Source: Myxococcales bacterium (GTDB lineage Bacteria > Myxococcota > UBA727 > VGSZ01). Taken from it: a DNA stretch of 57,430 nt. Under the pieces are notes generated by a model. The model made no database searches. It was given only the letters and a program-made list of their open reading frames with translations, and was not told the origin of the DNA. The position numbers and the translations under genes were made by a program. Positions 1-57,430 of the stretch are shown one piece after another. The first letter of the stretch is position 1. Every line of letters begins with the position of its first letter. The stretch lies in NCBI GenBank assembly GCA_023248635.1, contig JAHFED010000032.1, positions 7,501 through 64,930 on the forward strand, written 5' to 3'.

Positions 1-403
1 ATTGCAGGGCGGGGATGTCGGCGGGGGCGTCGTCGTGGTCGAGGATGCCGGGGATGCGAAGCAGGTCTGCGGCGCTCAAGGTCGGGGAGAGCGTGGGGTG
101 GGCGCGGGCGAGGTCGACGACGGCGGCGACGACGGCGGCGGCCCGGGCGGTGTCGATGCGGATGGTGGCCTCCTGGTGGGTGACCTCGAGGTCGACGGCG
201 ACGTCGATGCGGCCGCGTTCGACGCGCGCGCGCACTTGGTGGGCCAGGTTCGACTCGTGGGATGCGAGGGCGCGGGGCAAGCGCAGCTTCACATCGAGGC
301 CCTTGTGGTTCACCGACTTGATTTCGACGACGACGGCCCAGCCGCTGCTGTCAACGACCGCTTGTCCGCGGCCAAAGCCGGTCATGGAGCGCAGGACGCT
401 CAT
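1..403 (-). CDS. YicC family protein, 3' truncated by window edge
   Basis: The reverse strand from 403 encodes a protein beginning MSVLRSMTGFGRGQ, followed by EIKSVNHKGLDVKLRLP. The SMTGFG start and the E-(I/V)-(R/K)-S-V-N-H-(R/K) segment are hallmarks of the YicC/YloC family, whose members are reported to act as endoribonucleases or RNase adaptors. About 134 of the usual 290 or so residues are inside the window; the C-terminal domain (DUF1732) lies beyond base 1. The ATG overlaps the stop of the upstream PAP2 gene by one base (TGATG), so the two are probably translationally coupled. Family assignment is firm; the molecular role is only inferred from family knowledge. Confidence 0.88.
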   Translation of the reverse strand, partial: MSVLRSMTGFGRGQAVVDSSGWAVVVEIKSVNHKGLDVKLRLPRALASHESNLAHQVRARVERGRIDVAVDLEVTHQEATIRIDTARAAAVVAAVVDLARAHPTLSPTLSAADLLRIPGILDHDDAPADIPALQ

Positions 404-1524
404 CAGAAGGCTCCCACGAGGGCGAGACCGTTGCCGGTGGCGGTGGCGCCGAGACCCGCGGTTGGAACCACCGTGAAGCCCCGGCGGCGTGCGTGGCCGT
501 CGATGTCGAAGTGCACCAGGAAAAAAGTCGCCCCGAGGGTGGCGCCGACGGCGGCGCCGACGACGACGTCTTCGGGGTGGTGGCGGTCGTCGCTGATGCG
601 GCTGGCGGCCACGAGGCCTGCGGTGGCGTACAGGGTGCCGGCGGCGAGGGCGCCGACGGCGGGTCCCCAGTCGGGGCGATCTTTGTTCCAGATCAGCGTC
701 GAGCCCAGCCACATCGAGGCGTAGGTGGCGACGGCGAAGCTGCTGCTGCTGTGTCCCGAGATGAAGGATTCCATGCCGTCTTGGACGTCGGCGGCAGAGA
801 GCTCGAAGCCGTCGTCGACCAAGGAGCAGTCCAGGTCGTCGGGGGCTTTGACGTTGCCCGCGCAGGCGGCGCGCAGCCAGCGTTCGCGAAAGTCGGGGCG
901 CAGGCGTCCGAAGGAGAGCTTGAACACCTCGGTGACGAGGAGAGTGCCAAAGATCGTTTCCGCGCCGCCGAGCACGAGGCCGTGGGTGCGGTGGAGGTCG
1001 TTGGTGGCCAGGTAGTCGATGCCGGCCACGCCGAGCAGCACGACGGCCGCGCCGCCGACGAGGGCGCCTTCGGGGACCTTTTCCTTGAGATAGGGGCGGC
1101 CGATGACGTCGTCGAGGCGGGGATCCAAGAGCACGCGGGCGTCGGGGTTGTCGAGGTCGAAGCGCGGTCCGATCAAGGCCGGGGCCGAGGGAATGGCGTC
1201 GTTGACGCCGCCGGCGTAGAGGCCGCCGATCAGCGCGATGGCGGCGTATTCGGCGCCGTACCAGGCGAGGTAGTGCCCCGGTTGATCGTTGGCCCAGAAG
1301 GCGGGCGCCGGCAGAAACTCGGGGGGCGTTGACGGCGCTGGAACTGACGGCGGCGGCGGCGCTGGGATCGCTGGGCGCTCGTCAATGATCGGTGGGGCGT
1401 CGACGACGGTGGGCAGGGTGTCGGTGGTCGACGGCGGCGCCTCTGGGACAGGCTCAACGGGTGCGAAGGAGCCTTCGTCGACGGCGGCTTGGGTGGCAAG
1501 GGTCAGGAGCAGGGCTGCAATCAT
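403..1524 (-). CDS. PAP2-superfamily membrane phosphatase
   Basis: A 373-residue protein with an N-terminal hydrophobic signal (MIAALLLTLATQAA), a Pro-rich stretch to about residue 75, then a multi-pass membrane domain. The three PAP2 phosphatase motifs are visible in order: KLSFGRLRP, a central SFISGHSSSS containing the Ser-Gly-His, and SRISDDRHHPEDVVVGA with the His and Asp. The family hydrolyses lipid phosphates such as undecaprenyl pyrophosphate or phosphatidate at the periplasmic face. The first ATG at 1524 gives the signal segment; the ribosome binding site in front (gaagag) is weak. Followed with one-base overlap by the yicC-like gene. Substrate cannot be told from sequence. Confidence 0.85.
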   Translation of the reverse strand: MIAALLLTLATQAAVDEGSFAPVEPVPEAPPSTTDTLPTVVDAPPIIDERPAIPAPPPPSVPAPSTPPEFLPAPAFWANDQPGHYLAWYGAEYAAIALIGGLYAGGVNDAIPSAPALIGPRFDLDNPDARVLLDPRLDDVIGRPYLKEKVPEGALVGGAAVVLLGVAGIDYLATNDLHRTHGLVLGGAETIFGTLLVTEVFKLSFGRLRPDFRERWLRAACAGNVKAPDDLDCSLVDDGFELSAADVQDGMESFISGHSSSSFAVATYASMWLGSTLIWNKDRPDWGPAVGALAAGTLYATAGLVAASRISDDRHHPEDVVVGAAVGATLGATFFLVHFDIDGHARRRGFTVVPTAGLGATATGNGLALVGAF

Positions 1525-1641
1525 CTCTTCGCTTTCGGGCTGGACGCGTCGACGTCGAGACGCGCCAATTGAACATCAACAACATGCGACGCGCTGGCGT
1601 CTGGAAGATCACGCGGCGACGACGGCTGGAACATCAAGACT

Positions 1642-2508
1642 TCATTGCTTGCCACCGCTCGTGCGTCCTACATCGAGCAGGTCGCGGACGCCGTCGCCCG
1701 CCAGCTGCACGCACAAAACGGTGAGGAGGATGCAACAACCGGGGAGCAGCGCGCTGGGGGGATCGCTCTTCAAGACGTCGAGCGCGCTCATCAGCATGTT
1801 TCCCCACGAGGGCACCGGTGGCTGGACACCCAGGCCGAGGAAGGACAGCGCGCTCTCGGCCAAGATGTTGCCGCCGACCTCGAGGGTGGCCTGCACGATC
1901 ACCGGTGGCAGGCACAGGGGCAGCACGTGGACGACGACGACGCGCCAGGGTCCGGCTCCCAAGGCACGGGCGGCGGCGGTGTGGTCGAGGGTCAGCGCCT
2001 GACGGGCTTGGGCGCGGGTCAAGCGGGCCACACCCATCCAGGAAAAAGCCCCGAGCAGGATGACGATGCGGGCGACGGCGGAGAGGGCGCTGGAGCCTTT
2101 GCCGATGTCGAGGGCGGCAGCGATCAGGAGCAAGGGCAACACCGGGATGGCCAGCATCCCATCGGTGAAGCGCATCAAAACGACGTCGACGACGCCGCCG
2201 AAGAAGGCTGCGCCCATGCCGATCACGATGCCGGCGAGGGTGGCCACCAGGGCTGCCAGCAGGCCGACGGCGAGGGAGACGCGGGCCCCGTGGAGCAAGC
2301 GCGCGAAGAGATCTTGGCCGAGCTCGTTTTGGCCGAGCAGGTGCGGGAAGGCGGCGTCGGCGTAGCGGCCCTTGAGGTCGATGGCGGTGTGGGAGACCCC
2401 GAGCACGCTCTCGACGACGCTGGCCAAGGCCGCCAGGAGCACGATGAAGGCGAGGACGACGACGGCCGCTTTTGCTGAGCGGGACATCCGCGCCCAAGCC
2501 CGGTTCAT
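1642..2508 (-). CDS. ABC transporter permease, OppC/DppC type
   Basis: A 288-residue inner-membrane permease. It has an N-terminal membrane helix at about residues 12-33, a periplasmic loop with GQNELGQDLFARLLHGARVS (the OppC signature before the core domain), then five more hydrophobic segments. The cytoplasmic EAA loop is readable as AARALGAGPWRVVVVHVLP, which docks on the ATPase. The C-terminal ESALSFLGLGVQPPVPSWG is classical for the peptide/nickel permease C subunit. The ATG at 2508 overlaps the OppB stop (ATGA), so it is the second permease of a coupled pair. A start further upstream would run antiparallel to nothing but would overlap OppB heavily and has no family homology. No ATPase genes are in the window. 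Confidence 0.92.
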   Translation of the reverse strand: MNRAWARMSRSAKAAVVVLAFIVLLAALASVVESVLGVSHTAIDLKGRYADAAFPHLLGQNELGQDLFARLLHGARVSLAVGLLAALVATLAGIVIGMGAAFFGGVVDVVLMRFTDGMLAIPVLPLLLIAAALDIGKGSSALSAVARIVILLGAFSWMGVARLTRAQARQALTLDHTAAARALGAGPWRVVVVHVLPLCLPPVIVQATLEVGGNILAESALSFLGLGVQPPVPSWGNMLMSALDVLKSDPPSALLPGCCILLTVLCVQLAGDGVRDLLDVGRTSGGKQ

Positions 2509-4211
2509 CGCGCGCTCCGCAGCCGGGGATCGAGCACGAAGGCCAAGACGTCGGCCAGCAGGGATCCCAAGAGCACGAGGGCGGCCACCAGGAGGAAGAC
2601 GACGACGGCAACGTAGGAATCGTTTTGCAAGATGGCGTCGTATTGGAGGCGTCCGAGGCCGGGCCAGGAAAACACCGTTTCGGTGAGCAGGGCGCCGCCG
2701 AACATGCTGGGCAGGCTGAGTCCGACCAGCGTCACCAGGGGCAGCGCGGCGTTGGGCAAGATGTGCCGCAGCAGGATCGACGACGACGACAGGCCCTTGC
2801 TTTTGGCCGTGCGCACGAAGTCCGAGGCTTGGGCAGAAGCGACGGCGCTGCGGACCTGGCGCACAAAGCGTCCCGCCCAAAACACCACCAGCACGAGCAG
2901 GGGCAAGAGCAGGTGTTGCAAGCGGTCGACGACGACGGCGATGGCACCTTGACGGTGGATGCCCGGGGATTGCATGCCGCCGGAGGGGAACCACTGCAGT
3001 TGTTCGGCGAAGAGGGTGATCAAGACCAAGGCGACGAAGAAGGCCGGCACGCTGCTGCACAGGGCGGCGAAAGTGCGCACGGCGACGTCGACGGCGGAAC
3101 GTTGGCGCAGCCCCGCCCAGGTGCCGAGCAGCAGGGAGAGCAACATCGACAAGAGCAGTGCAGGGGCGGTGAGCACGAGGGTGTTGCCGATGCGTCCCTG
3201 GCCCGCGAGCAAGCCAGCGATCCAGGTGTCGAGGCTCGCTGACGTCGTCACCGGCTCCGATTGGCAGTGGGACGAGCAGCCGTCGTCGTCGTTGCCGTTG
3301 CTGTCGTCGCAGCTTTCGCCGGGGCTCGTGAGTCCGTCGCCGCACACCGCGGGGACCCCAAGGAGCAGCTCGGCCACAGGACGTTTGGTGGCCCAGCTCC
3401 ATCCCAGGGCGCTGCTGTCGCCGAGCAGGGCACAGACGACGCCGCAGACGAAGCGATCGCGATCGAGCAGGGGAGCGCCGGCGACGACGACGACGCTGTC
3501 GCCGATTTCCCGCACCTGCTGCCCGGTGAAGAGCGGGTCGTCGATGGTGTCGGGGGGCTTGGGCAAGGAGTGCAGCGCGACGGCGGCGGCGCGCAGCTCA
3601 GAGCCCGAGCGTTGGACGAGCAGGTCGGTGCCGCCGTGGGTCTGGGGATCGCCATCGCCGAGCACGACCGCGTCGCCGTCGTCGTCGTCACGGTCGATGC
3701 TGATGACCGGGTCGCGGGGGGGAGGCGCGACGAAGACCGGTAGGCTCCACAGGGCTTGCTGGCCGTCTGGGTCCTGCACGATGAGCAAGAGGCGTTGGGC
3801 GCCGGCGTCGACGACGACGGCCCGCAGGCGCTCGCCTTCTTGGGTGAGGGGCGGAAGCGCGCGCAGCTCCAAACCGGGGTGCGGGGGGACCGGAATGTCG
3901 ATGACGAAAGGCCGGGGCGCGGGCAGCACGCCGACGACGGCAGGCAGCTCCGACGACGGCGGCGGCATCTTGGCTTCGTGGTGTCCGTAGAGCCAGCGCC
4001 ACCAGCGCACCGGGAAAGGCTGGTCGAGCCCCCGCAGCTTTTTCAGTCGGATGACGTCGTCGGGGCTGAGGCTGGGGTTGCTGGCGACGAGCAGATCGAC
4101 GGGATCACCCGGCAGATACGCCATGACGCCAAAGAGCAGAAAGGACAGCGCCGCGAGCAGTGCCACGCCCTGCAGCAAACGAGAGAGCACCAGGCGCAAG
4201 AGCCCACGCAC
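2505..4211 (-). CDS. ABC transporter permease, OppB/DppB type, with large Cys-rich periplasmic insert
   Basis: A 568-residue permease, against about 310-340 for the family. Residues 1-76 carry the usual first helix and the YLPGDPVDLL and GLDQPFPVRW segments. Residues about 330-568 carry the remaining helices, including the EAA loop SDFVRTAKSKGLSSSSILL and the C-terminal TETVFSWPGLGRL. Between them lies an insert of about 250 residues, predicted periplasmic because it follows the first helix. It ends with VCGDGLTSPGESCDDSNG plus DDDGCSSHC (residues 289-316), matching the Myxococcus Cys-rich repeat pattern (CGDGxxxxGExCDDxNxxxxDGCxxxC). GTG at 4211, eight bases after the binding-protein stop, is chosen because the hydrophobic helix follows at once. 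Acts with OppC and the upstream binding protein. Confidence 0.9.
   Translation of the reverse strand: MRGLLRLVLSRLLQGVALLAALSFLLFGVMAYLPGDPVDLLVASNPSLSPDDVIRLKKLRGLDQPFPVRWWRWLYGHHEAKMPPPSSELPAVVGVLPAPRPFVIDIPVPPHPGLELRALPPLTQEGERLRAVVVDAGAQRLLLIVQDPDGQQALWSLPVFVAPPPRDPVISIDRDDDDGDAVVLGDGDPQTHGGTDLLVQRSGSELRAAAVALHSLPKPPDTIDDPLFTGQQVREIGDSVVVVAGAPLLDRDRFVCGVVCALLGDSSALGWSWATKRPVAELLLGVPAVCGDGLTSPGESCDDSNGNDDDGCSSHCQSEPVTTSASLDTWIAGLLAGQGRIGNTLVLTAPALLLSMLLSLLLGTWAGLRQRSAVDVAVRTFAALCSSVPAFFVALVLITLFAEQLQWFPSGGMQSPGIHRQGAIAVVVDRLQHLLLPLLVLVVFWAGRFVRQVRSAVASAQASDFVRTAKSKGLSSSSILLRHILPNAALPLVTLVGLSLPSMFGGALLTETVFSWPGLGRLQYDAILQNDSYVAVVVFLLVAALVLLGSLLADVLAFVLDPRLRSAR
3252..3344 (-). other. Myxococcus-type Cys-rich repeat inside the OppB periplasmic loop
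   Basis: The encoded residues 290-320 contain four cysteines in the order C-GDG-GE-C-DD-DDDGC-SSHC. This repeat is known from secreted and surface proteins of Myxococcota and some Planctomycetes, where it forms disulfides. Here it sits in a transporter permease, next to the start of helix 2. Confidence 0.8.
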
Positions 4212-4218
4212 GCTGTTG

Positions 4219-5892
4219 CTACTGCCTTGCCGGGATGGCGGGTGCGTCGACGTCGAAGTGCCACTCCCAGGCGTTCCAGGCCACGGACTGCAGCATGCCC
4301 GTGGGGCGCCAACCGCGGAAGTTCTTGGGGACCACGCTGACGTCGACGCGGTCGTAGAGCGGAATCATCGGGACTTCGTCGGCGATGATGGCGGCGATCT
4401 TGCGGTGCAGAGTGCGGCGCTGGGTCTCGTTCAAGGTGCGCTGGGCCTCGTCGAGCCGGCGATCGAGCTCGGGGGAGCAGAAGCCCGGGTAGTTGCGCCC
4501 CTGGAAGGCGTTTTTGGCGTCGGGCTTCTGATCGCAGCGCCAGTAGGTCTCGTCGACCTTGTTGGGTTCCTTCGTCCAGGTGAACATCACCATGCTGTCG
4601 AACTTGCGATGACGGATCGTTTCACCAAACAACAGTTTCGCCGGCTGGTTCCGCACGACGACGTCGACGCCGACGGCGCGCCACCATTGCACCAACAGCT
4701 GTTCAACCTGTTCTCGCAGTCGATCGCCCGCGGTCGTGTGGATGGTGAAATGCAGCGCTTTGCCGTCTTTTTGTCTGACACCATCGGGTCCGACGACGTA
4801 GCCGGCTTCCTGCAGGAGGGCTTGGGCTTTGGCCGGATTGTAAGGGTAGCGGGGGAGGCCTAGATCATCGTTGTCGTCGGGCTCGCTGCTGTGGGCAACG
4901 GGCTGCTTGCCCTGGAACAAAACCTTCACAAGCTGTTCTCGGTCGAGGGCATAGACGAGCGCCTGGCGCACGCGCTTGTCGGCGAGCAGGGGGTTGTCGA
5001 GGTTGAGATCGATGTGCTCGAGCATCAACGCCTTGGTGAAGACGGTGTTGAACTCGGGGTGGCGTTTTTCGAAATCGACGGCCTGATCGAAAGTGAAGGC
5101 AATGACCGAGACGACGTCGATGGAGCCGCTGAGCAGTGCTGCTTCGATGGTCTGGGTTTGGGGAATGATCTTCCAGGTGATCTCCTCGAGCTGGGGCTGC
5201 CAGAGGTGCGCGTGGGGATTTTTCACCAAGGTGATGTGGCTCTGGGGCACCCACTCGCTGACCGTGAACGCGCCGCCCAAGATGGGTTTTGTGCCGTATG
5301 GTGATTGCTTGAGCAGATCTGGGTGATCACGCAGTTGAGCCTCGAGGACGTGTCGAGGTAACGCCTCGTGATTGCGATAGTAGGCATAGTAGGCGTACGG
5401 CTCTTTCCAGATGACTTTGAAGATGCGGTCGTCGACGACCTCGATGGATTGCACCCGCTCGGCTCCGGCCCGGTCGACGACCTCCAATGCCGGGTTGGTG
5501 CAAAGCTGCCAGCCAAAGACGAAGTCGGCGCTGGTGACGGGGACGCCGTCGGCCCATGCCAAGCCTTCTTTGAGCTGCCAGGTCACCTGCATGGTTCCAT
5601 CGGGCGCCAGCACGACGCCACCGTTGTCGACGGTGGGCACCTGCGTCGCCGCCTGGGGCCGCAGCTGCCAGTTTTCGTCGAAGACCGTGAGCATCAGGGC
5701 GCCTGGACGTCCGATGTGCTCGGCAGCGTTCATCTCCTTGAAGGGCATGAAGAGGGTGTCGGGTTCCTGCGAGATGCCCACCACCAGCGAACGCTTGGCC
5801 TCGTGAAGGACGTGCGACGACGGGGAGGCGCGTTTGCAGGCTGGGACAGCGACCAACGCAGCAAGCGCAAACACAACACGGTGCACGGGCAT
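4219..5892 (-). CDS. ABC transporter substrate-binding lipoprotein, family 5 (peptide/nickel type)
   Basis: A 557-residue lipoprotein with lipobox AVPAC; the residue after Cys is Lys, which in Myxococcus xanthus is reported to keep lipoproteins at the inner membrane, fitting a binding protein that feeds an inner-membrane permease. SBP_bac_5 features are clear: SLVVGISQEPDTLFMPF at the N-terminus, WQLKEGLAWADGVPVTSADF (the family WxF/LrxgvkFhDGxpvTAeDv motif), GGAFTVSEWVPQSHITLVKN, and VRQALVYALDRE. It binds peptides or similar oligomers in the periplasm. It is the promoter-proximal gene of binding protein - OppB - OppC. ATG at 5892 gives the signal peptide directly. Confidence 0.93.
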   Translation of the reverse strand: MPVHRVVFALAALVAVPACKRASPSSHVLHEAKRSLVVGISQEPDTLFMPFKEMNAAEHIGRPGALMLTVFDENWQLRPQAATQVPTVDNGGVVLAPDGTMQVTWQLKEGLAWADGVPVTSADFVFGWQLCTNPALEVVDRAGAERVQSIEVVDDRIFKVIWKEPYAYYAYYRNHEALPRHVLEAQLRDHPDLLKQSPYGTKPILGGAFTVSEWVPQSHITLVKNPHAHLWQPQLEEITWKIIPQTQTIEAALLSGSIDVVSVIAFTFDQAVDFEKRHPEFNTVFTKALMLEHIDLNLDNPLLADKRVRQALVYALDREQLVKVLFQGKQPVAHSSEPDDNDDLGLPRYPYNPAKAQALLQEAGYVVGPDGVRQKDGKALHFTIHTTAGDRLREQVEQLLVQWWRAVGVDVVVRNQPAKLLFGETIRHRKFDSMVMFTWTKEPNKVDETYWRCDQKPDAKNAFQGRNYPGFCSPELDRRLDEAQRTLNETQRRTLHRKIAAIIADEVPMIPLYDRVDVSVVPKNFRGWRPTGMLQSVAWNAWEWHFDVDAPAIPARQ

Positions 5893-5954
5893 GGCGAACC
5901 CTACTGCACCCCTTCCATGGGGCCGAGGAGCCGGTTGTCGGCATGCGCAAAAGG

Positions 5955-5976
5955 AAGGGGGCGCATGCGCCCCCTT
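5955..5976 (-). terminator. Hairpin terminator downstream of the Cys-rich protein gene
   Basis: Perfect inverted repeat aagggg-gcgcatgcgc-cccctt between the 6001 gene end and the binding-protein start. Reading the minus strand, the GC-rich hairpin is followed by ccttttg; the plus strand also has a tttt run, so it could act in both directions. Confidence 0.7.
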
Positions 5977-6000
5977 TTCTCGCGAGGACCCGGACGGATT

Positions 6001-6729
6001 TCAGCGGCGGCGGCGCTTCAGGCACAAAGCAAGGCCGGTGAGGGCGGACGCCGGGGCAAAAGCACAGCTGTCGGGAACGACGGGGGCAGGCTCGACGACG
6101 GGCACTGGTTCGACGACGGGGACGGGCTCGACGACGGGAACGGGGTCGACCACGGGGGCGTCGCCCTCGCCCTCGCCCTCGCCCTCGCCTGACGGCTCAC
6201 CGCCCCCACTGCAGGGGATGTCACTGCCGTCGGCGGCGTGGCACCAGGAGCATGCCGCGGTGCTACAGCCGCCTTCTGCACACCCGGCGTCGCCGCAGTC
6301 CACGTCGGCGGCGCCGCAGCCGCAGTCGCAGCCGTCGGCGGAGTTGAAATAGCCGGGGTCGCAGCGCCACTCCGCAGGAGGTGGCTGGGGGAGTTGGCCG
6401 TTGCCACAGGCCGCGGCGCCCTGGCCTTCGAGACCGGCGCGCACGGCGTCCTCGTTGGGGCAGGACGAGTCGAGGGCAGCACAATCTCCCACTGCAGCTT
6501 GGCAGGCCATCCACGCCAGCTCGGCGTCTGCGTAGGACGTGCAAATCGGGTCGCCGACGGCCCGGGCTCTCTCATCGCTGTCGGAGGCCGCGGCGACGCA
6601 AGCGGCGGCATCGGGTTCCCGCCCGCAGGCAACGAGCTTATCGCAGAAGGCCACGATGGAGGTCTCTTGGGCCTGGACGTCGGATGCGAGGAGCACGATG
6701 GAAAGGACGACGAAAGCACCGGTGCGCAT
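6001..6729 (-). CDS. Secreted Cys-rich protein with Gly-Glu linker and MYXO-CTERM-like tail
   Basis: A 242-residue exported protein. MRTGAFVVLSIVLLASDVQA is a signal peptide. Residues about 25-170 contain some twenty cysteines (including GCDCGCGAADVDCGDAGC), suggesting a disulfide-rich extracellular domain of no recognised family. A GEGEGEGEGD linker follows, then four VVEPVP-type hexapeptide repeats (18-nt units), then Cys222 - hydrophobic segment - KRRRR at the very end. That tail resembles the MYXO-CTERM sorting signal, which is processed at the Cys and anchors proteins on the cell surface in myxobacteria. A gggagaac Shine-Dalgarno lies before ATG 6729. Function unknown; surface location is inferred. 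Confidence 0.75.
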   Translation of the reverse strand: MRTGAFVVLSIVLLASDVQAQETSIVAFCDKLVACGREPDAAACVAAASDSDERARAVGDPICTSYADAELAWMACQAAVGDCAALDSSCPNEDAVRAGLEGQGAAACGNGQLPQPPPAEWRCDPGYFNSADGCDCGCGAADVDCGDAGCAEGGCSTAACSWCHAADGSDIPCSGGGEPSGEGEGEGEGDAPVVDPVPVVEPVPVVEPVPVVEPAPVVPDSCAFAPASALTGLALCLKRRRR

Positions 6730-6826
6730 GATGTTCTCCCCTGGTTGGCTTTCACCTAGCTGATTTCATGCCACCTCCTTTGAGGCAGCTTCGAGCCGGT
6801 GATCGGACAGAGATATTGTTATGTCC

Positions 6827-6883
6827 TTCAAGACGCTGGCGTGTCTTGAAGAGAAGAATTTCAAGACACACCAGCGTCTTGAA
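6827..6883. repeat. Nested inverted repeat (two 24-bp palindrome-like arms)
   Basis: Arm 1 (6827-6850) and arm 2 (6860-6883) are reverse complements with a single mismatch, separated by nine bases. Each arm also begins ttcaagac and ends gtcttgaa, so each is itself a palindrome. The stretch from 6730 to 7414 holds no convincing gene; this element is its most ordered part. Confidence 0.85.
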
Positions 6884-7260
6884 CCATGAAAACCTCGAGA
6901 GATATCTTCTCTTAAGTTTGCTTTTCTGCGGATCTTGCCGATCCTACGTCGAAGGCAGTGGCGTGAGCCTGGCGGCCGCAGCCCGACCCACCAAGACGAG
7001 ACTTCGGCTCTGACGTCGCAGAGTTGGACGACGCTGCTTTGATCGAACGCAGCAATGCTGTGCACGAAGGGCATTCTTCGTGCTCACGTCCTCCGCACGT
7101 GTTGGAGGAGCTGTCACCTGTTGGACGACGGATCGATAGTGAGAATCAATCTCAACATTGGACCCACCACCCGCCCCCCGCCCTTTAGGGAGGGGCCTTG
7201 CTAAACTCGTCGTAAAAAGTTGTCAATATAAATTTCGTCATTGAGATCTTTTTTCACATT

Positions 7261-7293
7261 GAGAGATCTTTTCCGAAGCGGAAATGATCTCTC
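7261..7293. repeat. Hairpin in an AT-rich intergenic patch
   Basis: gagagatc t tttccg - aag - cggaaa t gatctctc forms an 8 + 6 bp stem with one T-T mismatch. It lies in an unusually AT-rich stretch (about 7200-7293) that also holds a direct repeat (attgaga-tctttt twice). It sits downstream of the minus-strand gene at 7415, but without a U-tract, so terminator and protein-binding site are both possible. Confidence 0.55.
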
Positions 7294-7414
7294 GGGGGGT
7301 ATGGGCGCCAAGCGGATGGAGCTTTTTCCACCCAAGGCACACCGCGTGTGGCGACGGGCTGCCCTCTGGCTCGCCGGCATCGAGCAAGGACACCGAGCCC
7401 TGACGTCGCCGCTG

Positions 7415-7882
7415 TCAGACCTTGCCTTGGTCGCGCTTGAGCATGCGAACCAGCTTGGACATGCCGACATCCAGGGTGGAGCGCAGTCGGGAGTACAGGT
7501 GCTCGACACCGGTCTGAAGCTGACGACGACGCTGGGCGATGGAGCTCTGGGCTCTCTCTCTGCGCTGGCGCCAACGGCGAAGGGAGGCACGCGCGGCCCT
7601 CTGCAGAGCGCCGCCGGCGTCGACGACGAGGGTCTGAGCACCGTCATTGGTCGCCGCGTTGGCCACGCCACGGCTGACCTCGAGGATGACGTCGTGAACC
7701 GTCTGCTGGCTGTCGCCGAGGACGTCGATCACTTGGTAGCGACCATCCATGAAGATGCCGCGGAGCTTCTCGCCGCCGTTCACCTCGACACTGCTGGCTT
7801 GGTCCGCCTTTTTCTTTGACGAGCGGCTGGCGGAGGTCTTGCGCCGTGACGGCGTGTCGCGGGGCTTGGGCTTGGTGGGCAT
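7415..7882 (-). CDS. Small basic protein of unknown function
   Basis: A 155-residue protein with a Lys/Arg/Ser/Pro-rich N-terminus (SRRKTSASRSSKKK) like the flexible tails of nucleic-acid-binding or phasin-like proteins. A predicted helical body follows, with an Arg-rich helix (RASLRRWRQRRERAQ) near residues 98-112 and a basic C-terminus. I do not recognise a family. A strong Shine-Dalgarno (ggaggt) six bases before ATG 7882 supports the start. It faces the divergent hemerythrin-like gene across about 280 bp. Its downstream side is the palindrome-rich gene-free region. Phasin-like or nucleoid-associated roles are only guesses. Confidence 0.65.
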   Translation of the reverse strand: MPTKPKPRDTPSRRKTSASRSSKKKADQASSVEVNGGEKLRGIFMDGRYQVIDVLGDSQQTVHDVILEVSRGVANAATNDGAQTLVVDAGGALQRAARASLRRWRQRRERAQSSIAQRRRQLQTGVEHLYSRLRSTLDVGMSKLVRMLKRDQGKV

Positions 7883-8164
7883 TGGGACCTCCGGCTGCGC
7901 AGACGGGTCGTGCGAAGGACGTCGTCGGTCGGGGTGGGCGACACGCGACCCGACACCATACGCAGCCGGCGTGCCATCGAAAGCTCTGACGGATCAAAGA
8001 GGGCGGGAGTTGGTCAGAGCGTGAGAAGAAGCGGGCGCAGGCACGATGACGTGGTGGCTCAGCCCGACAGGCGCGGTCAGCTTTGTCGACGACGGCTTTT
8101 TTGTCCCAGCCTTCACGGCGGGGGCTGCGACTCACGTTGGCATCGTGGCTGCTGTGAGGGAGAC

Positions 8165-8692
8165 ATGGACATCCTCGCCCTCCTTCGGCGCGACCACGAC
8201 GCGTTCTTTGCTGCCATCGCCTCCATCGCCGCGCTGCTCGAACCCGGGGCGTTTCAACGCGCGACGGTGCGCAGCAAGGGACACGCTCTCGTCTTGCAGC
8301 TGCAAATCCACGCACGGAGCGAGGAGCGCTCGCTGTATGCCGGCCTCTTTGCGCTGGCACGCGCGCCGCCAAATGTACGGGAGCACCTCGATCGCAAGGG
8401 CCGGGAGGGGGTGTGTGAGCACCAGAGCATCGACGACGCGACCCTTCGCTTCGAGCGAATCATCGACGACGACAAGTGCCTGCGCGCTGACATCCTCGCT
8501 GAGTTGACCGTGGTCGGCGAGCTCTTGGAGCACCACGCGCGCGTCGAAGAAGAAGGCGAGCTCTTTCCTGAGGTCGAACGGCACTTCAGCATGGAAGAAC
8601 GCCAGGGGTTGGGCGCCGAGATGGAGTCGCTCCGGCTGGCGTTGTCGGTGGCTCCGGAGCGCTTGCGGTTGGCGGCGGTGCTGGCCACGTGA
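8165..8692 (+). CDS. Hemerythrin (HHE)-domain protein
   Basis: A 175-residue soluble protein. The metal-ligand pattern of HHE cation-binding domains can be followed: His11 in RRDHDAFF, His49 and Glu53 in IHARSEERSLY, His86 in CEHQSIDD, and His124 with Glu128-130 in LEHHARVEEEGELFPEV. Such proteins bind a di-iron centre and serve in oxygen, nitric oxide or iron stress sensing and repair. The ATG at 8165 follows gagggaga and starts at the first helix; an earlier in-frame extension would add a low-complexity segment without homology. The C-terminal 35 residues are outside the domain. Confidence 0.85.
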   Translation: MDILALLRRDHDAFFAAIASIAALLEPGAFQRATVRSKGHALVLQLQIHARSEERSLYAGLFALARAPPNVREHLDRKGREGVCEHQSIDDATLRFERIIDDDKCLRADILAELTVVGELLEHHARVEEEGELFPEVERHFSMEERQGLGAEMESLRLALSVAPERLRLAAVLAT

Positions 8693-8732
8693 CGGCGACG
8701 TTCAGCCCCTCACGCCATCGTGTGCGCCAACG

Positions 8733-8760
8733 ACTCAAACAGCAGGGAAGCACTTTGAGT
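8733..8760. terminator. Weak hairpin between convergent genes
   Basis: actcaaa and tttgagt form a 7-bp stem with a 14-base loop in the 72-bp gap between the convergent hemerythrin and peptidoglycan-binding genes. Position fits a shared terminator; the stem is weak. Confidence 0.35.
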
Positions 8761-8764
8761 TTGG

Positions 8765-10342
8765 CTACGCACGCCGGGCCTTGGTGGTATCGGCTCCACC
8801 ACCGGCGATGCCGGCGCCGGCCGGATTCACCTCGTAAAAGGCGAGCATGTCATGAATGTTACGTCGGCCCGCCGACGTATCGGGGTGGTTGCCTTCCATC
8901 GTGGAAACGAAGCCATTGGCATCCGGCGGCGACGTGACGACGACGTGGTGGACCAGATCGCCATTCATGATCGCCACGGTGCCAGGCACGATCTTCGACT
9001 CGAAAGCCGAGCGGGGCGACATGTCACGGTCCCATTGGTTGTGCTTGGTCACGCCGGGCCCGACCATGCCCCCCCGCGTGAGATCCCAGCGCACGCTGTT
9101 CGGGTCGCCGCCAGCAGCGGCAATGCCCTCTTTCAGGGCCTGGGTGCCGAAGATGCCGCACCAGGATTTGTCGTTCGGCTTCGAGCCGTAGCTGCCACCC
9201 CAGGACGACACCGATTGGCCGGTGGCGCTCTGGTAAAGTTCGGCGAGCTGCGCTTTGCCCTTGAAACCACCCGGCTCACGGGTCTGGGGCTCGATGGCGT
9301 GGTCGTAACGGCTGGCGGCCGCGACGATGTTGGCACCCACGCCCCCGCTCACAGCCGGCGGCAGCGCCGACGTGGCGACCGGGCCCGCAGGGGCCGACGT
9401 GGCCGAGGTAGCCGGCGGCGACCCAGTGCCGTTTGAGGCGGTGGCGCCAGACCAAGAGGGGCTGAAACGGGAGACCCCGAGCGCGTTCAAAGTCTGGGGG
9501 CCGATGACGCCGTCGACGCTGCACTGGTGCGTGCGTTGGAACTCGCGGACAGCCCTCGCAGTGGCAGGCGTGAAAGCGTCGCCCTCGTCGACGGAGATCC
9601 CCTGTCCGCGCAGCAGGTTCTTGAGCTCGACCACGCTGGCTCCCTGCTGTCCCTCGTGGATGTAGTCCCCTCCCGCGGCGCGCTCGAAGCTCGGCGCCGT
9701 ACCGGCAGTCAGCGGAGCACCGCCAACAGCGCCGGCGGCGACAGCGGAGCCGCCGGCAACGGCAGCAGGGGCCGTACGACCCGAACCAGGCGCGGGAGCA
9801 GGGATCGGGTTGCAATCACCCGTGTTCGTTCCGGGGGGCGGGGGCGCAGCGGGGACCGGAGCCTTCGTCGTTGGCGCCCCATCTTTCGCCAGGACGTTGA
9901 TGCCCAAGCAGCCGAGAAAGCTCTTGAAGAAGTCGCCGAGCCCCCCCAACAACTGACCAGGCCCAAAGAGGCTGCCCAGGTCGATGCCCGTGCTGGGCCG
10001 CCCAGCAGCAGCCCCAGCGGTGGCCACCGGGATCGGATTGCAGTCACCCGTCTGCGTCGCCGGCCGCGCGCTGCCTTTGCCAGCCTGGAGCTCCAACAGA
10101 CGCGTGTTCATGGTGCCGACCGAACGAAGCAGCTCCATGCCGTCGGCGCCGGAGACGGGATCTTTCGAGTCCACCTTCAAGGCATCGATGGCCGCGCGGC
10201 CGATCTTCTGGTCTTGGGGGCCGACGTCGCCGTTGGTCAGCTCGGCAAACTGTGCGTCGTTGATGGCGCCCGCCCGGCGAAGGCGCTCAGCGTTTTCGGC
10301 GACGGCGACACCAGCGGCTCCCAGGTCTCGAATGCTCGACAT
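8765..10342 (-). CDS. Peptidoglycan-binding protein with CHAP/NlpC-like C-terminal domain
   Basis: A 525-residue protein without a signal peptide. Residues 1-90 are helical. Residues 95-225 are Pro/Ala/Gly-rich and contain two copies of TGDCNPIP. Residues 228-288 form a PG_binding_1 domain (GASVVELKNLLRGQG, then FQRTHQCSVDGVIGPQTLNALG). Residues 340-505 resemble a Cys/His amidase-type fold: KSWCGIFGTQALKEG with Cys395 as candidate nucleophile, and GDLVHHVVVTS with His465/466. The start at 10342 follows ggagaacca. The likely role is cell-wall cleavage or a wall-targeted toxin released by a non-Sec route, since no export signal is visible. Cleavage activity is inferred. Confidence 0.78.
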   Translation of the reverse strand: MSSIRDLGAAGVAVAENAERLRRAGAINDAQFAELTNGDVGPQDQKIGRAAIDALKVDSKDPVSGADGMELLRSVGTMNTRLLELQAGKGSARPATQTGDCNPIPVATAGAAAGRPSTGIDLGSLFGPGQLLGGLGDFFKSFLGCLGINVLAKDGAPTTKAPVPAAPPPPGTNTGDCNPIPAPAPGSGRTAPAAVAGGSAVAAGAVGGAPLTAGTAPSFERAAGGDYIHEGQQGASVVELKNLLRGQGISVDEGDAFTPATARAVREFQRTHQCSVDGVIGPQTLNALGVSRFSPSWSGATASNGTGSPPATSATSAPAGPVATSALPPAVSGGVGANIVAAASRYDHAIEPQTREPGGFKGKAQLAELYQSATGQSVSSWGGSYGSKPNDKSWCGIFGTQALKEGIAAAGGDPNSVRWDLTRGGMVGPGVTKHNQWDRDMSPRSAFESKIVPGTVAIMNGDLVHHVVVTSPPDANGFVSTMEGNHPDTSAGRRNIHDMLAFYEVNPAGAGIAGGGADTTKARRA

Positions 10343-10594
10343 TGGTTCTCCGATTTGAGCGTGGCTCCTCGATGGCGGCAGGTGCTTCCTGCTGTGCGCC
10401 CGCAGCGCAGATGCCCAGCCTGGTTGGTTGACCCGCGATCTGGCTTTTCTGACGTTCTGCCGCTGAAAACGTAGCCCGCGCCCGGCGCCGCCGTATCGGC
10501 TGGGACACCTCCCTGCCCTGCTCGGACGCTCGTCCGCCCCAGCAGCGTCGGAAGAAAACGCGGTGCACCCTGGGGGCCTGTTAGGGTCGAGGCC

Positions 10595-11227
10595 GTGCGG
10601 GTCGTCGTCGTCGTTCTGGTGGCCTTGGCGGGGTGCGCGAGTGCGCCCATGTACCGCCCGATCTCCCCCCCCATGGACGATCGGGTCTTTGAAGGCGGGG
10701 CCGGCGTCCACGGCGTCGTCGGGCAAGATGCAGCCGGCGTTGGCACCAGTGCTTGGCTGCAAGGACAAGTCAGCAAAGACGTCTTCGTCGTCGCTCGCGG
10801 ACACTTCACCGACCTCATCCCCTACGGCGGGGGCGGTGGGCTCCTGCAGGACACGCAATGGGGCGGCGCCGGCGGCCTGCGCGGCGTCTACCAGATGAGC
10901 GCCGACCTCCACCTCGGTGGAGAAGCCCTGCTCGACTACCAGCAGATTTCGTCGTCGGTCGACGGCACCACCCAGTACTTCGTTTCTGGGATCGTCGGCC
11001 TGCCGGTGGCCGAGATGGCCTTGCCCGAGCTGTGGGTCTACGTCGAACCCAGCTTGGGTGCTGGCTACCGCTTCGGCGACGTGCGCGAGCCCTTCAGCGG
11101 CTTTTTGGAGTGCCCCATCGGCGTCGCCTGGCGCCCAGCTCCCTGGGCCCTCGTCGTCCTCGAAGGCGGCTTCGCCATCCCCTTTTCGGGCGGCTACCTC
11201 GGCGTCGCCGGCGCTTTTCGACTCTGA
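10595..11227 (+). CDS. Outer-membrane lipoprotein, probable beta-barrel
   Basis: A 210-residue protein starting with GTG and a short lipoprotein signal (ALAGCAS). The rest is rich in Gly, Tyr and alternating hydrophobic residues (DLHLGGEALLDYQQIS, LWVYVEPSLGAGYRFG) and ends in AGAFRL, the pattern of a small outer-membrane beta-barrel. No catalytic motif is visible. The gene converges on ssb with a 21-bp gap that contains no hairpin. Transcribed divergently from the peptidoglycan-binding protein, so the 10343-10594 region should hold promoters for both, though I cannot pick boxes with confidence. Function unknown. Confidence 0.72.
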   Translation: MRVVVVVLVALAGCASAPMYRPISPPMDDRVFEGGAGVHGVVGQDAAGVGTSAWLQGQVSKDVFVVARGHFTDLIPYGGGGGLLQDTQWGGAGGLRGVYQMSADLHLGGEALLDYQQISSSVDGTTQYFVSGIVGLPVAEMALPELWVYVEPSLGAGYRFGDVREPFSGFLECPIGVAWRPAPWALVVLEGGFAIPFSGGYLGVAGAFRL

Positions 11228-11248
11228 GCCGCGCCCCGACCCCCGTCG

Positions 11249-11707
11249 TCAGAAGGGCAGGTCGTCGTCGATGAAGCCATCCGAGGCCGGTGGGGCGTCG
11301 TCGCCACCGCTGCCTCCTTGCTGGGGCGCTCCCTTGGCCGCTGGGGGACCGCCCGCCGGACGGGGGGCACCGCCGCCGCCCTGGCCCAAGAAGGTGAGTT
11401 GGTTGCAAATGAGCTCGACCGAGGTCTTTTCGATGCCTTCTTTGTCTTTGTACTTGGAGGTGCGCAGGCGTCCTTCGACGTAGACCTGACGTCCTTTCTG
11501 CAGATACTGGCCGGCGTTTTCCGCGGTCTTGCCGAAACAGACGACGCGGAACCACTCGGTGGCGTCTTTCCAGGCGTCGCCGTCTTTTACCCTCTCGGTC
11601 ACAGCGACGCTGAAGTTGCAGATGGCCATGCCAGCCTGCGAGTAGCGGACCTCGGGATCGCGCCCGAGATTGCCGACGATGATGACCTTGTTGACGCCTG
11701 CTGCCAT
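11249..11707 (-). CDS. ssb: Single-stranded DNA-binding protein
   Basis: A 152-residue SSB. The OB-fold spans residues about 4-108 (GVNKVIIVGNLGRDPEVRY, then TEWFRVVCFGKTAENAGQYL and KGRQVYVEGRLRTSKYKD). A Gly/Pro/Ala-rich linker follows, and the acidic tip FIDDDLPF, which recruits repair and replication proteins. It coats single-stranded DNA as a tetramer. ATG 11707 with aggag six bases upstream is preferred to the in-frame TTG at 11713. The upstream 11708-12045 stretch has no gene and contains palindromic repeats. Confidence 0.97.
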   Translation of the reverse strand: MAAGVNKVIIVGNLGRDPEVRYSQAGMAICNFSVAVTERVKDGDAWKDATEWFRVVCFGKTAENAGQYLQKGRQVYVEGRLRTSKYKDKEGIEKTSVELICNQLTFLGQGGGGAPRPAGGPPAAKGAPQQGGSGGDDAPPASDGFIDDDLPF

Positions 11708-11918
11708 GACCAACTCCTGCTCGGGCGGAGCACATCGCTCGCCCTTCGTTTCAACTCAACCCGTCTCGCAGCGCTTCTCGCCGGCGACGGGCCGACCCGT
11801 GTTCTTCGGGCTCCCCCTATCAGCGAAAGAGGGGGCGATCTTGTGCAGCGGGCGGTCGAACTCCTTGGATCTCAAGGCGAAATCCAAGGGAGCTCCGACG
11901 AGGCCAACGTCGGCCGAT

Positions 11919-12042
11919 CCCCAGTCGCACAGTGTGGCCGTCTCTGCACCCCTGCCACAGTGCGGGCCATTCTTTTTGCCAGACCCCAGTCGCACTGGGG
12001 CCGCTCCTTGCGACACCCGTGTCGCACAGGTGCAGTGCGGGG
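11919..12042. repeat. Degenerate palindromic intergenic repeats, cluster A
   Basis: Units built on cagtcgcac-agtg and gcgacaccc-gtgtcgc followed by acaggtgcagtgcgggg. The clearest unit is 12009-12042. Related units recur at 22647-22745. The remaining part of the 338-bp gap upstream of ssb shows no gene. Confidence 0.65.
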
Positions 12043-12045
12043 TCG

Positions 12046-12744
12046 TCAGAGGTCGTCGGACGCCGACGTCAACTCATCGGCCACCTCGACACACAAGGCC
12101 TGCAGGCCCCGCGAGAAGGTGTGGTTGGCGTGGGAGATCACCACCAGCCGCGGCATGGTGAGGCGCCAGCGCTCGACCGGAGCAAAGACGTCGTCGCCGC
12201 CGACGTAGCAGCGCCAGAGCACCCCGGAGGCGTCCAAGGCAGCGACATCGACGTCGGTGACGTCGACGGGGGGAGAGATCAAGGCCACCTTTTCGACGGC
12301 GTCGTTCTCGGCTCCCAAGCGGGCCGCGATCAAGGCGCCTACGGAGAGGCCCACGACGTAGCAGCGCCGGTCTCCGCTGGTCTGCAGCAGGTGGGCGATG
12401 GCGGCGTTGGCGTCGTCGACGAGGGCACGCAGGTCGACGGGCGCCCCCCCGGGCACGGGCAAGGGAGGCAGACCGCGCTCGCCATGGGAGGCGCCGACGC
12501 CGGCGTAGTTGAAGCGCAGGGTGGGGTGTCGTCGACGTCCCAGCAGCCAAACGAGATCGGCGAGCACGGGGCTGTCCATGCTGCCGCCCAGGGCTGGATG
12601 GGGCGGGCACAGGAGCACCGGCGCGCCATGCACCAGCGCGGGGCCGCCGCCGGCGACGCCGCCGCTTTGCCAGAGGGCCTCGAGAGGGCCTTGGGGGCCA
12701 GCGATGGTGGTCATGCGCTCGAGGACTTCGCCGCGCCCGACCAT
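12046..12744 (-). CDS. Alpha/beta hydrolase, COG2945-like
   Basis: A 232-residue hydrolase. VLLCPPHPALGGSMDSPV followed by TLRFNYAGVGASHGE matches the HPHP-GGxMdN and RFNFRGVGxSxG blocks of the COG2945 dienelactone-hydrolase-like family. The catalytic triad is visible: nucleophile elbow VVGLSVGA (Ser), Asp in CYVGGDDVFAP, and His in SHANHTFSRG. It probably hydrolyses a small ester or amide in the cytoplasm; the substrate is unknown. The ATG at 12744 overlaps the stop of the HEAT gene by one base (TGATG), implying coupled translation. A longer reading frame exists but its extension overlaps the HEAT gene antisense to its frame and lacks homology. Confidence 0.85.
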   Translation of the reverse strand: MVGRGEVLERMTTIAGPQGPLEALWQSGGVAGGGPALVHGAPVLLCPPHPALGGSMDSPVLADLVWLLGRRRHPTLRFNYAGVGASHGERGLPPLPVPGGAPVDLRALVDDANAAIAHLLQTSGDRRCYVVGLSVGALIAARLGAENDAVEKVALISPPVDVTDVDVAALDASGVLWRCYVGGDDVFAPVERWRLTMPRLVVISHANHTFSRGLQALCVEVADELTSASDDL

Positions 12745-13310
12745 CAAGCACGCTCTTGCAAAGCATGCAGGGCCTGGGCGGCCGCGAGGCGCAAACGCGG
12801 GTCGGTCGACGTCGACAGCTCCTCCAGGGCGGGGAGAGCGCGGGGATCGTCGAGCACGCCGAGGGCCTGGGCACACGCCTCGGGGCAAAAGCCCTGCTCG
12901 AGCGCTGCCACCAGCCAGGGCACCACCACCTTGTCGCCCAACTGGCCCAGGGCCCGCGCGACGGCGGCGCCTACGACGACGTCTTCGGTTTTGAAGGCCT
13001 CGATCAAGTTGGGAACGGTGCGGGCATCGCCGACTTCTCCCAGCACGCGGGCGGCGCCGGCGACGACGACGGGATCTTTGTGACGCAGGGCCCGGGCCAC
13101 TTCCCGCAGCAGCACCTCTTCGCCCAATCGCACCAGGGCGACGACGAAGGCTGTGCGCACGCTGCCTTCGCTCTCCTGCACGATGCGATCACGGATGGCC
13201 CGCACGAGGCCCGGGGGACGCAGCTCGAGCCCGCGGCGCAAGGCGGCCAGGCGAACGCCCATGTCAGCGTCGTCGAGGTCACGAACCAGGTCGGCGAGGA
13301 CGTCGCTCAC
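12744..13310 (-). CDS. HEAT-repeat protein
   Basis: A 188-residue all-helical protein made of about five HEAT/PBS-lyase-type repeats of about 31 residues. Examples are DLDDADMGVRLAALRRG, ALRHKDPVVVAGAARVLGE, FKTEDVVVGAAVARALGQLG and DPRALPALEELSTST. Such solenoids act as protein-protein scaffolds. Start is GTG at 13310; no ATG lies nearby at the N-terminus and the Shine-Dalgarno is weak. Cotranslated with the downstream hydrolase (TGATG). Divergent from the DUF6178-like gene across 102 bp. Confidence 0.82.
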   Translation of the reverse strand: MSDVLADLVRDLDDADMGVRLAALRRGLELRPPGLVRAIRDRIVQESEGSVRTAFVVALVRLGEEVLLREVARALRHKDPVVVAGAARVLGEVGDARTVPNLIEAFKTEDVVVGAAVARALGQLGDKVVVPWLVAALEQGFCPEACAQALGVLDDPRALPALEELSTSTDPRLRLAAAQALHALQERA

Positions 13311-13412
13311 GGCCCGAAGCTACCTGCAATTGCGTGGGAGGCCGCAACAAGAGCCGCGGGCTGCGAGCACAATGAGTTGCGTCGTCGACGTCGACGCGCC
13401 ATCCGCCGAGGC

Positions 13413-15161
13413 ATGACGACCGAGCCGCCGCTGCCTTCGTTGCAGCCGTTTTACCAGGAGATCGCACCGCTTTCGGCCAAGCAGCGCCTCGATCACATCT
13501 TGGGCCGCAAGGACATCATGCGGGTGGTGCGGCAAATGCCGGTCCCCGATCTCTTCTCCACCGTCAAAGACATTGGCGTCGAAGATGCGCTCGAGTTGCT
13601 TGAGCTCATGTCGCCTTTGCAAGTGCAGGGCTTCCTCGACCTCGACGCCTGGCGCCGGGACCGCGTCGACGCCGCCTCGTTGGGCCGCTGGATGCGCGTG
13701 TTCTTCGCCGCCAACCCGGACCGGTGCGTCGGCCAATTGCGCGGCCTCGATCTCGAGCTGCTCACCCTGATCCTCAAGATCAACACGCGCATCTACGACC
13801 TGTCCCTCGAAGAAGAACCCGAGCACGACGTCGGCCGCCACAGCATCACCCCCGACCAGCGCTACCTCATCGTCTACGGCGGCGTCGTCGCCGACGACGA
13901 GACCCAGGCGGTGCTGCAGCAGATCGTCGACCGCATGATGGGCCGCGACATGCTCTTCGTGCTGAAGCTGTGCGAGGCCATTCGCGCGGAGCTGCCGAGC
14001 CAACTCGAAGAAGACGCCTACCGCTGGCGCTGCGCGCGCCTCGCCGATCTTGGGTTCCTTCCCGCCCACGAAGCCGCCGAAATCTTTGCCTGGCTGGATC
14101 CGGAACAGCCCCTGCCCGGCACCCGGCCTCCCGCGCCGCCGCCCCTGCCCCACGACGAGGCGACGTCGACGAATCTGACGGCTTCGGTGCTCTTGCCCTG
14201 GGGGCTGCTCTCGGGCGGCAACGACGTGCTCTCCCGGGCGCTCCAGGGCCTCGACCAACCCAGCCGCGAGCGCGTGGCCCACGAGCTCATGCTCACCGCC
14301 AACCGCGTCCACGCCGCCGACGGCCAAGACCTGGGCGACACCGACGCCCTCAAAGAGACCGCCCGCCACGTCACCGCCACCGCCGGCACCGGCCTCGCAT
14401 TCTTGGTGAAGGGGACCGAAAGCGAGCTCACCCCGGCGTTGGCGACGACGAGCGTCATGCTGCTCTTTCGGCTCGGACACTCCCTCTCGCTCAAGCTCGC
14501 GCAGGATCTGCGAGCCCGCGTGCGCGTCAAAGCTGCGACCAACACCCCCACGGGCGGCCTCGACGGACGTGGCCTGCTGCGTCTCGACGCTCCCTTGCGC
14601 GAGGTGGTCGCCGGCTTCTTGCGACCCCGACCGGTGTTGTTCGCCGGGCTCCTCGATCCCCGCCGCGTCGACTACCGACCCGTCGCCTCCCTCAACGAGC
14701 TGGCCGCCGCCGCTTCTGCCTTGTCCGAGGCCGCCTTCCGCGCCGCGTTGCTCGATCGTCTCGGCGCCAACGATGCCTTCTTCGCCGACGTCGACGACGC
14801 CGACCTGCCAGCGCACGGGGCCATCTTTGGATCCTTCCTCGCCCACGGGCTGCGCACGGGCGCGCCGCACCTGGGCTTGGTGCGCTGCGACGACCTGGCA
14901 GCCCTCGCCGCCGCTGCTGCTGCGACTTTGCCCACCAGCTTGCTGAGCGAACTCGACGACAAGGTGCGGGGCCTCGCTCCCCTGCCCGGTGCCGCCACCG
15001 CCGTCGACGTCGTCGCCCGCACCCGCACCTTTGCCCTCCAGGTGTGGAGCGCCGTCGTCGACGAGCTTAAGACTGCGTCGCCTGAAGCCCCCCCCACCTC
15101 GCTGTGGACCGATGCCCCGCGCCGCCAAGACCGGGATGACGCCGACGACTCCGACGGTTAG
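13413..15161 (+). CDS. DUF6178-like family protein
   Basis: A 582-residue soluble protein. Its N-terminus LSAKQRLDHILGRKDIMRVV, then DLFSTVKDIGVEDALELLEL and VQGFLDLDAWRRDR, fits what I recall of the deltaproteobacterial DUF6178 family (helical repeats distantly like MgtE N-domains). Acidic, mostly helical, no signal peptide and no catalytic motif. ATG 13413 begins at a Pro-rich leader shared in style with the family; longer in-frame extensions are antisense to the HEAT gene and implausible. The TPR lipoprotein starts nine bases after the stop, so both form an operon. Function unknown. Confidence 0.78.
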   Translation: MTTEPPLPSLQPFYQEIAPLSAKQRLDHILGRKDIMRVVRQMPVPDLFSTVKDIGVEDALELLELMSPLQVQGFLDLDAWRRDRVDAASLGRWMRVFFAANPDRCVGQLRGLDLELLTLILKINTRIYDLSLEEEPEHDVGRHSITPDQRYLIVYGGVVADDETQAVLQQIVDRMMGRDMLFVLKLCEAIRAELPSQLEEDAYRWRCARLADLGFLPAHEAAEIFAWLDPEQPLPGTRPPAPPPLPHDEATSTNLTASVLLPWGLLSGGNDVLSRALQGLDQPSRERVAHELMLTANRVHAADGQDLGDTDALKETARHVTATAGTGLAFLVKGTESELTPALATTSVMLLFRLGHSLSLKLAQDLRARVRVKAATNTPTGGLDGRGLLRLDAPLREVVAGFLRPRPVLFAGLLDPRRVDYRPVASLNELAAAASALSEAAFRAALLDRLGANDAFFADVDDADLPAHGAIFGSFLAHGLRTGAPHLGLVRCDDLAALAAAAAATLPTSLLSELDDKVRGLAPLPGAATAVDVVARTRTFALQVWSAVVDELKTASPEAPPTSLWTDAPRRQDRDDADDSDG

Positions 15162-15170
15162 ACCGCGCCC

Positions 15171-16475
15171 ATGCGGAAACACCATCAGACCCGGTTCCAT
15201 GACGCCGGCAGGGCCTTCGTCGTCGTCGCTCTCCTTGCCAGCGCGGCCTGTCTCGAGCCCCCCGGCGTCGGTCGCGCCGCCGATCCCGGCAAAGCCCCGG
15301 GGCCGGCACCCTGGGGTTCGGCGACGACGAACCAGGAGCTCGAAAAGAAACTGCGCCTGCTGAACGACGTCCTCGACGGCACCGTGACACCCGAGCATCT
15401 CGCCGCGCGCATGCAGAAGGATTGGCCCGAGCTCGACGACGCCCAACGCAAGCGCAGCCTCACCGGCGTCACGCAGCTCCTCGATGATCTGAACAAGTCC
15501 GGCCGCGCGGGCCAACGCATCGAAGCCGGACCCGACCGCGAGATGGCCGTGGGTCAGCTCTATTTCTCCGAGCGTCGCTTCATCGAAGCCGCCACTATTT
15601 TCTCGAAGATCCTCGACGCCCAGCCGACCTATCCCAACGCCCGCAACCTGCTCGCACGCTGCTTTTTCTTTCTCGGCAACCGCGATCGCACCATCGAGGA
15701 GCTCGAGTACGTGCTCACGAGCCCCGTGCACCAACAAGACAAAGAAGAAGTCCTCGACGCCCTCTTTTTGATGGGCGCCGCCGTCGCCGAGACCCCAGGC
15801 ATGAGCCGCGAGAACCTCCAGAAGGCCAAGGGCGCCTGGGACACCTACCTCAAGCTCGCCCCCGCCGACGCTCCCATGGTCGAGCACGTCAAGAAGGGCA
15901 TGCCCGACCTCGAAGCCGGCCTGCGCGGCGAAGGACCCCTGGCCCAACCCCTGGTGCCCATCGCCAGCGACGCCGACGGCGACGACGGCCGCGACAGCAA
16001 GGGCGCCTTGGGTGGAGCCCGACCCGCAGGCCCCGGCGCCCCCATGACCAACGACGCCAACGCCGCCCCCGCCGAAAAACGCGTGGCTGGGCTGGCTGCC
16101 GACGCCTCACCCCTGCAGCGCGCCGTCGCCGCCGGCTGGGACGCCCTCGACGCCAAAGACCTCGGCACCGCCGAAGAGCAGCTGAACGAAGCCAAGAAGC
16201 TCGACCCGCGCAGCGCCGAAGCCCTCACCGGCCTCGGACGTGTGTATGTTCAAACTGGCCGCATCGACGAAGCCCTGCGCTCTTTTGGTGAAGCGATCAA
16301 AGCCAACGATTCTTATATGCCGGCCTGGCACTACAACGGCATGGCGCACATGCTCTCGGGCTCCCCCGCGCAAGCGGTGTCGTCGTGGGAGAAGATCAAA
16401 GCCAAAGACCCGGCCTACTTCGCCCGCTTCAACCTCGACAAGCGCATCGAGGTCGCCCGGCGCATGAGCCAATGA
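15171..16475 (+). CDS. TPR-repeat lipoprotein
   Basis: A 434-residue lipoprotein; the hydrophobic signal runs to LLASAAC and Cys27 is the likely lipidated residue. Helical TPR units are visible near residues 120-215 (AVGQLYFSERRFIEAATIFS, then AQPTYPNARNLLARCFFFLG) and again near 320-425 (AEALTGLGRVYVQTGRIDEA, AWHYNGMAHMLSGSPAQAV). The middle is Ala/Pro/Gly-rich linker. TPR lipoproteins usually assemble envelope machines. It lies nine bases after the DUF6178-like gene. No partner machine is evident nearby. Confidence 0.85.
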   Translation: MRKHHQTRFHDAGRAFVVVALLASAACLEPPGVGRAADPGKAPGPAPWGSATTNQELEKKLRLLNDVLDGTVTPEHLAARMQKDWPELDDAQRKRSLTGVTQLLDDLNKSGRAGQRIEAGPDREMAVGQLYFSERRFIEAATIFSKILDAQPTYPNARNLLARCFFFLGNRDRTIEELEYVLTSPVHQQDKEEVLDALFLMGAAVAETPGMSRENLQKAKGAWDTYLKLAPADAPMVEHVKKGMPDLEAGLRGEGPLAQPLVPIASDADGDDGRDSKGALGGARPAGPGAPMTNDANAAPAEKRVAGLAADASPLQRAVAAGWDALDAKDLGTAEEQLNEAKKLDPRSAEALTGLGRVYVQTGRIDEALRSFGEAIKANDSYMPAWHYNGMAHMLSGSPAQAVSSWEKIKAKDPAYFARFNLDKRIEVARRMSQ

Positions 16476-16492
16476 TTATCACCGCGGAAGAC

Positions 16493-16520
16493 GGGTGATC
16501 TCAACATCACCAGATCTTTT
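16493..16520 (+). terminator. Candidate terminator between convergent genes
   Basis: ggtgat-ctcaac-atcacc hairpin followed by agatctttt, 18 bases after the TPR gene stop. A second atcacc at 16478 could pair with the same ggtgat, giving alternative structures. Confidence 0.5.
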
Positions 16521-16556
16521 CGGCGCTGTCTCCACGTCGCGGCTCGACCGTTCGCT

Positions 16557-17483
16557 TCAGGGGATCAGGAAGCTCGCCACCTGGCCCAAAGGAGGTGTGT
16601 CGTTGACGTCGCCGTCCATCACCAGCCTCGTGCCATGCAGGTTGCCGGGAAAATGCCGGAACACCCAGCCCGACTGGGCGGCGGCGTTGTCTTGTTCGAC
16701 CAGGTTCACGTACTCGTCACAGCCCGGCGGTACCGGGCCGCAGGCCCCATCATCGATGGAGGCCATCCAGAGGGCTGCCGCGGGGTAGAAATTCTGGGCC
16801 TCATGGATCTCGCTGGGCGAAGGGGCAAAGTCGGCGCCGCCGCTGACGTTGATGAGGACCCGCGGGCGGTGGTCCTCGGTGATCGTGATGAAGCGATGGA
16901 CTTCCAGGACCGCCGACGACGCCGCCACGATGCCGACCTGATCGGCTTGGACAGCAAAATCCTGGGAGAGCACCCGAAAGACGAGCTCGAGATAGTCCTC
17001 AGGTGTCACCCCCAGCTGACGCTGCACGGTGATCGCCACCAGCCCCTGGTCGACGAGATGACACGTCAAAAATGCGTAATCATCGTCGGAGCTCAGGTCG
17101 TCGGGGAGCAGCAGCGCCAGACCTCTCGCGCTGCCGTCCAACAAATCCACGGGCGGGTACACGGTGCCAGCGACGGTGCTGGGTCCGCGGGTGATGCTGA
17201 TGCGCTGACCGAGGCAACGGTTTGTGATTACTTCCCCGGGCACCAGGGTGGCGTCGTCTGGATCGCCTTCGCCTTCGCCGCCCTCGCCTTCGCCTTCACC
17301 GCCTTCCCCTTCGCCGCCTTCCCCTTCTCCTTCAGTAGGTTCGCCTTCGCCTTCTTGGGGGTTGGCGTTGTTCCCGTTGGTGTTGGAGCCCAAGAAGGGA
17401 GACTCCAAATCTCCCTGGCTGGCCGCATTCAGGAAGCCGCAGGACATGAGGGGCAGGCCGACGACGACGAGGGCACGGATCAT
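16557..17483 (-). CDS. Lipoprotein with degenerate alpha/beta-hydrolase-like domain and Gly-Glu linker
   Basis: A 308-residue lipoprotein (LPLMSCGF lipobox, ggagtgaagcg before ATG 17483). After a short variable part comes a long GEGE/GEGG linker, then a domain whose order of segments (LALLLPDDLSSDDDYAFL, VGIVAASSAV, RVLINVSGGADF) parallels the downstream-numbered neighbour at 17524. There the elbow is GASTG; here it is AASSA, so the nucleophile context is degenerate. I read it as an inactive or altered paralogue on the outer membrane. The domain assignment is inference from position and pattern, not from a search. Confidence 0.65.
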   Translation of the reverse strand: MIRALVVVGLPLMSCGFLNAASQGDLESPFLGSNTNGNNANPQEGEGEPTEGEGEGGEGEGGEGEGEGGEGEGDPDDATLVPGEVITNRCLGQRISITRGPSTVAGTVYPPVDLLDGSARGLALLLPDDLSSDDDYAFLTCHLVDQGLVAITVQRQLGVTPEDYLELVFRVLSQDFAVQADQVGIVAASSAVLEVHRFITITEDHRPRVLINVSGGADFAPSPSEIHEAQNFYPAAALWMASIDDGACGPVPPGCDEYVNLVEQDNAAAQSGWVFRHFPGNLHGTRLVMDGDVNDTPPLGQVASFLIP

Positions 17484-17523
17484 CGCTTCACTCCGAGGCG
17501 CGGGCTTTGTTGGCATCGAGGCC

Positions 17524-18321
17524 TCAATTGGTCGGGACTTCGTCGGCCAGGAAGAGCTCGAGGTCCGCGCGCAGCTGTTCACCACCAGGCCCGACCAACA
17601 GGTCCTCGCCATGGGCGTCGCCGGTGTAGGACTTGCTCGTCCACCCGTCCGGCGTCGGATTGAGCTGGGCTCCGCCATTGGTGTCGGCTTCGGCGACGGC
17701 GCTGAGGCCGCGAATGGGCGCCAGGAATTGGAAGTGGTCCTCGTAGGCGTTGTTCCGGCCGGTGTAGCCACCGGGGCTGAGGAACACGATGGCCGAGAGA
17801 TCGGGATCGCGGGCCGGGGCCGTTTGGATGGCGTAGTCGAAGATGACGGTGGTGCCGGTGGACGCGCCGACGACGCCCCACTTCCCGATGCCACACACGC
17901 CCAGGAAGTCTGCCGCGACTTTCACGTCGAGCTTGGCAGACGGTTCATCGCGGTCCTCGACGCGTCGATCAAGGGCCAGCACCGAGTAGCCCTGTTCGCG
18001 GAAGTAGTCGATGGTCGGGCCCCCCCAATTGGTGCGGTCGCCGAACTCCTTGTGCACCAAGACGATGGCCTGGTTGCCCTCGGGGGCCCACAAGGCATTG
18101 AGCTCGATGTCGTCGTCAGTCGTGAGGATGACGTCGCCGCCAATGCAGTCCTGCCCAGGCGGGTCGTCGGTTGTGCCGCCGTCGGAATTGCGACCCTGCG
18201 GAGCGTTGCCGCGAAAGAGGTCGGCAAAGGGCGGACGCACCCCCCCGCCGGTGCCGGCGTTGGCCAAGCCACACGACGACAGCAGGACGGCCCCGATGAG
18301 AAGCGCTGCTCGCTCAACCAT
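17524..18321 (-). CDS. Lipoprotein alpha/beta hydrolase
   Basis: A 265-residue lipoprotein (AVLLSSCGLANAG). The mature part shows an alpha/beta-hydrolase layout: IVLVHKEFGDRTNWGG near the oxyanion region, YSVLALDRRVEDRDEP, nucleophile elbow GVVGASTGTT (Ser in G-x-S-x-G form), VFLSPGGYTGRN, and a late GDAHGEDLL His. It likely cleaves an ester or amide at the cell envelope. The start overlaps the stop of the upstream CsgG/TolB-like gene by eight bases. Together with the 16557 paralogue these form a three-gene minus-strand operon. Confidence 0.72.
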   Translation of the reverse strand: MVERAALLIGAVLLSSCGLANAGTGGGVRPPFADLFRGNAPQGRNSDGGTTDDPPGQDCIGGDVILTTDDDIELNALWAPEGNQAIVLVHKEFGDRTNWGGPTIDYFREQGYSVLALDRRVEDRDEPSAKLDVKVAADFLGVCGIGKWGVVGASTGTTVIFDYAIQTAPARDPDLSAIVFLSPGGYTGRNNAYEDHFQFLAPIRGLSAVAEADTNGGAQLNPTPDGWTSKSYTGDAHGEDLLVGPGGEQLRADLELFLADEVPTN

Positions 18322-19048
18322 CGCTGCCCCCGCTCATCATCAACACGACTCCGATGACGACCGAGCCGACCCCCGCCAGCACGAGCGCGGGGCCGACGAA
18401 GTCGACCGGATCAACTTTTGCGTTGTCCGACGTCGGTGATCCGAGGTCGACGGCGACGCCGAGTGCGGCGACCACGCCGCCGCCACCGATGAGGCCCCAG
18501 GTCAGGGCCGGCGAGGGCGGGCCCGACTTCACTTCCGGCGTCGGCGTCGGCGCCGACGGTGGGGCTGCGGCAGCGGCGCTGTGGTTCAGGGGCTGGGTCA
18601 GCTCGCGCAAACCGGCGGCCAGCTTCGAGGGCAGGTCCTCGACGCCGTTGCTTTGGACCGTGGTGCGGTTGACGGCAGTGGCCTTTTGCGAGTCGAAGAG
18701 GTTGAGGTTCAAGATGATCAGGGCCCCCAGCTGGCCGACGTCGCCGAAGACGACGTAGCGCGCTCCCATGGCTCCAGCGAGCTCGGCCAGGCAAGAGTTG
18801 TCGGAGCACCCCATGGCCTGCTTCTCGCCCTCGAGCTCGGCCAGGCGCTTGACGTCGCTGGCGCTGATGACGTCGAGGCCGGACTGTTTGGACAACTCGA
18901 CGAGCATCAAGCTGGCGATGGTGTTCAGGGTCGGCTTGTTCACCACCTCGGAGCTGGGCTCGAGCACCAGCACTCGAGGCTTGGGCTCCTCCTCGGCGAG
19001 GGCGGCGGCTGAGGCGAGCAGGCAGGCGAGGAGCAGCAGGATCCGCAT
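18314..19048 (-). CDS. Exported protein with TolB-N/CsgG-like domain and C-terminal membrane helix
   Basis: A 244-residue protein. MRILLLLACLLASAAALA is a signal peptide. The body PRVLVLEPSSEVVNKPTLNT, then VELSKQSGLDVISASDVKRL and GCSDNSCLAELAGAMGARYV, fits the fold of CsgG/TolB-amino-terminal-like proteins common in Myxococcota, with a conserved Cys pair (GCSDNSC). Residues about 150-180 are a Pro/Ala linker, and two hydrophobic stretches at the C-terminus suggest membrane anchoring. The Shine-Dalgarno gggagg abuts the ATG, closer than usual. First gene of the operon with the two hydrolase-like lipoproteins. Confidence 0.68.
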   Translation of the reverse strand: MRILLLLACLLASAAALAEEEPKPRVLVLEPSSEVVNKPTLNTIASLMLVELSKQSGLDVISASDVKRLAELEGEKQAMGCSDNSCLAELAGAMGARYVVFGDVGQLGALIILNLNLFDSQKATAVNRTTVQSNGVEDLPSKLAAGLRELTQPLNHSAAAAAPPSAPTPTPEVKSGPPSPALTWGLIGGGGVVAALGVAVDLGSPTSDNAKVDPVDFVGPALVLAGVGSVVIGVVLMMSGGSDG

Positions 19049-19153
19049 CCTCCCTTGATACAGCGGAGACTGCCGTCTGCGCCACGAACGGGTCCCAACG
19101 CCTTGACGGCCCTGGCCCAACGGGCGACGACGACGCAATCCTTGGAGCTTCCC

Positions 19154-19855
19154 ATGCTGCGTCGCGCGTCCGTCCTCGTCGTTACCGTCCTTGCCGCTGC
19201 CTGCTCGCCGACTTTCGACGTGACGATCGGCTGGTCCGTCGACGGCGAAGACCCCGCTTCGGCTTGTGAATTCCTGCCCGCTGGCAACGTGGTGCGGGTC
19301 ACGGCCCTGTCACGCGACGCCAGCGACCGACGCGACGGCCTGCCCCGCGAGACGGTGGCCGATCTCCCCTGCGACACCGGCAGCGGCGCCATCCAAACCG
19401 GCAGCTTCGCCGACCTGCGGGCCGAGGTGGTGGCCGAGGAAACGGTGTTTGGCACGTCTGGTCTGTTCGAAGTGAATCCGGGTGCGGTCGGCGCTGGCTA
19501 CCAGGTCGAAGAACAGGCCGCCGTCGCCGACATTCGGCTGGTGCGGGGCACACTGACCGCCAATTTGACCGTGGTCGGGCAAGGTTGTCAGGAGGCCGGG
19601 GCCTCGACCTTCACTTTGTCTTTGTTCCAAAACACCGAGCCGCGCACCAACGTCGCCGTCGTCGAAGACGTCTCTGTTCCCTGCACCGGGGAGGCGGTGT
19701 TCAAGCACAGCCCCGTCGACCTCGACTCCGTCTATGTGATCGAGGCGGTCACCACCGTCGGCGCGGCTTCGTTCACGACCTCGGCGGAGGGGGAGGGCGT
19801 TCGTACCGCTGGCGCCAACACCTTCTTCACGGTCGATCTCGAAGCTGCCGAGTAA
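19154..19855 (+). CDS. Lipoprotein of unknown function
   Basis: A 233-residue lipoprotein (VLAAACSPTFDVTIGW). The mature protein is beta-rich with an Ig-like feel (TLTANLTVVGQGCQEAGAST, FTLSLFQNTEPRTNV) and about five cysteines. No family recognised. ATG 19154 is preceded by ttggagctt. It is divergent from the TolB/CsgG-like gene and separated by 136 bp from the PilZ gene. Confidence 0.7.
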   Translation: MLRRASVLVVTVLAAACSPTFDVTIGWSVDGEDPASACEFLPAGNVVRVTALSRDASDRRDGLPRETVADLPCDTGSGAIQTGSFADLRAEVVAEETVFGTSGLFEVNPGAVGAGYQVEEQAAVADIRLVRGTLTANLTVVGQGCQEAGASTFTLSLFQNTEPRTNVAVVEDVSVPCTGEAVFKHSPVDLDSVYVIEAVTTVGAASFTTSAEGEGVRTAGANTFFTVDLEAAE

Positions 19856-19991
19856 GCGCCGCAGTTGTGTGGCCCGCCGGGCCGGCGAGCTGGTATGGTC
19901 CGCAACGGTCCAGTGGATGGCACTACGGGTCGCTTCACCTGACAGCTTGTCACAGTGAAACAGGCCGGCGCGCCAATAGGATGCTTCCGCG

Positions 19992-20732
19992 ATGACGACG
20001 AGTTCCGGCAAGGCTTCTGAACGGCGCGACGGCCCGCGCATCGACCTTCGACTGCGCGTGCGCTGGTCGGCGCAGACGTCGAACGGGCCCGTGACCGGGG
20101 AGGCCGAGGCCTCCGACGTCTCCCCCAAGGGCCTGCGCCTCGAGAGCGAGCACAAGGTCGACCAGGGGGCGGCCCTTGCCCTCGTCGTCGACGTCGGCGG
20201 CGATGAAGATGAGCTGGTCGCGGCCGGCAGCGTGATGTGGTGCCGCGAACGCCAAAGCCCCACGGGCAAGGTGATCTACGACGTCGGCGTCGCCTTCGAA
20301 TCCGACTGGCTGGCCAAAGACCGCGGTCCCCTGGGTCAAGCGCTGGCCCGCATCTTTGCGATGAACAGCTATGAGCCCGCGCGCAGCTTCGAGCGCACGC
20401 CCATCGCCATCGATGTCCAGGGCGGCGGCCCCCTGACCAAAGACGCCACCTTGACGATGGTGAACCTCTCCATCGGCGGCATGCAGCTGAAATGCACCGG
20501 CGGCGTCGTCGACGTCGTCCGCGCTGGCATGGTCGTGAGCATCGCCATCGACGCGGAGTCCCGCACCCTCGCCCTGGGCGGCAAGGTGGCCTGGGTCGCC
20601 GCCTCGTCCGAGGGGCACAGCCGCTTCGGCGTCGAGCTCGCCGACGTCGCTGGACCCGACAAGGAGGTGCTCGAGCGCATCCGCAACGGGCAGAGCGAGC
20701 CCACGCGCTTCGCCGTCACCCTGCGCGCCTGA
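19992..20732 (+). CDS. Tandem PilZ-domain protein
   Basis: A 246-residue cytoplasmic protein with two PilZ domains. Domain 1 (residues about 11-118) has RRDGPRIDLRLRVRW and then ASDVSPKGLRLES, giving the c-di-GMP-binding RxxxR and (D/N)xSxxG motifs. Domain 2 (about 130-235) has ERTPIAIDVQ and MVNLSIGGMQLKC; its DxSxxG is represented by NLSIGG but the RxxxR loop is weaker. PilZ proteins bind cyclic di-GMP and control motility, polysaccharide export or adhesion. This fits a window full of surface adhesins, but no direct link is visible. Converges on the 20748 lipoprotein with a 15-bp gap. Confidence 0.88.
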   Translation: MTTSSGKASERRDGPRIDLRLRVRWSAQTSNGPVTGEAEASDVSPKGLRLESEHKVDQGAALALVVDVGGDEDELVAAGSVMWCRERQSPTGKVIYDVGVAFESDWLAKDRGPLGQALARIFAMNSYEPARSFERTPIAIDVQGGGPLTKDATLTMVNLSIGGMQLKCTGGVVDVVRAGMVVSIAIDAESRTLALGGKVAWVAASSEGHSRFGVELADVAGPDKEVLERIRNGQSEPTRFAVTLRA

Positions 20733-20747
20733 CTTCGATCTTCTCAG

Positions 20748-21206
20748 CTAGAAATCGACCGTCAGAAGCTCGGTTTCAAAGGTGCCGTTGAGCGTCTTGC
20801 CGTTGTCGAAGGTCGTCGCAAACTTGCCCGTGGTCGTTTCGCCGGCTTCGTTGCCGCCGGCGGCAAAGACCGCGATGGCCGTGGTCAGGCCCGTCGGAAA
20901 GGGATCGTTAGCCGCAGTGGTGCGCTGCACCGATCCAGACAAGCTGAGCAGATCGAGCTCGGCGCCAACGACGACGCCGCCTTCGGGCTGATCGAAGACG
21001 ACCTTGGCGACTTTGTCGTCCTCGCCTCCACCTTCGAGGGCCTTTAGGTACTTGAGCTCGTAGACTTGTTGTTCGGACAAGAGCCGCAGCTCTACGGCGT
21101 CGAAGCTCAGGTCGTGGGACTGGCTGATGGATCCCGTCAGCGTGTTTGGCTCGGCACAGGCACCGAGCAAAAATACGATCGTGAGCATTGAAAACCGCGC
21201 TCTCAT
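20748..21206 (-). CDS. Small lipoprotein
   Basis: A 152-residue lipoprotein (IVFLLGACAEPN). The mature part is predicted beta-rich and ends GTFETELLTVDF, like a secreted beta-sandwich. No family recognised. ATG at 21206 overlaps the stop of the upstream beta-propeller lipoprotein by one base (TGATG); a second ATG at 21188 is possible. The coupling implies the two lipoproteins work together. Confidence 0.7.
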   Translation of the reverse strand: MRARFSMLTIVFLLGACAEPNTLTGSISQSHDLSFDAVELRLLSEQQVYELKYLKALEGGGEDDKVAKVVFDQPEGGVVVGAELDLLSLSGSVQRTTAANDPFPTGLTTAIAVFAAGGNEAGETTTGKFATTFDNGKTLNGTFETELLTVDF

Positions 21207-22585
21207 CAATTCACCTGTACCCGTTGCACGATCAGGCGGTTCTGGCTGGAGTTGAGGTTGACGACGACGACTTCGGCGGGTCCGCTTTTGGCGACGTCGA
21301 CGCCGATGCCTTCGAGGTCTTCGCTGTCGCCGGGCAAGGTGGTCTTGCGGAAGCGGGTGCCGTCTTTGAGCGCCAGGCGCACGCCGTCTTTGCGCGCGTC
21401 GCAGTTGGTCTGGTTGTCGTCGTCGCGACAATGGCCGTAGGCGAGGAGCAGTCGTCCGTCGTCGAGAAAGACGATGCCGGGATCGCGGCCGCTCTTGCCG
21501 AGTTGCTCGACGGGGGAGGGGGTCCACGTCTGGCCCTGGTCGAGGGATTGAAAGAGCAGCAGCTGCTCGTTGCCGCGCTCGTGCACCGCAGCGAACAAGC
21601 CAAGGCCTGGAAAAGCGCCGGTGGCCACACGGGAGGCCGTGGCTGCTCCCGGGAAAATGTTGACGCTGGTGATGGCGCCCGCGCCGTCGACGACTTCGAC
21701 GTAGATGCCGTCATCGACGACGAAGGTGCCGCCTTTGCCGTCGGCGAATTGGTTGTTGGCGGTGACGGCGTGGCCGATGACGACGGCGGCGGCGTCGGTG
21801 AGGGTGCAAGAGCTGTAGTAGCCGCCGCCGGACTCCATGTTGATTGAAGAAAGCGCCAACGCGCTGGCAGTGCCGGAAGCAAGCTCGAGATCGGTCTGGG
21901 TGATGTCGTCGTTGCCGAAGCCGAAGTGGCTGTCGAGATAAGAGAGGGCCACGTCGTCGTTGGGGTTGACGGCGATGCCAGGATAGAGCCCGACGACTTC
22001 GCCTTGGGCGCAGTAGGGATCGCCGCCGGCGTTGCCCCGACAAGGCGTACCGGTGTCTGCAGTGTCTGCGACCGTGGAAATGCCAAAGGTCTCGCCATTT
22101 TCGACGGCGAGCAGGAGGTCCGAGGCACCGCAGAAGGTGCGGGTCACAGCCCCTCCCATGTAGGCCACCATCAAGTTGCCGGCGCTGTCGACGGCGAGAT
22201 CGACGGCGTCCTCTTTGGTGTTGGGCACGAAGGGATCGACGGTGCGGATGCGGACGGAGCCGTCGACCTGCTCGTCGCCGATCCGCAGCACATAGACCTC
22301 GCCGTCGACCACGCCGCCGTCGAAGAGATCGCAGGGGACGGTTTGGGCGCTCGCCTCGAACCAGGCGAGGGCGAAGCGTCCATCGGGGCGCGCGGTGATG
22401 GCGAAGCCCGGCACCACCAGCGGGTCGGCGTCGTCGATGGAGGTGGTTTCCAGCAGGGTGAAGGGGTCGCCGACGACGTCTCCTTCGCCTTCCCCTTCGC
22501 CTTCCCCTTCTCTTCCTCCGTCGCCGGCGGCATCGCAGGCGCTGGCGAGAGCCAAGAGCAAAGCGAAGAGGGAGCGCTCGCGCAT
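21206..22585 (-). CDS. Lipoprotein beta-propeller with Asp-box, Gly-Glu linker
   Basis: A 459-residue lipoprotein (LALASACDAAGD), then REGEGEGEGEGD linker, then a long beta domain. SLDQGQTW is an exact Asp-box (SxDxGxTW) of sialidase/BNR-type propellers; other blades are suggested by DGRFALAWFEAS, AGNLMVAYMGGA and DGRLLLAYGHCRDD. Asp-boxes occur in glycan hydrolases and in many non-enzymatic surface propellers, and no sialidase active-site Arg triad could be assigned. Start at 22585 gives the signal peptide; the much longer open frame upstream runs through intergenic repeats and is not used. Followed by the 20748 lipoprotein with one-base overlap. Confidence 0.75.
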   Translation of the reverse strand: MRERSLFALLLALASACDAAGDGGREGEGEGEGEGDVVGDPFTLLETTSIDDADPLVVPGFAITARPDGRFALAWFEASAQTVPCDLFDGGVVDGEVYVLRIGDEQVDGSVRIRTVDPFVPNTKEDAVDLAVDSAGNLMVAYMGGAVTRTFCGASDLLLAVENGETFGISTVADTADTGTPCRGNAGGDPYCAQGEVVGLYPGIAVNPNDDVALSYLDSHFGFGNDDITQTDLELASGTASALALSSINMESGGGYYSSCTLTDAAAVVIGHAVTANNQFADGKGGTFVVDDGIYVEVVDGAGAITSVNIFPGAATASRVATGAFPGLGLFAAVHERGNEQLLLFQSLDQGQTWTPSPVEQLGKSGRDPGIVFLDDGRLLLAYGHCRDDDNQTNCDARKDGVRLALKDGTRFRKTTLPGDSEDLEGIGVDVAKSGPAEVVVVNLNSSQNRLIVQRVQVN

Positions 22586-22646
22586 GGCCTGAGCCGTAGC
22601 ACGCGTCGATCCCGCGCTGCTTCCGCTGCTCAAAGGGCGCCCACTC

Positions 22647-22745
22647 TTGGCGACACCCCTGTCGCACAGTGCGGGGCGTTCTTGGCGACACCCCTGTCGC
22701 ACAGTGCCGGGCGCCTTCTTTGCGACACCGTGTCGCCCAGCGCGG
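22647..22745. repeat. Palindromic intergenic repeats, cluster B (three tandem units)
   Basis: Three units: 22647-22681 and 22682-22718 share ttggcgacacccctgtcgc followed by acagtgc(g/c)gggcg, and 22719-22745 is a shorter variant (tttgcgacaccgtgtcgcc). Each contains the palindrome gcgaca-n-tgtcgc. They occupy the 370-bp gap between divergent genes and resemble cluster A at 11919-12042. Confidence 0.8.
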
Positions 22746-22955
22746 ACCTGCGTGGGGAATCTGCTCCCCACCTTGGGGAGTGGAGTCCTCAAAGCGACGC
22801 CGGCGTGGACTGCAGACCGCACCATCTCCGCGCCAGCCTTCACCGGATCGCGGCCGAGGGCGTTGGAATGCGGATCGCGGCCCGACTCGGCGCCGTCGCT
22901 TGGCTGGCCTCCTTCGTGCTGAAAGCCTGCTGCCAACGTTCTCCGGGAGGGACCG

Positions 22956-24320
22956 ATGCGCCAGCTGATGCAGCTCCGATGTGTGGCCCTGACGGCCTTC
23001 GCGACCCTGGCGGCAGCCCCGGCCTTCGCGCAGGCGCCGCCGAGCGGAGAGTGCACCGGCAACAGCGACGATCCTGCCTGCGGCGCTCCCGAGCAATCCG
23101 GCGGCGGCGGCTGCGGCTGCGGCGGCGGGTCCATCTTGATCGCCTTCACCGACCAGGGAGACTCCTACCAATACGCCGACGACTTCGACGACGACGGCTT
23201 CGAAGACAACTCGGACAACGCGCCCTTCGACTTCAACCCCGACCAGCTCGACGGCGACGGCGACGGCTTTGGCGATGTGGCTGACTTCTGTCCCGGTGTG
23301 TCCGCCCCCCTGGTCAACGGCGTGCGCATTCAAAGAAACACCGACGCCGACGCCTTCGGGGACGAGTGCGATCCCGACGCCGACGGCGACGGCTTCGACA
23401 ACGCCAGCGACAACTGTCCCGGCGTCATCAACCCCTTCCTCGCCGTCAGCGGGCTGCAACTCGACGCCGATGGCGACGGCATCGGCGACGCCTGCGACAA
23501 CGACGACGACAACGACGGCTGCCTCGACGCCAACGACAACTGCCCCTTGATCCTGGCCGCCAACTGCACCGACAGCGGCGCGGTGGTGTCCAACGAGTGC
23601 TTCCCCGACGTCGACGGCGACGGCATCGACGACCTCTTTGATCTGTGCCCCTCGATCCCCGACCTCGCCCAATCCGACGTCGACAACGACGGCATCGGCG
23701 ACGCCTGTGACCCCGACCTCGACAACGACGGCGTCGACAACACCATCGACAACTGCCGCCAAGTGCCCAACGTCTCTCAAGCCAATGAAGACCGCGACAG
23801 CTTCGGCGACGACTGCGACAGCGACCTCTGCTACGTCGTCGACGGCGATGAGCTGGACTGCCTGGATCCCGCGGCTCCCTTCGCCGTCAAAGCAGCCCTC
23901 GCCGATCAGCGCCAGTTCGCCATCAACACCGGCGACGACATCCTGCTGCACATCTTCGCCAACCGGGAGAACAAGGCCATCCGCTACACCTGGGTCGTCG
24001 TCGAGCAGCCCGCCGACGGCAAAGCGACCATCCAGAATCCGCGCGGCGCCGTGAGCTTCAGCAACAGCATCCAATACGTCTACGACGCCGAGCACGTCGC
24101 CCGCTTCAACGCTTCCGTTCCCGGTGAGTATCTGGTCGAGCTGCAGGCCGAGCTCGCTTTCGAAGACGACGAAGGCTACGACATTCGCTCAGATACCAGT
24201 CAGTTGCGCATCGCGGTGGGCGGCGAACCGGTCGGAGGCTGCGCAGCGATGCCGACGTCGACTTCGGTTCTTTCTTTGGTGGGAGTGGCCTTGGTGATCC
24301 GCCGCCGTCGGCATTCGTGA
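22956..24320 (+). CDS. Thrombospondin type 3 repeat protein with MYXO-CTERM-like tail
   Basis: A 454-residue secreted protein. The signal peptide ends APAFAQA. A GGGGCGCGGG segment is followed by about eight Asp-rich thrombospondin type 3 repeats (residues 70-290; for example DPDADGDGFDNASDNCPG), which bind calcium and hold pairs of cysteines. Residues about 300-415 are a beta-rich domain resembling an Ig/PKD-like module. The end is Cys429 - hydrophobic - IRRRRHS, resembling MYXO-CTERM. A good gggaggg Shine-Dalgarno precedes ATG 22956. A terminator follows, separating it from the VWA operon. Likely calcium-stabilised surface protein. Confidence 0.82.
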   Translation: MRQLMQLRCVALTAFATLAAAPAFAQAPPSGECTGNSDDPACGAPEQSGGGGCGCGGGSILIAFTDQGDSYQYADDFDDDGFEDNSDNAPFDFNPDQLDGDGDGFGDVADFCPGVSAPLVNGVRIQRNTDADAFGDECDPDADGDGFDNASDNCPGVINPFLAVSGLQLDADGDGIGDACDNDDDNDGCLDANDNCPLILAANCTDSGAVVSNECFPDVDGDGIDDLFDLCPSIPDLAQSDVDNDGIGDACDPDLDNDGVDNTIDNCRQVPNVSQANEDRDSFGDDCDSDLCYVVDGDELDCLDPAAPFAVKAALADQRQFAINTGDDILLHIFANRENKAIRYTWVVVEQPADGKATIQNPRGAVSFSNSIQYVYDAEHVARFNASVPGEYLVELQAELAFEDDEGYDIRSDTSQLRIAVGGEPVGGCAAMPTSTSVLSLVGVALVIRRRRHS

Positions 24321-24339
24321 TGTGATTTGAATGTCATTG

Positions 24340-24362
24340 AACCCCGGGAAACCGGGGTTTTT
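24340..24362 (+). terminator. Rho-independent terminator
   Basis: aaccccgg-gaaa-ccggggtt hairpin (8-bp stem, GNRA-type loop) followed by ttt, 20 bases after the thrombospondin-repeat gene. Confidence 0.9.
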
Positions 24363-24510
24363 CTTTAACGTCATTTCGCCACCCACTGCGCGGCCCACCT
24401 CGGGCATATTGGTCCCAGCAGTGCTCACCCCCGCCCTCGGGCACGTCGAGCACCCCTGGGCTATGGTCGTAGCTGGTGCTGGCGAAGCGCTCGTCGCCAC
24501 CGGAGGCTGA

Positions 24511-26559
24511 ATGCGCCTGCTCCTTTCGATCCTGGGCCTGGCTGCTGTCACCAGCGCCTGCAGCGATCGCAAGCTGGTGCCCGTCGAGCTCGAGCAGCCC
24601 GCCGTCGTCGATGACCTCGTCGACGTCGAAGCCGAATTCTGCACCCGCCCCGTCGAAGACGTCGTCTTTCCGGTCAAGCTGCTCTTGGTGCTCGACACCT
24701 CCGGCTCGCTGCAGTTCACCGATCAAGCAGGGCTGCGCCGCGCCGCCATCCGCGAGCTGATGAACAACCTCGGCTCCCAAAACGATCTGCAAGTCGCCAC
24801 CTTCGGCTTCGGCAGCAACGTCAACGTCGACCCGCCCATCGCTCCCGGAGCGCCCCTCTTTGTGCCCGCAAGCCTTTGGGTCGAGCCCTCCTTCGTGGGA
24901 CTCGCCGACGTGCAGACCAACTACCACGGCGCCCTCGCTGCAGTGAAAGCCCACATCCTCCGCGATTTACTCGAGAGTGATCCGGCTGAGATTTCACGGT
25001 CGAAATACATCATCATCTTCTTCTCCGACGGGTCGCCGACGCCGAAGTGCTGCATCCGTGTCGACGAAACCATCGGCGAACTCGGGGTCATGCCTTATGG
25101 CTGCGCTCCCGAGCCCTATGAGGTTGCTGAGGACGGGGTCGTCTACTGCGAAGGCGAACCCGAGCAGACGCTGTGCAATGAAGACGAATTTCTCGAGCGC
25201 TTTAGAGACATCAACCTCGGCACCAACACCCCCGACTACGGCGACGGCACGTTGACGGCCCTCAACGAGCTCGAGCCCAACGACAACTACAACCGCACCT
25301 ACCAGCTCGAAGATCTGGTCACCGACATCGTCGACCTCGGTCAGGAATTCGGCGTCGGCGAGATGCGCTTTCACACCGCCCTGCTCTTTGACTCCACCCT
25401 CCCCGACGACGTCAAAGAGATCTTTCGCTTGAACCGCTGTCGCTCCGAAGGGTTGCTGCGGCGGATGGCCGAGCTCGGCAACGGTCTGTTTCGCGATTTC
25501 GAGAACAGTGAACAGATCGATTTCTTGAGCTTCAACTTTACATCATTGAAGCAATCTTTCACGCTGGTGCGGGCCTACGCCCAAAACCCCCAAGCCCTGC
25601 CCCCCAAGGCTGCCGACATCGTCGGTCCTGATGAGGAAGTGCGAGGCCCAACCGGCCGCCTGCAAGGCGCAGAATTCCTGCCGGACACCGACGGCGACGG
25701 CATCGACGACGCCACCGAACAAGAGCTGGGCACCGACGTCGCCGTGAGAGACAGCGACAAGCTCGCGACGCCGCCGGCCATCACTTCGGTGCCCGAGCCC
25801 ATCGCCGATCCCGCAGCCTGGGGCGACGGCTGGAGCGACAAGTTCGAAAACGACAAGATCGACGTCGGCTTCGATCCGCGCTTTCAAAGTCTGCCCGTCG
25901 ACGGCTGTCCCGCCTTCGATCCCTCGGGACTCGATCGCCAAGACCTCGACGCCGACGGCCTCAACGGCTGCGAAGAACAGCTCCTGCAAAACGCCAACCC
26001 CGACGGCTGCAGCGACGCCGCTTGCAACCGAGAGCGGGCCGACTCCGATGGCGACGGCATCCCTGATGGGCTCGAGGTGCGCTTCGGGCTCGACCCGCGC
26101 CTGGCCGAAGGAAACCGCGACGACGACTTCGACGGCCTGCCCAATGCCGACGAAGTGGTGCGCGGCCTCGATCCCCAGCTGCCCGATGCGGACCGTCGCG
26201 AGCGTGCCGGCGTGCGCTACGAGCTGATCAATCTGGGCGACACCGACGACGGTCGCACCTGCTACCGCAGCATCGCCCGCGGCGTGCACCTTGCCCAAAC
26301 GGCCCCCCGCTTCGTCGGCGGACGCTCGGGATTCAACGACGTGCTCTATTGGGTAGCCGAAGCCCCCTCCGATGCAGCCTCGCGGGTCGAGATGCGCGTG
26401 GCCTGTCACCGCGCGCAGTACCTGAAGCCTGCCTTCAAAGATCCCGCCAACGGCAAGATCTTCTTCACGGAAGACGACTTCCTCGACCTCTCAGACCCCG
26501 CCGATCTGCAGCGCTTCTACGACGGCGAAGACGTCTGCAGCGGTCTGGCGGTGCGCTGA
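24511..26559 (+). CDS. VWA-domain surface lipoprotein with calcium-binding repeats (1)
   Basis: A 682-residue lipoprotein (AAVTSACSDRK). Residues about 50-345 are a von Willebrand A domain: strand LLLVLDTSGSLQFTD carries an intact MIDAS DxSxS, and YIIIFFSDGSPTPKCC is the later Asp strand. Residues about 385-565 contain DTDGDGIDDATEQELGTD-type EF/thrombospondin-3 repeats. The C-terminal domain has cysteines but no tail signal. The Cys-rich VWA lipoprotein layout is reminiscent of the M. xanthus gliding adhesin CglB, but identity is not claimed. Shine-Dalgarno ggagg precedes ATG 24511. The stop overlaps the next ATG (TGATG): first gene of a four-gene operon. Confidence 0.82.
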   Translation: MRLLLSILGLAAVTSACSDRKLVPVELEQPAVVDDLVDVEAEFCTRPVEDVVFPVKLLLVLDTSGSLQFTDQAGLRRAAIRELMNNLGSQNDLQVATFGFGSNVNVDPPIAPGAPLFVPASLWVEPSFVGLADVQTNYHGALAAVKAHILRDLLESDPAEISRSKYIIIFFSDGSPTPKCCIRVDETIGELGVMPYGCAPEPYEVAEDGVVYCEGEPEQTLCNEDEFLERFRDINLGTNTPDYGDGTLTALNELEPNDNYNRTYQLEDLVTDIVDLGQEFGVGEMRFHTALLFDSTLPDDVKEIFRLNRCRSEGLLRRMAELGNGLFRDFENSEQIDFLSFNFTSLKQSFTLVRAYAQNPQALPPKAADIVGPDEEVRGPTGRLQGAEFLPDTDGDGIDDATEQELGTDVAVRDSDKLATPPAITSVPEPIADPAAWGDGWSDKFENDKIDVGFDPRFQSLPVDGCPAFDPSGLDRQDLDADGLNGCEEQLLQNANPDGCSDAACNRERADSDGDGIPDGLEVRFGLDPRLAEGNRDDDFDGLPNADEVVRGLDPQLPDADRRERAGVRYELINLGDTDDGRTCYRSIARGVHLAQTAPRFVGGRSGFNDVLYWVAEAPSDAASRVEMRVACHRAQYLKPAFKDPANGKIFFTEDDFLDLSDPADLQRFYDGEDVCSGLAVR

Positions 26560-28346
26560 TGTCGTCGTCGTTGCCGAGAACCTGGGCCATCGCTGCGCTG
26601 GTGCTCGCGTCGTGCACCAACGCGCAGCTCGAGCCCGTCCCGCCGCCCGAGGTGGCCCGCGCCGACAACAAGCTCGCCGTCGACGGCCGCTTTTGCACCA
26701 CCAATCCCGACGACCTCGCTTTCCCCGTGAAGCTGCTCTTTCTCATCGACACCAGCTCTTCGATGGATGCCACCGATCCCGCCGCCACCCGCGTCGACGC
26801 CCTCGTCGACGTCATCGACAACGTCATCGACATCCCCGGCGTCGAAGTCGGCATCATCATCTTCGGTCTGGGCGCCAGTCCCCTCACCGAGAAATGCGAC
26901 GACTACGCGACCCGCACCAATTGTCGCCCTGGCTTTGCCCCACCCGCCGAAGCCCTCAAGGTCGTCGCCGGCACCGGCCAAGCGGCGGGCACGACGGACT
27001 TTGTGTCGACCCTCGAAAGCACGGTGGCCTTCCTCGCCGACGACATGGGCAACAGCGGCGGCAGCGATCTGCAAAATTCGCGCTATTCCGTCATCTTCTT
27101 GTCTGATGGATTGCCCGATTCCGACGGCACTTTTGATCCAGTCGGCACTTGCGACGACGCAGCCGAATGGGAGCGCCAGGGCCAGACCATCGCCAACGCC
27201 GGTGTGGTCACGCAGGTGGGCGATTTGCTTGAGCAGATCGTCGAGCTGGCCGATCAGTACGACGTCAGAGATCTCACTTTCAACGCCGCCTTCGCTGCCG
27301 CACCCCAGACGGCGACGGCCATCAAGGCCTGCGGCTCCAGCTTCATGCGGGCCATGGCCAAACAAGGCGGCGGCATCTTCCGCGACTTCTCCTCCGGCGA
27401 AGAAATCAACTTCTTGTTCGTCGATTTCACGAGCTTCAAGCGCATCTTTGCGATGAAGAGTTTTTTGGCCATCAACCTGACGGCGGCACCGTTCTCCCAG
27501 GCCTTCGACGTCGACGAACGCGTGCGCTCAGACGATCCCACCCTGGCCATCGGCATCATCGACAGCGACGCCGACGGCCTGCCTGACCAGCTCGAAGACA
27601 AGATCGGCACCGATCCCCAATTCCAAGACACCGACGACGACGGCTTCTCTGATTTGCTTGAGCACCGCTTGAGCCTCTCGGGCAGCGATCCCCTCGACCC
27701 TACCGACGCCGATTGCCTGGCCGACGTCGACCGCCTCGACGCCGACGGTGACGGCTTGCGCGACTGCGAAGAGCGCTTCTTCGGCACCAACGTGCGGGCC
27801 TATGACTCCGACAACGACGGCTTCGGCGACGGCGTCGAAGTGTTGGGCGCCCTCAACCCCGGCCTCGACGACACCCTGCTCGACGTCGACTTCGACGGCG
27901 TGCGCAACAACAACGAGCTGCGGGCCCACAGCCGCGTCGACCAAGACGATGTGCTCGAGCTGAGTGAGCATGCCTACCGCTACAAGGTCATCGAAGACGG
28001 CTTCGAGGGCAGCTCGATCTGCTACTCCTTTCACGTCGAGAACATCTCTTTGTCGTCGACGACGGGGGCGCGTGCTCCTGCTGCCAATGCTGGAGGTGCG
28101 GTGGCGGCGACAGGTCTCGGCGGCGGTGCGATGGAGCTCAGCGAAAACCGCATCCTCTTTGAGGTCACCGAGCAGCCCTTCGACGCCGCCCAGGAACAAG
28201 GTGTGGCGCGCCTGGCCTGCGCGCGGGCCCGCTTCGACGCCGCTCGAGAGCTTAAGGACCCCGCCAACGGCCTCATCGTCCTGCCGGCCTCCGCCTTCAA
28301 ACCCGCAGACCTTTTCGACCCGCAGCTGGACTGCGTCGATCCCTAG
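26559..28346 (+). CDS. VWA-domain surface lipoprotein with calcium-binding repeats (2)
   Basis: A 595-residue lipoprotein (ALVLASCTNAQ), paralogous in layout to the preceding gene. The VWA domain has LLFLIDTSSSMDATDP (MIDAS DxSxS) and YSVIFLSDGLPDSDG. Repeats such as DSDADGLPDQLEDKIGTDP and DSDNDGFGDGVEVLGALNP follow, and both proteins share a late segment around KDPANG near the C-terminus. Its ATG overlaps the upstream stop by one base. A duplication followed by divergence is likely; two non-identical VWA lipoproteins may form a heteromeric adhesin. That pairing is inference. Confidence 0.82.
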   Translation: MSSSLPRTWAIAALVLASCTNAQLEPVPPPEVARADNKLAVDGRFCTTNPDDLAFPVKLLFLIDTSSSMDATDPAATRVDALVDVIDNVIDIPGVEVGIIIFGLGASPLTEKCDDYATRTNCRPGFAPPAEALKVVAGTGQAAGTTDFVSTLESTVAFLADDMGNSGGSDLQNSRYSVIFLSDGLPDSDGTFDPVGTCDDAAEWERQGQTIANAGVVTQVGDLLEQIVELADQYDVRDLTFNAAFAAAPQTATAIKACGSSFMRAMAKQGGGIFRDFSSGEEINFLFVDFTSFKRIFAMKSFLAINLTAAPFSQAFDVDERVRSDDPTLAIGIIDSDADGLPDQLEDKIGTDPQFQDTDDDGFSDLLEHRLSLSGSDPLDPTDADCLADVDRLDADGDGLRDCEERFFGTNVRAYDSDNDGFGDGVEVLGALNPGLDDTLLDVDFDGVRNNNELRAHSRVDQDDVLELSEHAYRYKVIEDGFEGSSICYSFHVENISLSSTTGARAPAANAGGAVAATGLGGGAMELSENRILFEVTEQPFDAAQEQGVARLACARARFDAARELKDPANGLIVLPASAFKPADLFDPQLDCVDP

Positions 28347-28361
28347 CTCACCGGTGCCTTG

Positions 28362-30491
28362 ATGTTGCATCTCCGCGCCTCTGCCGTCGTCGTCGTCGTC
28401 GTCGTGCTGACGGGCTGTCCACCTGCGGTGGAGCCTCCACCCCCACCGCCGCCCGAAGCGGAGTGCGCCCTCGATCTCAATTTCGACAGCAGCGGCGCTG
28501 AGCCCGCCGTCGTCGGCGCCGCGGTGGCAGGCATCCTCTGTCCGGCCTTCGATCGCGACTACTTCTCCGTCGACGTCGCCGCTGACGGCACCATCATCGT
28601 GCTGACCCTCTCGATGGCCACCGCCGTGACTGCGGTGAGCCCTGCCTACAAAATCGTGAAAGACGACGGCACCCTCGAGGGCCTGGCCACGCCCTTCGCA
28701 GGTGAAGATCCCTCGGAATCGCGCGAGGCCGTTTCCTACACCGCGTCCCACCGTCTCGACGTCGCCGGCCGCTACTACGTCGTCGTGCAAGACGTGCGCT
28801 TCGTCGACGACGCCTTCGACATCACCAATGCCTATTCGTTGACGGTCAACCTCGTTGCCGATCCCGACGCCAGCGAACCCAACAACACCGACGACGCTGC
28901 AACTCTGCAGAGCCCGGGCACCTTCAGCGGACAGATAGCGACCACGGGAGACGAGGACTGGTACGCCATCGACGTCCCAGCCGGAGCCCAGATCGTCGAC
29001 GTCACCGTCAGCGCCCGTGCGGACAGCGGCGTCGATCATGTGGCCTCCCTCTTTGCCGCCGACGGCTTGACCGAGCTCTTGGCCGCCCCCCTCACTGAAG
29101 GCCTCACCGTCGGCACCCTCGAGACGCGGTTGCGGGCACGGGCCAACGGCGGCGAACGCGCTTTCCTCGTCGTCCGCGACGCCAACGGCCTGCAGTCCCA
29201 GCTCGATGCCACCATCGGCACCTACACCGTCGTGCTCGCGGTGATCGCCAACCCCGATCTCAATGAAGGAGACCTCGGCAACGACGACGAGATCCGGGGC
29301 ACTCCCATCACCTCGGGCAACCAGCTCAGCGGCGCGTTGGCGACGACGGCGGACCAAGACCTCTACCGCATCGCCGCCGGCGCCGGCACCACACGGGCAA
29401 ACCCCAGCGTCCTGCTGCTCACGCTCGAGTTCGACGGCGTCATCGATGAGAGCTTTCAGCCGCAAGTGCTGGTGCGCGGTGTCGACCCCGAGCTCCCAGC
29501 TGGACAACAGGGCTGCGGCAGCGCCTGCGCCGAAGGAGACTGCGACGGCAACAAATGCAAAGCAGCCCGACTCGCTCGCTTCGTCGACGGCGCGTCCTTT
29601 CGCACGGCCTTTCCTCTGCGCGACAGCGAGAGCGTCATCGTCGTCGTCAACGAATTCGGCGACGATACGTTTCAAGCCGCTGGCGGCTATTCAATCCGCG
29701 CCGAGATCGTCGACGACCCAGACCCTGGTGAGGCAGGCGACGACTTCTTGATCCCCAACCTCGAGTTCGCCGGCTTCGCCAACAACGCGGACCTCGCGCG
29801 CCAATACGACGCGTCACGCGCGCGAGCCCGCGTGCTCGCGACCAACTATCCGCCCCGCTGCGACGACGACGACCTGCCCGCCGGTTGCTTGCCCGTGATT
29901 GCCGTGCCCGAGCCCATCCCCGGCCTCGATCCCGAAAAGACCTTCGCCGTCGACTGCTCCGCAGCGGGTGCTGAACCGGTCTCTTTGACGGCGACGGGAC
30001 GCCTCACCTACGAAGGCGATCGCGACTACTTCCGCATCGATCTCCCCGCCCAGGCCTACTTCGCACTCAACTTCAGCTACGACGCCACCGGACCCGGCAA
30101 CACGCCCCTCGAGCTCGCCCTCTTCGTGCACAACGCCAGCGGTGCTGTCATCTCCAACACCCTCGAGGCCACCCAGACCGGCAGCAACTGCCTCTCGGCC
30201 CTCGAGTGCGACGCCGGCTCCATCTGCGTGGATCGAAACTGCTGGACCGAAAGCGACAGCAACCCGACCTTCAACGACCACGCTTTCCCCGGCGTCGACG
30301 GCGAATGCTCTTTCATCTCGCCCTTCGACGAGCCCCCCTACTTCCTCGAAGTCGTCGACAACGGCATCAACGACTTCGACACCGACCTCAACTATTCCTT
30401 CACCGTCGACGTCCTCTGCGGCTGCCCCGATGCCTGCGAAGTCGGCGGCGGCCTCACCACCCGCTGTCAGGGCGTCGTCGACCCCACCTGA
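28362..30491 (+). CDS. PPC-domain surface lipoprotein
   Basis: A 709-residue lipoprotein; the signal contains a run of seven Val encoded largely by GTC repeats and ends VLTGC. Several beta-sandwich modules of the bacterial pre-peptidase C-terminal type can be followed, for example ASEPNNTDDAATLQSPGTFS then GDEDWYAIDVPAGAQIVDVT, and GDRDYFRIDLPAQAYFALNF. Small Cys-rich patches (GCGSACAEGDCDGNKC, CDAGSICVDRNCW, CGCPDACEVGG) separate them. No protease domain. ATG 28362 rather than the preceding TTG is used; gap to the VWA gene is 15 bases. Probable structural or adhesion component of the same operon. Confidence 0.78.
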   Translation: MLHLRASAVVVVVVVLTGCPPAVEPPPPPPPEAECALDLNFDSSGAEPAVVGAAVAGILCPAFDRDYFSVDVAADGTIIVLTLSMATAVTAVSPAYKIVKDDGTLEGLATPFAGEDPSESREAVSYTASHRLDVAGRYYVVVQDVRFVDDAFDITNAYSLTVNLVADPDASEPNNTDDAATLQSPGTFSGQIATTGDEDWYAIDVPAGAQIVDVTVSARADSGVDHVASLFAADGLTELLAAPLTEGLTVGTLETRLRARANGGERAFLVVRDANGLQSQLDATIGTYTVVLAVIANPDLNEGDLGNDDEIRGTPITSGNQLSGALATTADQDLYRIAAGAGTTRANPSVLLLTLEFDGVIDESFQPQVLVRGVDPELPAGQQGCGSACAEGDCDGNKCKAARLARFVDGASFRTAFPLRDSESVIVVVNEFGDDTFQAAGGYSIRAEIVDDPDPGEAGDDFLIPNLEFAGFANNADLARQYDASRARARVLATNYPPRCDDDDLPAGCLPVIAVPEPIPGLDPEKTFAVDCSAAGAEPVSLTATGRLTYEGDRDYFRIDLPAQAYFALNFSYDATGPGNTPLELALFVHNASGAVISNTLEATQTGSNCLSALECDAGSICVDRNCWTESDSNPTFNDHAFPGVDGECSFISPFDEPPYFLEVVDNGINDFDTDLNYSFTVDVLCGCPDACEVGGGLTTRCQGVVDPT

Positions 30492-30532
30492 CGTGTTGCT
30501 GTTCCAGCCGCTGGCGCGGCTTGAAAGGTCCC

Positions 30533-31003
30533 GTGCAGCGACTGCTCTTTCCTCTGACGCTGCTCTTGCTGGCTTCTTGTCCAGCACGCGTGCCCAGTGA
30601 GCTCGAGCCGGGCTTCGACTCGCTGCTCGACCTGCCCTCGAATTTCTGCACGGGAGAAAACGATCCCGTGACCGTGCAGGTGCGCAACGTCGGCGACGAC
30701 GTCGTCACCATCGCCGGAGCCTCCTTCTCCGCCCAGGAGGGACGCGAGGCCGACGTCGACAACTTCGATGCCCCCACCATCGACGTCGACACCCTGCTGG
30801 CCGAGGAGGTCGCCTTCGTGCGCTTCACCTACCGCACGCCGGGCGGCCTCGAGCAGAAGGCCACCCTCGTCATTCGCTCTGACGCAGCGGTGAACCCCGA
30901 GCTCAGCATCGACGTCGACACCTTCGAGTTTGCACCCGCCGACGCCGAACAGCGCTGCAACGGGGGCGAGGGCGAGGGCGAGGGCGAAGGCGAAGGCGAA
31001 TAG
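30533..31003 (+). CDS. Small Ig-like lipoprotein ending in Gly-Glu repeats
   Basis: A 156-residue lipoprotein with GTG start (aaagg upstream) and signal LLLLASCPARV. The mature part VTVQVRNVGDDVVTIAGASF followed by FVRFTYRTPGGLEQKATLVI resembles a choice-of-anchor-D / ASH-type beta-sandwich. The protein stops directly after NGGEGEGEGEGEGE, without the domain or sorting tail that usually follows this linker in the window. Either the linker is used as a tail, or the gene lost its 3' part. Last gene of the surface operon, 41 bases after the PPC lipoprotein. Confidence 0.68.
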   Translation: MQRLLFPLTLLLLASCPARVPSELEPGFDSLLDLPSNFCTGENDPVTVQVRNVGDDVVTIAGASFSAQEGREADVDNFDAPTIDVDTLLAEEVAFVRFTYRTPGGLEQKATLVIRSDAAVNPELSIDVDTFEFAPADAEQRCNGGEGEGEGEGEGE

Positions 31004-31064
31004 CCCAGAGGCCGTCGGCGGCGGCGGGTTCGCATCCCGGGCAGCTTTCAGACGATGCTGCGCC

Positions 31065-31961
31065 ATGCCCAACCTTCAGCTGGTCGAAAAAGAAAACCTG
31101 TCCTCGTTTCGCCGCATCGCGATTGGCACTTGGAAGACGACGGCGGAGGCTTCCGTCTACGGACAGATGGCGCTGCGCGCCGACAAGATGCTCACCTACA
31201 TCGAGGAGCTGCGGCGCCGCACCGGCAAGCGGGTCACGCTCTCTCATGTGATGGCAAAGTGTGTCTCTATCGTGCTCTCAGAGATGCCAGACGCCAACGC
31301 GGTCTTGCGTTTCAACAAGATTTTTCTCCGACAGAACATCGGCGTATTCTTCCAGGTGCTTCTCGACGATCCGAGCGGCGAGATGGACCTCTCTGGGGCC
31401 ACCATCTTCGATTGCGAGAAGAAGGGGGTCATCGAGATCGTCGACGAATTCGATGCCAAGGTCGACATGGTCCGGCGTCGCAAGGACAAGTCCCTCGAGA
31501 AGACGCGCAGCACCTTCAAGTCGATTCCCTTCTTCATGCTGAATTGGGTTCTCGATACGATTTCGTTCTTTTGCTATACACTAAATCTCGATCTGTCTGC
31601 GCTTGGACTGCCGAAAGATCCCTTTGGGTCGGCGATGATCACCAACATCGGCTCCCTCGGTCTCGAGGAGGCCTACGTCCCCCTGGTGCCCTACTCCAAA
31701 GTGCCCCTCATCATTGCCCTCGGTGCAGTGAAGGACGAGGTCATCGCCGAAGACGGCAAGCCCGTGGTCGCCAAGATGGTGCGCGTGTGCGCGACCTTCG
31801 ATCACCGGGTGCTCGACGGCGTGCACGCCGCCAAGATGGCCAAGACGCTGAAGCGAATCTTTGCCGACCCCGAGGCCGAGCTGGGCGCGCTGCCGACGAG
31901 CGTCTCGTCGACGACGAAGGAGACAACGACCGGCGCGACCAGCGCGGGTGCGTCGCTGTAA
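31065..31961 (+). CDS. Stand-alone 2-oxoacid dehydrogenase E2-type acyltransferase domain
   Basis: A 298-residue protein consisting of the catalytic domain only. RRIAIGTWKTTAEASVYGQM, VTLSHVMAKCVSIVLSEMPD, SGATIFDCEKKGVIEIVDEF, AMITNIGSLGLEEAYVPLVP and the catalytic FDHRVLDGVHAAKM match E2 acyltransferases of the chloramphenicol-acetyltransferase fold. The lipoyl and E1/E3-binding domains are absent, and no dehydrogenase genes are nearby. It therefore probably transfers an acyl group from CoA to something other than lipoamide. The C-terminal tail is Thr/Ser-rich. The segment around 31535-31620 is less GC-rich than the neighbours. Confidence 0.82.
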   Translation: MPNLQLVEKENLSSFRRIAIGTWKTTAEASVYGQMALRADKMLTYIEELRRRTGKRVTLSHVMAKCVSIVLSEMPDANAVLRFNKIFLRQNIGVFFQVLLDDPSGEMDLSGATIFDCEKKGVIEIVDEFDAKVDMVRRRKDKSLEKTRSTFKSIPFFMLNWVLDTISFFCYTLNLDLSALGLPKDPFGSAMITNIGSLGLEEAYVPLVPYSKVPLIIALGAVKDEVIAEDGKPVVAKMVRVCATFDHRVLDGVHAAKMAKTLKRIFADPEAELGALPTSVSSTTKETTTGATSAGASL

Positions 31962-32078
31962 GCACTTCACCGCGGGCGGTGCCTCGAGTGCGAGATGTCA
32001 CGAAGCCTGCGTGATTTCTGACACGGACAGTGCGGACACAACGTCGACGTTGGCGCTGGGTCCGCCCTACCGTGTCGC

Positions 32079-34106
32079 ATGCGCTGTTCACTCTTGCTGC
32101 TCGTGGTCGCGCTCTCTCTCTCTCCCACCGCCGCCGCGCGCGGACCCATCAACAACAAGAGCCGGCTCATCGCCGGCCATCTGTTGGTGAAGCCGGCCAC
32201 CGACAAGGAGCCGGCTGCCTTTGCCCAAGCGTTGGGACGACGACTCGGGGTCACCCTCAGCGTCGAGCGTGAGCTCGTCTTCGGCTGGTTGAAGCTCAGC
32301 GCCGCTGGCGTCGACGACGAAGCCGAGACCCTGCGCCTGGTGGATCGCGCCGCCAAAGTTCCCGGCGTCCGCGCTGCGGCGGCGGAATGGGTGTGGCGGC
32401 CCTTCGCGACCCCAGGCGATCCCTTCTTCGAATTCATGTGGCACCTCGACGCCATCGGCGCGCGCGCGGCGTGGGACATCACCCAAGGGCGCGCACAAAA
32501 CCTGGTCGGCGTCGTCGACACCGGCACCGCGTTTTCCCACGAAGATCTCCAAGGCAAGCGCGCGAGGGAGTTCGACTTCATCGCAGACGTCTCCGAGGCC
32601 GCAGATGGCGATGGTCGCGACGCCGATGCCACCGACGTCGGCGATGCCGCGGACTGCGACGGCGACGGCCAGGTCGATGGTCCCTCGAGCTTTCACGGTA
32701 CCCACGTCGCCGGCACCATCCTCGCCGGCGGCGACAACGGCATCGGCATCACCGGCGTGAACTGGAACGCCCGCCTGGTCAGCGGACGCGCCCTCGGTCG
32801 TTGTGGCGGCACCACCGTCGACATCGATGAAGCGGTGGCCTGGATGGCGGGCTTTCAGATCGACGGCGTCCCTTCGCTTGCCGCCAACGAGCGTCCGCGC
32901 GTGGTCAACCTCTCCCTCGGGGCCACCGGCGCCCCCTGCGATGCCTTCACCGACGACGTGTGGAACCAGGTGGTGGCCCAGGGCGTCGTCATCGTCGTCG
33001 CTGCCGGCAACGATGCGGCACCGGTCGCGTCGCCGGCGAACTGTCCGGCGTCGTTGGCGGTGGCGGCCTTTGGTCCAAACGGTGGCAACCGCTTGGCCTC
33101 GTATTCGAACTTCGGAGCCGAGATCGACATCGTCGCCCCCGGCGGTGACCAAAACACCGGCGCCTTCGAAGACGGCGTCCTCAGCTCCATCGACGCCAGC
33201 GTCTCGCCCTTTCAAGACGGCGAGCCCTACACTTTTTACCAGGGCACCTCGATGGCCGCGCCCCACGTCGCCGGCGTCATCTCCTTGATGATCGACGTGA
33301 ACCCGGCCCTCAGCGTCGACGACGTCACCGACCTGCTGAAGACCGCAAGCGGCGAGTGCACCAATTGCCAGGGCAAGCCCGCGCTGCGCGCCGATCTCGC
33401 GGTCGCTGCCGCCGCCGGCACGGAGATCGTGACCGAGCCCGGCGACTCCTGCGCCGGCACTCTCTTTTGCTCCGTGGGCCAGAGCTGCGTGAACCTCAGC
33501 GGCGAGCTCGTGTGCCAGAGCTCCTGCGACAACGACGGCGACTGCGCCGCGAGCCAATTCTGCTCCAACAACGGTGTGTGCGTGGCGCTGCCCATCGGCG
33601 AGGGCGAAGGTGAAGGCGAAGAAGGCGAAGGCGAAGGCGAAGAAGGCGAAGAAGAACCCATCGGCGAATGCGATCCACGCCGGGGCAACCTCGATTGCGA
33701 CTCTGGTGATCACTGCGAGGAAAACGACGGCGTCACCAGCTGCGAACGCGGCGAAGGCGACATCGGCGTCGGCGGGCTGTGCGGGGACGCCGAAGACTGC
33801 TCCACCGGCCTGTGCGACCGCGGCGTCTGCACCCTGACTTGCGACGACGACTGCCGCGACGGCTACACGTGCAGCGAGGAAGACGAAAGCGGCGTGCCCG
33901 GTGGACTGTGCCGCGCCGATTCCTGCTTCGACGATCCCTCAATCTGCGAGGAGGCCTTCGACTGCTCCTACTCGTCGACCCAGCGCTACGTCTGCGCCGC
34001 CGGCCCCTCCAATTACCGCGGCGCCTGCGGTTCCCAGCCCGCCGCCTGGGCCCCTGTGCCCGTGGTGGCCCTCTTGCTGCTGCTGCGTCGCCGCCGGCGC
34101 GCCTAA
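32079..34106 (+). CDS. Subtilisin-like serine protease (S8) with Gly-Glu linker and MYXO-CTERM-like tail
   Basis: A 675-residue exported protease. Signal peptide 1-20; a propeptide-like domain to about residue 110. The catalytic triad is intact: Asp147 in VGVVDTGTAFSHED, His206 in SSFHGTHVAGT and Ser391 in QGTSMAAPHVAGV, with oxyanion Asn311 in AAGND. A calcium-type Asp-rich loop is inserted between Asp and His. Residues about 455-645 are Cys-rich modules split by a GEGEGEGEEGEGEGEEGEEE linker. The end is Cys650 - hydrophobic - RRRRRA. Likely a surface-anchored protease for feeding or for processing surface proteins. Confidence 0.92.
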   Translation: MRCSLLLLVVALSLSPTAAARGPINNKSRLIAGHLLVKPATDKEPAAFAQALGRRLGVTLSVERELVFGWLKLSAAGVDDEAETLRLVDRAAKVPGVRAAAAEWVWRPFATPGDPFFEFMWHLDAIGARAAWDITQGRAQNLVGVVDTGTAFSHEDLQGKRAREFDFIADVSEAADGDGRDADATDVGDAADCDGDGQVDGPSSFHGTHVAGTILAGGDNGIGITGVNWNARLVSGRALGRCGGTTVDIDEAVAWMAGFQIDGVPSLAANERPRVVNLSLGATGAPCDAFTDDVWNQVVAQGVVIVVAAGNDAAPVASPANCPASLAVAAFGPNGGNRLASYSNFGAEIDIVAPGGDQNTGAFEDGVLSSIDASVSPFQDGEPYTFYQGTSMAAPHVAGVISLMIDVNPALSVDDVTDLLKTASGECTNCQGKPALRADLAVAAAAGTEIVTEPGDSCAGTLFCSVGQSCVNLSGELVCQSSCDNDGDCAASQFCSNNGVCVALPIGEGEGEGEEGEGEGEEGEEEPIGECDPRRGNLDCDSGDHCEENDGVTSCERGEGDIGVGGLCGDAEDCSTGLCDRGVCTLTCDDDCRDGYTCSEEDESGVPGGLCRADSCFDDPSICEEAFDCSYSSTQRYVCAAGPSNYRGACGSQPAAWAPVPVVALLLLLRRRRRA

Positions 34107-34147
34107 GACAGCTTGCCCGTCGTCGACGTCGTCGCTATGCGGGCTGC

Positions 34148-35380
34148 ATGTTTGGTTTTGGCAAGAAGTCCGCAGATCTCGACAAGAAGCTCGCTGAGCA
34201 CCAGCCCAAGGTGCTCGAGGCCCTGAACCGGGTGCCTTGCCCCGAGATCACCGAGCACATCGTCGACGACCGCCTGATCGAGGCCCTGCGCGTCGACGTC
34301 GACGACGAAGGCCACCAGCGGGTCGTCGTCGAGGTCGTGTTGCCCACCCTGGCCCTCAAAGGCCGCGCCCTCTTCGAAGCCGAGCTCGTCAGGAGCGTGA
34401 AGAGCGTGATGGGCGAGAGCACCGCCGTCGTCCTCGAGGTCAGCTCCGACGTGCGACCGGTGGTGCAACAGGTCGCCGGCAAGGGCGGATTGCCTGGCAT
34501 CCAAAACGTCATCTTGGTGGCCTCGGGCAAGGGCGGCGTCGGCAAGAGCACCGTCGCCAGCAACCTCGCCGTCGGCCTCGCCACTTTGGGCTGCAAGGTC
34601 GGCCTCCTCGACGCCGACATCTATGGGCCCTCGGCCCCCACCATGTTCGGCATCGCCGACGGCACGCGCCCGGGAACGGTGCCGTCCGCCGATCCCAACC
34701 GACCGCTGCTGGCGCCCATCGAGCGCCACGGCGTCAAGCTGATGAGCATCGGCTTCCTCGTCGACACCAGCACGCCCATGGTCTGGCGCGGTCCCATGAT
34801 CGCCAGTGCCGCCATGCAGCTGTTCAAAGACGTGAGCTGGGGCGAGCTCGATTATCTCGTCGTCGACATGCCCCCCGGCACCGGCGACGTGCAGCTCACC
34901 ATCTCCCAACAGGTCGTCGTCGCCGGCAGCGTCATCGTCTCGACACCCCAAGATGTGGCCCTCGCCGACGTCATCCGGGCCAAGGCCATGTTCGACAAGG
35001 TGTCGATCCCCTGCATCGGCATCGTCGAGAACATGAGCTTCTTCATCTGCGACGGCTGCAACAAGCGCCACGAGATCTTCTTCCACGGCGGGGCCAAGGC
35101 CGCAGCTGAGCGCATGCACACCCCCTTCTTGGGTGAGATTCCCCTCGAGCCCGGCGTCGTCGACGGCGGCGACCACGGCGATCCGGTGGTGCACAAGCAC
35201 CCGACGTCGGCGTCGGCGCAGGCCTTTTTGGCGATTGCTGCCGAGGTCGCCACGTCCTTGGCCAAGATGGCCTTTCACAATCCCGAAGCCTTGCAGCCGC
35301 CCACCATCTCGATCAGTGGTGGCAGCTTGCGCGAGCAGACCGAGAAGAAGCCGAAGAAGGGCCTCCCCGTCGTCGGCTGA
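34148..35380 (+). CDS. mrp: Mrp/ApbC family P-loop Fe-S cluster carrier
   Basis: A 410-residue cytoplasmic ATPase. Residues about 12-100 are an MIP18/DUF59-like domain. The P-loop domain has the deviant Walker A SGKGGVGKST, then GLLDADIYGPSAPTMFG, LVVDMPPGTGDVQLT and ENMSFFICDGCNKRHEIF with the C-x-x-C pair that bridges the Fe-S cluster in the dimer. The family builds and transfers 4Fe-4S clusters. The order DUF59 + ParA-like is the standard long form; the C-terminus has a Lys-rich extension. ATG 34148 gives MFGFGKK. It converges on the desaturase gene across 39 bp. Confidence 0.95.
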   Translation: MFGFGKKSADLDKKLAEHQPKVLEALNRVPCPEITEHIVDDRLIEALRVDVDDEGHQRVVVEVVLPTLALKGRALFEAELVRSVKSVMGESTAVVLEVSSDVRPVVQQVAGKGGLPGIQNVILVASGKGGVGKSTVASNLAVGLATLGCKVGLLDADIYGPSAPTMFGIADGTRPGTVPSADPNRPLLAPIERHGVKLMSIGFLVDTSTPMVWRGPMIASAAMQLFKDVSWGELDYLVVDMPPGTGDVQLTISQQVVVAGSVIVSTPQDVALADVIRAKAMFDKVSIPCIGIVENMSFFICDGCNKRHEIFFHGGAKAAAERMHTPFLGEIPLEPGVVDGGDHGDPVVHKHPTSASAQAFLAIAAEVATSLAKMAFHNPEALQPPTISISGGSLREQTEKKPKKGLPVVG

Positions 35381-35419
35381 ACGCGATTCGCCACCTTGGC
35401 CCTGCTGGCGCGCTGACTT

Positions 35420-36247
35420 TCAGGCGCTTTTGTCGACGGCGCCGTGGGCGAGGAGCTCCTGCTTGCGCGCGCGCCAGACCCGGGCCAATCGGTGAAAGGG
35501 CACCGCTGGATACAGGTGGTGCACGAGGTGGTGGTTCTGGCCGAGCAGCAGCCATGTCCACACGCTGGCGCTGCGTACGACCGTGGCGCGGTGGCGGTCG
35601 ACCGCGGCGGTGACGATGTGGGGGGCGTGGGGCAGCCAATCGAAGGTGCACGCCAGGGCGAACAACGCGACGCGCGCAGGGACGAACCAGCCCGCAACGA
35701 GGCCCACGAACAGGTCGCGGTCGACGGCGAAGGACCCGACGAAGACGCCAGCGTAACCCGCGGTGGCAATGGCGAGGTTGGCGCGCTCGGCGCTGGGGCG
35801 GTCGCGCCAACGGCGGCCATAGAAGGCGAGGTAGCCAACATCCTGGGTGACCCAGCGCAGGGGCAACAACCAGCTGGGACCACGGCCGCTCCAATGGTCG
35901 GGGTCCTGGTCGACGTCGTTGGTGTGCTTGTGGTGCTCGAGATGCAGCCAGCGATAGGGGGTGAATGCGCCCGTCAGCAGCGTCGAGCACAGGTGACCCG
36001 TTGCTTCGTTGACAACGGCGATGCGACTTGCGCTCCGGTGCGAGGCCTCGTGGACCGGGGTGAAACCGGCGAAACAGGCAACGCTACCGACGACGACGGC
36101 GACGATGGGGGAGACCACGCCGACGTAGATGCCGACGATGAGAGCGATGATGGTCGCCGCGCAAACGAGCGCGAGCAGCAGCGTCCACCAGGCAACGACG
36201 GGAGGGCGCAGCAGGCCGCGGTCGTCGTCGTCGTCGTCGTCGCTCAT
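35420..36247 (-). CDS. Membrane fatty acid desaturase
   Basis: A 275-residue integral membrane protein with four to five hydrophobic segments. The three His boxes of the FA_desaturase family are clear: HEASH (66-70), HLEHHKHTND (from 102) and NHHLVHHLYPAVPFH (from 238). They bind the di-iron centre that introduces double bonds, or hydroxyl or keto groups, into acyl chains. The N-terminus carries seven Asp in a row from a GTC/GAC trinucleotide tract (36221-36241). Start 36247 overlaps the DUF2156 stop (ATGA). Last gene of the putative lipid operon. The exact reaction cannot be told. Confidence 0.88.
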   Translation of the reverse strand: MSDDDDDDDRGLLRPPVVAWWTLLLALVCAATIIALIVGIYVGVVSPIVAVVVGSVACFAGFTPVHEASHRSASRIAVVNEATGHLCSTLLTGAFTPYRWLHLEHHKHTNDVDQDPDHWSGRGPSWLLPLRWVTQDVGYLAFYGRRWRDRPSAERANLAIATAGYAGVFVGSFAVDRDLFVGLVAGWFVPARVALFALACTFDWLPHAPHIVTAAVDRHRATVVRSASVWTWLLLGQNHHLVHHLYPAVPFHRLARVWRARKQELLAHGAVDKSA

Positions 36248-37311
36248 GACGACCTGCGCAGCCGGCGGCGCACCAAACGGCCCAGCACGCGCAAGGCGAA
36301 GCGTGGGACCCAACCCTGGGCGAAGGCCATCAATACGGCTCGCAGGGTGAGCCAGGAGGTGGGGCCGCTGGTGACGAGGTATACGGGCTCCCACGACGTC
36401 GGCTTCATCTTGTCGCGGAAGCGATAGAGGCCCTCGAAGTTGTAGAGCCACCCCATCCAGCGCGCGCTCAGCCGAAGCAGCGACGACAACACCGGGTGCC
36501 TCGCTGTCGTGTTGGGCGTGGCTTTTTCGAGACCCGCCAGGGCGCACATGCCGAGGCTGACGACGCCGGCGCCCTCAGCCGCCAGATGGCCCATGGCGGC
36601 GTCGACGAGGGCCTCGCTGGTGCCGGCGGGCGCCTGGGGATCGACCATCATGTCTTCCATCAACCAGCCCTTGCGGCCGTAGACGGGAACGCAGACGGCG
36701 AACCCCACCACCCCGCCCTTGGCGGTGGCGACGAAATAGCGGCGCACAGCGGCGTGCTGGAACAGCTCAAGAGTGACCATGAAGCCCATGGGGGGCAGCG
36801 CGTGCGACGCTGTCCAGTCGTCGACGATGGCGGCCATCGCCGTGCGCAGCGGGCTTCCCTCGGCGACGTCGGCGGCGGAGACGCAGCCCACGGTGACCCC
36901 GAGCTTGCCCGCGCGCTTGATGCGGTTGCGCAGCTTGTCGGCGCGCCGAACGACATCGGGCCAGCCCCGGGGATCCCACACCGGCGTGAGCCCGATGTGC
37001 AGCGCGTCGAATTCGCGTTCGTCGAGGCGATCGACAAAGGCCTGGGACACGCCGAAGAAGGTGGTCCGACAACCCTGCTCGCGCGCTGCAGCGGCGAAGG
37101 CGCGGGCGACGGCGGGACTGCGATCGGCAGAACACAAGGGACCGCCAGCGGCGACCCAGTAGCCCCCACGAGCAACGTAGGCGACGGCGCTGTCGGGGGG
37201 ATCTGCTGTCCACGTCGACAAACCGGGCTCCAGCACCATGAACGAGTGCAGGTTGCGGCCATGCTCCTGCAGCAGCGGCAGCAGCGTCGCCGCCGGGTCA
37301 GCGGGGTTCAT
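36244..37311 (-). CDS. DUF2156 protein (MprF/LPG synthase C-terminal-like acyltransferase)
   Basis: A 355-residue protein lacking the flippase membrane domain of full-length MprF. HGRNLHSFMVLEPGLSTW, GGYWVAAGGPLCSADRSPAV, TTFFGVSQAFVDRLDE, GLTPVWDPRGW and KLRNRIKRAGKLGVTVGCVS followed by VGFAVCVPVYGRKGWLMEDM are the double-GNAT-fold landmarks of DUF2156. The family moves aminoacyl groups from tRNA to phosphatidylglycerol or other acceptors. ATG 37311 overlaps the DUF962 stop by 14 bases; the longer start at 37344 would overlap more. Its position beside a desaturase and a DUF962 protein supports a lipid substrate, by inference. Confidence 0.82.
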   Translation of the reverse strand: MNPADPAATLLPLLQEHGRNLHSFMVLEPGLSTWTADPPDSAVAYVARGGYWVAAGGPLCSADRSPAVARAFAAAAREQGCRTTFFGVSQAFVDRLDEREFDALHIGLTPVWDPRGWPDVVRRADKLRNRIKRAGKLGVTVGCVSAADVAEGSPLRTAMAAIVDDWTASHALPPMGFMVTLELFQHAAVRRYFVATAKGGVVGFAVCVPVYGRKGWLMEDMMVDPQAPAGTSEALVDAAMGHLAAEGAGVVSLGMCALAGLEKATPNTTARHPVLSSLLRLSARWMGWLYNFEGLYRFRDKMKPTSWEPVYLVTSGPTSWLTLRAVLMAFAQGWVPRFALRVLGRLVRRRLRRSS

Positions 37312-37750
37312 GGTGCACACCGTGGGTGATGCACTGGTTGCCACGCAGGATCTGCCAGGTGGTGAACCAGCTCCCCAGGGCGCTGAACACGGGCGAGGTG
37401 TCGATGCTGCGATGGGTCTTTTCGAAAAGGATGTGCCCCAAGTAGGGAGGACCTAGCTGAAACCAGACGCCGAGGGCAAAGACGCTGACGCTGCCGGCGA
37501 CGACGCCGGCGACGCAGCAGGTGAGGGCGCTGACGTTGCTGAGGAAGTGCACCCAGCGGTTCAGCGGCGCGCTGTGATCGGGCAGGTACACGTCCCGGTA
37601 GAAGGCATGGAACTCGGCGATGGTGCGGCGCAGCATGTTCAACCTCAAGAGAGGGCTGACGAGCAATCCGATCGCCGGCCAGCGTAGAACAGCGGCGATC
37701 CTCTCGCGAGGGAGGGGATCTGCCGCGCGTCGTCTTGCCACCGCAGACAT
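37298..37750 (-). CDS. DUF962/Mpo1-like membrane protein
   Basis: A 150-residue membrane protein. FHAFYRDVYLPDHSAPLNRW, VHFLSNVSALTCC and GHILFEKTHRSI match DUF962 (Mpo1/YGL010w family), with the conserved HxxPxNRxxH block. The yeast member is a dioxygenase that alpha-oxidises 2-hydroxy fatty acids. The first 38 residues are an extension; ATG 37750 is chosen for its gggag Shine-Dalgarno, and Met39 is an alternative. It begins 32 bases after the stop of the giant fusion enzyme and overlaps the DUF2156 gene, so all four genes look cotranscribed. Confidence 0.83.
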   Translation of the reverse strand: MSAVARRRAADPLPRERIAAVLRWPAIGLLVSPLLRLNMLRRTIAEFHAFYRDVYLPDHSAPLNRWVHFLSNVSALTCCVAGVVAGSVSVFALGVWFQLGPPYLGHILFEKTHRSIDTSPVFSALGSWFTTWQILRGNQCITHGVHHEPR

Positions 37751-37782
37751 CGACACGACTCCCTGACGAACGTGAGCTCGCG

Positions 37783-40700
37783 TCAGAGCACTTCGCGCAT
37801 GGCCTGCTCGAGGCGGGCAACTCCCTGCTCGACTTCGTCGTCGGCGACGCCCAACGCAGGCGCCATCACAATGCGTCCCGGGAAGCCCTTGCCCAGCCGC
37901 AGGCCTCGTCTCAGCGCTGCTTTGCGCACGGCGTCGGCGCGTTGTTCGTCGCCGAGGTCCAGCACCTGCCACAAGCCGCCGCCGTGGCGCTTCCCGGGCA
38001 AACGGGCTTCGTCGAGGGCGTGGGCGAAAGCGGCGCCGCGGCCGTCCTTCAACAAGGAGCGCGCTTCGAGCAGGTGGTGGTGGGCGCGCTGAATCGAAAT
38101 CTCGTCGCCGTCCCAGGTCGAGATGAGGGTCAGCGGCTTGCTCACATAGTGTTTGTCGTCGACGAAAATATTTCCGAGCTGCCCGCCGGCGTACCAGAGC
38201 ACCACGTTGGGTTGCAGCGGCAATCCATCGCAGGCCCAGAGGTTTGGACGCAGACGGCCCAACGACGACGCCGTCTCGATGGCCACGATGGGGACGCCGG
38301 TGTCTGCGTGCAGGGCGTGCAGGGCCTCCTGAAAATCGTCGGGCAGGAGATAGCCGGTCTTTTCGCCCACGATCTCGACGTAGATGCCGAGCACGCGCTC
38401 GGGTCCCACGCGGTTGAGGGTGGCCATGATGGCGCCGATGGCGGCGTCGGTGCCGACTTCGGCAGGGTGCGGAATCTTCGGCCAGTCGTACCAACCAAAG
38501 GGCAACTGCTCGCCCGCGGGATCGGTGAGGGAGCGGGCCGCCGCCGTCGTGTGGCCGACGTATTGGCGCTCGAGTCCCAAGACGACGTCGGCCGTTTTGC
38601 GCTGCACCCGCAGCATGCGGATGGATTTGTCGACGAGCTCGCTCTTGCCCGAGGTGAAGTAAGCGTGCGGCAGACCCTTGGGCCCCAGGTTCATCAGGGT
38701 CTCGACGTAGCGCACGATCTCCGGCGTCGCCCAGTTCGACAGGGTCAGCTTGGTGCCGACCATGCGGGAGAATTCGCCGTCGAGCAGCGCGCGCACCAGG
38801 CGGGGATGACGAGGTCCCAGCGGCGCTTGCACGGCACTCGCCCAATCGATGGGGGGCGCGTTGCCGATCAAGCTCCCGAGCAAGTTCGGCGCGCTCTCAG
38901 ACAAGGCCGTCGGCGACCGCGGACGACGCAAGGGGATCCGATAGTAGAGAGCCTGTCCCGATCGATCGCCGTATTGGTTGCCGCGGAAGTGCTCGACGAC
39001 GTAGGCGCCGAACAAGCGGTTGATGGCCGCCATCTCGCGCGTGAAACCCAAACGGTTGCGACCGGTCATGAACTCGTAGCGCGGTGTGCCGTCGCGGCCA
39101 CTGCCGGAGGCTGAGTTCCGCAGCTCCGACACGCGCATGACTTGAGCGCTCTTGAGACGACGACCCAGGCCTGCGCTGCGGGCCGACGGCGCCACGGTGA
39201 TGTTCGACGAGTAGAAAGTGTTGCCGCGCCCGTTCATGACGTCGGTCTTTGGACCATCGGACTTGTACTGCTCGACCGGACCCCCAAAGGCGTAACCCAG
39301 CACGCGTTCGCCGACGTCGGTGTAGCGCACAAGGATGACGCCGACGCCGCCGTCGCCTTGCACCATGCGCCGCAGGTCGTCTTCGGTATCTCTCCGGCCT
39401 TCTTCGTAGGTGGCGTTTTCAATCTCCACCACCTTGTCGGCGTAGTCGGACCACTCTTTGGGATCGAGGACGACGACGCGGGCGCCCAACATCTCGGCGA
39501 GCAAGCGCACCGGCTCCATGCCGATCTTCGCCGTCAACGCCTCGTAGGCCTCGAAGGGACGCAGGTCGCGGTCGAGCTCTTCGCTGGCCTGGCGCAAGGT
39601 GTCGATGACCTTGCTCGGAAAGGCCCAGGCCCGCTCTTGGCCCGTGAGCTTCCTGAGGGCGTCTTCGACGTCGACGTCGTTGTATTGGCCTTCCATGGCC
39701 AGCACGCGATCGCACACCTTCTCGAGGGGGCCGCGTGGCAAGTGCGTCATCCAACGCAAGAGCACTGGCGGGTCTTCGCTGAGGGCGTCGTAGTTTTGGG
39801 CGAAGGGTCCACCTGAGGTGCGCGCGCTCTCGCCCCCCGTCGTCGACGGCCCGTCTTCCCATTTGGGGGCCTGGTATTTCTCCATGGCCTCGCGCTGCTT
39901 GCTGGGATCGACGCCGCGGGCCTTGGCCGCAATCGCGTTGAGGGCCTCGCGCAATCCCGAAAAGAGCGTCTCCAATTCGCGCACGCTCCAGGCGGCGTTC
40001 AAGCGGAAGCGCACGGTGCGTTCGCCGGCGGTGTAGGCCATGAATCCGCGGTAGAAACGCTGGTTCATCAGCTGGTTAGCCAGGTGAACCGAGGGCAATT
40101 CAAAGGCGAAGATCCAACCCAGATTGCGCGGATTGGTGACCAAGGCCGGATAGTCGACGGCCAAGGCCCACAAGCGCTCCTGCACCTCGGTCTGGATGTT
40201 CTGGGCGCTCTCTTCGAGGATGCCCTCCGCGTGCATCTTACCGCGGATCAATTGCAGCACATGAGCCCCCGCAGGACGGGGATCTGACCACACACTCAAA
40301 CAAGCCCCGACCTGAGCCTTCTTCGCCGTCGTAATGCAGTCGGGTCCGTCTTGTTGGCCCCGCGCGTTCTTGAGGTTTTGCAGCTGGTGCCACCAGAAGG
40401 GACCGCCGCAGCCAAAGCCGGTCTGCACTTCGTCGAACACCAGCGGCACACCGCAGCCCCGCGTCAGCGCCCGCAGTCCGTTGAAGAAGCGCGCGGTGGC
40501 GTAGTTGTCGCCGCCTTCGCCTTGCATGGGCTCGATGATCACGCAGCAGACGTCGCCCTTTTTGATCTCGTTGCGCACCGCCAGCAAGCTTTCGATCTCG
40601 ACGATCATCAAGGCGTCGCCGTCGAACTGGCTTGGGTCTGGGGTTTGGCCCGTGGTCCAGCAAGCTGTCCATTTGTCCTCGACGGGGGGCTCTTCGCGCG

Positions 40701-43134
40701 GATCGATCCAGCGCGGGAAAGGCACGAAGGTCGCCTCGTAGCCCGGCATCTCGAAGGGCTTGCGCTTCTCGGCGTTCCAGGTGGCGTGCAGGGCCGCGAG
40801 GGTGCGCCCGTGAAAGCTGCCTTCGAAGGCGATGACGCGCTTGCCGCCGGGTCCGTGCAATCGGCAGAGATCGAAGGCCTTCTCGTTGGCCTCAGCACCA
40901 CCAGCGGTGAACGAAACGTGGCGAATGCCGGCCCAGCTCTGCTTCACCAAGAAGCGGGCGTAGTCGTCGACGGCGGAGCGATCCCCGCCCGGGGCTTCGG
41001 TGTCTGGATTGCAAACGATGGCGTCGCCGAGGTCGCCGTCATCGAGGGCGCGGAAGAAACGTCCGGCGGAAAAGCCCAACCCGAGCGAAGCGATCTGCGA
41101 GCCAGCATCGAGCACCACCAGGCTGTCGTCGTCGATGGAGGCCATGTAGGCGCCGTCGGACCAACCGAGATCGATGATGGGCTCCTTCTTCTCCTTGGGC
41201 AGATAATCGCCGCGGTAAAGCCGACGCAGCATCGCTTCGCTTCTCGGCAGCTTGCCCCCCGGTGGACGTCGCACTTGCTTGGGCATGAGCCTCAACAAGA
41301 ACACGGGATTCGCGTGCGCGATCTCGTCGAGCAACGACGTCACAGTCGACAAGAAAGCATCGGCATCGCTGCCGTCGGCGTCGTCGACGTCGGGCACGGT
41401 GAGCACCAGGTGGGGCTCTTCGATGCGCGCATAGGGCACCAGGTCTTCGACGAGGTCTTCGGGCTCGAGCAAGTTGTCGGCGACGGTGAGATCGGTGAGC
41501 TGCTCGAGAGGCACCAGTACATCAGGACCGCGGACGTCGTCGACGTAGACGCGGTAGCGCTCGAGCAGGGCCTCGAGCTTGTGGCGCAGCACCTGCCTGT
41601 CGAACTGCAGCTTCAGCCGTTCGTCGCCGGCGCGAAAAGCGTTTTGAAAGGCAGCCTCGAGCTGCACCTCGCCGGCCTCGCCCCTCAAGATGGCCACGGG
41701 AAAAGTCGTAAAGCGCACCGCGTCGACGCCGGCGGGACGTTGGTTGCCACTCTTGCCGACGCCGCCGAAAGGAAGCTTGCCGGAGGCGTTGTTGGTGCTG
41801 CGGTTCCAATTGACGCCGCCCGATTTCGTGCGCTCGTAGAAGCGTTCGAAGGTCTGGGGATCGACGGTGAAAATCGAATTGCTCAAGCCGTAGGGCAGCG
41901 CGTTGGTGCGCGCGATGGCGTCGTCGACGTCCTTCACGATCTCCACCGCGAGATCGGGCCCAAAGAGCTCTTCGTCGAGATAACCCGGCGCCGTCTTGCC
42001 CTCGCCGATCAAGTGGATCGACGGCGTCACGAAGGCCCCACCGGGCAACACCGAGCCCGCCAACAAAGCCTCGCAGCCGGCGGCGACGGCGTGGCCACGC
42101 AGCTTCAAGAAACGCTCGAGGGCCTCTTTGGTGGCCAGGGGACCAAAGACCGTCGCTGGGTCCATGGGATCGCCGGGCCGCAGCTCGCGCGTCGCCGCCA
42201 AGAGTGCATCCAAGAAACGCTCGGCGACCTTGTCGGCCACCATCAATCTCGAGGTCGCCGTGCAGCGTTGTCCCGCCGTCAAAAACGCTCCCTGCAAGAC
42301 CGCAGCAAGAGCCTGGTGCAGGTCGGCGTCGTCGCACACGACGGCGACGTTTTTGCCGCCCATTTCCAGCGCCGCGATCTTCCAAGGCTGATCGAGGATG
42401 GCAGCCGAGATGGCGCGTCCGGTCTTCCACGAGCCCGTGAAGAGCACGCCGTCGACGTGCTTGTGCTCGACCAGGGCGCGGCCGACGTCGCCCGCACCCT
42501 GCACGAGGTTGAACACCCCCGGAGGCAGGCCCGCCCGCTCCACACAGCGCGCATAGAGCTCGCCACACAAGGGCGTGATCTCGCTGGGTTTGACGACGAC
42601 GGTGTTGCCCGTCACCAGGGCCGGCACGATGTGCGCGTTCATCAGATGACAGGGATAGTTGTAGGGCCCGATCACGGTGAGCACGCCCTGGGGATGGGCC
42701 CGTGCCTCGCCAGCGACGCCCTCGGGGCGCAGGGGAGCGATGCGCTTCATCCCTTCGTCGAGGGTGAGATGGATGCGCTCGCCGAGGGCTTTGGCCTCGA
42801 TCAAGGCTTCGCGAAAAGGCTTGCCCATCTCGCGCACGATGGCGCGGGCGACGACGTCGGCGGCTTCGTCGAAGGCGACCTTGAGCGCTTGCAGGTGCTT
42901 CTTGCGTCCTTCGAGTCCGAGGGCATGCCAGGCCGGCTGGGCGCGGCGGGCGGCAGCCACAGCTTCGTCGACGTGGCCGGGGTGCACCGACGCCCGAAAG
43001 ACCGGCGCGAAGTCCTTGGCCGGATCGCGGCTGGTGATGGTCCCGCTCGACTCGCGCGCTTTCTTGAAGCTGCCATCGACGAAGTCGCCGCGACCCTCTT
43101 CGGTGACGACCAAGGGGAGCTGGGATGCACTCAT
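37783..43134 (-). CDS. Four-domain fusion: aldehyde dehydrogenase + class III aminotransferase + GNAT + aminotransferase-like
   Basis: A 1783-residue uninterrupted protein; ggaggt precedes ATG 43134. Domain 1 (about 5-485) is an AstD-like aldehyde dehydrogenase with GPYNYPCHL, catalytic Glu257 in ALEMGGKN and Cys291 in GQRCTAT. Domain 2 (about 655-1070) is a class III PLP aminotransferase: FTAGGAEANEKAFDL, FEGSFHGRTLAALHA, FDEVQTGFG with Asp901, and Lys938/939 in TTAKKAQVGA, similar in local pattern to lysine 6-aminotransferases. Domain 3 (about 1215-1405) is a GNAT acyltransferase with the CoA loop ITVAPSARSAGLGRRL. Domain 4 (about 1425-1783) repeats the aminotransferase layout but the PLP lysine position reads WYAGGQLG. 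Helical linkers join the parts. It heads a probable operon with lipid genes. The pathway is unknown; amine formation from an aldehyde followed by N-acylation is the logical reading. Confidence 0.88.
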   Translation of the reverse strand: MSASQLPLVVTEEGRGDFVDGSFKKARESSGTITSRDPAKDFAPVFRASVHPGHVDEAVAAARRAQPAWHALGLEGRKKHLQALKVAFDEAADVVARAIVREMGKPFREALIEAKALGERIHLTLDEGMKRIAPLRPEGVAGEARAHPQGVLTVIGPYNYPCHLMNAHIVPALVTGNTVVVKPSEITPLCGELYARCVERAGLPPGVFNLVQGAGDVGRALVEHKHVDGVLFTGSWKTGRAISAAILDQPWKIAALEMGGKNVAVVCDDADLHQALAAVLQGAFLTAGQRCTATSRLMVADKVAERFLDALLAATRELRPGDPMDPATVFGPLATKEALERFLKLRGHAVAAGCEALLAGSVLPGGAFVTPSIHLIGEGKTAPGYLDEELFGPDLAVEIVKDVDDAIARTNALPYGLSNSIFTVDPQTFERFYERTKSGGVNWNRSTNNASGKLPFGGVGKSGNQRPAGVDAVRFTTFPVAILRGEAGEVQLEAAFQNAFRAGDERLKLQFDRQVLRHKLEALLERYRVYVDDVRGPDVLVPLEQLTDLTVADNLLEPEDLVEDLVPYARIEEPHLVLTVPDVDDADGSDADAFLSTVTSLLDEIAHANPVFLLRLMPKQVRRPPGGKLPRSEAMLRRLYRGDYLPKEKKEPIIDLGWSDGAYMASIDDDSLVVLDAGSQIASLGLGFSAGRFFRALDDGDLGDAIVCNPDTEAPGGDRSAVDDYARFLVKQSWAGIRHVSFTAGGAEANEKAFDLCRLHGPGGKRVIAFEGSFHGRTLAALHATWNAEKRKPFEMPGYEATFVPFPRWIDPREEPPVEDKWTACWTTGQTPDPSQFDGDALMIVEIESLLAVRNEIKKGDVCCVIIEPMQGEGGDNYATARFFNGLRALTRGCGVPLVFDEVQTGFGCGGPFWWHQLQNLKNARGQQDGPDCITTAKKAQVGACLSVWSDPRPAGAHVLQLIRGKMHAEGILEESAQNIQTEVQERLWALAVDYPALVTNPRNLGWIFAFELPSVHLANQLMNQRFYRGFMAYTAGERTVRFRLNAAWSVRELETLFSGLREALNAIAAKARGVDPSKQREAMEKYQAPKWEDGPSTTGGESARTSGGPFAQNYDALSEDPPVLLRWMTHLPRGPLEKVCDRVLAMEGQYNDVDVEDALRKLTGQERAWAFPSKVIDTLRQASEELDRDLRPFEAYEALTAKIGMEPVRLLAEMLGARVVVLDPKEWSDYADKVVEIENATYEEGRRDTEDDLRRMVQGDGGVGVILVRYTDVGERVLGYAFGGPVEQYKSDGPKTDVMNGRGNTFYSSNITVAPSARSAGLGRRLKSAQVMRVSELRNSASGSGRDGTPRYEFMTGRNRLGFTREMAAINRLFGAYVVEHFRGNQYGDRSGQALYYRIPLRRPRSPTALSESAPNLLGSLIGNAPPIDWASAVQAPLGPRHPRLVRALLDGEFSRMVGTKLTLSNWATPEIVRYVETLMNLGPKGLPHAYFTSGKSELVDKSIRMLRVQRKTADVVLGLERQYVGHTTAAARSLTDPAGEQLPFGWYDWPKIPHPAEVGTDAAIGAIMATLNRVGPERVLGIYVEIVGEKTGYLLPDDFQEALHALHADTGVPIVAIETASSLGRLRPNLWACDGLPLQPNVVLWYAGGQLGNIFVDDKHYVSKPLTLISTWDGDEISIQRAHHHLLEARSLLKDGRGAAFAHALDEARLPGKRHGGGLWQVLDLGDEQRADAVRKAALRRGLRLGKGFPGRIVMAPALGVADDEVEQGVARLEQAMREVL

Positions 43135-43238
43135 GAGACCTCCGTCGACGTCGACGGAGGGCCATACACCGCCGCCTCGGCTTCGACCACGACGTGATCG
43201 CCCAAGTGCCGATGCCAAGGAAGGTGGGCGACCGCGGA

Positions 43239-43263
43239 AACGAAAACGGCGCCTCAGGCGCCG
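43239..43263 (-). terminator. Rho-independent terminator after the DPDGT-repeat lipoprotein gene
   Basis: cggcgcc-tca-ggcgccg hairpin; on the minus strand it is followed by ttttcgttt. It separates the 43292 gene from the fusion-enzyme operon. Confidence 0.85.
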
Positions 43264-43291
43264 CTCTTCGTCAACTCGGGCTGCCGGTGCG

Positions 43292-44539
43292 TCAGCGCCG
43301 AACGACGCTGCTCACCTTGATGTGCGAGGAGCCATCGGTGACCTTCTTGGGGCGACGGATGCTGCCCGGCACCGTCACCGTCGTCGCCGCCGCCGTCTGC
43401 GAGCCGGTCACCTGCATCGAGACCGCGGCGTCGACGTCGTCGCGGGCCACGGCTTTGCGCGCAATCTCCGCCAGGGTGTCGAGGCGTTCGCTGTCGAAGA
43501 GGTCGTCGGTCGAGAGGTGCAAGTCGATGGGCATCACCTCACCACAGCCGACGCCGCCGATGTCACCGCTGGAGAGCAAGACCTCGCGGTCGAAACTGCC
43601 ATCAATGACCAACGAGAAGGGCACCTGGACGACAGCCCGCCGCGTTCCCGAAGCCCGCGCTGTGCTGCCCTTGGAAGAGCCGCGATCAAGAGTGCGGGCC
43701 TCGGCGTCGACGCCATCGGGACCGACGTCGGCGGCAGTGCCATCGGGATCGACGTCGGCGGCAGTGCCATCGGGATCGACGTCGGCGGGGGTGCCATCGG
43801 GATCGACGTCGGCGGGAGTGCCATCGGGATCGACGTCGGCGGGGGTGCCATCGGGATCGACGTCGGCGGGGGTGCCATCGGGATCGACGTCGGCGGGGGT
43901 GCCATCGGGATCGACGTCGCTGGAGGCCGGCGTGCCGTCGGGATCGACGTCGCTGGAAGCCGGCGTGCCATCGGGATCGACGTCGCTGGCTTCGTCGACC
44001 GGTTGCGCGGGGGTGCCATCGGGATCGACGTCTCCGAAGCCGCCGAAGCCGCCTTTGACGTCGGTCTCGATGGCGATGGTGCCGTGGATGATCGCTGTGT
44101 GACCCGCCAAGCCGTCGAGCACGCTGCTGCCGCTGTCGACGTCGTCGACGGGTCCGGTGCTGGGGCCGAAGAACACCGAGAGGGCTGCGCCGGCCGCCGG
44201 CATCGACCAGGTGCGTTCGCCGCCGAGGGCCGCGCCAAAGCCAGTGCGATCGGCCAACACGTAGCGGAAGAGCAGGGGGTCGTCGGCATCAACGACGACG
44301 TCACCGGTGTCGCCAGCGACGGCGGCGCGCAGGCGGGCGCTGGGGGCGTGAGCGACCACCTCGTCGATGATCACGCGACCGGCGGTGCGATCGGCGAGCT
44401 CGACGGTGCCATCGAGGACCACGCGGGGCTGCACGGCGACGTCGACGAGGTCGCTGCTGTCGATCCCACACGCCGACACAGCGGCGGTCGCGAGGACCAC
44501 AGCGGTGCGCAGAGCGAGGGAGCGAGCAGAGCGAAACAC
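43292..44539 (-). CDS. Lipoprotein with DVDPDGTPA tandem repeats
   Basis: A 415-residue lipoprotein. GTG 44539 with ggagga seven bases upstream starts a signal ending AAVSACGIDSSD. Residues about 25-165 form a beta-rich domain (RVVLDGTVELADRTAGRVII). Residues about 170-277 hold ten copies of a nonapeptide DVDPDGTPA or close variants plus a terminal DVGPDG. Residues 285-415 are a second beta-rich domain. The Asp-rich repeats could bind divalent cations or form a rigid spacer. No family recognised. Divergent from the large thrombospondin-repeat protein across 306 bp, and followed by a strong terminator. Confidence 0.75.
   Translation of the reverse strand: MFRSARSLALRTAVVLATAAVSACGIDSSDLVDVAVQPRVVLDGTVELADRTAGRVIIDEVVAHAPSARLRAAVAGDTGDVVVDADDPLLFRYVLADRTGFGAALGGERTWSMPAAGAALSVFFGPSTGPVDDVDSGSSVLDGLAGHTAIIHGTIAIETDVKGGFGGFGDVDPDGTPAQPVDEASDVDPDGTPASSDVDPDGTPASSDVDPDGTPADVDPDGTPADVDPDGTPADVDPDGTPADVDPDGTPADVDPDGTAADVDPDGTAADVGPDGVDAEARTLDRGSSKGSTARASGTRRAVVQVPFSLVIDGSFDREVLLSSGDIGGVGCGEVMPIDLHLSTDDLFDSERLDTLAEIARKAVARDDVDAAVSMQVTGSQTAAATTVTVPGSIRRPKKVTDGSSHIKVSSVVRR
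43712..44032 (-). repeat. 27-bp coding tandem repeat (eleven units)
   Basis: Units of 27 bp (plus-strand consensus gccatcgggatcgacgtcgg plus seven bases) encode DVDPDGTPA on the minus strand. The central units are nearly identical at the DNA level while the edge units have six- to twenty-one-base extra spacers (SS, EAS, QPVDEAS), the pattern expected from recent slippage or unequal exchange in the centre. Confidence 0.88.
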
Positions 44540-44788
44540 GACAACGTCCTCCGGAACCCGTTGGGACGGGCCCGCAAAGCGTCCGAAGCATGGCTGCTGG
44601 GACGCCCTGTGGCAAGCGATCGCCCGTCGATCGTTCGAGGGGCGGGGTTGAGACGTCGCCTTTCTACGCAAGAGACAGGCCATGGGCGCCGTGCGTTTCG
44701 CGGACAACCCGGGCCGGCCTGTCTCAGGCGGGTGGCGCAATGGGCTTGCCCCTACACTCGTCGGCGTCCGAATGAGCCGGGCGAGCCC

Positions 44789-44832
44789 GGAAAATTGACG
44801 GCCCTGGCTGGTGCACTGAAAATTGACCCGCC
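44789..44832 (-). mobile_element. Remnant of an IS21-like terminal repeat
   Basis: Two copies of ggaaaattgac / tgaaaattgac (44789 and 44817; on the minus strand gtcaatttt-c) 28 bases apart. Repeated gtcaatttt motifs are typical of the multiple terminal repeats of IS21-family elements. No transposase is adjacent. It lies just before the start of the thrombospondin-repeat gene at 44846. The rest of the gap 44540-44845 shows no gene. Confidence 0.45.
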
Positions 44833-44845
44833 GCGAGGCCATGAC

Positions 44846-47800
44846 ATGGGTGGAGGTCCCTTGAGGAAACTGCTGCTGACCCTTCTGAGCGGGGCGCGAT
44901 CGTCGGGTACAGCAAGGAAGGGGGCAGGTCCCGCAGCCCCATCGGGCGCCCTCGTGGCCCTGGTGATGGCGTCGACGCCGGGCCTCGCCCAGGCGGACCT
45001 CAGCGTCGTGCAGGAGCTGCGGGGACCCTTTCAGCATGCCGTGGTGGGCTCGTCGCTGGTCACCGTCGACGGCACCCTCCTTTCCAGCGCTGGCGCCACC
45101 CTCACCTTGCCCAACGGGTCCGAGCTCGAGCTCGCGCGGCTCTATTGGATGGGCAGCCGCCCCTCCCTGGGCAACGGCGACCCGGACCCCGACACCCAGG
45201 TCACCCTCACCCTGCCCGACGCCACCGTCGTCGTCGTCGATGCCGACCCCGGTGAGTGCTTCGTCGACACCGACGTTTCGACCGCCAACGCCACGGCCGA
45301 CGACGACTATTTTGCCTGCGCCGCCGACGTCACCAGCCAGATTGGCGATCGCGCCCTGTCGGGCCGCTATGTCGTCGGCGACGCCGCCTTCGAGACCCGC
45401 GGCGCGCGTTATTGCAGCAACGGCGACAACAACGGCAGCACCGACTTCGACGGCGTGGGCGGCCTCTGCCAATACGACCCCGCCGATCCCGAGCAGCTCG
45501 CCCTGGCCACCGACGCCAACGGGGTCTTCGAAGCGCGCAACGTCTTCGTCGACAACATCTATGCGGGCGGCTGGGCCCTGCTGCTGGTGTTCAACGACGG
45601 CGAGGACACCACGCCCCGCGTCATCAAGATCGCCCGCGGCATGGTCGCCCAGCAGAGCATCTCCTTGGACGACGTCGTCGCGGTGGGGGGCATCGAGTTG
45701 GCGCCCGCTGGCGGCAAGCTCACCCATGTGGCCATTGGCGGCGATGCCTTCCGCTTCAGCAACGGGGACAACGAGTTCCTCGATTTGTGCCGCGGGCCCT
45801 GCAACAGCGGCAACGCCGTCGACGCCCACGACGCGCTCGGAGCTGTCATCGTCGGCGCGTCGGTCATCGACAGCCCCCAATCGCCGGCAGGTTTCTTGTA
45901 CAACGAGAGCATCTCCTCGGAGTTCGGCAACACCATCAGCGACGTCGACGAATCCGCTGGCCTCGACATCGACACCTACGATCTCTCGCCGGCCTTCGAT
46001 CCCCTCAATCGCAACAACAACCGCTTCGTCGGCGCCGGCAACACGCTCAACGTCGCGGCGTCGACGGGCATCGATGCCACGGGACACGTGCTGGTGGTCT
46101 TTGAGGTCGCCGATCTCGACAACGACGGCGATGGCGTCTCGAACCTCGAGGAAGACAAGAACCAAGACGGCGACATCGACGTGGGCGAGACCGATCCCGA
46201 TCTCGCCGACAGCGACGGCGACGGATTGTGCGACGGCCAGGTCTCGGTGGGCGCCTGCTTCGGCGGCGAAGACAGCGACCGCGATCGCATCATCGACGTG
46301 GGCGAGACCGATCCCCTCGACGCCGACTCCGACGACGATGGACTCTGTGACGGACCCACCACCGTCGTCGGCGTTTGCCTCGGCGGCGAAAATGGCGACG
46401 GCGCCGGACGCCAGGGCAACGAGACCGATCCCCTCGATCCCGACAGCGACGACGACGGCCTCTGTGACGGACCCAACGACGTCGCCGGCGTGTGCGCGGG
46501 CGGCGAGAACATCAACGGCGGGGCCATCGACGCCGATGAGACCAACCCCCTGCTGCCCGACACCGACTTCGACACCTTCTGCGACGGCGCCGTCGACGTG
46601 AACGACCTCATCTTGGGACCCTGCACGGGCGGCGAAGACCTGAACCTCAACGGCGTCGTCGACGGGGAAGAGACTGATCCTCGCAAGGCAGATACCGACG
46701 GCGACGGCCTCAGCGACACCATCGAGGTGCTCAGCGGCTCCTACGCCGGCCCCGTCGACGCCGACCTCGTCCGTGCCGGCTTTCAGACCAGCCCCGTCAA
46801 CACCGACACCGACGGCGACGGAGTCTGCGACGGCAACGGCAGCTCCGATCCCACCTTTGGTGTGTGCGCCGGCGGCGAGGACAAAAACGTGGACGGCAAC
46901 CGCGACGCCAACGAGAGCGATCCCACCCGCACTGACACCGACAGCGACGGCCTCCTCGACGGCGTCGAGGTCAATCTGGGCTCCTACGACGGCGACACCG
47001 ACGCGAATGCGGGGGTGCTCGGCGCCCAGACCAGCCCCACCGACACCGACAGCGACGATGACGGCCTGTGCGACGGCGACGGCACCTCCGACGTGGCTTT
47101 TGGCAGCTGCGCAGGAGGCGAAGACCTCAACGTCGACGGCGACCTCGACGACGGCGAAACCGATCCCACCGACACGGACAACATTCCAGCGGGCGAAGGC
47201 GAAGGCGAAGGCGAAGGCGAAGGAGAGGGCGATCCCAACGACACCGACGGCGACGGCTTGCTCAACCTCACCGAAGACGCCGACGGCGACGGCGAGGTCG
47301 ATCTGGGGGAGACCGATCCCAACGATCCCGACAGCGACGACGACGGCGTTGTCGACGGACTCGAAGACGGCGACCACAACGCCATCGTCGACGACGGCGA
47401 GAGCGATCCCACCAGCCCCGACTCCGACGCCGACGGCTTGTGCGACGGCAACATCGCCGTGGCTGGCACTTGTGCGGCCGGCGAGGACGACGACGCCGAC
47501 GGCAGCGTCGACCCTGGCGAGACCGATCCGGCAAACCCCGACTCCGACGGCGACGGACTGTGCGACGGCGATCGCGTCGTCGTCGGCCGCTGCATCGGCG
47601 GCGAGGACAAAGATGCCGACGGCGTCGACGACGAAGACGAAACCGATCCAGCAAACCCGGACTCCGACGACGACGGCCTCTGTGACGGTCCCAACTCGGT
47701 CGGCGCCTGCACCGGCGGCGAAGACGTCGACGGCAACGGCTTCGACGCCGGCAGCGAGACCGATCCGTTGAACAGGGACACGGACGGCGACGGCATGAGC

Positions 47801-48262
47801 GACGGCGAAGAGGTGCTCAGCAATTACGACGGCACCCCCGCCGGAGCACCCACCGACGCCGACGACGCCCGCGAAGGGCGGCAGACCGATCCCCTCGATC
47901 CCGACAGCGACGACGACGGCCGCTGCGACGGCGACCAGTCCGTCACCGACGTGTGCGAGGCCGGTGAAGACATCGACCACGACGGCGACGTCGATGAAGG
48001 CGAGACCGATCCCACCGATCCCGGCTCCACGGGCGAGGCCAACTGCGCACCCGGCGACGAGGGCTTTCCCTTCTGCTCCGCGGCGTTGAACGCTGGCGAA
48101 GGCGAGGGCGAAGGCGAGGTGCAGCAGGGCATCATCTCGGGATCTGCCGGCTTTTATGCCTGCAGCTCATCGACCAACCCGGCCGGGCTGCTCCCCTTCG
48201 TCGCCTTGCTGCTGGGACTGCGCGGTCGTCGACGTCCGACCATCGCTACACCCCCGCTGTGA
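44846..48262 (+). CDS. Giant thrombospondin type 3 repeat surface protein with MYXO-CTERM-like tail
   Basis: A 1138-residue exported protein; the signal region ends STPGLAQA. Residues about 53-430 form a beta domain (ELELARLYWMGSRPSLGNGD, YFACAADVTSQIGDRALSG, YAGGWALLLVFNDGED) reminiscent of DUF3344-type surface domains. Residues about 430-1070 contain more than a dozen repeats with DSDDDGLCDGP-x-x-VCxGGED and GETDP-x-x-PDSD, split by a GEGEGEGEGEGEGD linker. The tail is GEGEGEGE, then Cys1106 - hydrophobic - RGRRR plus eight residues. The repeats should bind many calcium ions. ATG 44846 is used; TTG 44861, which has a better-spaced ggaggt, is an alternative. Likely a long calcium-stiffened adhesin. 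Confidence 0.85.
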   Translation: MGGGPLRKLLLTLLSGARSSGTARKGAGPAAPSGALVALVMASTPGLAQADLSVVQELRGPFQHAVVGSSLVTVDGTLLSSAGATLTLPNGSELELARLYWMGSRPSLGNGDPDPDTQVTLTLPDATVVVVDADPGECFVDTDVSTANATADDDYFACAADVTSQIGDRALSGRYVVGDAAFETRGARYCSNGDNNGSTDFDGVGGLCQYDPADPEQLALATDANGVFEARNVFVDNIYAGGWALLLVFNDGEDTTPRVIKIARGMVAQQSISLDDVVAVGGIELAPAGGKLTHVAIGGDAFRFSNGDNEFLDLCRGPCNSGNAVDAHDALGAVIVGASVIDSPQSPAGFLYNESISSEFGNTISDVDESAGLDIDTYDLSPAFDPLNRNNNRFVGAGNTLNVAASTGIDATGHVLVVFEVADLDNDGDGVSNLEEDKNQDGDIDVGETDPDLADSDGDGLCDGQVSVGACFGGEDSDRDRIIDVGETDPLDADSDDDGLCDGPTTVVGVCLGGENGDGAGRQGNETDPLDPDSDDDGLCDGPNDVAGVCAGGENINGGAIDADETNPLLPDTDFDTFCDGAVDVNDLILGPCTGGEDLNLNGVVDGEETDPRKADTDGDGLSDTIEVLSGSYAGPVDADLVRAGFQTSPVNTDTDGDGVCDGNGSSDPTFGVCAGGEDKNVDGNRDANESDPTRTDTDSDGLLDGVEVNLGSYDGDTDANAGVLGAQTSPTDTDSDDDGLCDGDGTSDVAFGSCAGGEDLNVDGDLDDGETDPTDTDNIPAGEGEGEGEGEGEGDPNDTDGDGLLNLTEDADGDGEVDLGETDPNDPDSDDDGVVDGLEDGDHNAIVDDGESDPTSPDSDADGLCDGNIAVAGTCAAGEDDDADGSVDPGETDPANPDSDGDGLCDGDRVVVGRCIGGEDKDADGVDDEDETDPANPDSDDDGLCDGPNSVGACTGGEDVDGNGFDAGSETDPLNRDTDGDGMSDGEEVLSNYDGTPAGAPTDADDAREGRQTDPLDPDSDDDGRCDGDQSVTDVCEAGEDIDHDGDVDEGETDPTDPGSTGEANCAPGDEGFPFCSAALNAGEGEGEGEVQQGIISGSAGFYACSSSTNPAGLLPFVALLLGLRGRRRPTIATPPL

Positions 48263-48320
48263 TCTCTTCCTCGCCCACCGTTGCCCCTGCTCCGCAGGGG
48301 CCCCCCAGGACGCTTGGCTC

Positions 48321-49790
48321 ATGATCAAGCCGCAGGCAGGTGCAGCCCTCATCGTGCGGCGCCGCGACGGACAGGTGCTCACAGGGATTCGCACGGCCCA
48401 GGCCCGCTCCTGGGTGGGCACCGTTGCCTTCCCCGGCGGCAGCGTCGACGACGACGACCACGAGATCCCCTTGGTGACCCAAACATCGGGGCCCGAGGGC
48501 ATTCGGCGGGCGGGAGCTTTGCGCGAGGCCCTCGAAGAAGCCGGTGTGGTGCGGCTGTGCTCTCCCGGCGGCGACGTCGTCGACAGCGCGGCGGTGGTCG
48601 CTTTGGTGCGAGCTGGACGGCCGCTGAAGCAGGCTTTGCGCGAGGTCGGCGCCGTGCTCGACGACCGATCGCTGGTGCCGCTGGGCAGCTGGGTCACCGC
48701 CGAGGGCACCTTCGAGGTCACCCGCTTCTTGTTGAGCTGCGACGACGTCACGCGCGTGGCCCCGTTGGTCGAGGAGCTCAGTGACGTCGCCTTTCGCTCC
48801 CCGCGCGCGCTGGTGCAGGCCTGGAGCCGCGGTGCTGTCTACCTGCTCCCGCCCATTCGCACGGTGCTGCACCGCCTGGCCGATCACGAAGATGCGGTCG
48901 ACGTCGACGCCCTGGCTGCCCTGACCCACGCGCTGTCGCAGCCACCCACCGAACCCCAGCGCCGCCGCCGCGATCTCATCGAGGGCGTCGTCGTCGTCGA
49001 CACCCGCACGCCGACCCTGCCCCCCGCCACCCACACCAACTGCGTGGTTCTGGGCACCAGGGACGTGCTGCTGGTGGATCCAGCGACGCCCTATGCCGAC
49101 GAGCAAGAGCGCTTCGACGACGTGCTGCAGACCCTGCTCGAGGGCCGTGGGGTGCGCGGGGTGTTCCTGACCCACCATCACATCGACCACATGGGCGACG
49201 CCGCCCGTCTCGCGCGCAAACACCGTTGCCCCGTCTTTGCCCACGCCCAAACCGCCGAGCGCATCGAACTGGGTGCCGACGTCGACGTCGTCGTCGTCGA
49301 TGATGGCCACGAATTTGCGTTGGGGCAGCGGCGTTTTCGCTGTGTGCACACTCCCGGTCACGCTCCTGGCCACCTCTGTCTCTTCGACGCCGACGCCCGC
49401 ATGTTGATCGCCGGGGACATGATCGCCGGCGTGGGATCGATCCTCATCGATCCCCCCGAGGGCCACATGGCGACCTATCTGGGCTCCCTCGATCGCTTGG
49501 TCGCCTTACAGCCGCAGGCGTTGATCCCCGCGCACGGACCGCTGATCGTCGACGCTACGGCCCGCTTGATCGAGCAAAAGCACCACCGCTTGCGACGCGA
49601 AGCCAGCGTGCGCGCCGCCATCGCCGCCGGCGCAGCCGACGTCGACGCCGTCGTGGCCGCCGTCTATGGCCTCGATACCCCACCGGGCATGTTCGCTTTT
49701 GCGGCGCGATCGGTGGCCGCCATCGTCGGCAAGCTCGAGGAAGACGGCGTCGTCGTCGACACCGCGGGACGCTGGCAGCTGGCGGGTTGA
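48321..49790 (+). CDS. NUDIX hydrolase - metallo-beta-lactamase fusion
   Basis: A 489-residue soluble protein. Residues 1-215 are a NUDIX domain: FPGGSVDDDDHE, then an insertion, then ALREALEEAGV, which supplies the REUxEExG metal-binding half. Residues 220-410 are a metallo-beta-lactamase fold with LTHHHIDHMGD (HxHxDH-type site, residues 285-290 region), HTPGHAPGHLCL, AGDMIAG and IPAHGP. Residues 415-489 look like the winged-helix tail of LACTB2/GloB-like enzymes. The two parts could act on CoA, nucleotide or thioester substrates and products in sequence. The gene starts 58 bases after the thrombospondin-repeat gene. Substrate unknown. Confidence 0.85.
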   Translation: MIKPQAGAALIVRRRDGQVLTGIRTAQARSWVGTVAFPGGSVDDDDHEIPLVTQTSGPEGIRRAGALREALEEAGVVRLCSPGGDVVDSAAVVALVRAGRPLKQALREVGAVLDDRSLVPLGSWVTAEGTFEVTRFLLSCDDVTRVAPLVEELSDVAFRSPRALVQAWSRGAVYLLPPIRTVLHRLADHEDAVDVDALAALTHALSQPPTEPQRRRRDLIEGVVVVDTRTPTLPPATHTNCVVLGTRDVLLVDPATPYADEQERFDDVLQTLLEGRGVRGVFLTHHHIDHMGDAARLARKHRCPVFAHAQTAERIELGADVDVVVVDDGHEFALGQRRFRCVHTPGHAPGHLCLFDADARMLIAGDMIAGVGSILIDPPEGHMATYLGSLDRLVALQPQALIPAHGPLIVDATARLIEQKHHRLRREASVRAAIAAGAADVDAVVAAVYGLDTPPGMFAFAARSVAAIVGKLEEDGVVVDTAGRWQLAG

Positions 49791-49993
49791 GGCCGCGCTG
49801 ATGGTTGAGCCCTGCCCAGACGCGTCGACGTCGTCTCGGCACCACAGTGTTGATCCGTCGCGCAGGGTGGGTTCTCTGTGACGGCCCGCTCCGGCATCAA
49901 CGAGAAGCGACCCCAAGCGCCCAATGGATGAGAACGAGGGCGCGTGCCATACAGGCAGCAGGCGCTCCACTGCGCCATTCGAGGTTGGAAACG

Positions 49994-50569
49994 ATGCTCG
50001 CCGCGCTCTTGATCACCACCGCTCTGGCAGCGCCCGCCACCTTGACCGATCGAAAAGCGCTGGAGCGCCCCGTCTTTGTCGAAAAGACCGCCGACAAAGC
50101 TGTCGTCCTCGCCCAGGCCAGCCTCGCGGCCGATCCCAACGCCGCCGGCCACGAGCCGACCTTCCTCGAGCAGTATCTGACCTACCAGCTCTCGCCGGTG
50201 CCCTTGGCGCAGGTGAAGGACGGGCTCGTGATGTCTCACGTCATCGGCTACCTGCTCTATGGCTGCGCCGGCGGCCTGTGGGGGCCTGTCGTCTCGGTCA
50301 ACGGCGCCGAGTTTTCGGGCGACGTCGCCTTGACCTGGTTTCTGTCCGGGTTGATTTGGTTCGGGATCGCCACCATCGCCACCGGCACGGGCATCGGCGC
50401 GCTGCTCTTTCTGGTGGTCCCCTACTTGACGACGACAGCGACCCTCAACGCCATCGATCGGCAGATGAAGGCCAAAGGCTTGAAGCCGCCTCCGAGCAAA
50501 GACAAGCCTCCAGAGCCGGGCACCACCACGCCGCCGCCGGACACGCCGCCGCCCTCCTACGCCTACTGA
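49994..50569 (+). CDS. Membrane protein of unknown function
   Basis: A 191-residue protein with an N-terminal signal-like segment (MLAALLITTALAAPA). A mid-region with two hydrophobic stretches follows (SHVIGYLLYGCAGGLWGPVV; LTWFLSGLIWFGIATIATG and GALLFLVVPYL), then a Pro/Thr-rich cytoplasmic or periplasmic tail ending PPPDTPPPSYAY. gaggttgg precedes ATG 49994. No family recognised. Same strand as the DUF1266 gene, 58 bases apart. The upstream gap 49791-49993 shows nothing further. Confidence 0.7.
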   Translation: MLAALLITTALAAPATLTDRKALERPVFVEKTADKAVVLAQASLAADPNAAGHEPTFLEQYLTYQLSPVPLAQVKDGLVMSHVIGYLLYGCAGGLWGPVVSVNGAEFSGDVALTWFLSGLIWFGIATIATGTGIGALLFLVVPYLTTTATLNAIDRQMKAKGLKPPPSKDKPPEPGTTTPPPDTPPPSYAY

Positions 50570-50627
50570 TCCACTGGTCGGTGCTTCTCGCTCAGGCGGA
50601 AGCGACCGCAAAGCTTCGGAGGTCAGC

Positions 50628-51206
50628 ATGCAAGAGATCCCCCACGCCAACCTGTTGATCCCCATCGTCGCCGTCGCCGTCGTCCTCTTTGGCGTCATCG
50701 TAGGCGCGGTGTCCATGGCCAAGGCCAAGCGCGGCAAGAACGACGTCGTCCGCTGGGCGCGCGGCGCCTACTCGGTGTGGACCGGCGGCGAAGACTGCGG
50801 CACCTGGCCGAAGGAGCGGGCCAACGCCGCCCTGCGCGACTGGTACGGCGTCGACGGCGGCCCAGCCTTCTGGAAGCTCATCGCCAGCCTGAGCGGCACC
50901 CAGGGGGACAACGTCGCCTGGGACAGCATCCGCGCCCTCGACCTGCTGCGCATCGGCACCGCCGCCACCCACATCGACGACGACCAGTGTTGGATCGAGA
51001 CGGCCAAGCTCGGCAAGGTCTTGCAGCAGCGCTACGCCGACTGGGACGCCCTGGCCAAGGACTTTGAGGTCGGCATGCAGGCGTGGCAGCGATCGCGCGG
51101 CGTCACCGACGACGCCCAGCTCGGTCGCGTACAGCGCAACCTCCCCAAGCTGCGGGGCGAAATCTGGCCCGCCATTGGCTTCAAAGCGCCCCTCGTCGCC
51201 GACTGA
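50628..51206 (+). CDS. Membrane-anchored DUF1266 protein
   Basis: A 192-residue protein. Residues about 8-32 are a single membrane helix, followed by a basic KAKRGKNDVVRW. The soluble part AWDSIRALDLLRIGTAATHI, then QCWIETAKLGKVLQQRYADW and DALAKDFEVGMQAW, fits DUF1266, a helical domain of unknown function seen in several bacterial phyla. Shine-Dalgarno ggaggtcagc precedes ATG 50628. Possible partner of the preceding membrane protein. Confidence 0.78.
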   Translation: MQEIPHANLLIPIVAVAVVLFGVIVGAVSMAKAKRGKNDVVRWARGAYSVWTGGEDCGTWPKERANAALRDWYGVDGGPAFWKLIASLSGTQGDNVAWDSIRALDLLRIGTAATHIDDDQCWIETAKLGKVLQQRYADWDALAKDFEVGMQAWQRSRGVTDDAQLGRVQRNLPKLRGEIWPAIGFKAPLVAD

Positions 51207-51227
51207 TCCCCGATCTCGCTGAACTTC

Positions 51228-51293
51228 GACCGCGAAGCGGTCTCGTTCATCGCCGTCGGGGATGCTCTTCTGGGAGGTCTGGTGCAGACCTCC
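51228..51293. repeat. Two hairpins after the DUF1266 gene
   Basis: gaccgc-gaa-gcggtc (51228-51242) and ggaggtct-ggtgc-agacctcc (51273-51293). Neither is followed by a T-run. They may end transcription of the DUF1266 gene together with later GC-rich stems. Confidence 0.5.
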
Positions 51294-51330
51294 CCCCGCG
51301 CCGGCGGAGCCGGACGCGGGGCCCCCCACC

Positions 51331-51475
51331 AACTCCGCGTTCCGCGGGCGCGCTTCACGCGCATCATCCCCCCAAGGAGACCGCTCCGCGGGGATCATCC
51401 CGCGTCCGCTTGATGTTCGACCGCGTTCCGAGATGGGAAGGACGCGGCCCACAACTCCGCGTTCCGCGGGCGCGC
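51331..51475. repeat. 23-bp direct repeat in intergenic DNA
   Basis: The 23 bases beginning aactccgcgttccgcgggcg occur at 51331-51353 and again at 51453-51475. The rest of the gap 51207-51507 shows no gene. Confidence 0.8.
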
Positions 51476-51507
51476 ATCGCAAGTCGAAGCGATCCCCAGC
51501 AGGGGCG

Positions 51508-52908
51508 CTACCAGCTCGCATGCAGCAGCACCTGCAACGCCGTCGTCGACGTCGATGTCGGGAGGCTGGGGCCAACGAAGCTGCCGTCGAACTCCCGCAC
51601 CACGTGCATCACGCCGACGCGTGAGAACAAATGATCGGGAACGAGAGCCTGACTCCAATATAAATCAAATACTGTCCCTCTGACGCCAAGTTTATTGATC
51701 TTAGTGTCCGCCGGCGACGAAAATAAGGTGTTGTATCTTGTGCCGTGGTTGAGCTCGAAGCCCAAGCGCGGGGCGTAGGCCGCGGCTGCTGCCGGCAGCG
51801 GTACCGTGTAGCGGGCGCCGGCGTAGATCATGTGCGCGGTGTGCTCGTGTTCGTCGTCGAAAGAGGCGAGACCGGCGGGGAGCTCGAAGCCGTCGCCGAA
51901 GTCGTAGAGGATGGTGTCGCCGCTGGGTCCGAGCACCGTGAAGTTCCAGGCGATGAACAGATCGAGGTTGCTCTCGAACAGATCTTTTTGTTCAAATAAA
52001 CTCGAAAACTGTACGAACCAACCGAGAGACTCTGGAAAGGGCGGTTCTGGGAAGGTTTGCAGGATGGGAAGGAAGCGGGGCTTGAACTCCGGCACCCACA
52101 CGCCGCCGACCTGGATGAGGTTGTCGCCGAGGGCTTTGATGCCCGTTTCACCCAATAATCCAAAGGCCTGCATCGGCGCAATTCCGATGTCGATGAACTG
52201 GCTGTCTTCGGCGAAGGGGTCGACGTTGGTGGTTGCGTGAAACGGCAGATAGAAGGGGCGGACGTAGCTCTGTTTGAAGCCTGGGATCTGGGGCAGATAC
52301 ATGGTCATCATGACGCCGTCGAATTCAGCTTCCACCATCTGCACACCCCAGGTGGCCGAGCGGGTGGTGTTCTCCTTGAGCTCGGCGGGCGGGCCCTCGG
52401 GAGCGGCGATGCGGCCGGCGGTGAGCACCAGCCAATCGGTGATGAACCACTCGATGTAGGCCCGCTCCAGCCGCAGCACGGAATCGCGGGCGAGCCGCGT
52501 CTGCACCGAGTCGAAAAAGAGGGGTTTTTCGATGGTCTCGCCGAAGTTCTTGTAGAAAACGACCCGCCCATAAAAGCGCACGCGGTCGAGGACGTCGTAC
52601 TGCATTCCCAGCCGCAAGCGGTGGCTCCACAGGTTGGGATAGGCGACGCCATCGTCGTCGGCCACGCTGCGATCGCTTTGGTGGAAGTTGTTCCAGATGA
52701 CGCGGTAGTCGCCAGACCAGTGCAGGCGATCGCGCTCTTTGGCCTGGGCTTGGCGATCCAGCTCGCCGAGGACTTCGTCGAGGTCGTCTTCGAGGGCCGC
52801 GACGCGCCCCTTGAGCCCCTCGATCTCGGCGACGGCATCGGCGGGGCCGTCGACGGAGGCGGGGGAACCCACCTGGGCGAGCAAGAGCAATGCGACGACG
52901 ACGACCAT
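51508..52908 (-). CDS. DUF3373-like outer-membrane beta-barrel protein
   Basis: A 466-residue exported protein. The signal peptide is followed by a coiled coil (VAEIEGLKGRVAALEDDLDE, residues about 27-58), which may span towards the peptidoglycan, then a long barrel with aromatic-belted strands: RLRLGMQYDVLDRVRFYGRV, AYIEWFITDWLVLTAGRIAA, YAGARYTVPLPAAAAAYAP. It ends LQVLLHASW with a C-terminal aromatic. The ATPEG-like RIAAPEGPPAELKENTTRSA segment is a DUF3373 feature as I recall it. Probable porin of unknown specificity. The coding sequence has less GC-rich patches near 51640-51740 and 52000-52200. Confidence 0.75.
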   Translation of the reverse strand: MVVVVALLLLAQVGSPASVDGPADAVAEIEGLKGRVAALEDDLDEVLGELDRQAQAKERDRLHWSGDYRVIWNNFHQSDRSVADDDGVAYPNLWSHRLRLGMQYDVLDRVRFYGRVVFYKNFGETIEKPLFFDSVQTRLARDSVLRLERAYIEWFITDWLVLTAGRIAAPEGPPAELKENTTRSATWGVQMVEAEFDGVMMTMYLPQIPGFKQSYVRPFYLPFHATTNVDPFAEDSQFIDIGIAPMQAFGLLGETGIKALGDNLIQVGGVWVPEFKPRFLPILQTFPEPPFPESLGWFVQFSSLFEQKDLFESNLDLFIAWNFTVLGPSGDTILYDFGDGFELPAGLASFDDEHEHTAHMIYAGARYTVPLPAAAAAYAPRLGFELNHGTRYNTLFSSPADTKINKLGVRGTVFDLYWSQALVPDHLFSRVGVMHVVREFDGSFVGPSLPTSTSTTALQVLLHASW

Positions 52909-53040
52909 GGCGGGGCGCTAGTCCGCTGCTTCCGATCTCGAAAGTCGGTCTGCGGAAAACACGGTCGCCGACAGCGGCCTTGCCTTTCGGACTCTCGGCG
53001 CCCAAGAGCGAGAGCCATCCTGCGCCGCCGCTGAGGACCC

Positions 53041-53718
53041 ATGCACGCCAACGGATCGCGCAACCGACTGACGCCCCGCCAGCTCGATCTCTATCTGGGC
53101 GACAACCTCTTCGCGCGGCTGGCGCGGACGGTCTGCAACGTGGGCGTTCTCCCCCGCAAAGAGCTGCACGAGGCCTGGGAGGTGGCCCGGCGGGTGCGTC
53201 GTCGCTTCCGCGGGGGGCGTGTCGTCGACCTGTGCTGCGGACACGGTTTGCTCGCCCACGTGATGCTGCTGCTCGACGACACCGCCCCCACCGCCCTCGC
53301 CGTCGACACCCGCTTGACCCTGAATCACCGGGCCTTGTCCGAGGCCATCGTGGCCGCGTGGCCTCGGCTGCAGGGGCGCGTGACTTTCGTGCAAGCGGCG
53401 CTCAAAGAAGTGGAGCTGCACAAAGACGACGTCGTCGTTTCGGCTCATGCCTGCGGATCGCTCACCGACGACATCCTGCAGCGGGCCCAGGCGGCGGGCG
53501 CGCGGGTGGCGGTGTTGCCCTGCTGCCAGGCCTTGCGCGAACGCGGGGCCCTCGATGGCTGGATGGATGGCGCCCTGGCAGTCGACGTCGAACGCGCCAC
53601 CCAGCTGCGCGCGGCGGGCTACCAGATCTGGACACAGACCATTCCCGCGGAAATCTCGCCCAAAAACCGGCTGCTGCTCGGCGCCCCGGTGCACCGGCCC
53701 CAAAGCCAGGGGCCTTGA
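53041..53718 (+). CDS. Methyltransferase (Methyltransf_32-like)
   Basis: A 225-residue soluble protein. RVVDLCCGHGLLAHVM (from residue 60) is a SAM-binding motif I; ALAVDTRLTLNHRAL is motif II; SAHACGSLTDDIL and VAVLPCCQALRE are characteristic of the PF13679 Methyltransf_32 group, whose members include the glutathione S-transferase C-terminal-domain methyltransferase and tRNA-modifying relatives. Substrate unknown. Divergent from the porin gene across 132 bp; the next gene starts 54 bases on. Confidence 0.82.
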   Translation: MHANGSRNRLTPRQLDLYLGDNLFARLARTVCNVGVLPRKELHEAWEVARRVRRRFRGGRVVDLCCGHGLLAHVMLLLDDTAPTALAVDTRLTLNHRALSEAIVAAWPRLQGRVTFVQAALKEVELHKDDVVVSAHACGSLTDDILQRAQAAGARVAVLPCCQALRERGALDGWMDGALAVDVERATQLRAAGYQIWTQTIPAEISPKNRLLLGAPVHRPQSQGP

Positions 53719-53772
53719 GGCCTCGGTCGACAGGAGGATGCCGGCGCCGCGTGGGTCACCTACGTCCAGGCC

Positions 53773-55290
53773 ATGCGCGCTCTTTGGGTCGTCGTCGTCG
53801 TTGCTGCGGGACCTGGCTGCCAATGTGGACTCGAGCCCCTGCACGAGCCACCGGGATCGGTGACCGGGCTGGCCTGCGATGAAGAGACCGGCAAGGCGCG
53901 TCCCCGCAGCCACATCAGCATCGAATACGGGACCCAGGGCGACGAAGTCGACGCCGACGACGAGGGCCGCTACCGCTTCGACGAGGTGCCCGCTGGTGAG
54001 GCCGTCGTCGTGCTGCCTGGGCGCCGGCGCCTGCAGGTCGACGTGGCTTCGGGCAGAAACAGCGTGGTGAAAGACGAAGCCTGCCGCGGGGTGCCGGGCG
54101 ACGACCGCGGCTCCATCGACGGCAACGTCTGCAACGCCCACATCGGCGACGTCGTCGTCGACGCCGACGTCGTCATCACCCTGCCCGATGGATCCTTGAT
54201 CGAAGATCGCACCGACGCCGCTGGACACTTCAGGCTCGCCGATGTCCCCGTGGGTGATCACGTGCTGCGCGTGACCGCGCCTGGCTTTGGCAAGAGCGAG
54301 CTGGTCACAGTGACCGCAGGCGAAGTCGTCGTCGTCGACGTCGGCGGCCGCTGTGCCTTGCCTGCGCCGGGCTCCTTTGGCGGCGTGCGCGGGCGGGTGT
54401 GCTCCCCCGATGGCGGGACCTGGTTGGTCGACGCCTCGGCCACCATCACCCCCGAGGGCGACAGCCCCATCGTCGACCACACCGACGTCGACGGCCGCTA
54501 TTTGCTCGAGGACGTGCCCGCTGGTGAGCAGGTCCTGGTCATCGAAAAAGGCAGCTTCCGCACCGAGCTGCCGGTGGTGATTCCGGCCGGCGCCATCTTG
54601 GAGATCGCCGAGGAGGAGTGCGCCCTGCAGACCTCCGACCTGCGCATCGCGGTGGTGCGCGGGAGCCAGTACGACCACGTCGAAAACGTGCTGAACAACA
54701 TTGGCGTTGACATCGCCACCATCGACGTCTTCGATGGCAGCTGGGCCGAGGAGCTGCTCGGCGACGACGAGCGTGTGCGCGACTACGGCATCCTCTTTCT
54801 GAACTGTCGCTCCGCCGAGCCCACCTACCTGGCCTCGAGTCTGATGCAAGATCGCCTGCGGTCCTTCGTCGCCGACGGCGGCAGCTTGCATGCGTCAGAT
54901 CAGGCCTACGACCTCATCGAGGCGACCTTCCCCGACAAGATCGACTTCCTCGGCGACGACTTGGTGCGCGGCGCCGCCGATCGTGGGGCCATCGCCGACG
55001 TCACCGCCGACGTCGTCGACGAAGTCCTCGCCGCCGGCCTCGGACGCACCACCGCCAGCCTGCACTACGCGCTCGAGACCTGGAGCACCATGATCAGCGT
55101 CGCCAGCGACGTCGACGTCTACTTGCGGGCCGACAGCCCCCTGCTCGACGGCACCACCCTGGAAGACGTCCCGCAGATCGTGGGCTTCGAGCACGGAGCC
55201 GGCCACGTCGTCTACTCGTCGTTCCACCAAGAGCCCGGCAGCCACCCCGACCAGGTGCGCTTGCTCGAGCTGCTGATGTTCGAGCTGTGA
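53773..55290 (+). CDS. Lipoprotein with carboxypeptidase-regulatory-like repeats and ThuA/GATase-like domain
   Basis: A 505-residue lipoprotein (VAAGPGCQCG). Residues about 27-285 hold three CarboxypepD_reg-like beta-sandwiches, each ending in a D-DVDGRYLLEDVPAGEQ-type hairpin (DDEGRYRFDEVPAGEAVVVL, DAAGHFRLADVPVGDHVLRV, DVDGRYLLEDVPAGEQVLVI). Residues about 290-505 have a Rossmann-like layout: LRIAVVRGSQYDHVENVLNN, YGILFLNCRSAEP, LRSFVADGGSLHASDQAYDL, and a closing GHVVYSSFHQEPGSHPDQ. This resembles ThuA / class I glutamine amidotransferase-like folds, with the GGS turn in place of a GxC elbow, so activity is doubtful. A surface or periplasmic sugar-related role is possible. Confidence 0.78.
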   Translation: MRALWVVVVVAAGPGCQCGLEPLHEPPGSVTGLACDEETGKARPRSHISIEYGTQGDEVDADDEGRYRFDEVPAGEAVVVLPGRRRLQVDVASGRNSVVKDEACRGVPGDDRGSIDGNVCNAHIGDVVVDADVVITLPDGSLIEDRTDAAGHFRLADVPVGDHVLRVTAPGFGKSELVTVTAGEVVVVDVGGRCALPAPGSFGGVRGRVCSPDGGTWLVDASATITPEGDSPIVDHTDVDGRYLLEDVPAGEQVLVIEKGSFRTELPVVIPAGAILEIAEEECALQTSDLRIAVVRGSQYDHVENVLNNIGVDIATIDVFDGSWAEELLGDDERVRDYGILFLNCRSAEPTYLASSLMQDRLRSFVADGGSLHASDQAYDLIEATFPDKIDFLGDDLVRGAADRGAIADVTADVVDEVLAAGLGRTTASLHYALETWSTMISVASDVDVYLRADSPLLDGTTLEDVPQIVGFEHGAGHVVYSSFHQEPGSHPDQVRLLELLMFEL

Positions 55291-55299
55291 TGGCGACGA

Positions 55300-55668
55300 T
55301 CAGCAACGATTGCGCGTCGAAGAACGACTTCTGGCCGGCGCGCGATCTCGCAACGAATGCAGCGCGTAGCCACGCTCGGCCCCATAGGTGAAGGGATCCT
55401 CGGTCTCGTAGAGGCTGTAGGACGCGTGCGGTTCCCAAACCAGGTGGCCGTCGTCGAGCCGTCGCACCTGATCGTCGGCGCGCCGGGTCCCACCGCCGCG
55501 ACGCTCGTGCTCCGTCGGCGCTTCTTTGCCCTCCGGCGGGGCGCCCAAATCCTCGTCGTCGTCGACCCAACCGTGCTCGCGGGTCGTGCGGGTGTCGTGG
55601 CTTTCGTCTCTGAGCCCCATTTCTGGGTTGGGAAAAATTCCTGGTGTTTCGGAGGATGGGTACTGCAT
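55300..55668 (-). CDS. Small acidic hypothetical protein
   Basis: A 122-residue hydrophilic protein with an acidic centre (GWVDDDEDLGAPPEGKEAPT) followed by a conserved-looking aromatic patch (VWEPHASYSLYETEDPFTYG) and a basic end (ARSRSSTRNRC). ATG 55668 has ggag seven bases upstream. Its start MQYPSSETPG resembles in style the start of the neighbouring BON protein, so the two may be related in regulation. No family recognised. A longer frame upstream runs through repeats and is not used. Confidence 0.55.
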   Translation of the reverse strand: MQYPSSETPGIFPNPEMGLRDESHDTRTTREHGWVDDDEDLGAPPEGKEAPTEHERRGGGTRRADDQVRRLDDGHLVWEPHASYSLYETEDPFTYGAERGYALHSLRDRAPARSRSSTRNRC

Positions 55669-55814
55669 GACTTGCTCCAACCACGGGGCAGCTGCAGGCG
55701 CAGATGCCCGTGACCCAGCCCAGAATGCAGGGTCGGTGCCAGCAGGGCCTTGCATGCGGGAGCGAAAGCACCGGGAGCCGCTGGGGAGAAACGCCACGCT
55801 GGGGCAGAATGCAC

Positions 55815-55908
55815 CGCCGCCAGGCGATGAACCTGTGGACAATTCATCGCCGCCAGGCGATGAACCTGTAGACAATTCACCGACACGCGAAGCACCTGTC
55901 GGTGAATT
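55815..55908. repeat. 33-bp tandem repeat with overlapping stem-loop
   Basis: Copies at 55815-55847 and 55848-55879 (cgccgccaggcgatgaacct then gt(g/a)gacaattca) are followed by a degenerate third copy. aattcaccgaca (55874-55885) and tgtcggtgaatt (55897-55908) form a perfect 12-bp stem with an 11-base loop. It lies in the 318-bp gap between the BON gene end and the 55300 gene start; nothing else was recognised there. Confidence 0.82.
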
Positions 55909-55986
55909 CCCACACAATGCGCCGACGACGACGACGCCGACGGCACCCAGCAGACCTGCTGCTGAACGACGCCGGCGGCAGCGTCC

Positions 55987-57021
55987 CTACTGCTTGGACT
56001 TGCGATCCACGCGGGCGGCGTCGTCAGCGACGCGCTCGGCGGAGCCATTCCGGCCTCGACCAGGTTCAGTGATCGCCTTTACACGCAAGTGATTGTTTAT
56101 TTCATGTACTCCAAATACACGATCACAACACTGTTCGATGGTGTATTTCATCATGCGCTCCGGCACCGAACCGCTGAGCATGACTTCGCCGTCTTTGACG
56201 TCGACCTCGACGTTGCTGGCGTCGATGTCGAGGGAGGCGATGCGGTCGCAGACATCCTCTTTGATGCGCTCGTCGGAGCGTTTGTAGCCCTTGGGTCCCC
56301 GTCCCATCCGAGGGCGCGTGCCGACGCCACGAGCTGCCTCGAAGCGGCTGGGCTCGAAGCGTCCGAGGTCGAAGGGGGCGAGCTCGCCGCGCCCGAGTTG
56401 CTCAAAGGGGGCTTCAAAACGCCCCTCGTCGAAGCGACCCATGGCGTAGCCGAAATTCTCTGCCCTCAGGCCGCGCGGCCAATGGGCCGCCCGGCCTGAG
56501 GGCAGAGAATGCCCCGACTCGAAGCGGGGCTGTTCGAAGCGACCCTGGTCCATGCGCCGATCGTAGGCGGTGCTCTGGTCGTAGCCCATGGACCCCTCGG
56601 GTCGGCTTTCATAGCCCAGGCGACCCTCGAAACGGCCCTGGTCGTAGCCTGAACGACCCTCGAAGCGACCCGGCTCGTCGCCGGGGCGACCCTCGAAGCG
56701 GCCTTGGTCGTAGCGACCCTCAAAGCGCCCTCCGTCGGGGCGACCCCAGAAACGGGGCACGCGCGGTCGGGCCATCTCGGGTCGCATCTCGACCTCCGGC
56801 ATCTCATCAGCGGTAAAGCGCTGCGAGCCCATCATCGGGCGGCGGTAGGCGCCGCGTTCGTCACTTGGCAGGTTCGAGCCTTCGTAGTCGCGGGCTTCGC
56901 GATCCCCGCCACCCTCGTCCATCCAGCCTCGATCGCGGCTGCTGCGGCTGTCTTGTTCGCTGCCGAGTGGAAGCGGATCATTGCGGAAATGGCGGTTGGT
57001 CTCGTAGTGACGTTGTTGCAT
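55987..57021 (-). CDS. BON-domain protein with RFEG repeats
   Basis: A 344-residue hydrophilic protein without a signal peptide. Residues about 1-260 are low-complexity with repeated GRFEGR, DQGRFEGR and PRFES-type units, rich in Gly, Arg, Phe and Glu. Residues about 262-325 form a BON domain: RIKEDVCDRIASLDIDASNV, EVDVKDGEVMLSGSVPERMM, VFGVHEINNHLRV. BON domains bind membranes or other proteins in stress and envelope maintenance. Residues near 171-188 come from a palindromic element. ggagtgattt precedes ATG 57021. The longer frame to 57336 lacks homology. Confidence 0.78.
   Translation of the reverse strand: MQQRHYETNRHFRNDPLPLGSEQDSRSSRDRGWMDEGGGDREARDYEGSNLPSDERGAYRRPMMGSQRFTADEMPEVEMRPEMARPRVPRFWGRPDGGRFEGRYDQGRFEGRPGDEPGRFEGRSGYDQGRFEGRLGYESRPEGSMGYDQSTAYDRRMDQGRFEQPRFESGHSLPSGRAAHWPRGLRAENFGYAMGRFDEGRFEAPFEQLGRGELAPFDLGRFEPSRFEAARGVGTRPRMGRGPKGYKRSDERIKEDVCDRIASLDIDASNVEVDVKDGEVMLSGSVPERMMKYTIEQCCDRVFGVHEINNHLRVKAITEPGRGRNGSAERVADDAARVDRKSKQ
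56456..56509. repeat. 54-bp palindromic element inside the BON-domain gene
   Basis: Two 25-base arms (56456-56480 and 56485-56509), complementary except for one mismatch, flank the loop aatg. The 54 bases are exactly 18 codons and keep the reading frame. The encoded peptide (HSLPSGRAAHWPRGLRAEN) breaks the surrounding RFEG-type repeats, indicating insertion. Confidence 0.9.
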
Positions 57022-57311
57022 GAAATCACTCCGGTTCTGGGTGTATTTTTGAGTCAGCGATGTCGGCGACTCCTCGAATCCGACGGCTAAGCAGTGCATG
57101 TGCCATCGCCGCTGGCGTGGCCCCGAAGCGGCGACAGCCGCGCGATGCCTTCGGCAGCGCCAGTGCAGCAACGCGCGCCGTGCAACCCCGGAGCGTCGTC
57201 GTCGACAAAAGCGGCACAGTGCGTCGGAAGAGTTGTGACGCGGGCGCACACCCTCATCGATCAGCGCGCCCACATCGGGCAGGGCGCCGTCAAACTCGAC
57301 TTGGGGCGTCC
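57022..57311. other. Gene-free stretch upstream of the BON gene
   Basis: No reading frame here has family similarity or a good ribosome binding site. It must contain the BON gene promoter, reading leftwards, but no boxes could be assigned. Its right side may be the target site of the IS21-like element. Confidence 0.4.
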
Positions 57312-57360
57312 TGAGGGGACACCCCAATCCGGCCAATGAGGGACACCTGAAAAGCGGCCA
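57312..57360 (+). mobile_element. IS21-like left end (tandem terminal repeats)
   Basis: tgaggggacaccccaatccg-gcca (57312-57335) and tgagggacacctgaaaagcg-gcca (57337-57360) are tandem 24-base repeats one base apart. Repeated terminal sequences ahead of the transposase gene are typical of IS21-family left ends. The element would continue beyond the window. Confidence 0.6.
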
Positions 57361-57411
57361 TAGCTGAGGCCGGGACGTTGACGCGACCGCGGGGACTCTG
57401 TCCGCCGGCGC

Positions 57412-57430
57412 ATGAGTAACGTCATGAGCA
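57412..57430 (+). CDS. Probable start of an IS21-family transposase (IstA), truncated
   Basis: Six codons are visible (MSNVMS), starting 51 bases after the terminal repeats. Many IS21-type IstA proteins begin MSNV, which together with the left-end repeats suggests this is istA. With so little sequence the call rests mainly on context. Confidence 0.4.

Follow-up and report, generated by a model that had tools for sequence, protein, structure and literature searches.

A 27-nucleotide repeat unit within protein genes of an uncultured lake myxobacterium

Tiny selfish DNA that inserts in frame into protein genes is best known from Rickettsia and Wolbachia. Chains of small repeats are reportedly found in Nostoc, where the SDR elements attributed to Elhai et al. 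in 2008 are said to be units of 20–30 nt that form families with a common fold, use a fixed short palindromic target, and nest and chain. One further report places SDR5 in HIP1 (PMC4390886). The RPE of Rickettsia and their Wolbachia counterpart form in-frame fusions with many protein genes, occur also between genes, and are apparently tolerated rather than useful; RPE measure 105–146 bp and carry terminal inverted repeats (PMC2229807). The REPs tagged by GTAG or CGTC are hairpins of 20–40 bp with stems that vary by family; they are often species-specific, and some are intragenic, including copies reported within DnaE2 and UvrD/REP helicase genes (PMC3733652). The repeat described here is from the 6.5-Mb draft genome of a myxobacterium (GCA_023248635.1) that is probably free-living. 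The window is the whole 57,430-nt stretch of contig JAHFED010000032.1 that was analyzed.

A paired unit in a BON-domain gene

One protein of the window (344 aa), with a BON domain (PF04972, residues 249–315, E 5.5e-14) in its C-terminal part, is encoded by a gene that contains a palindrome (Table 1). A sequence-only reading had described a nearly perfect inverted repeat with 25-bp arms and a 4-base loop, spanning exactly 18 codons in frame and interrupting an RFEG pattern. A repeat search of the window confirms this, with arms of 26 nt (56455–56480 and 56485–56510) that are 96% complementary and flank the 4-nt loop AATG. The stretch 56456–56509 is exactly 54 nt (18 codons of the minus strand), the coding score is positive on either flank, and an RFEG/RFEQ-type repeat is split by the insert. 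Perfect-stem length is uninformative for this palindrome because of its one mismatch; thus, arm length with one mismatch allowed was used instead. The longest such arm is 26 nt, compared to a maximum of 16 nt when the window is shuffled 60 times by an order-3 Markov model, by which a chance palindrome is rejected. The region is low-complexity and repetitive, as an origin in ordinary protein sequence or chance would have it; this origin is hardly credible, as it is refuted by copies throughout the genome, where the 23-nt core of the repeat lies on dozens of contigs and is often identical.

The palindrome consists of two abutting copies, in opposite orientation, of a 27-nt unit, A (TTCTCTGCCCTCAGGCCGGGCGGCCAA). 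When A copies and the bases around them are aligned, a sharply bounded unit emerges, AATT-CTCTGCCCTCAGGCCGGGCGGCC-AATT, in which a 27-nt TT-core-AA lies between AA and TT. The AA before copy 1 in the BON gene accordingly forms an AATT at 56454–56457. In the genome-wide search of the arms that the sequence-only reading had proposed, copies are abundant: when up to 3 mismatches are allowed, the 17-nt arm is matched 210 times in the draft genome versus 15 times for the reversed control, and the A-containing 28-mer TCTCTGCCCTCAGGCCGGGCGGCCAATT has 86 matches in the source genome and 0 in 96 relatives, two of them of the same genus. The opposite outcome, with no further copy and the same peptide in all orthologues, did not occur.

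While the suggestion of a REP/MITE-like mobile palindrome of this lineage stands as to a dispersed, lineage-confined repeat family, it fails as to the mobile unit, since the 54 nt consist of two units of 27 nt each, and the REP features tested for A, tag and RAYT, are absent. The whole palindrome was rejected as the repeat unit, nearly all copies being A units that are single or head-to-tail. Within a sample of about 820 kb, comprising the window and stretches of up to 20 kb fetched around A copies, no clean inverted pair of A occurs other than that of the window, and a degenerate one lies at a second locus (L078). The minus strand of the palindrome folds into a single hairpin (-56.9 kcal/mol, z -9.8), whereas A alone folds no better than shuffles (z -0.3). 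The inverted ends of A hold nothing beyond TT/AA.

A BON orthologue was searched for in 18 relatives and none was found; a paralogue on C31 has only the BON part in common. Empty sites were therefore looked for in other genes. Rfam families have no match in the window or in four loci. The insert is most likely without function for the BON protein. Beside the BON gene, a short ORF (55303–55683) has a motif in common with the N-terminal part of the BON protein (TREHGWVDDDED and SRDRGWMDEGG), which suggests a partial duplication.

Table 1. Repeat units and the BON-domain gene in the window.
Feature	Position	Strand	Remarks
Unit A, copy 1	56456..56482	+	TT-core-AA, 27 nt; 1 mismatch to consensus
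Unit A, copy 2	56483..56509	-	Inverted, abuts copy 1; 1 mismatch, TG for TT at 56483-56484
BON-domain gene	55990..57021	-	Two A units in frame; peptide about HSLPSGRAAHWPRGLRAEN
B-B-C chain	55810..55905	+	Gapless, intergenic; directly downstream of BON gene
Degenerate A-like stretch	55522..55548	+	4 mismatches; in neighbouring short ORF; may be a chance match
Two inverted D-family hairpins	6827..6883		TTCAAGACGC stem; intergenic; second family of the same set

Companion families and AATT junctions

The 820-kb sample, chosen around A copies of the draft genome, defines further families: (i) B (TTCATCGCCGCCAGGCGATGAACCTGTAGACAA, 33 nt), (ii) C (TTCACCGACACGCGAAGCGCTGTCGGTGAA, 30 nt), (iii) D (TTCAAGACGCGCCAGCGTCTTGAA, repeating at about 33–34 nt), and (iv) E (TTTGCGCCGTGCCAACGGCGCAAA) with its compensated variant e (stem TTTGAGCCGT), at a repeat spacing of about 34–35 nt. 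A GCCA loop is common to B, D, E and e despite their different stems, and is found in 120 of the 237 perfect hairpins with a stem of at least 9, almost all on four stems. Genome-wide pattern matches number 459 for D and 250 for B, with at most 4 in any relative, and no hairpin stem is seen more than once in samples of 180–380 kb from each of three same-genus or same-family relatives. Exact matches to A are absent from other species in the genome_contigs collection, and exact matches to A, D or the B-C linker are absent from IMG/VR, on which ground spread by viruses was rejected.

Other repeats accompany these families. At one locus (L085:16058-16702), 18 E hairpins lie in tandem at a spacing of about 35 nt, and elsewhere E and D form arrays of 3–12 units. 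A longer repeat, family F (at least 100 nt), has several hairpins (GGGAGGTCTGGTGCAGACCTCCC ... CAACTCCGCGTTCCGCGGGC) and 21 copies in the 820-kb sample (e.g., L054 at about 590 and L052 at about 5372). Blocks of CTTCGCC/CCTCGCC/CTCCTTC, which code for Glu-Gly, form minisatellite-like runs that are common in the source genome and its relatives (samples of G000–G003).

The sister genome G001, an uncultured member of the Myxococcales of the same genus (CAJBHN01), has a few B-like hairpins. Two are composites of B and C whose linker is almost unchanged and whose stems differ (e.g., TTCATCGGC-GCCA-GCCGATGAA then CGTGTAGACAATTCACCGACATGGGCGGAGCCCGTGTCGGTGAATT), and others read TTCATCACC-GCCA-GGTGATGAA. 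The B-C linker is matched 144 times in the source genome and once in G001, and 193 further Myxococcota lack it. Stem changes among B copies of the source genome are mostly single and uncompensated, those of B in G001 are compensatory, and E differs from e by compensatory changes. The loop and the pairing are kept while stems change, so a folded strand is probably what is recognized in B, D and E, and the fold may be needed for spreading rather than for a role of individual copies. In G001, the TTCATCACC-GCCA hairpin also lies within a longer common sequence at two loci (L194 at about 230 and L196 at about 8841; GCCGACGTACGCGAA...CTCACCCG...GAAGCAATG...CGGCACGGCGTCTTCGCGCC), which is perhaps a larger element bearing the hairpin.

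Hairpin stems kept as folds would also be expected of remnants spread by reverse transcription, and the genome has a single retron-like reverse transcriptase (RT) gene (best PADLOC match RT_XIII, E 2e-143) with a D-like hairpin about 0.3 kb upstream of the RT frame. The RT locus is, however, devoid of A, B, C or E units, and the copy number of D is high enough for one nearby copy to be a matter of chance. The retron RT was rejected as the source, as no connection in sequence ties it to A, B or C, and such an origin is quite unlikely. The RT itself (500 aa; L293, contig C11 of G000, RT match 75544-76155) lies amid direct repeats, each some hundreds of bases long and carrying the hairpin AGGTCGACGCAACATCGACCT (three copies); these are possibly repeated retron RNA genes.

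The units A, B and C are joined at AATT. In all, 116 pairs of neighbouring A, B or C units, arranged and oriented in many different ways, have a gap of exactly 0. At chain edges, AA lies outside an intact terminal TT in 104 of 157 cases (66%), compared to 2.2% before other TTs in the same DNA. AATT on either side of A fits a target duplication, but some perfect-core copies have non-AATT flanks, of which the left often differs from the right; thus, the preference for AATT is not absolute, and duplication of a 4-bp target is unproven. Insertion into AATT would be the simplest account of the junctions. A TT-core-AA unit that entered AA^TT would leave an AATT at each of its ends, where a further unit could then enter, whatever its family or orientation, leading to chains. 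In the BON gene, one A may have entered the low-complexity RFEG region, followed by a second, inverted A at the border of the first.

Copies within protein genes

A home-made hexamer model of coding DNA places 30 of 76 A copies (about 40%; 37 in a looser count) in predicted coding sequence. The corresponding figures for B (10/75), C (7/58), D (6/84) and E (1/74) are possibly biased, as the sample was chosen around A. Unit A is open in five of its six frames (readings FSALRPGGQ, SLPSGRAA, LCPQAGRP, LAARPEGRE and WPPGLRAEN) and adds 27 nt, so it would be tolerated in linkers and loops. Several in-frame copies have coding flanks, in line with the earlier comparison to RPE: other genes besides the BON gene carry in-frame members of the family.

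In DnaE2, the insert LCPQAGRP lies within the HHH_6 domain and is missing in 17 of 17 aligned orthologues. In a UvrD-like helicase, FSALRPGGQ immediately precedes Phe-Arg-Pro, and several orthologues have Phe-Arg-Pro without the insert; thus, the TT on the Phe-Arg-Pro side appears older than the insert. Both loops vary in length in other species anyway, and absence from these orthologues is therefore not equal to an exact empty site at the DNA level. A 20-kb comparison with same-genus genomes, which are too diverged at the copies, revealed no DNA-level empty site, and no polymorphism was seen. In kinase proteins, A copies lie outside recognized domains. As in RPE, the repeat is in frame in several protein genes and missing from orthologues.

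Cores that are often identical over 23 nt, and copies in coding DNA, might also mark a dispersed protein-binding or uptake-signal site under selection; the inverted arrangement in the BON gene would then be coincidental. Against this, what orthologues show is the absence of an entire 9-aa block, not point changes, the units form chains with those of other families through precise AATT junctions, and A has no match in the same genus. Such a site is very unlikely, and insertion of the unit remains the preferred reading.

Relation to known mobile repeats

These families resemble REPs in size, copy number and lineage specificity, in the variation of their stems and in having copies within genes (PMC3733652), and the presence of A in DnaE2 and UvrD-like helicase genes is a notable parallel. 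A tagged REP/REPIN family moved by a RAYT transposase, with the palindrome as a REPIN-like inverted pair, is nevertheless unlikely. The A consensus has neither a GTAG nor a CGTC tag, and a profile search for RAYT (Y1_Tnp, PF01797) gives no match in the draft genome, which is 96.7% complete; thus, with both tag and RAYT tested, A does not belong to the tagged REPs. Inverted A pairs are exceptional, and there is no clear 3'-end bias between genes, the shares of A–D in tandem, convergent and divergent gene gaps being close to background (small numbers, home-made gene calls). A GTAG does occur in B, in the tail 3' of its own hairpin and adjacent to no hairpin. By contrast to REPs, what stays constant in B, D and E is the GCCA loop, and A, B and C are joined at AATT without a spacer.

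Compared by description, A resembles RPE in its in-frame presence in genes. It differs in being 27 nt and not self-complementary beyond chance, compared to 105–146 bp with terminal inverted repeats, and it belongs to another phylum; chaining at AATT is not reported for RPE (PMC2229807). As to MITEs, A has no inverted ends beyond TT/AA, and no parent element was found for it. The likeness to SDR elements is one of organization, not sequence: tiny units, families with a common fold, a short target and chains. Here, however, the target would be AATT rather than HIP1, much of A is in coding sequence, and the phylum is unrelated.

The 54-bp palindrome is, thus, probably two inverted, abutting copies of a non-autonomous, lineage-specific insertion unit of 27 nt that enters AATT and is mobilized by a putative enzyme acting in trans. 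A wider and more tentative reading is that of a set of self-propagating micro-elements of 27–35 nt that have one putative enzyme in common, insert at AATT so as to recreate the target, and form chains of unrelated units. The lengths of A, B and C (27, 33 and 30) are multiples of three, which would let A especially spread in genes. If this is true, these micro-elements are among the smallest known mobile DNAs. The in-frame elements here are 27-nt units of an uncultured lake myxobacterium, have a visible target rule, and belong to a set that is nearly absent from the sister species; they thus offer a way to test how gene-less DNA moves and how it gives proteins extra peptides.
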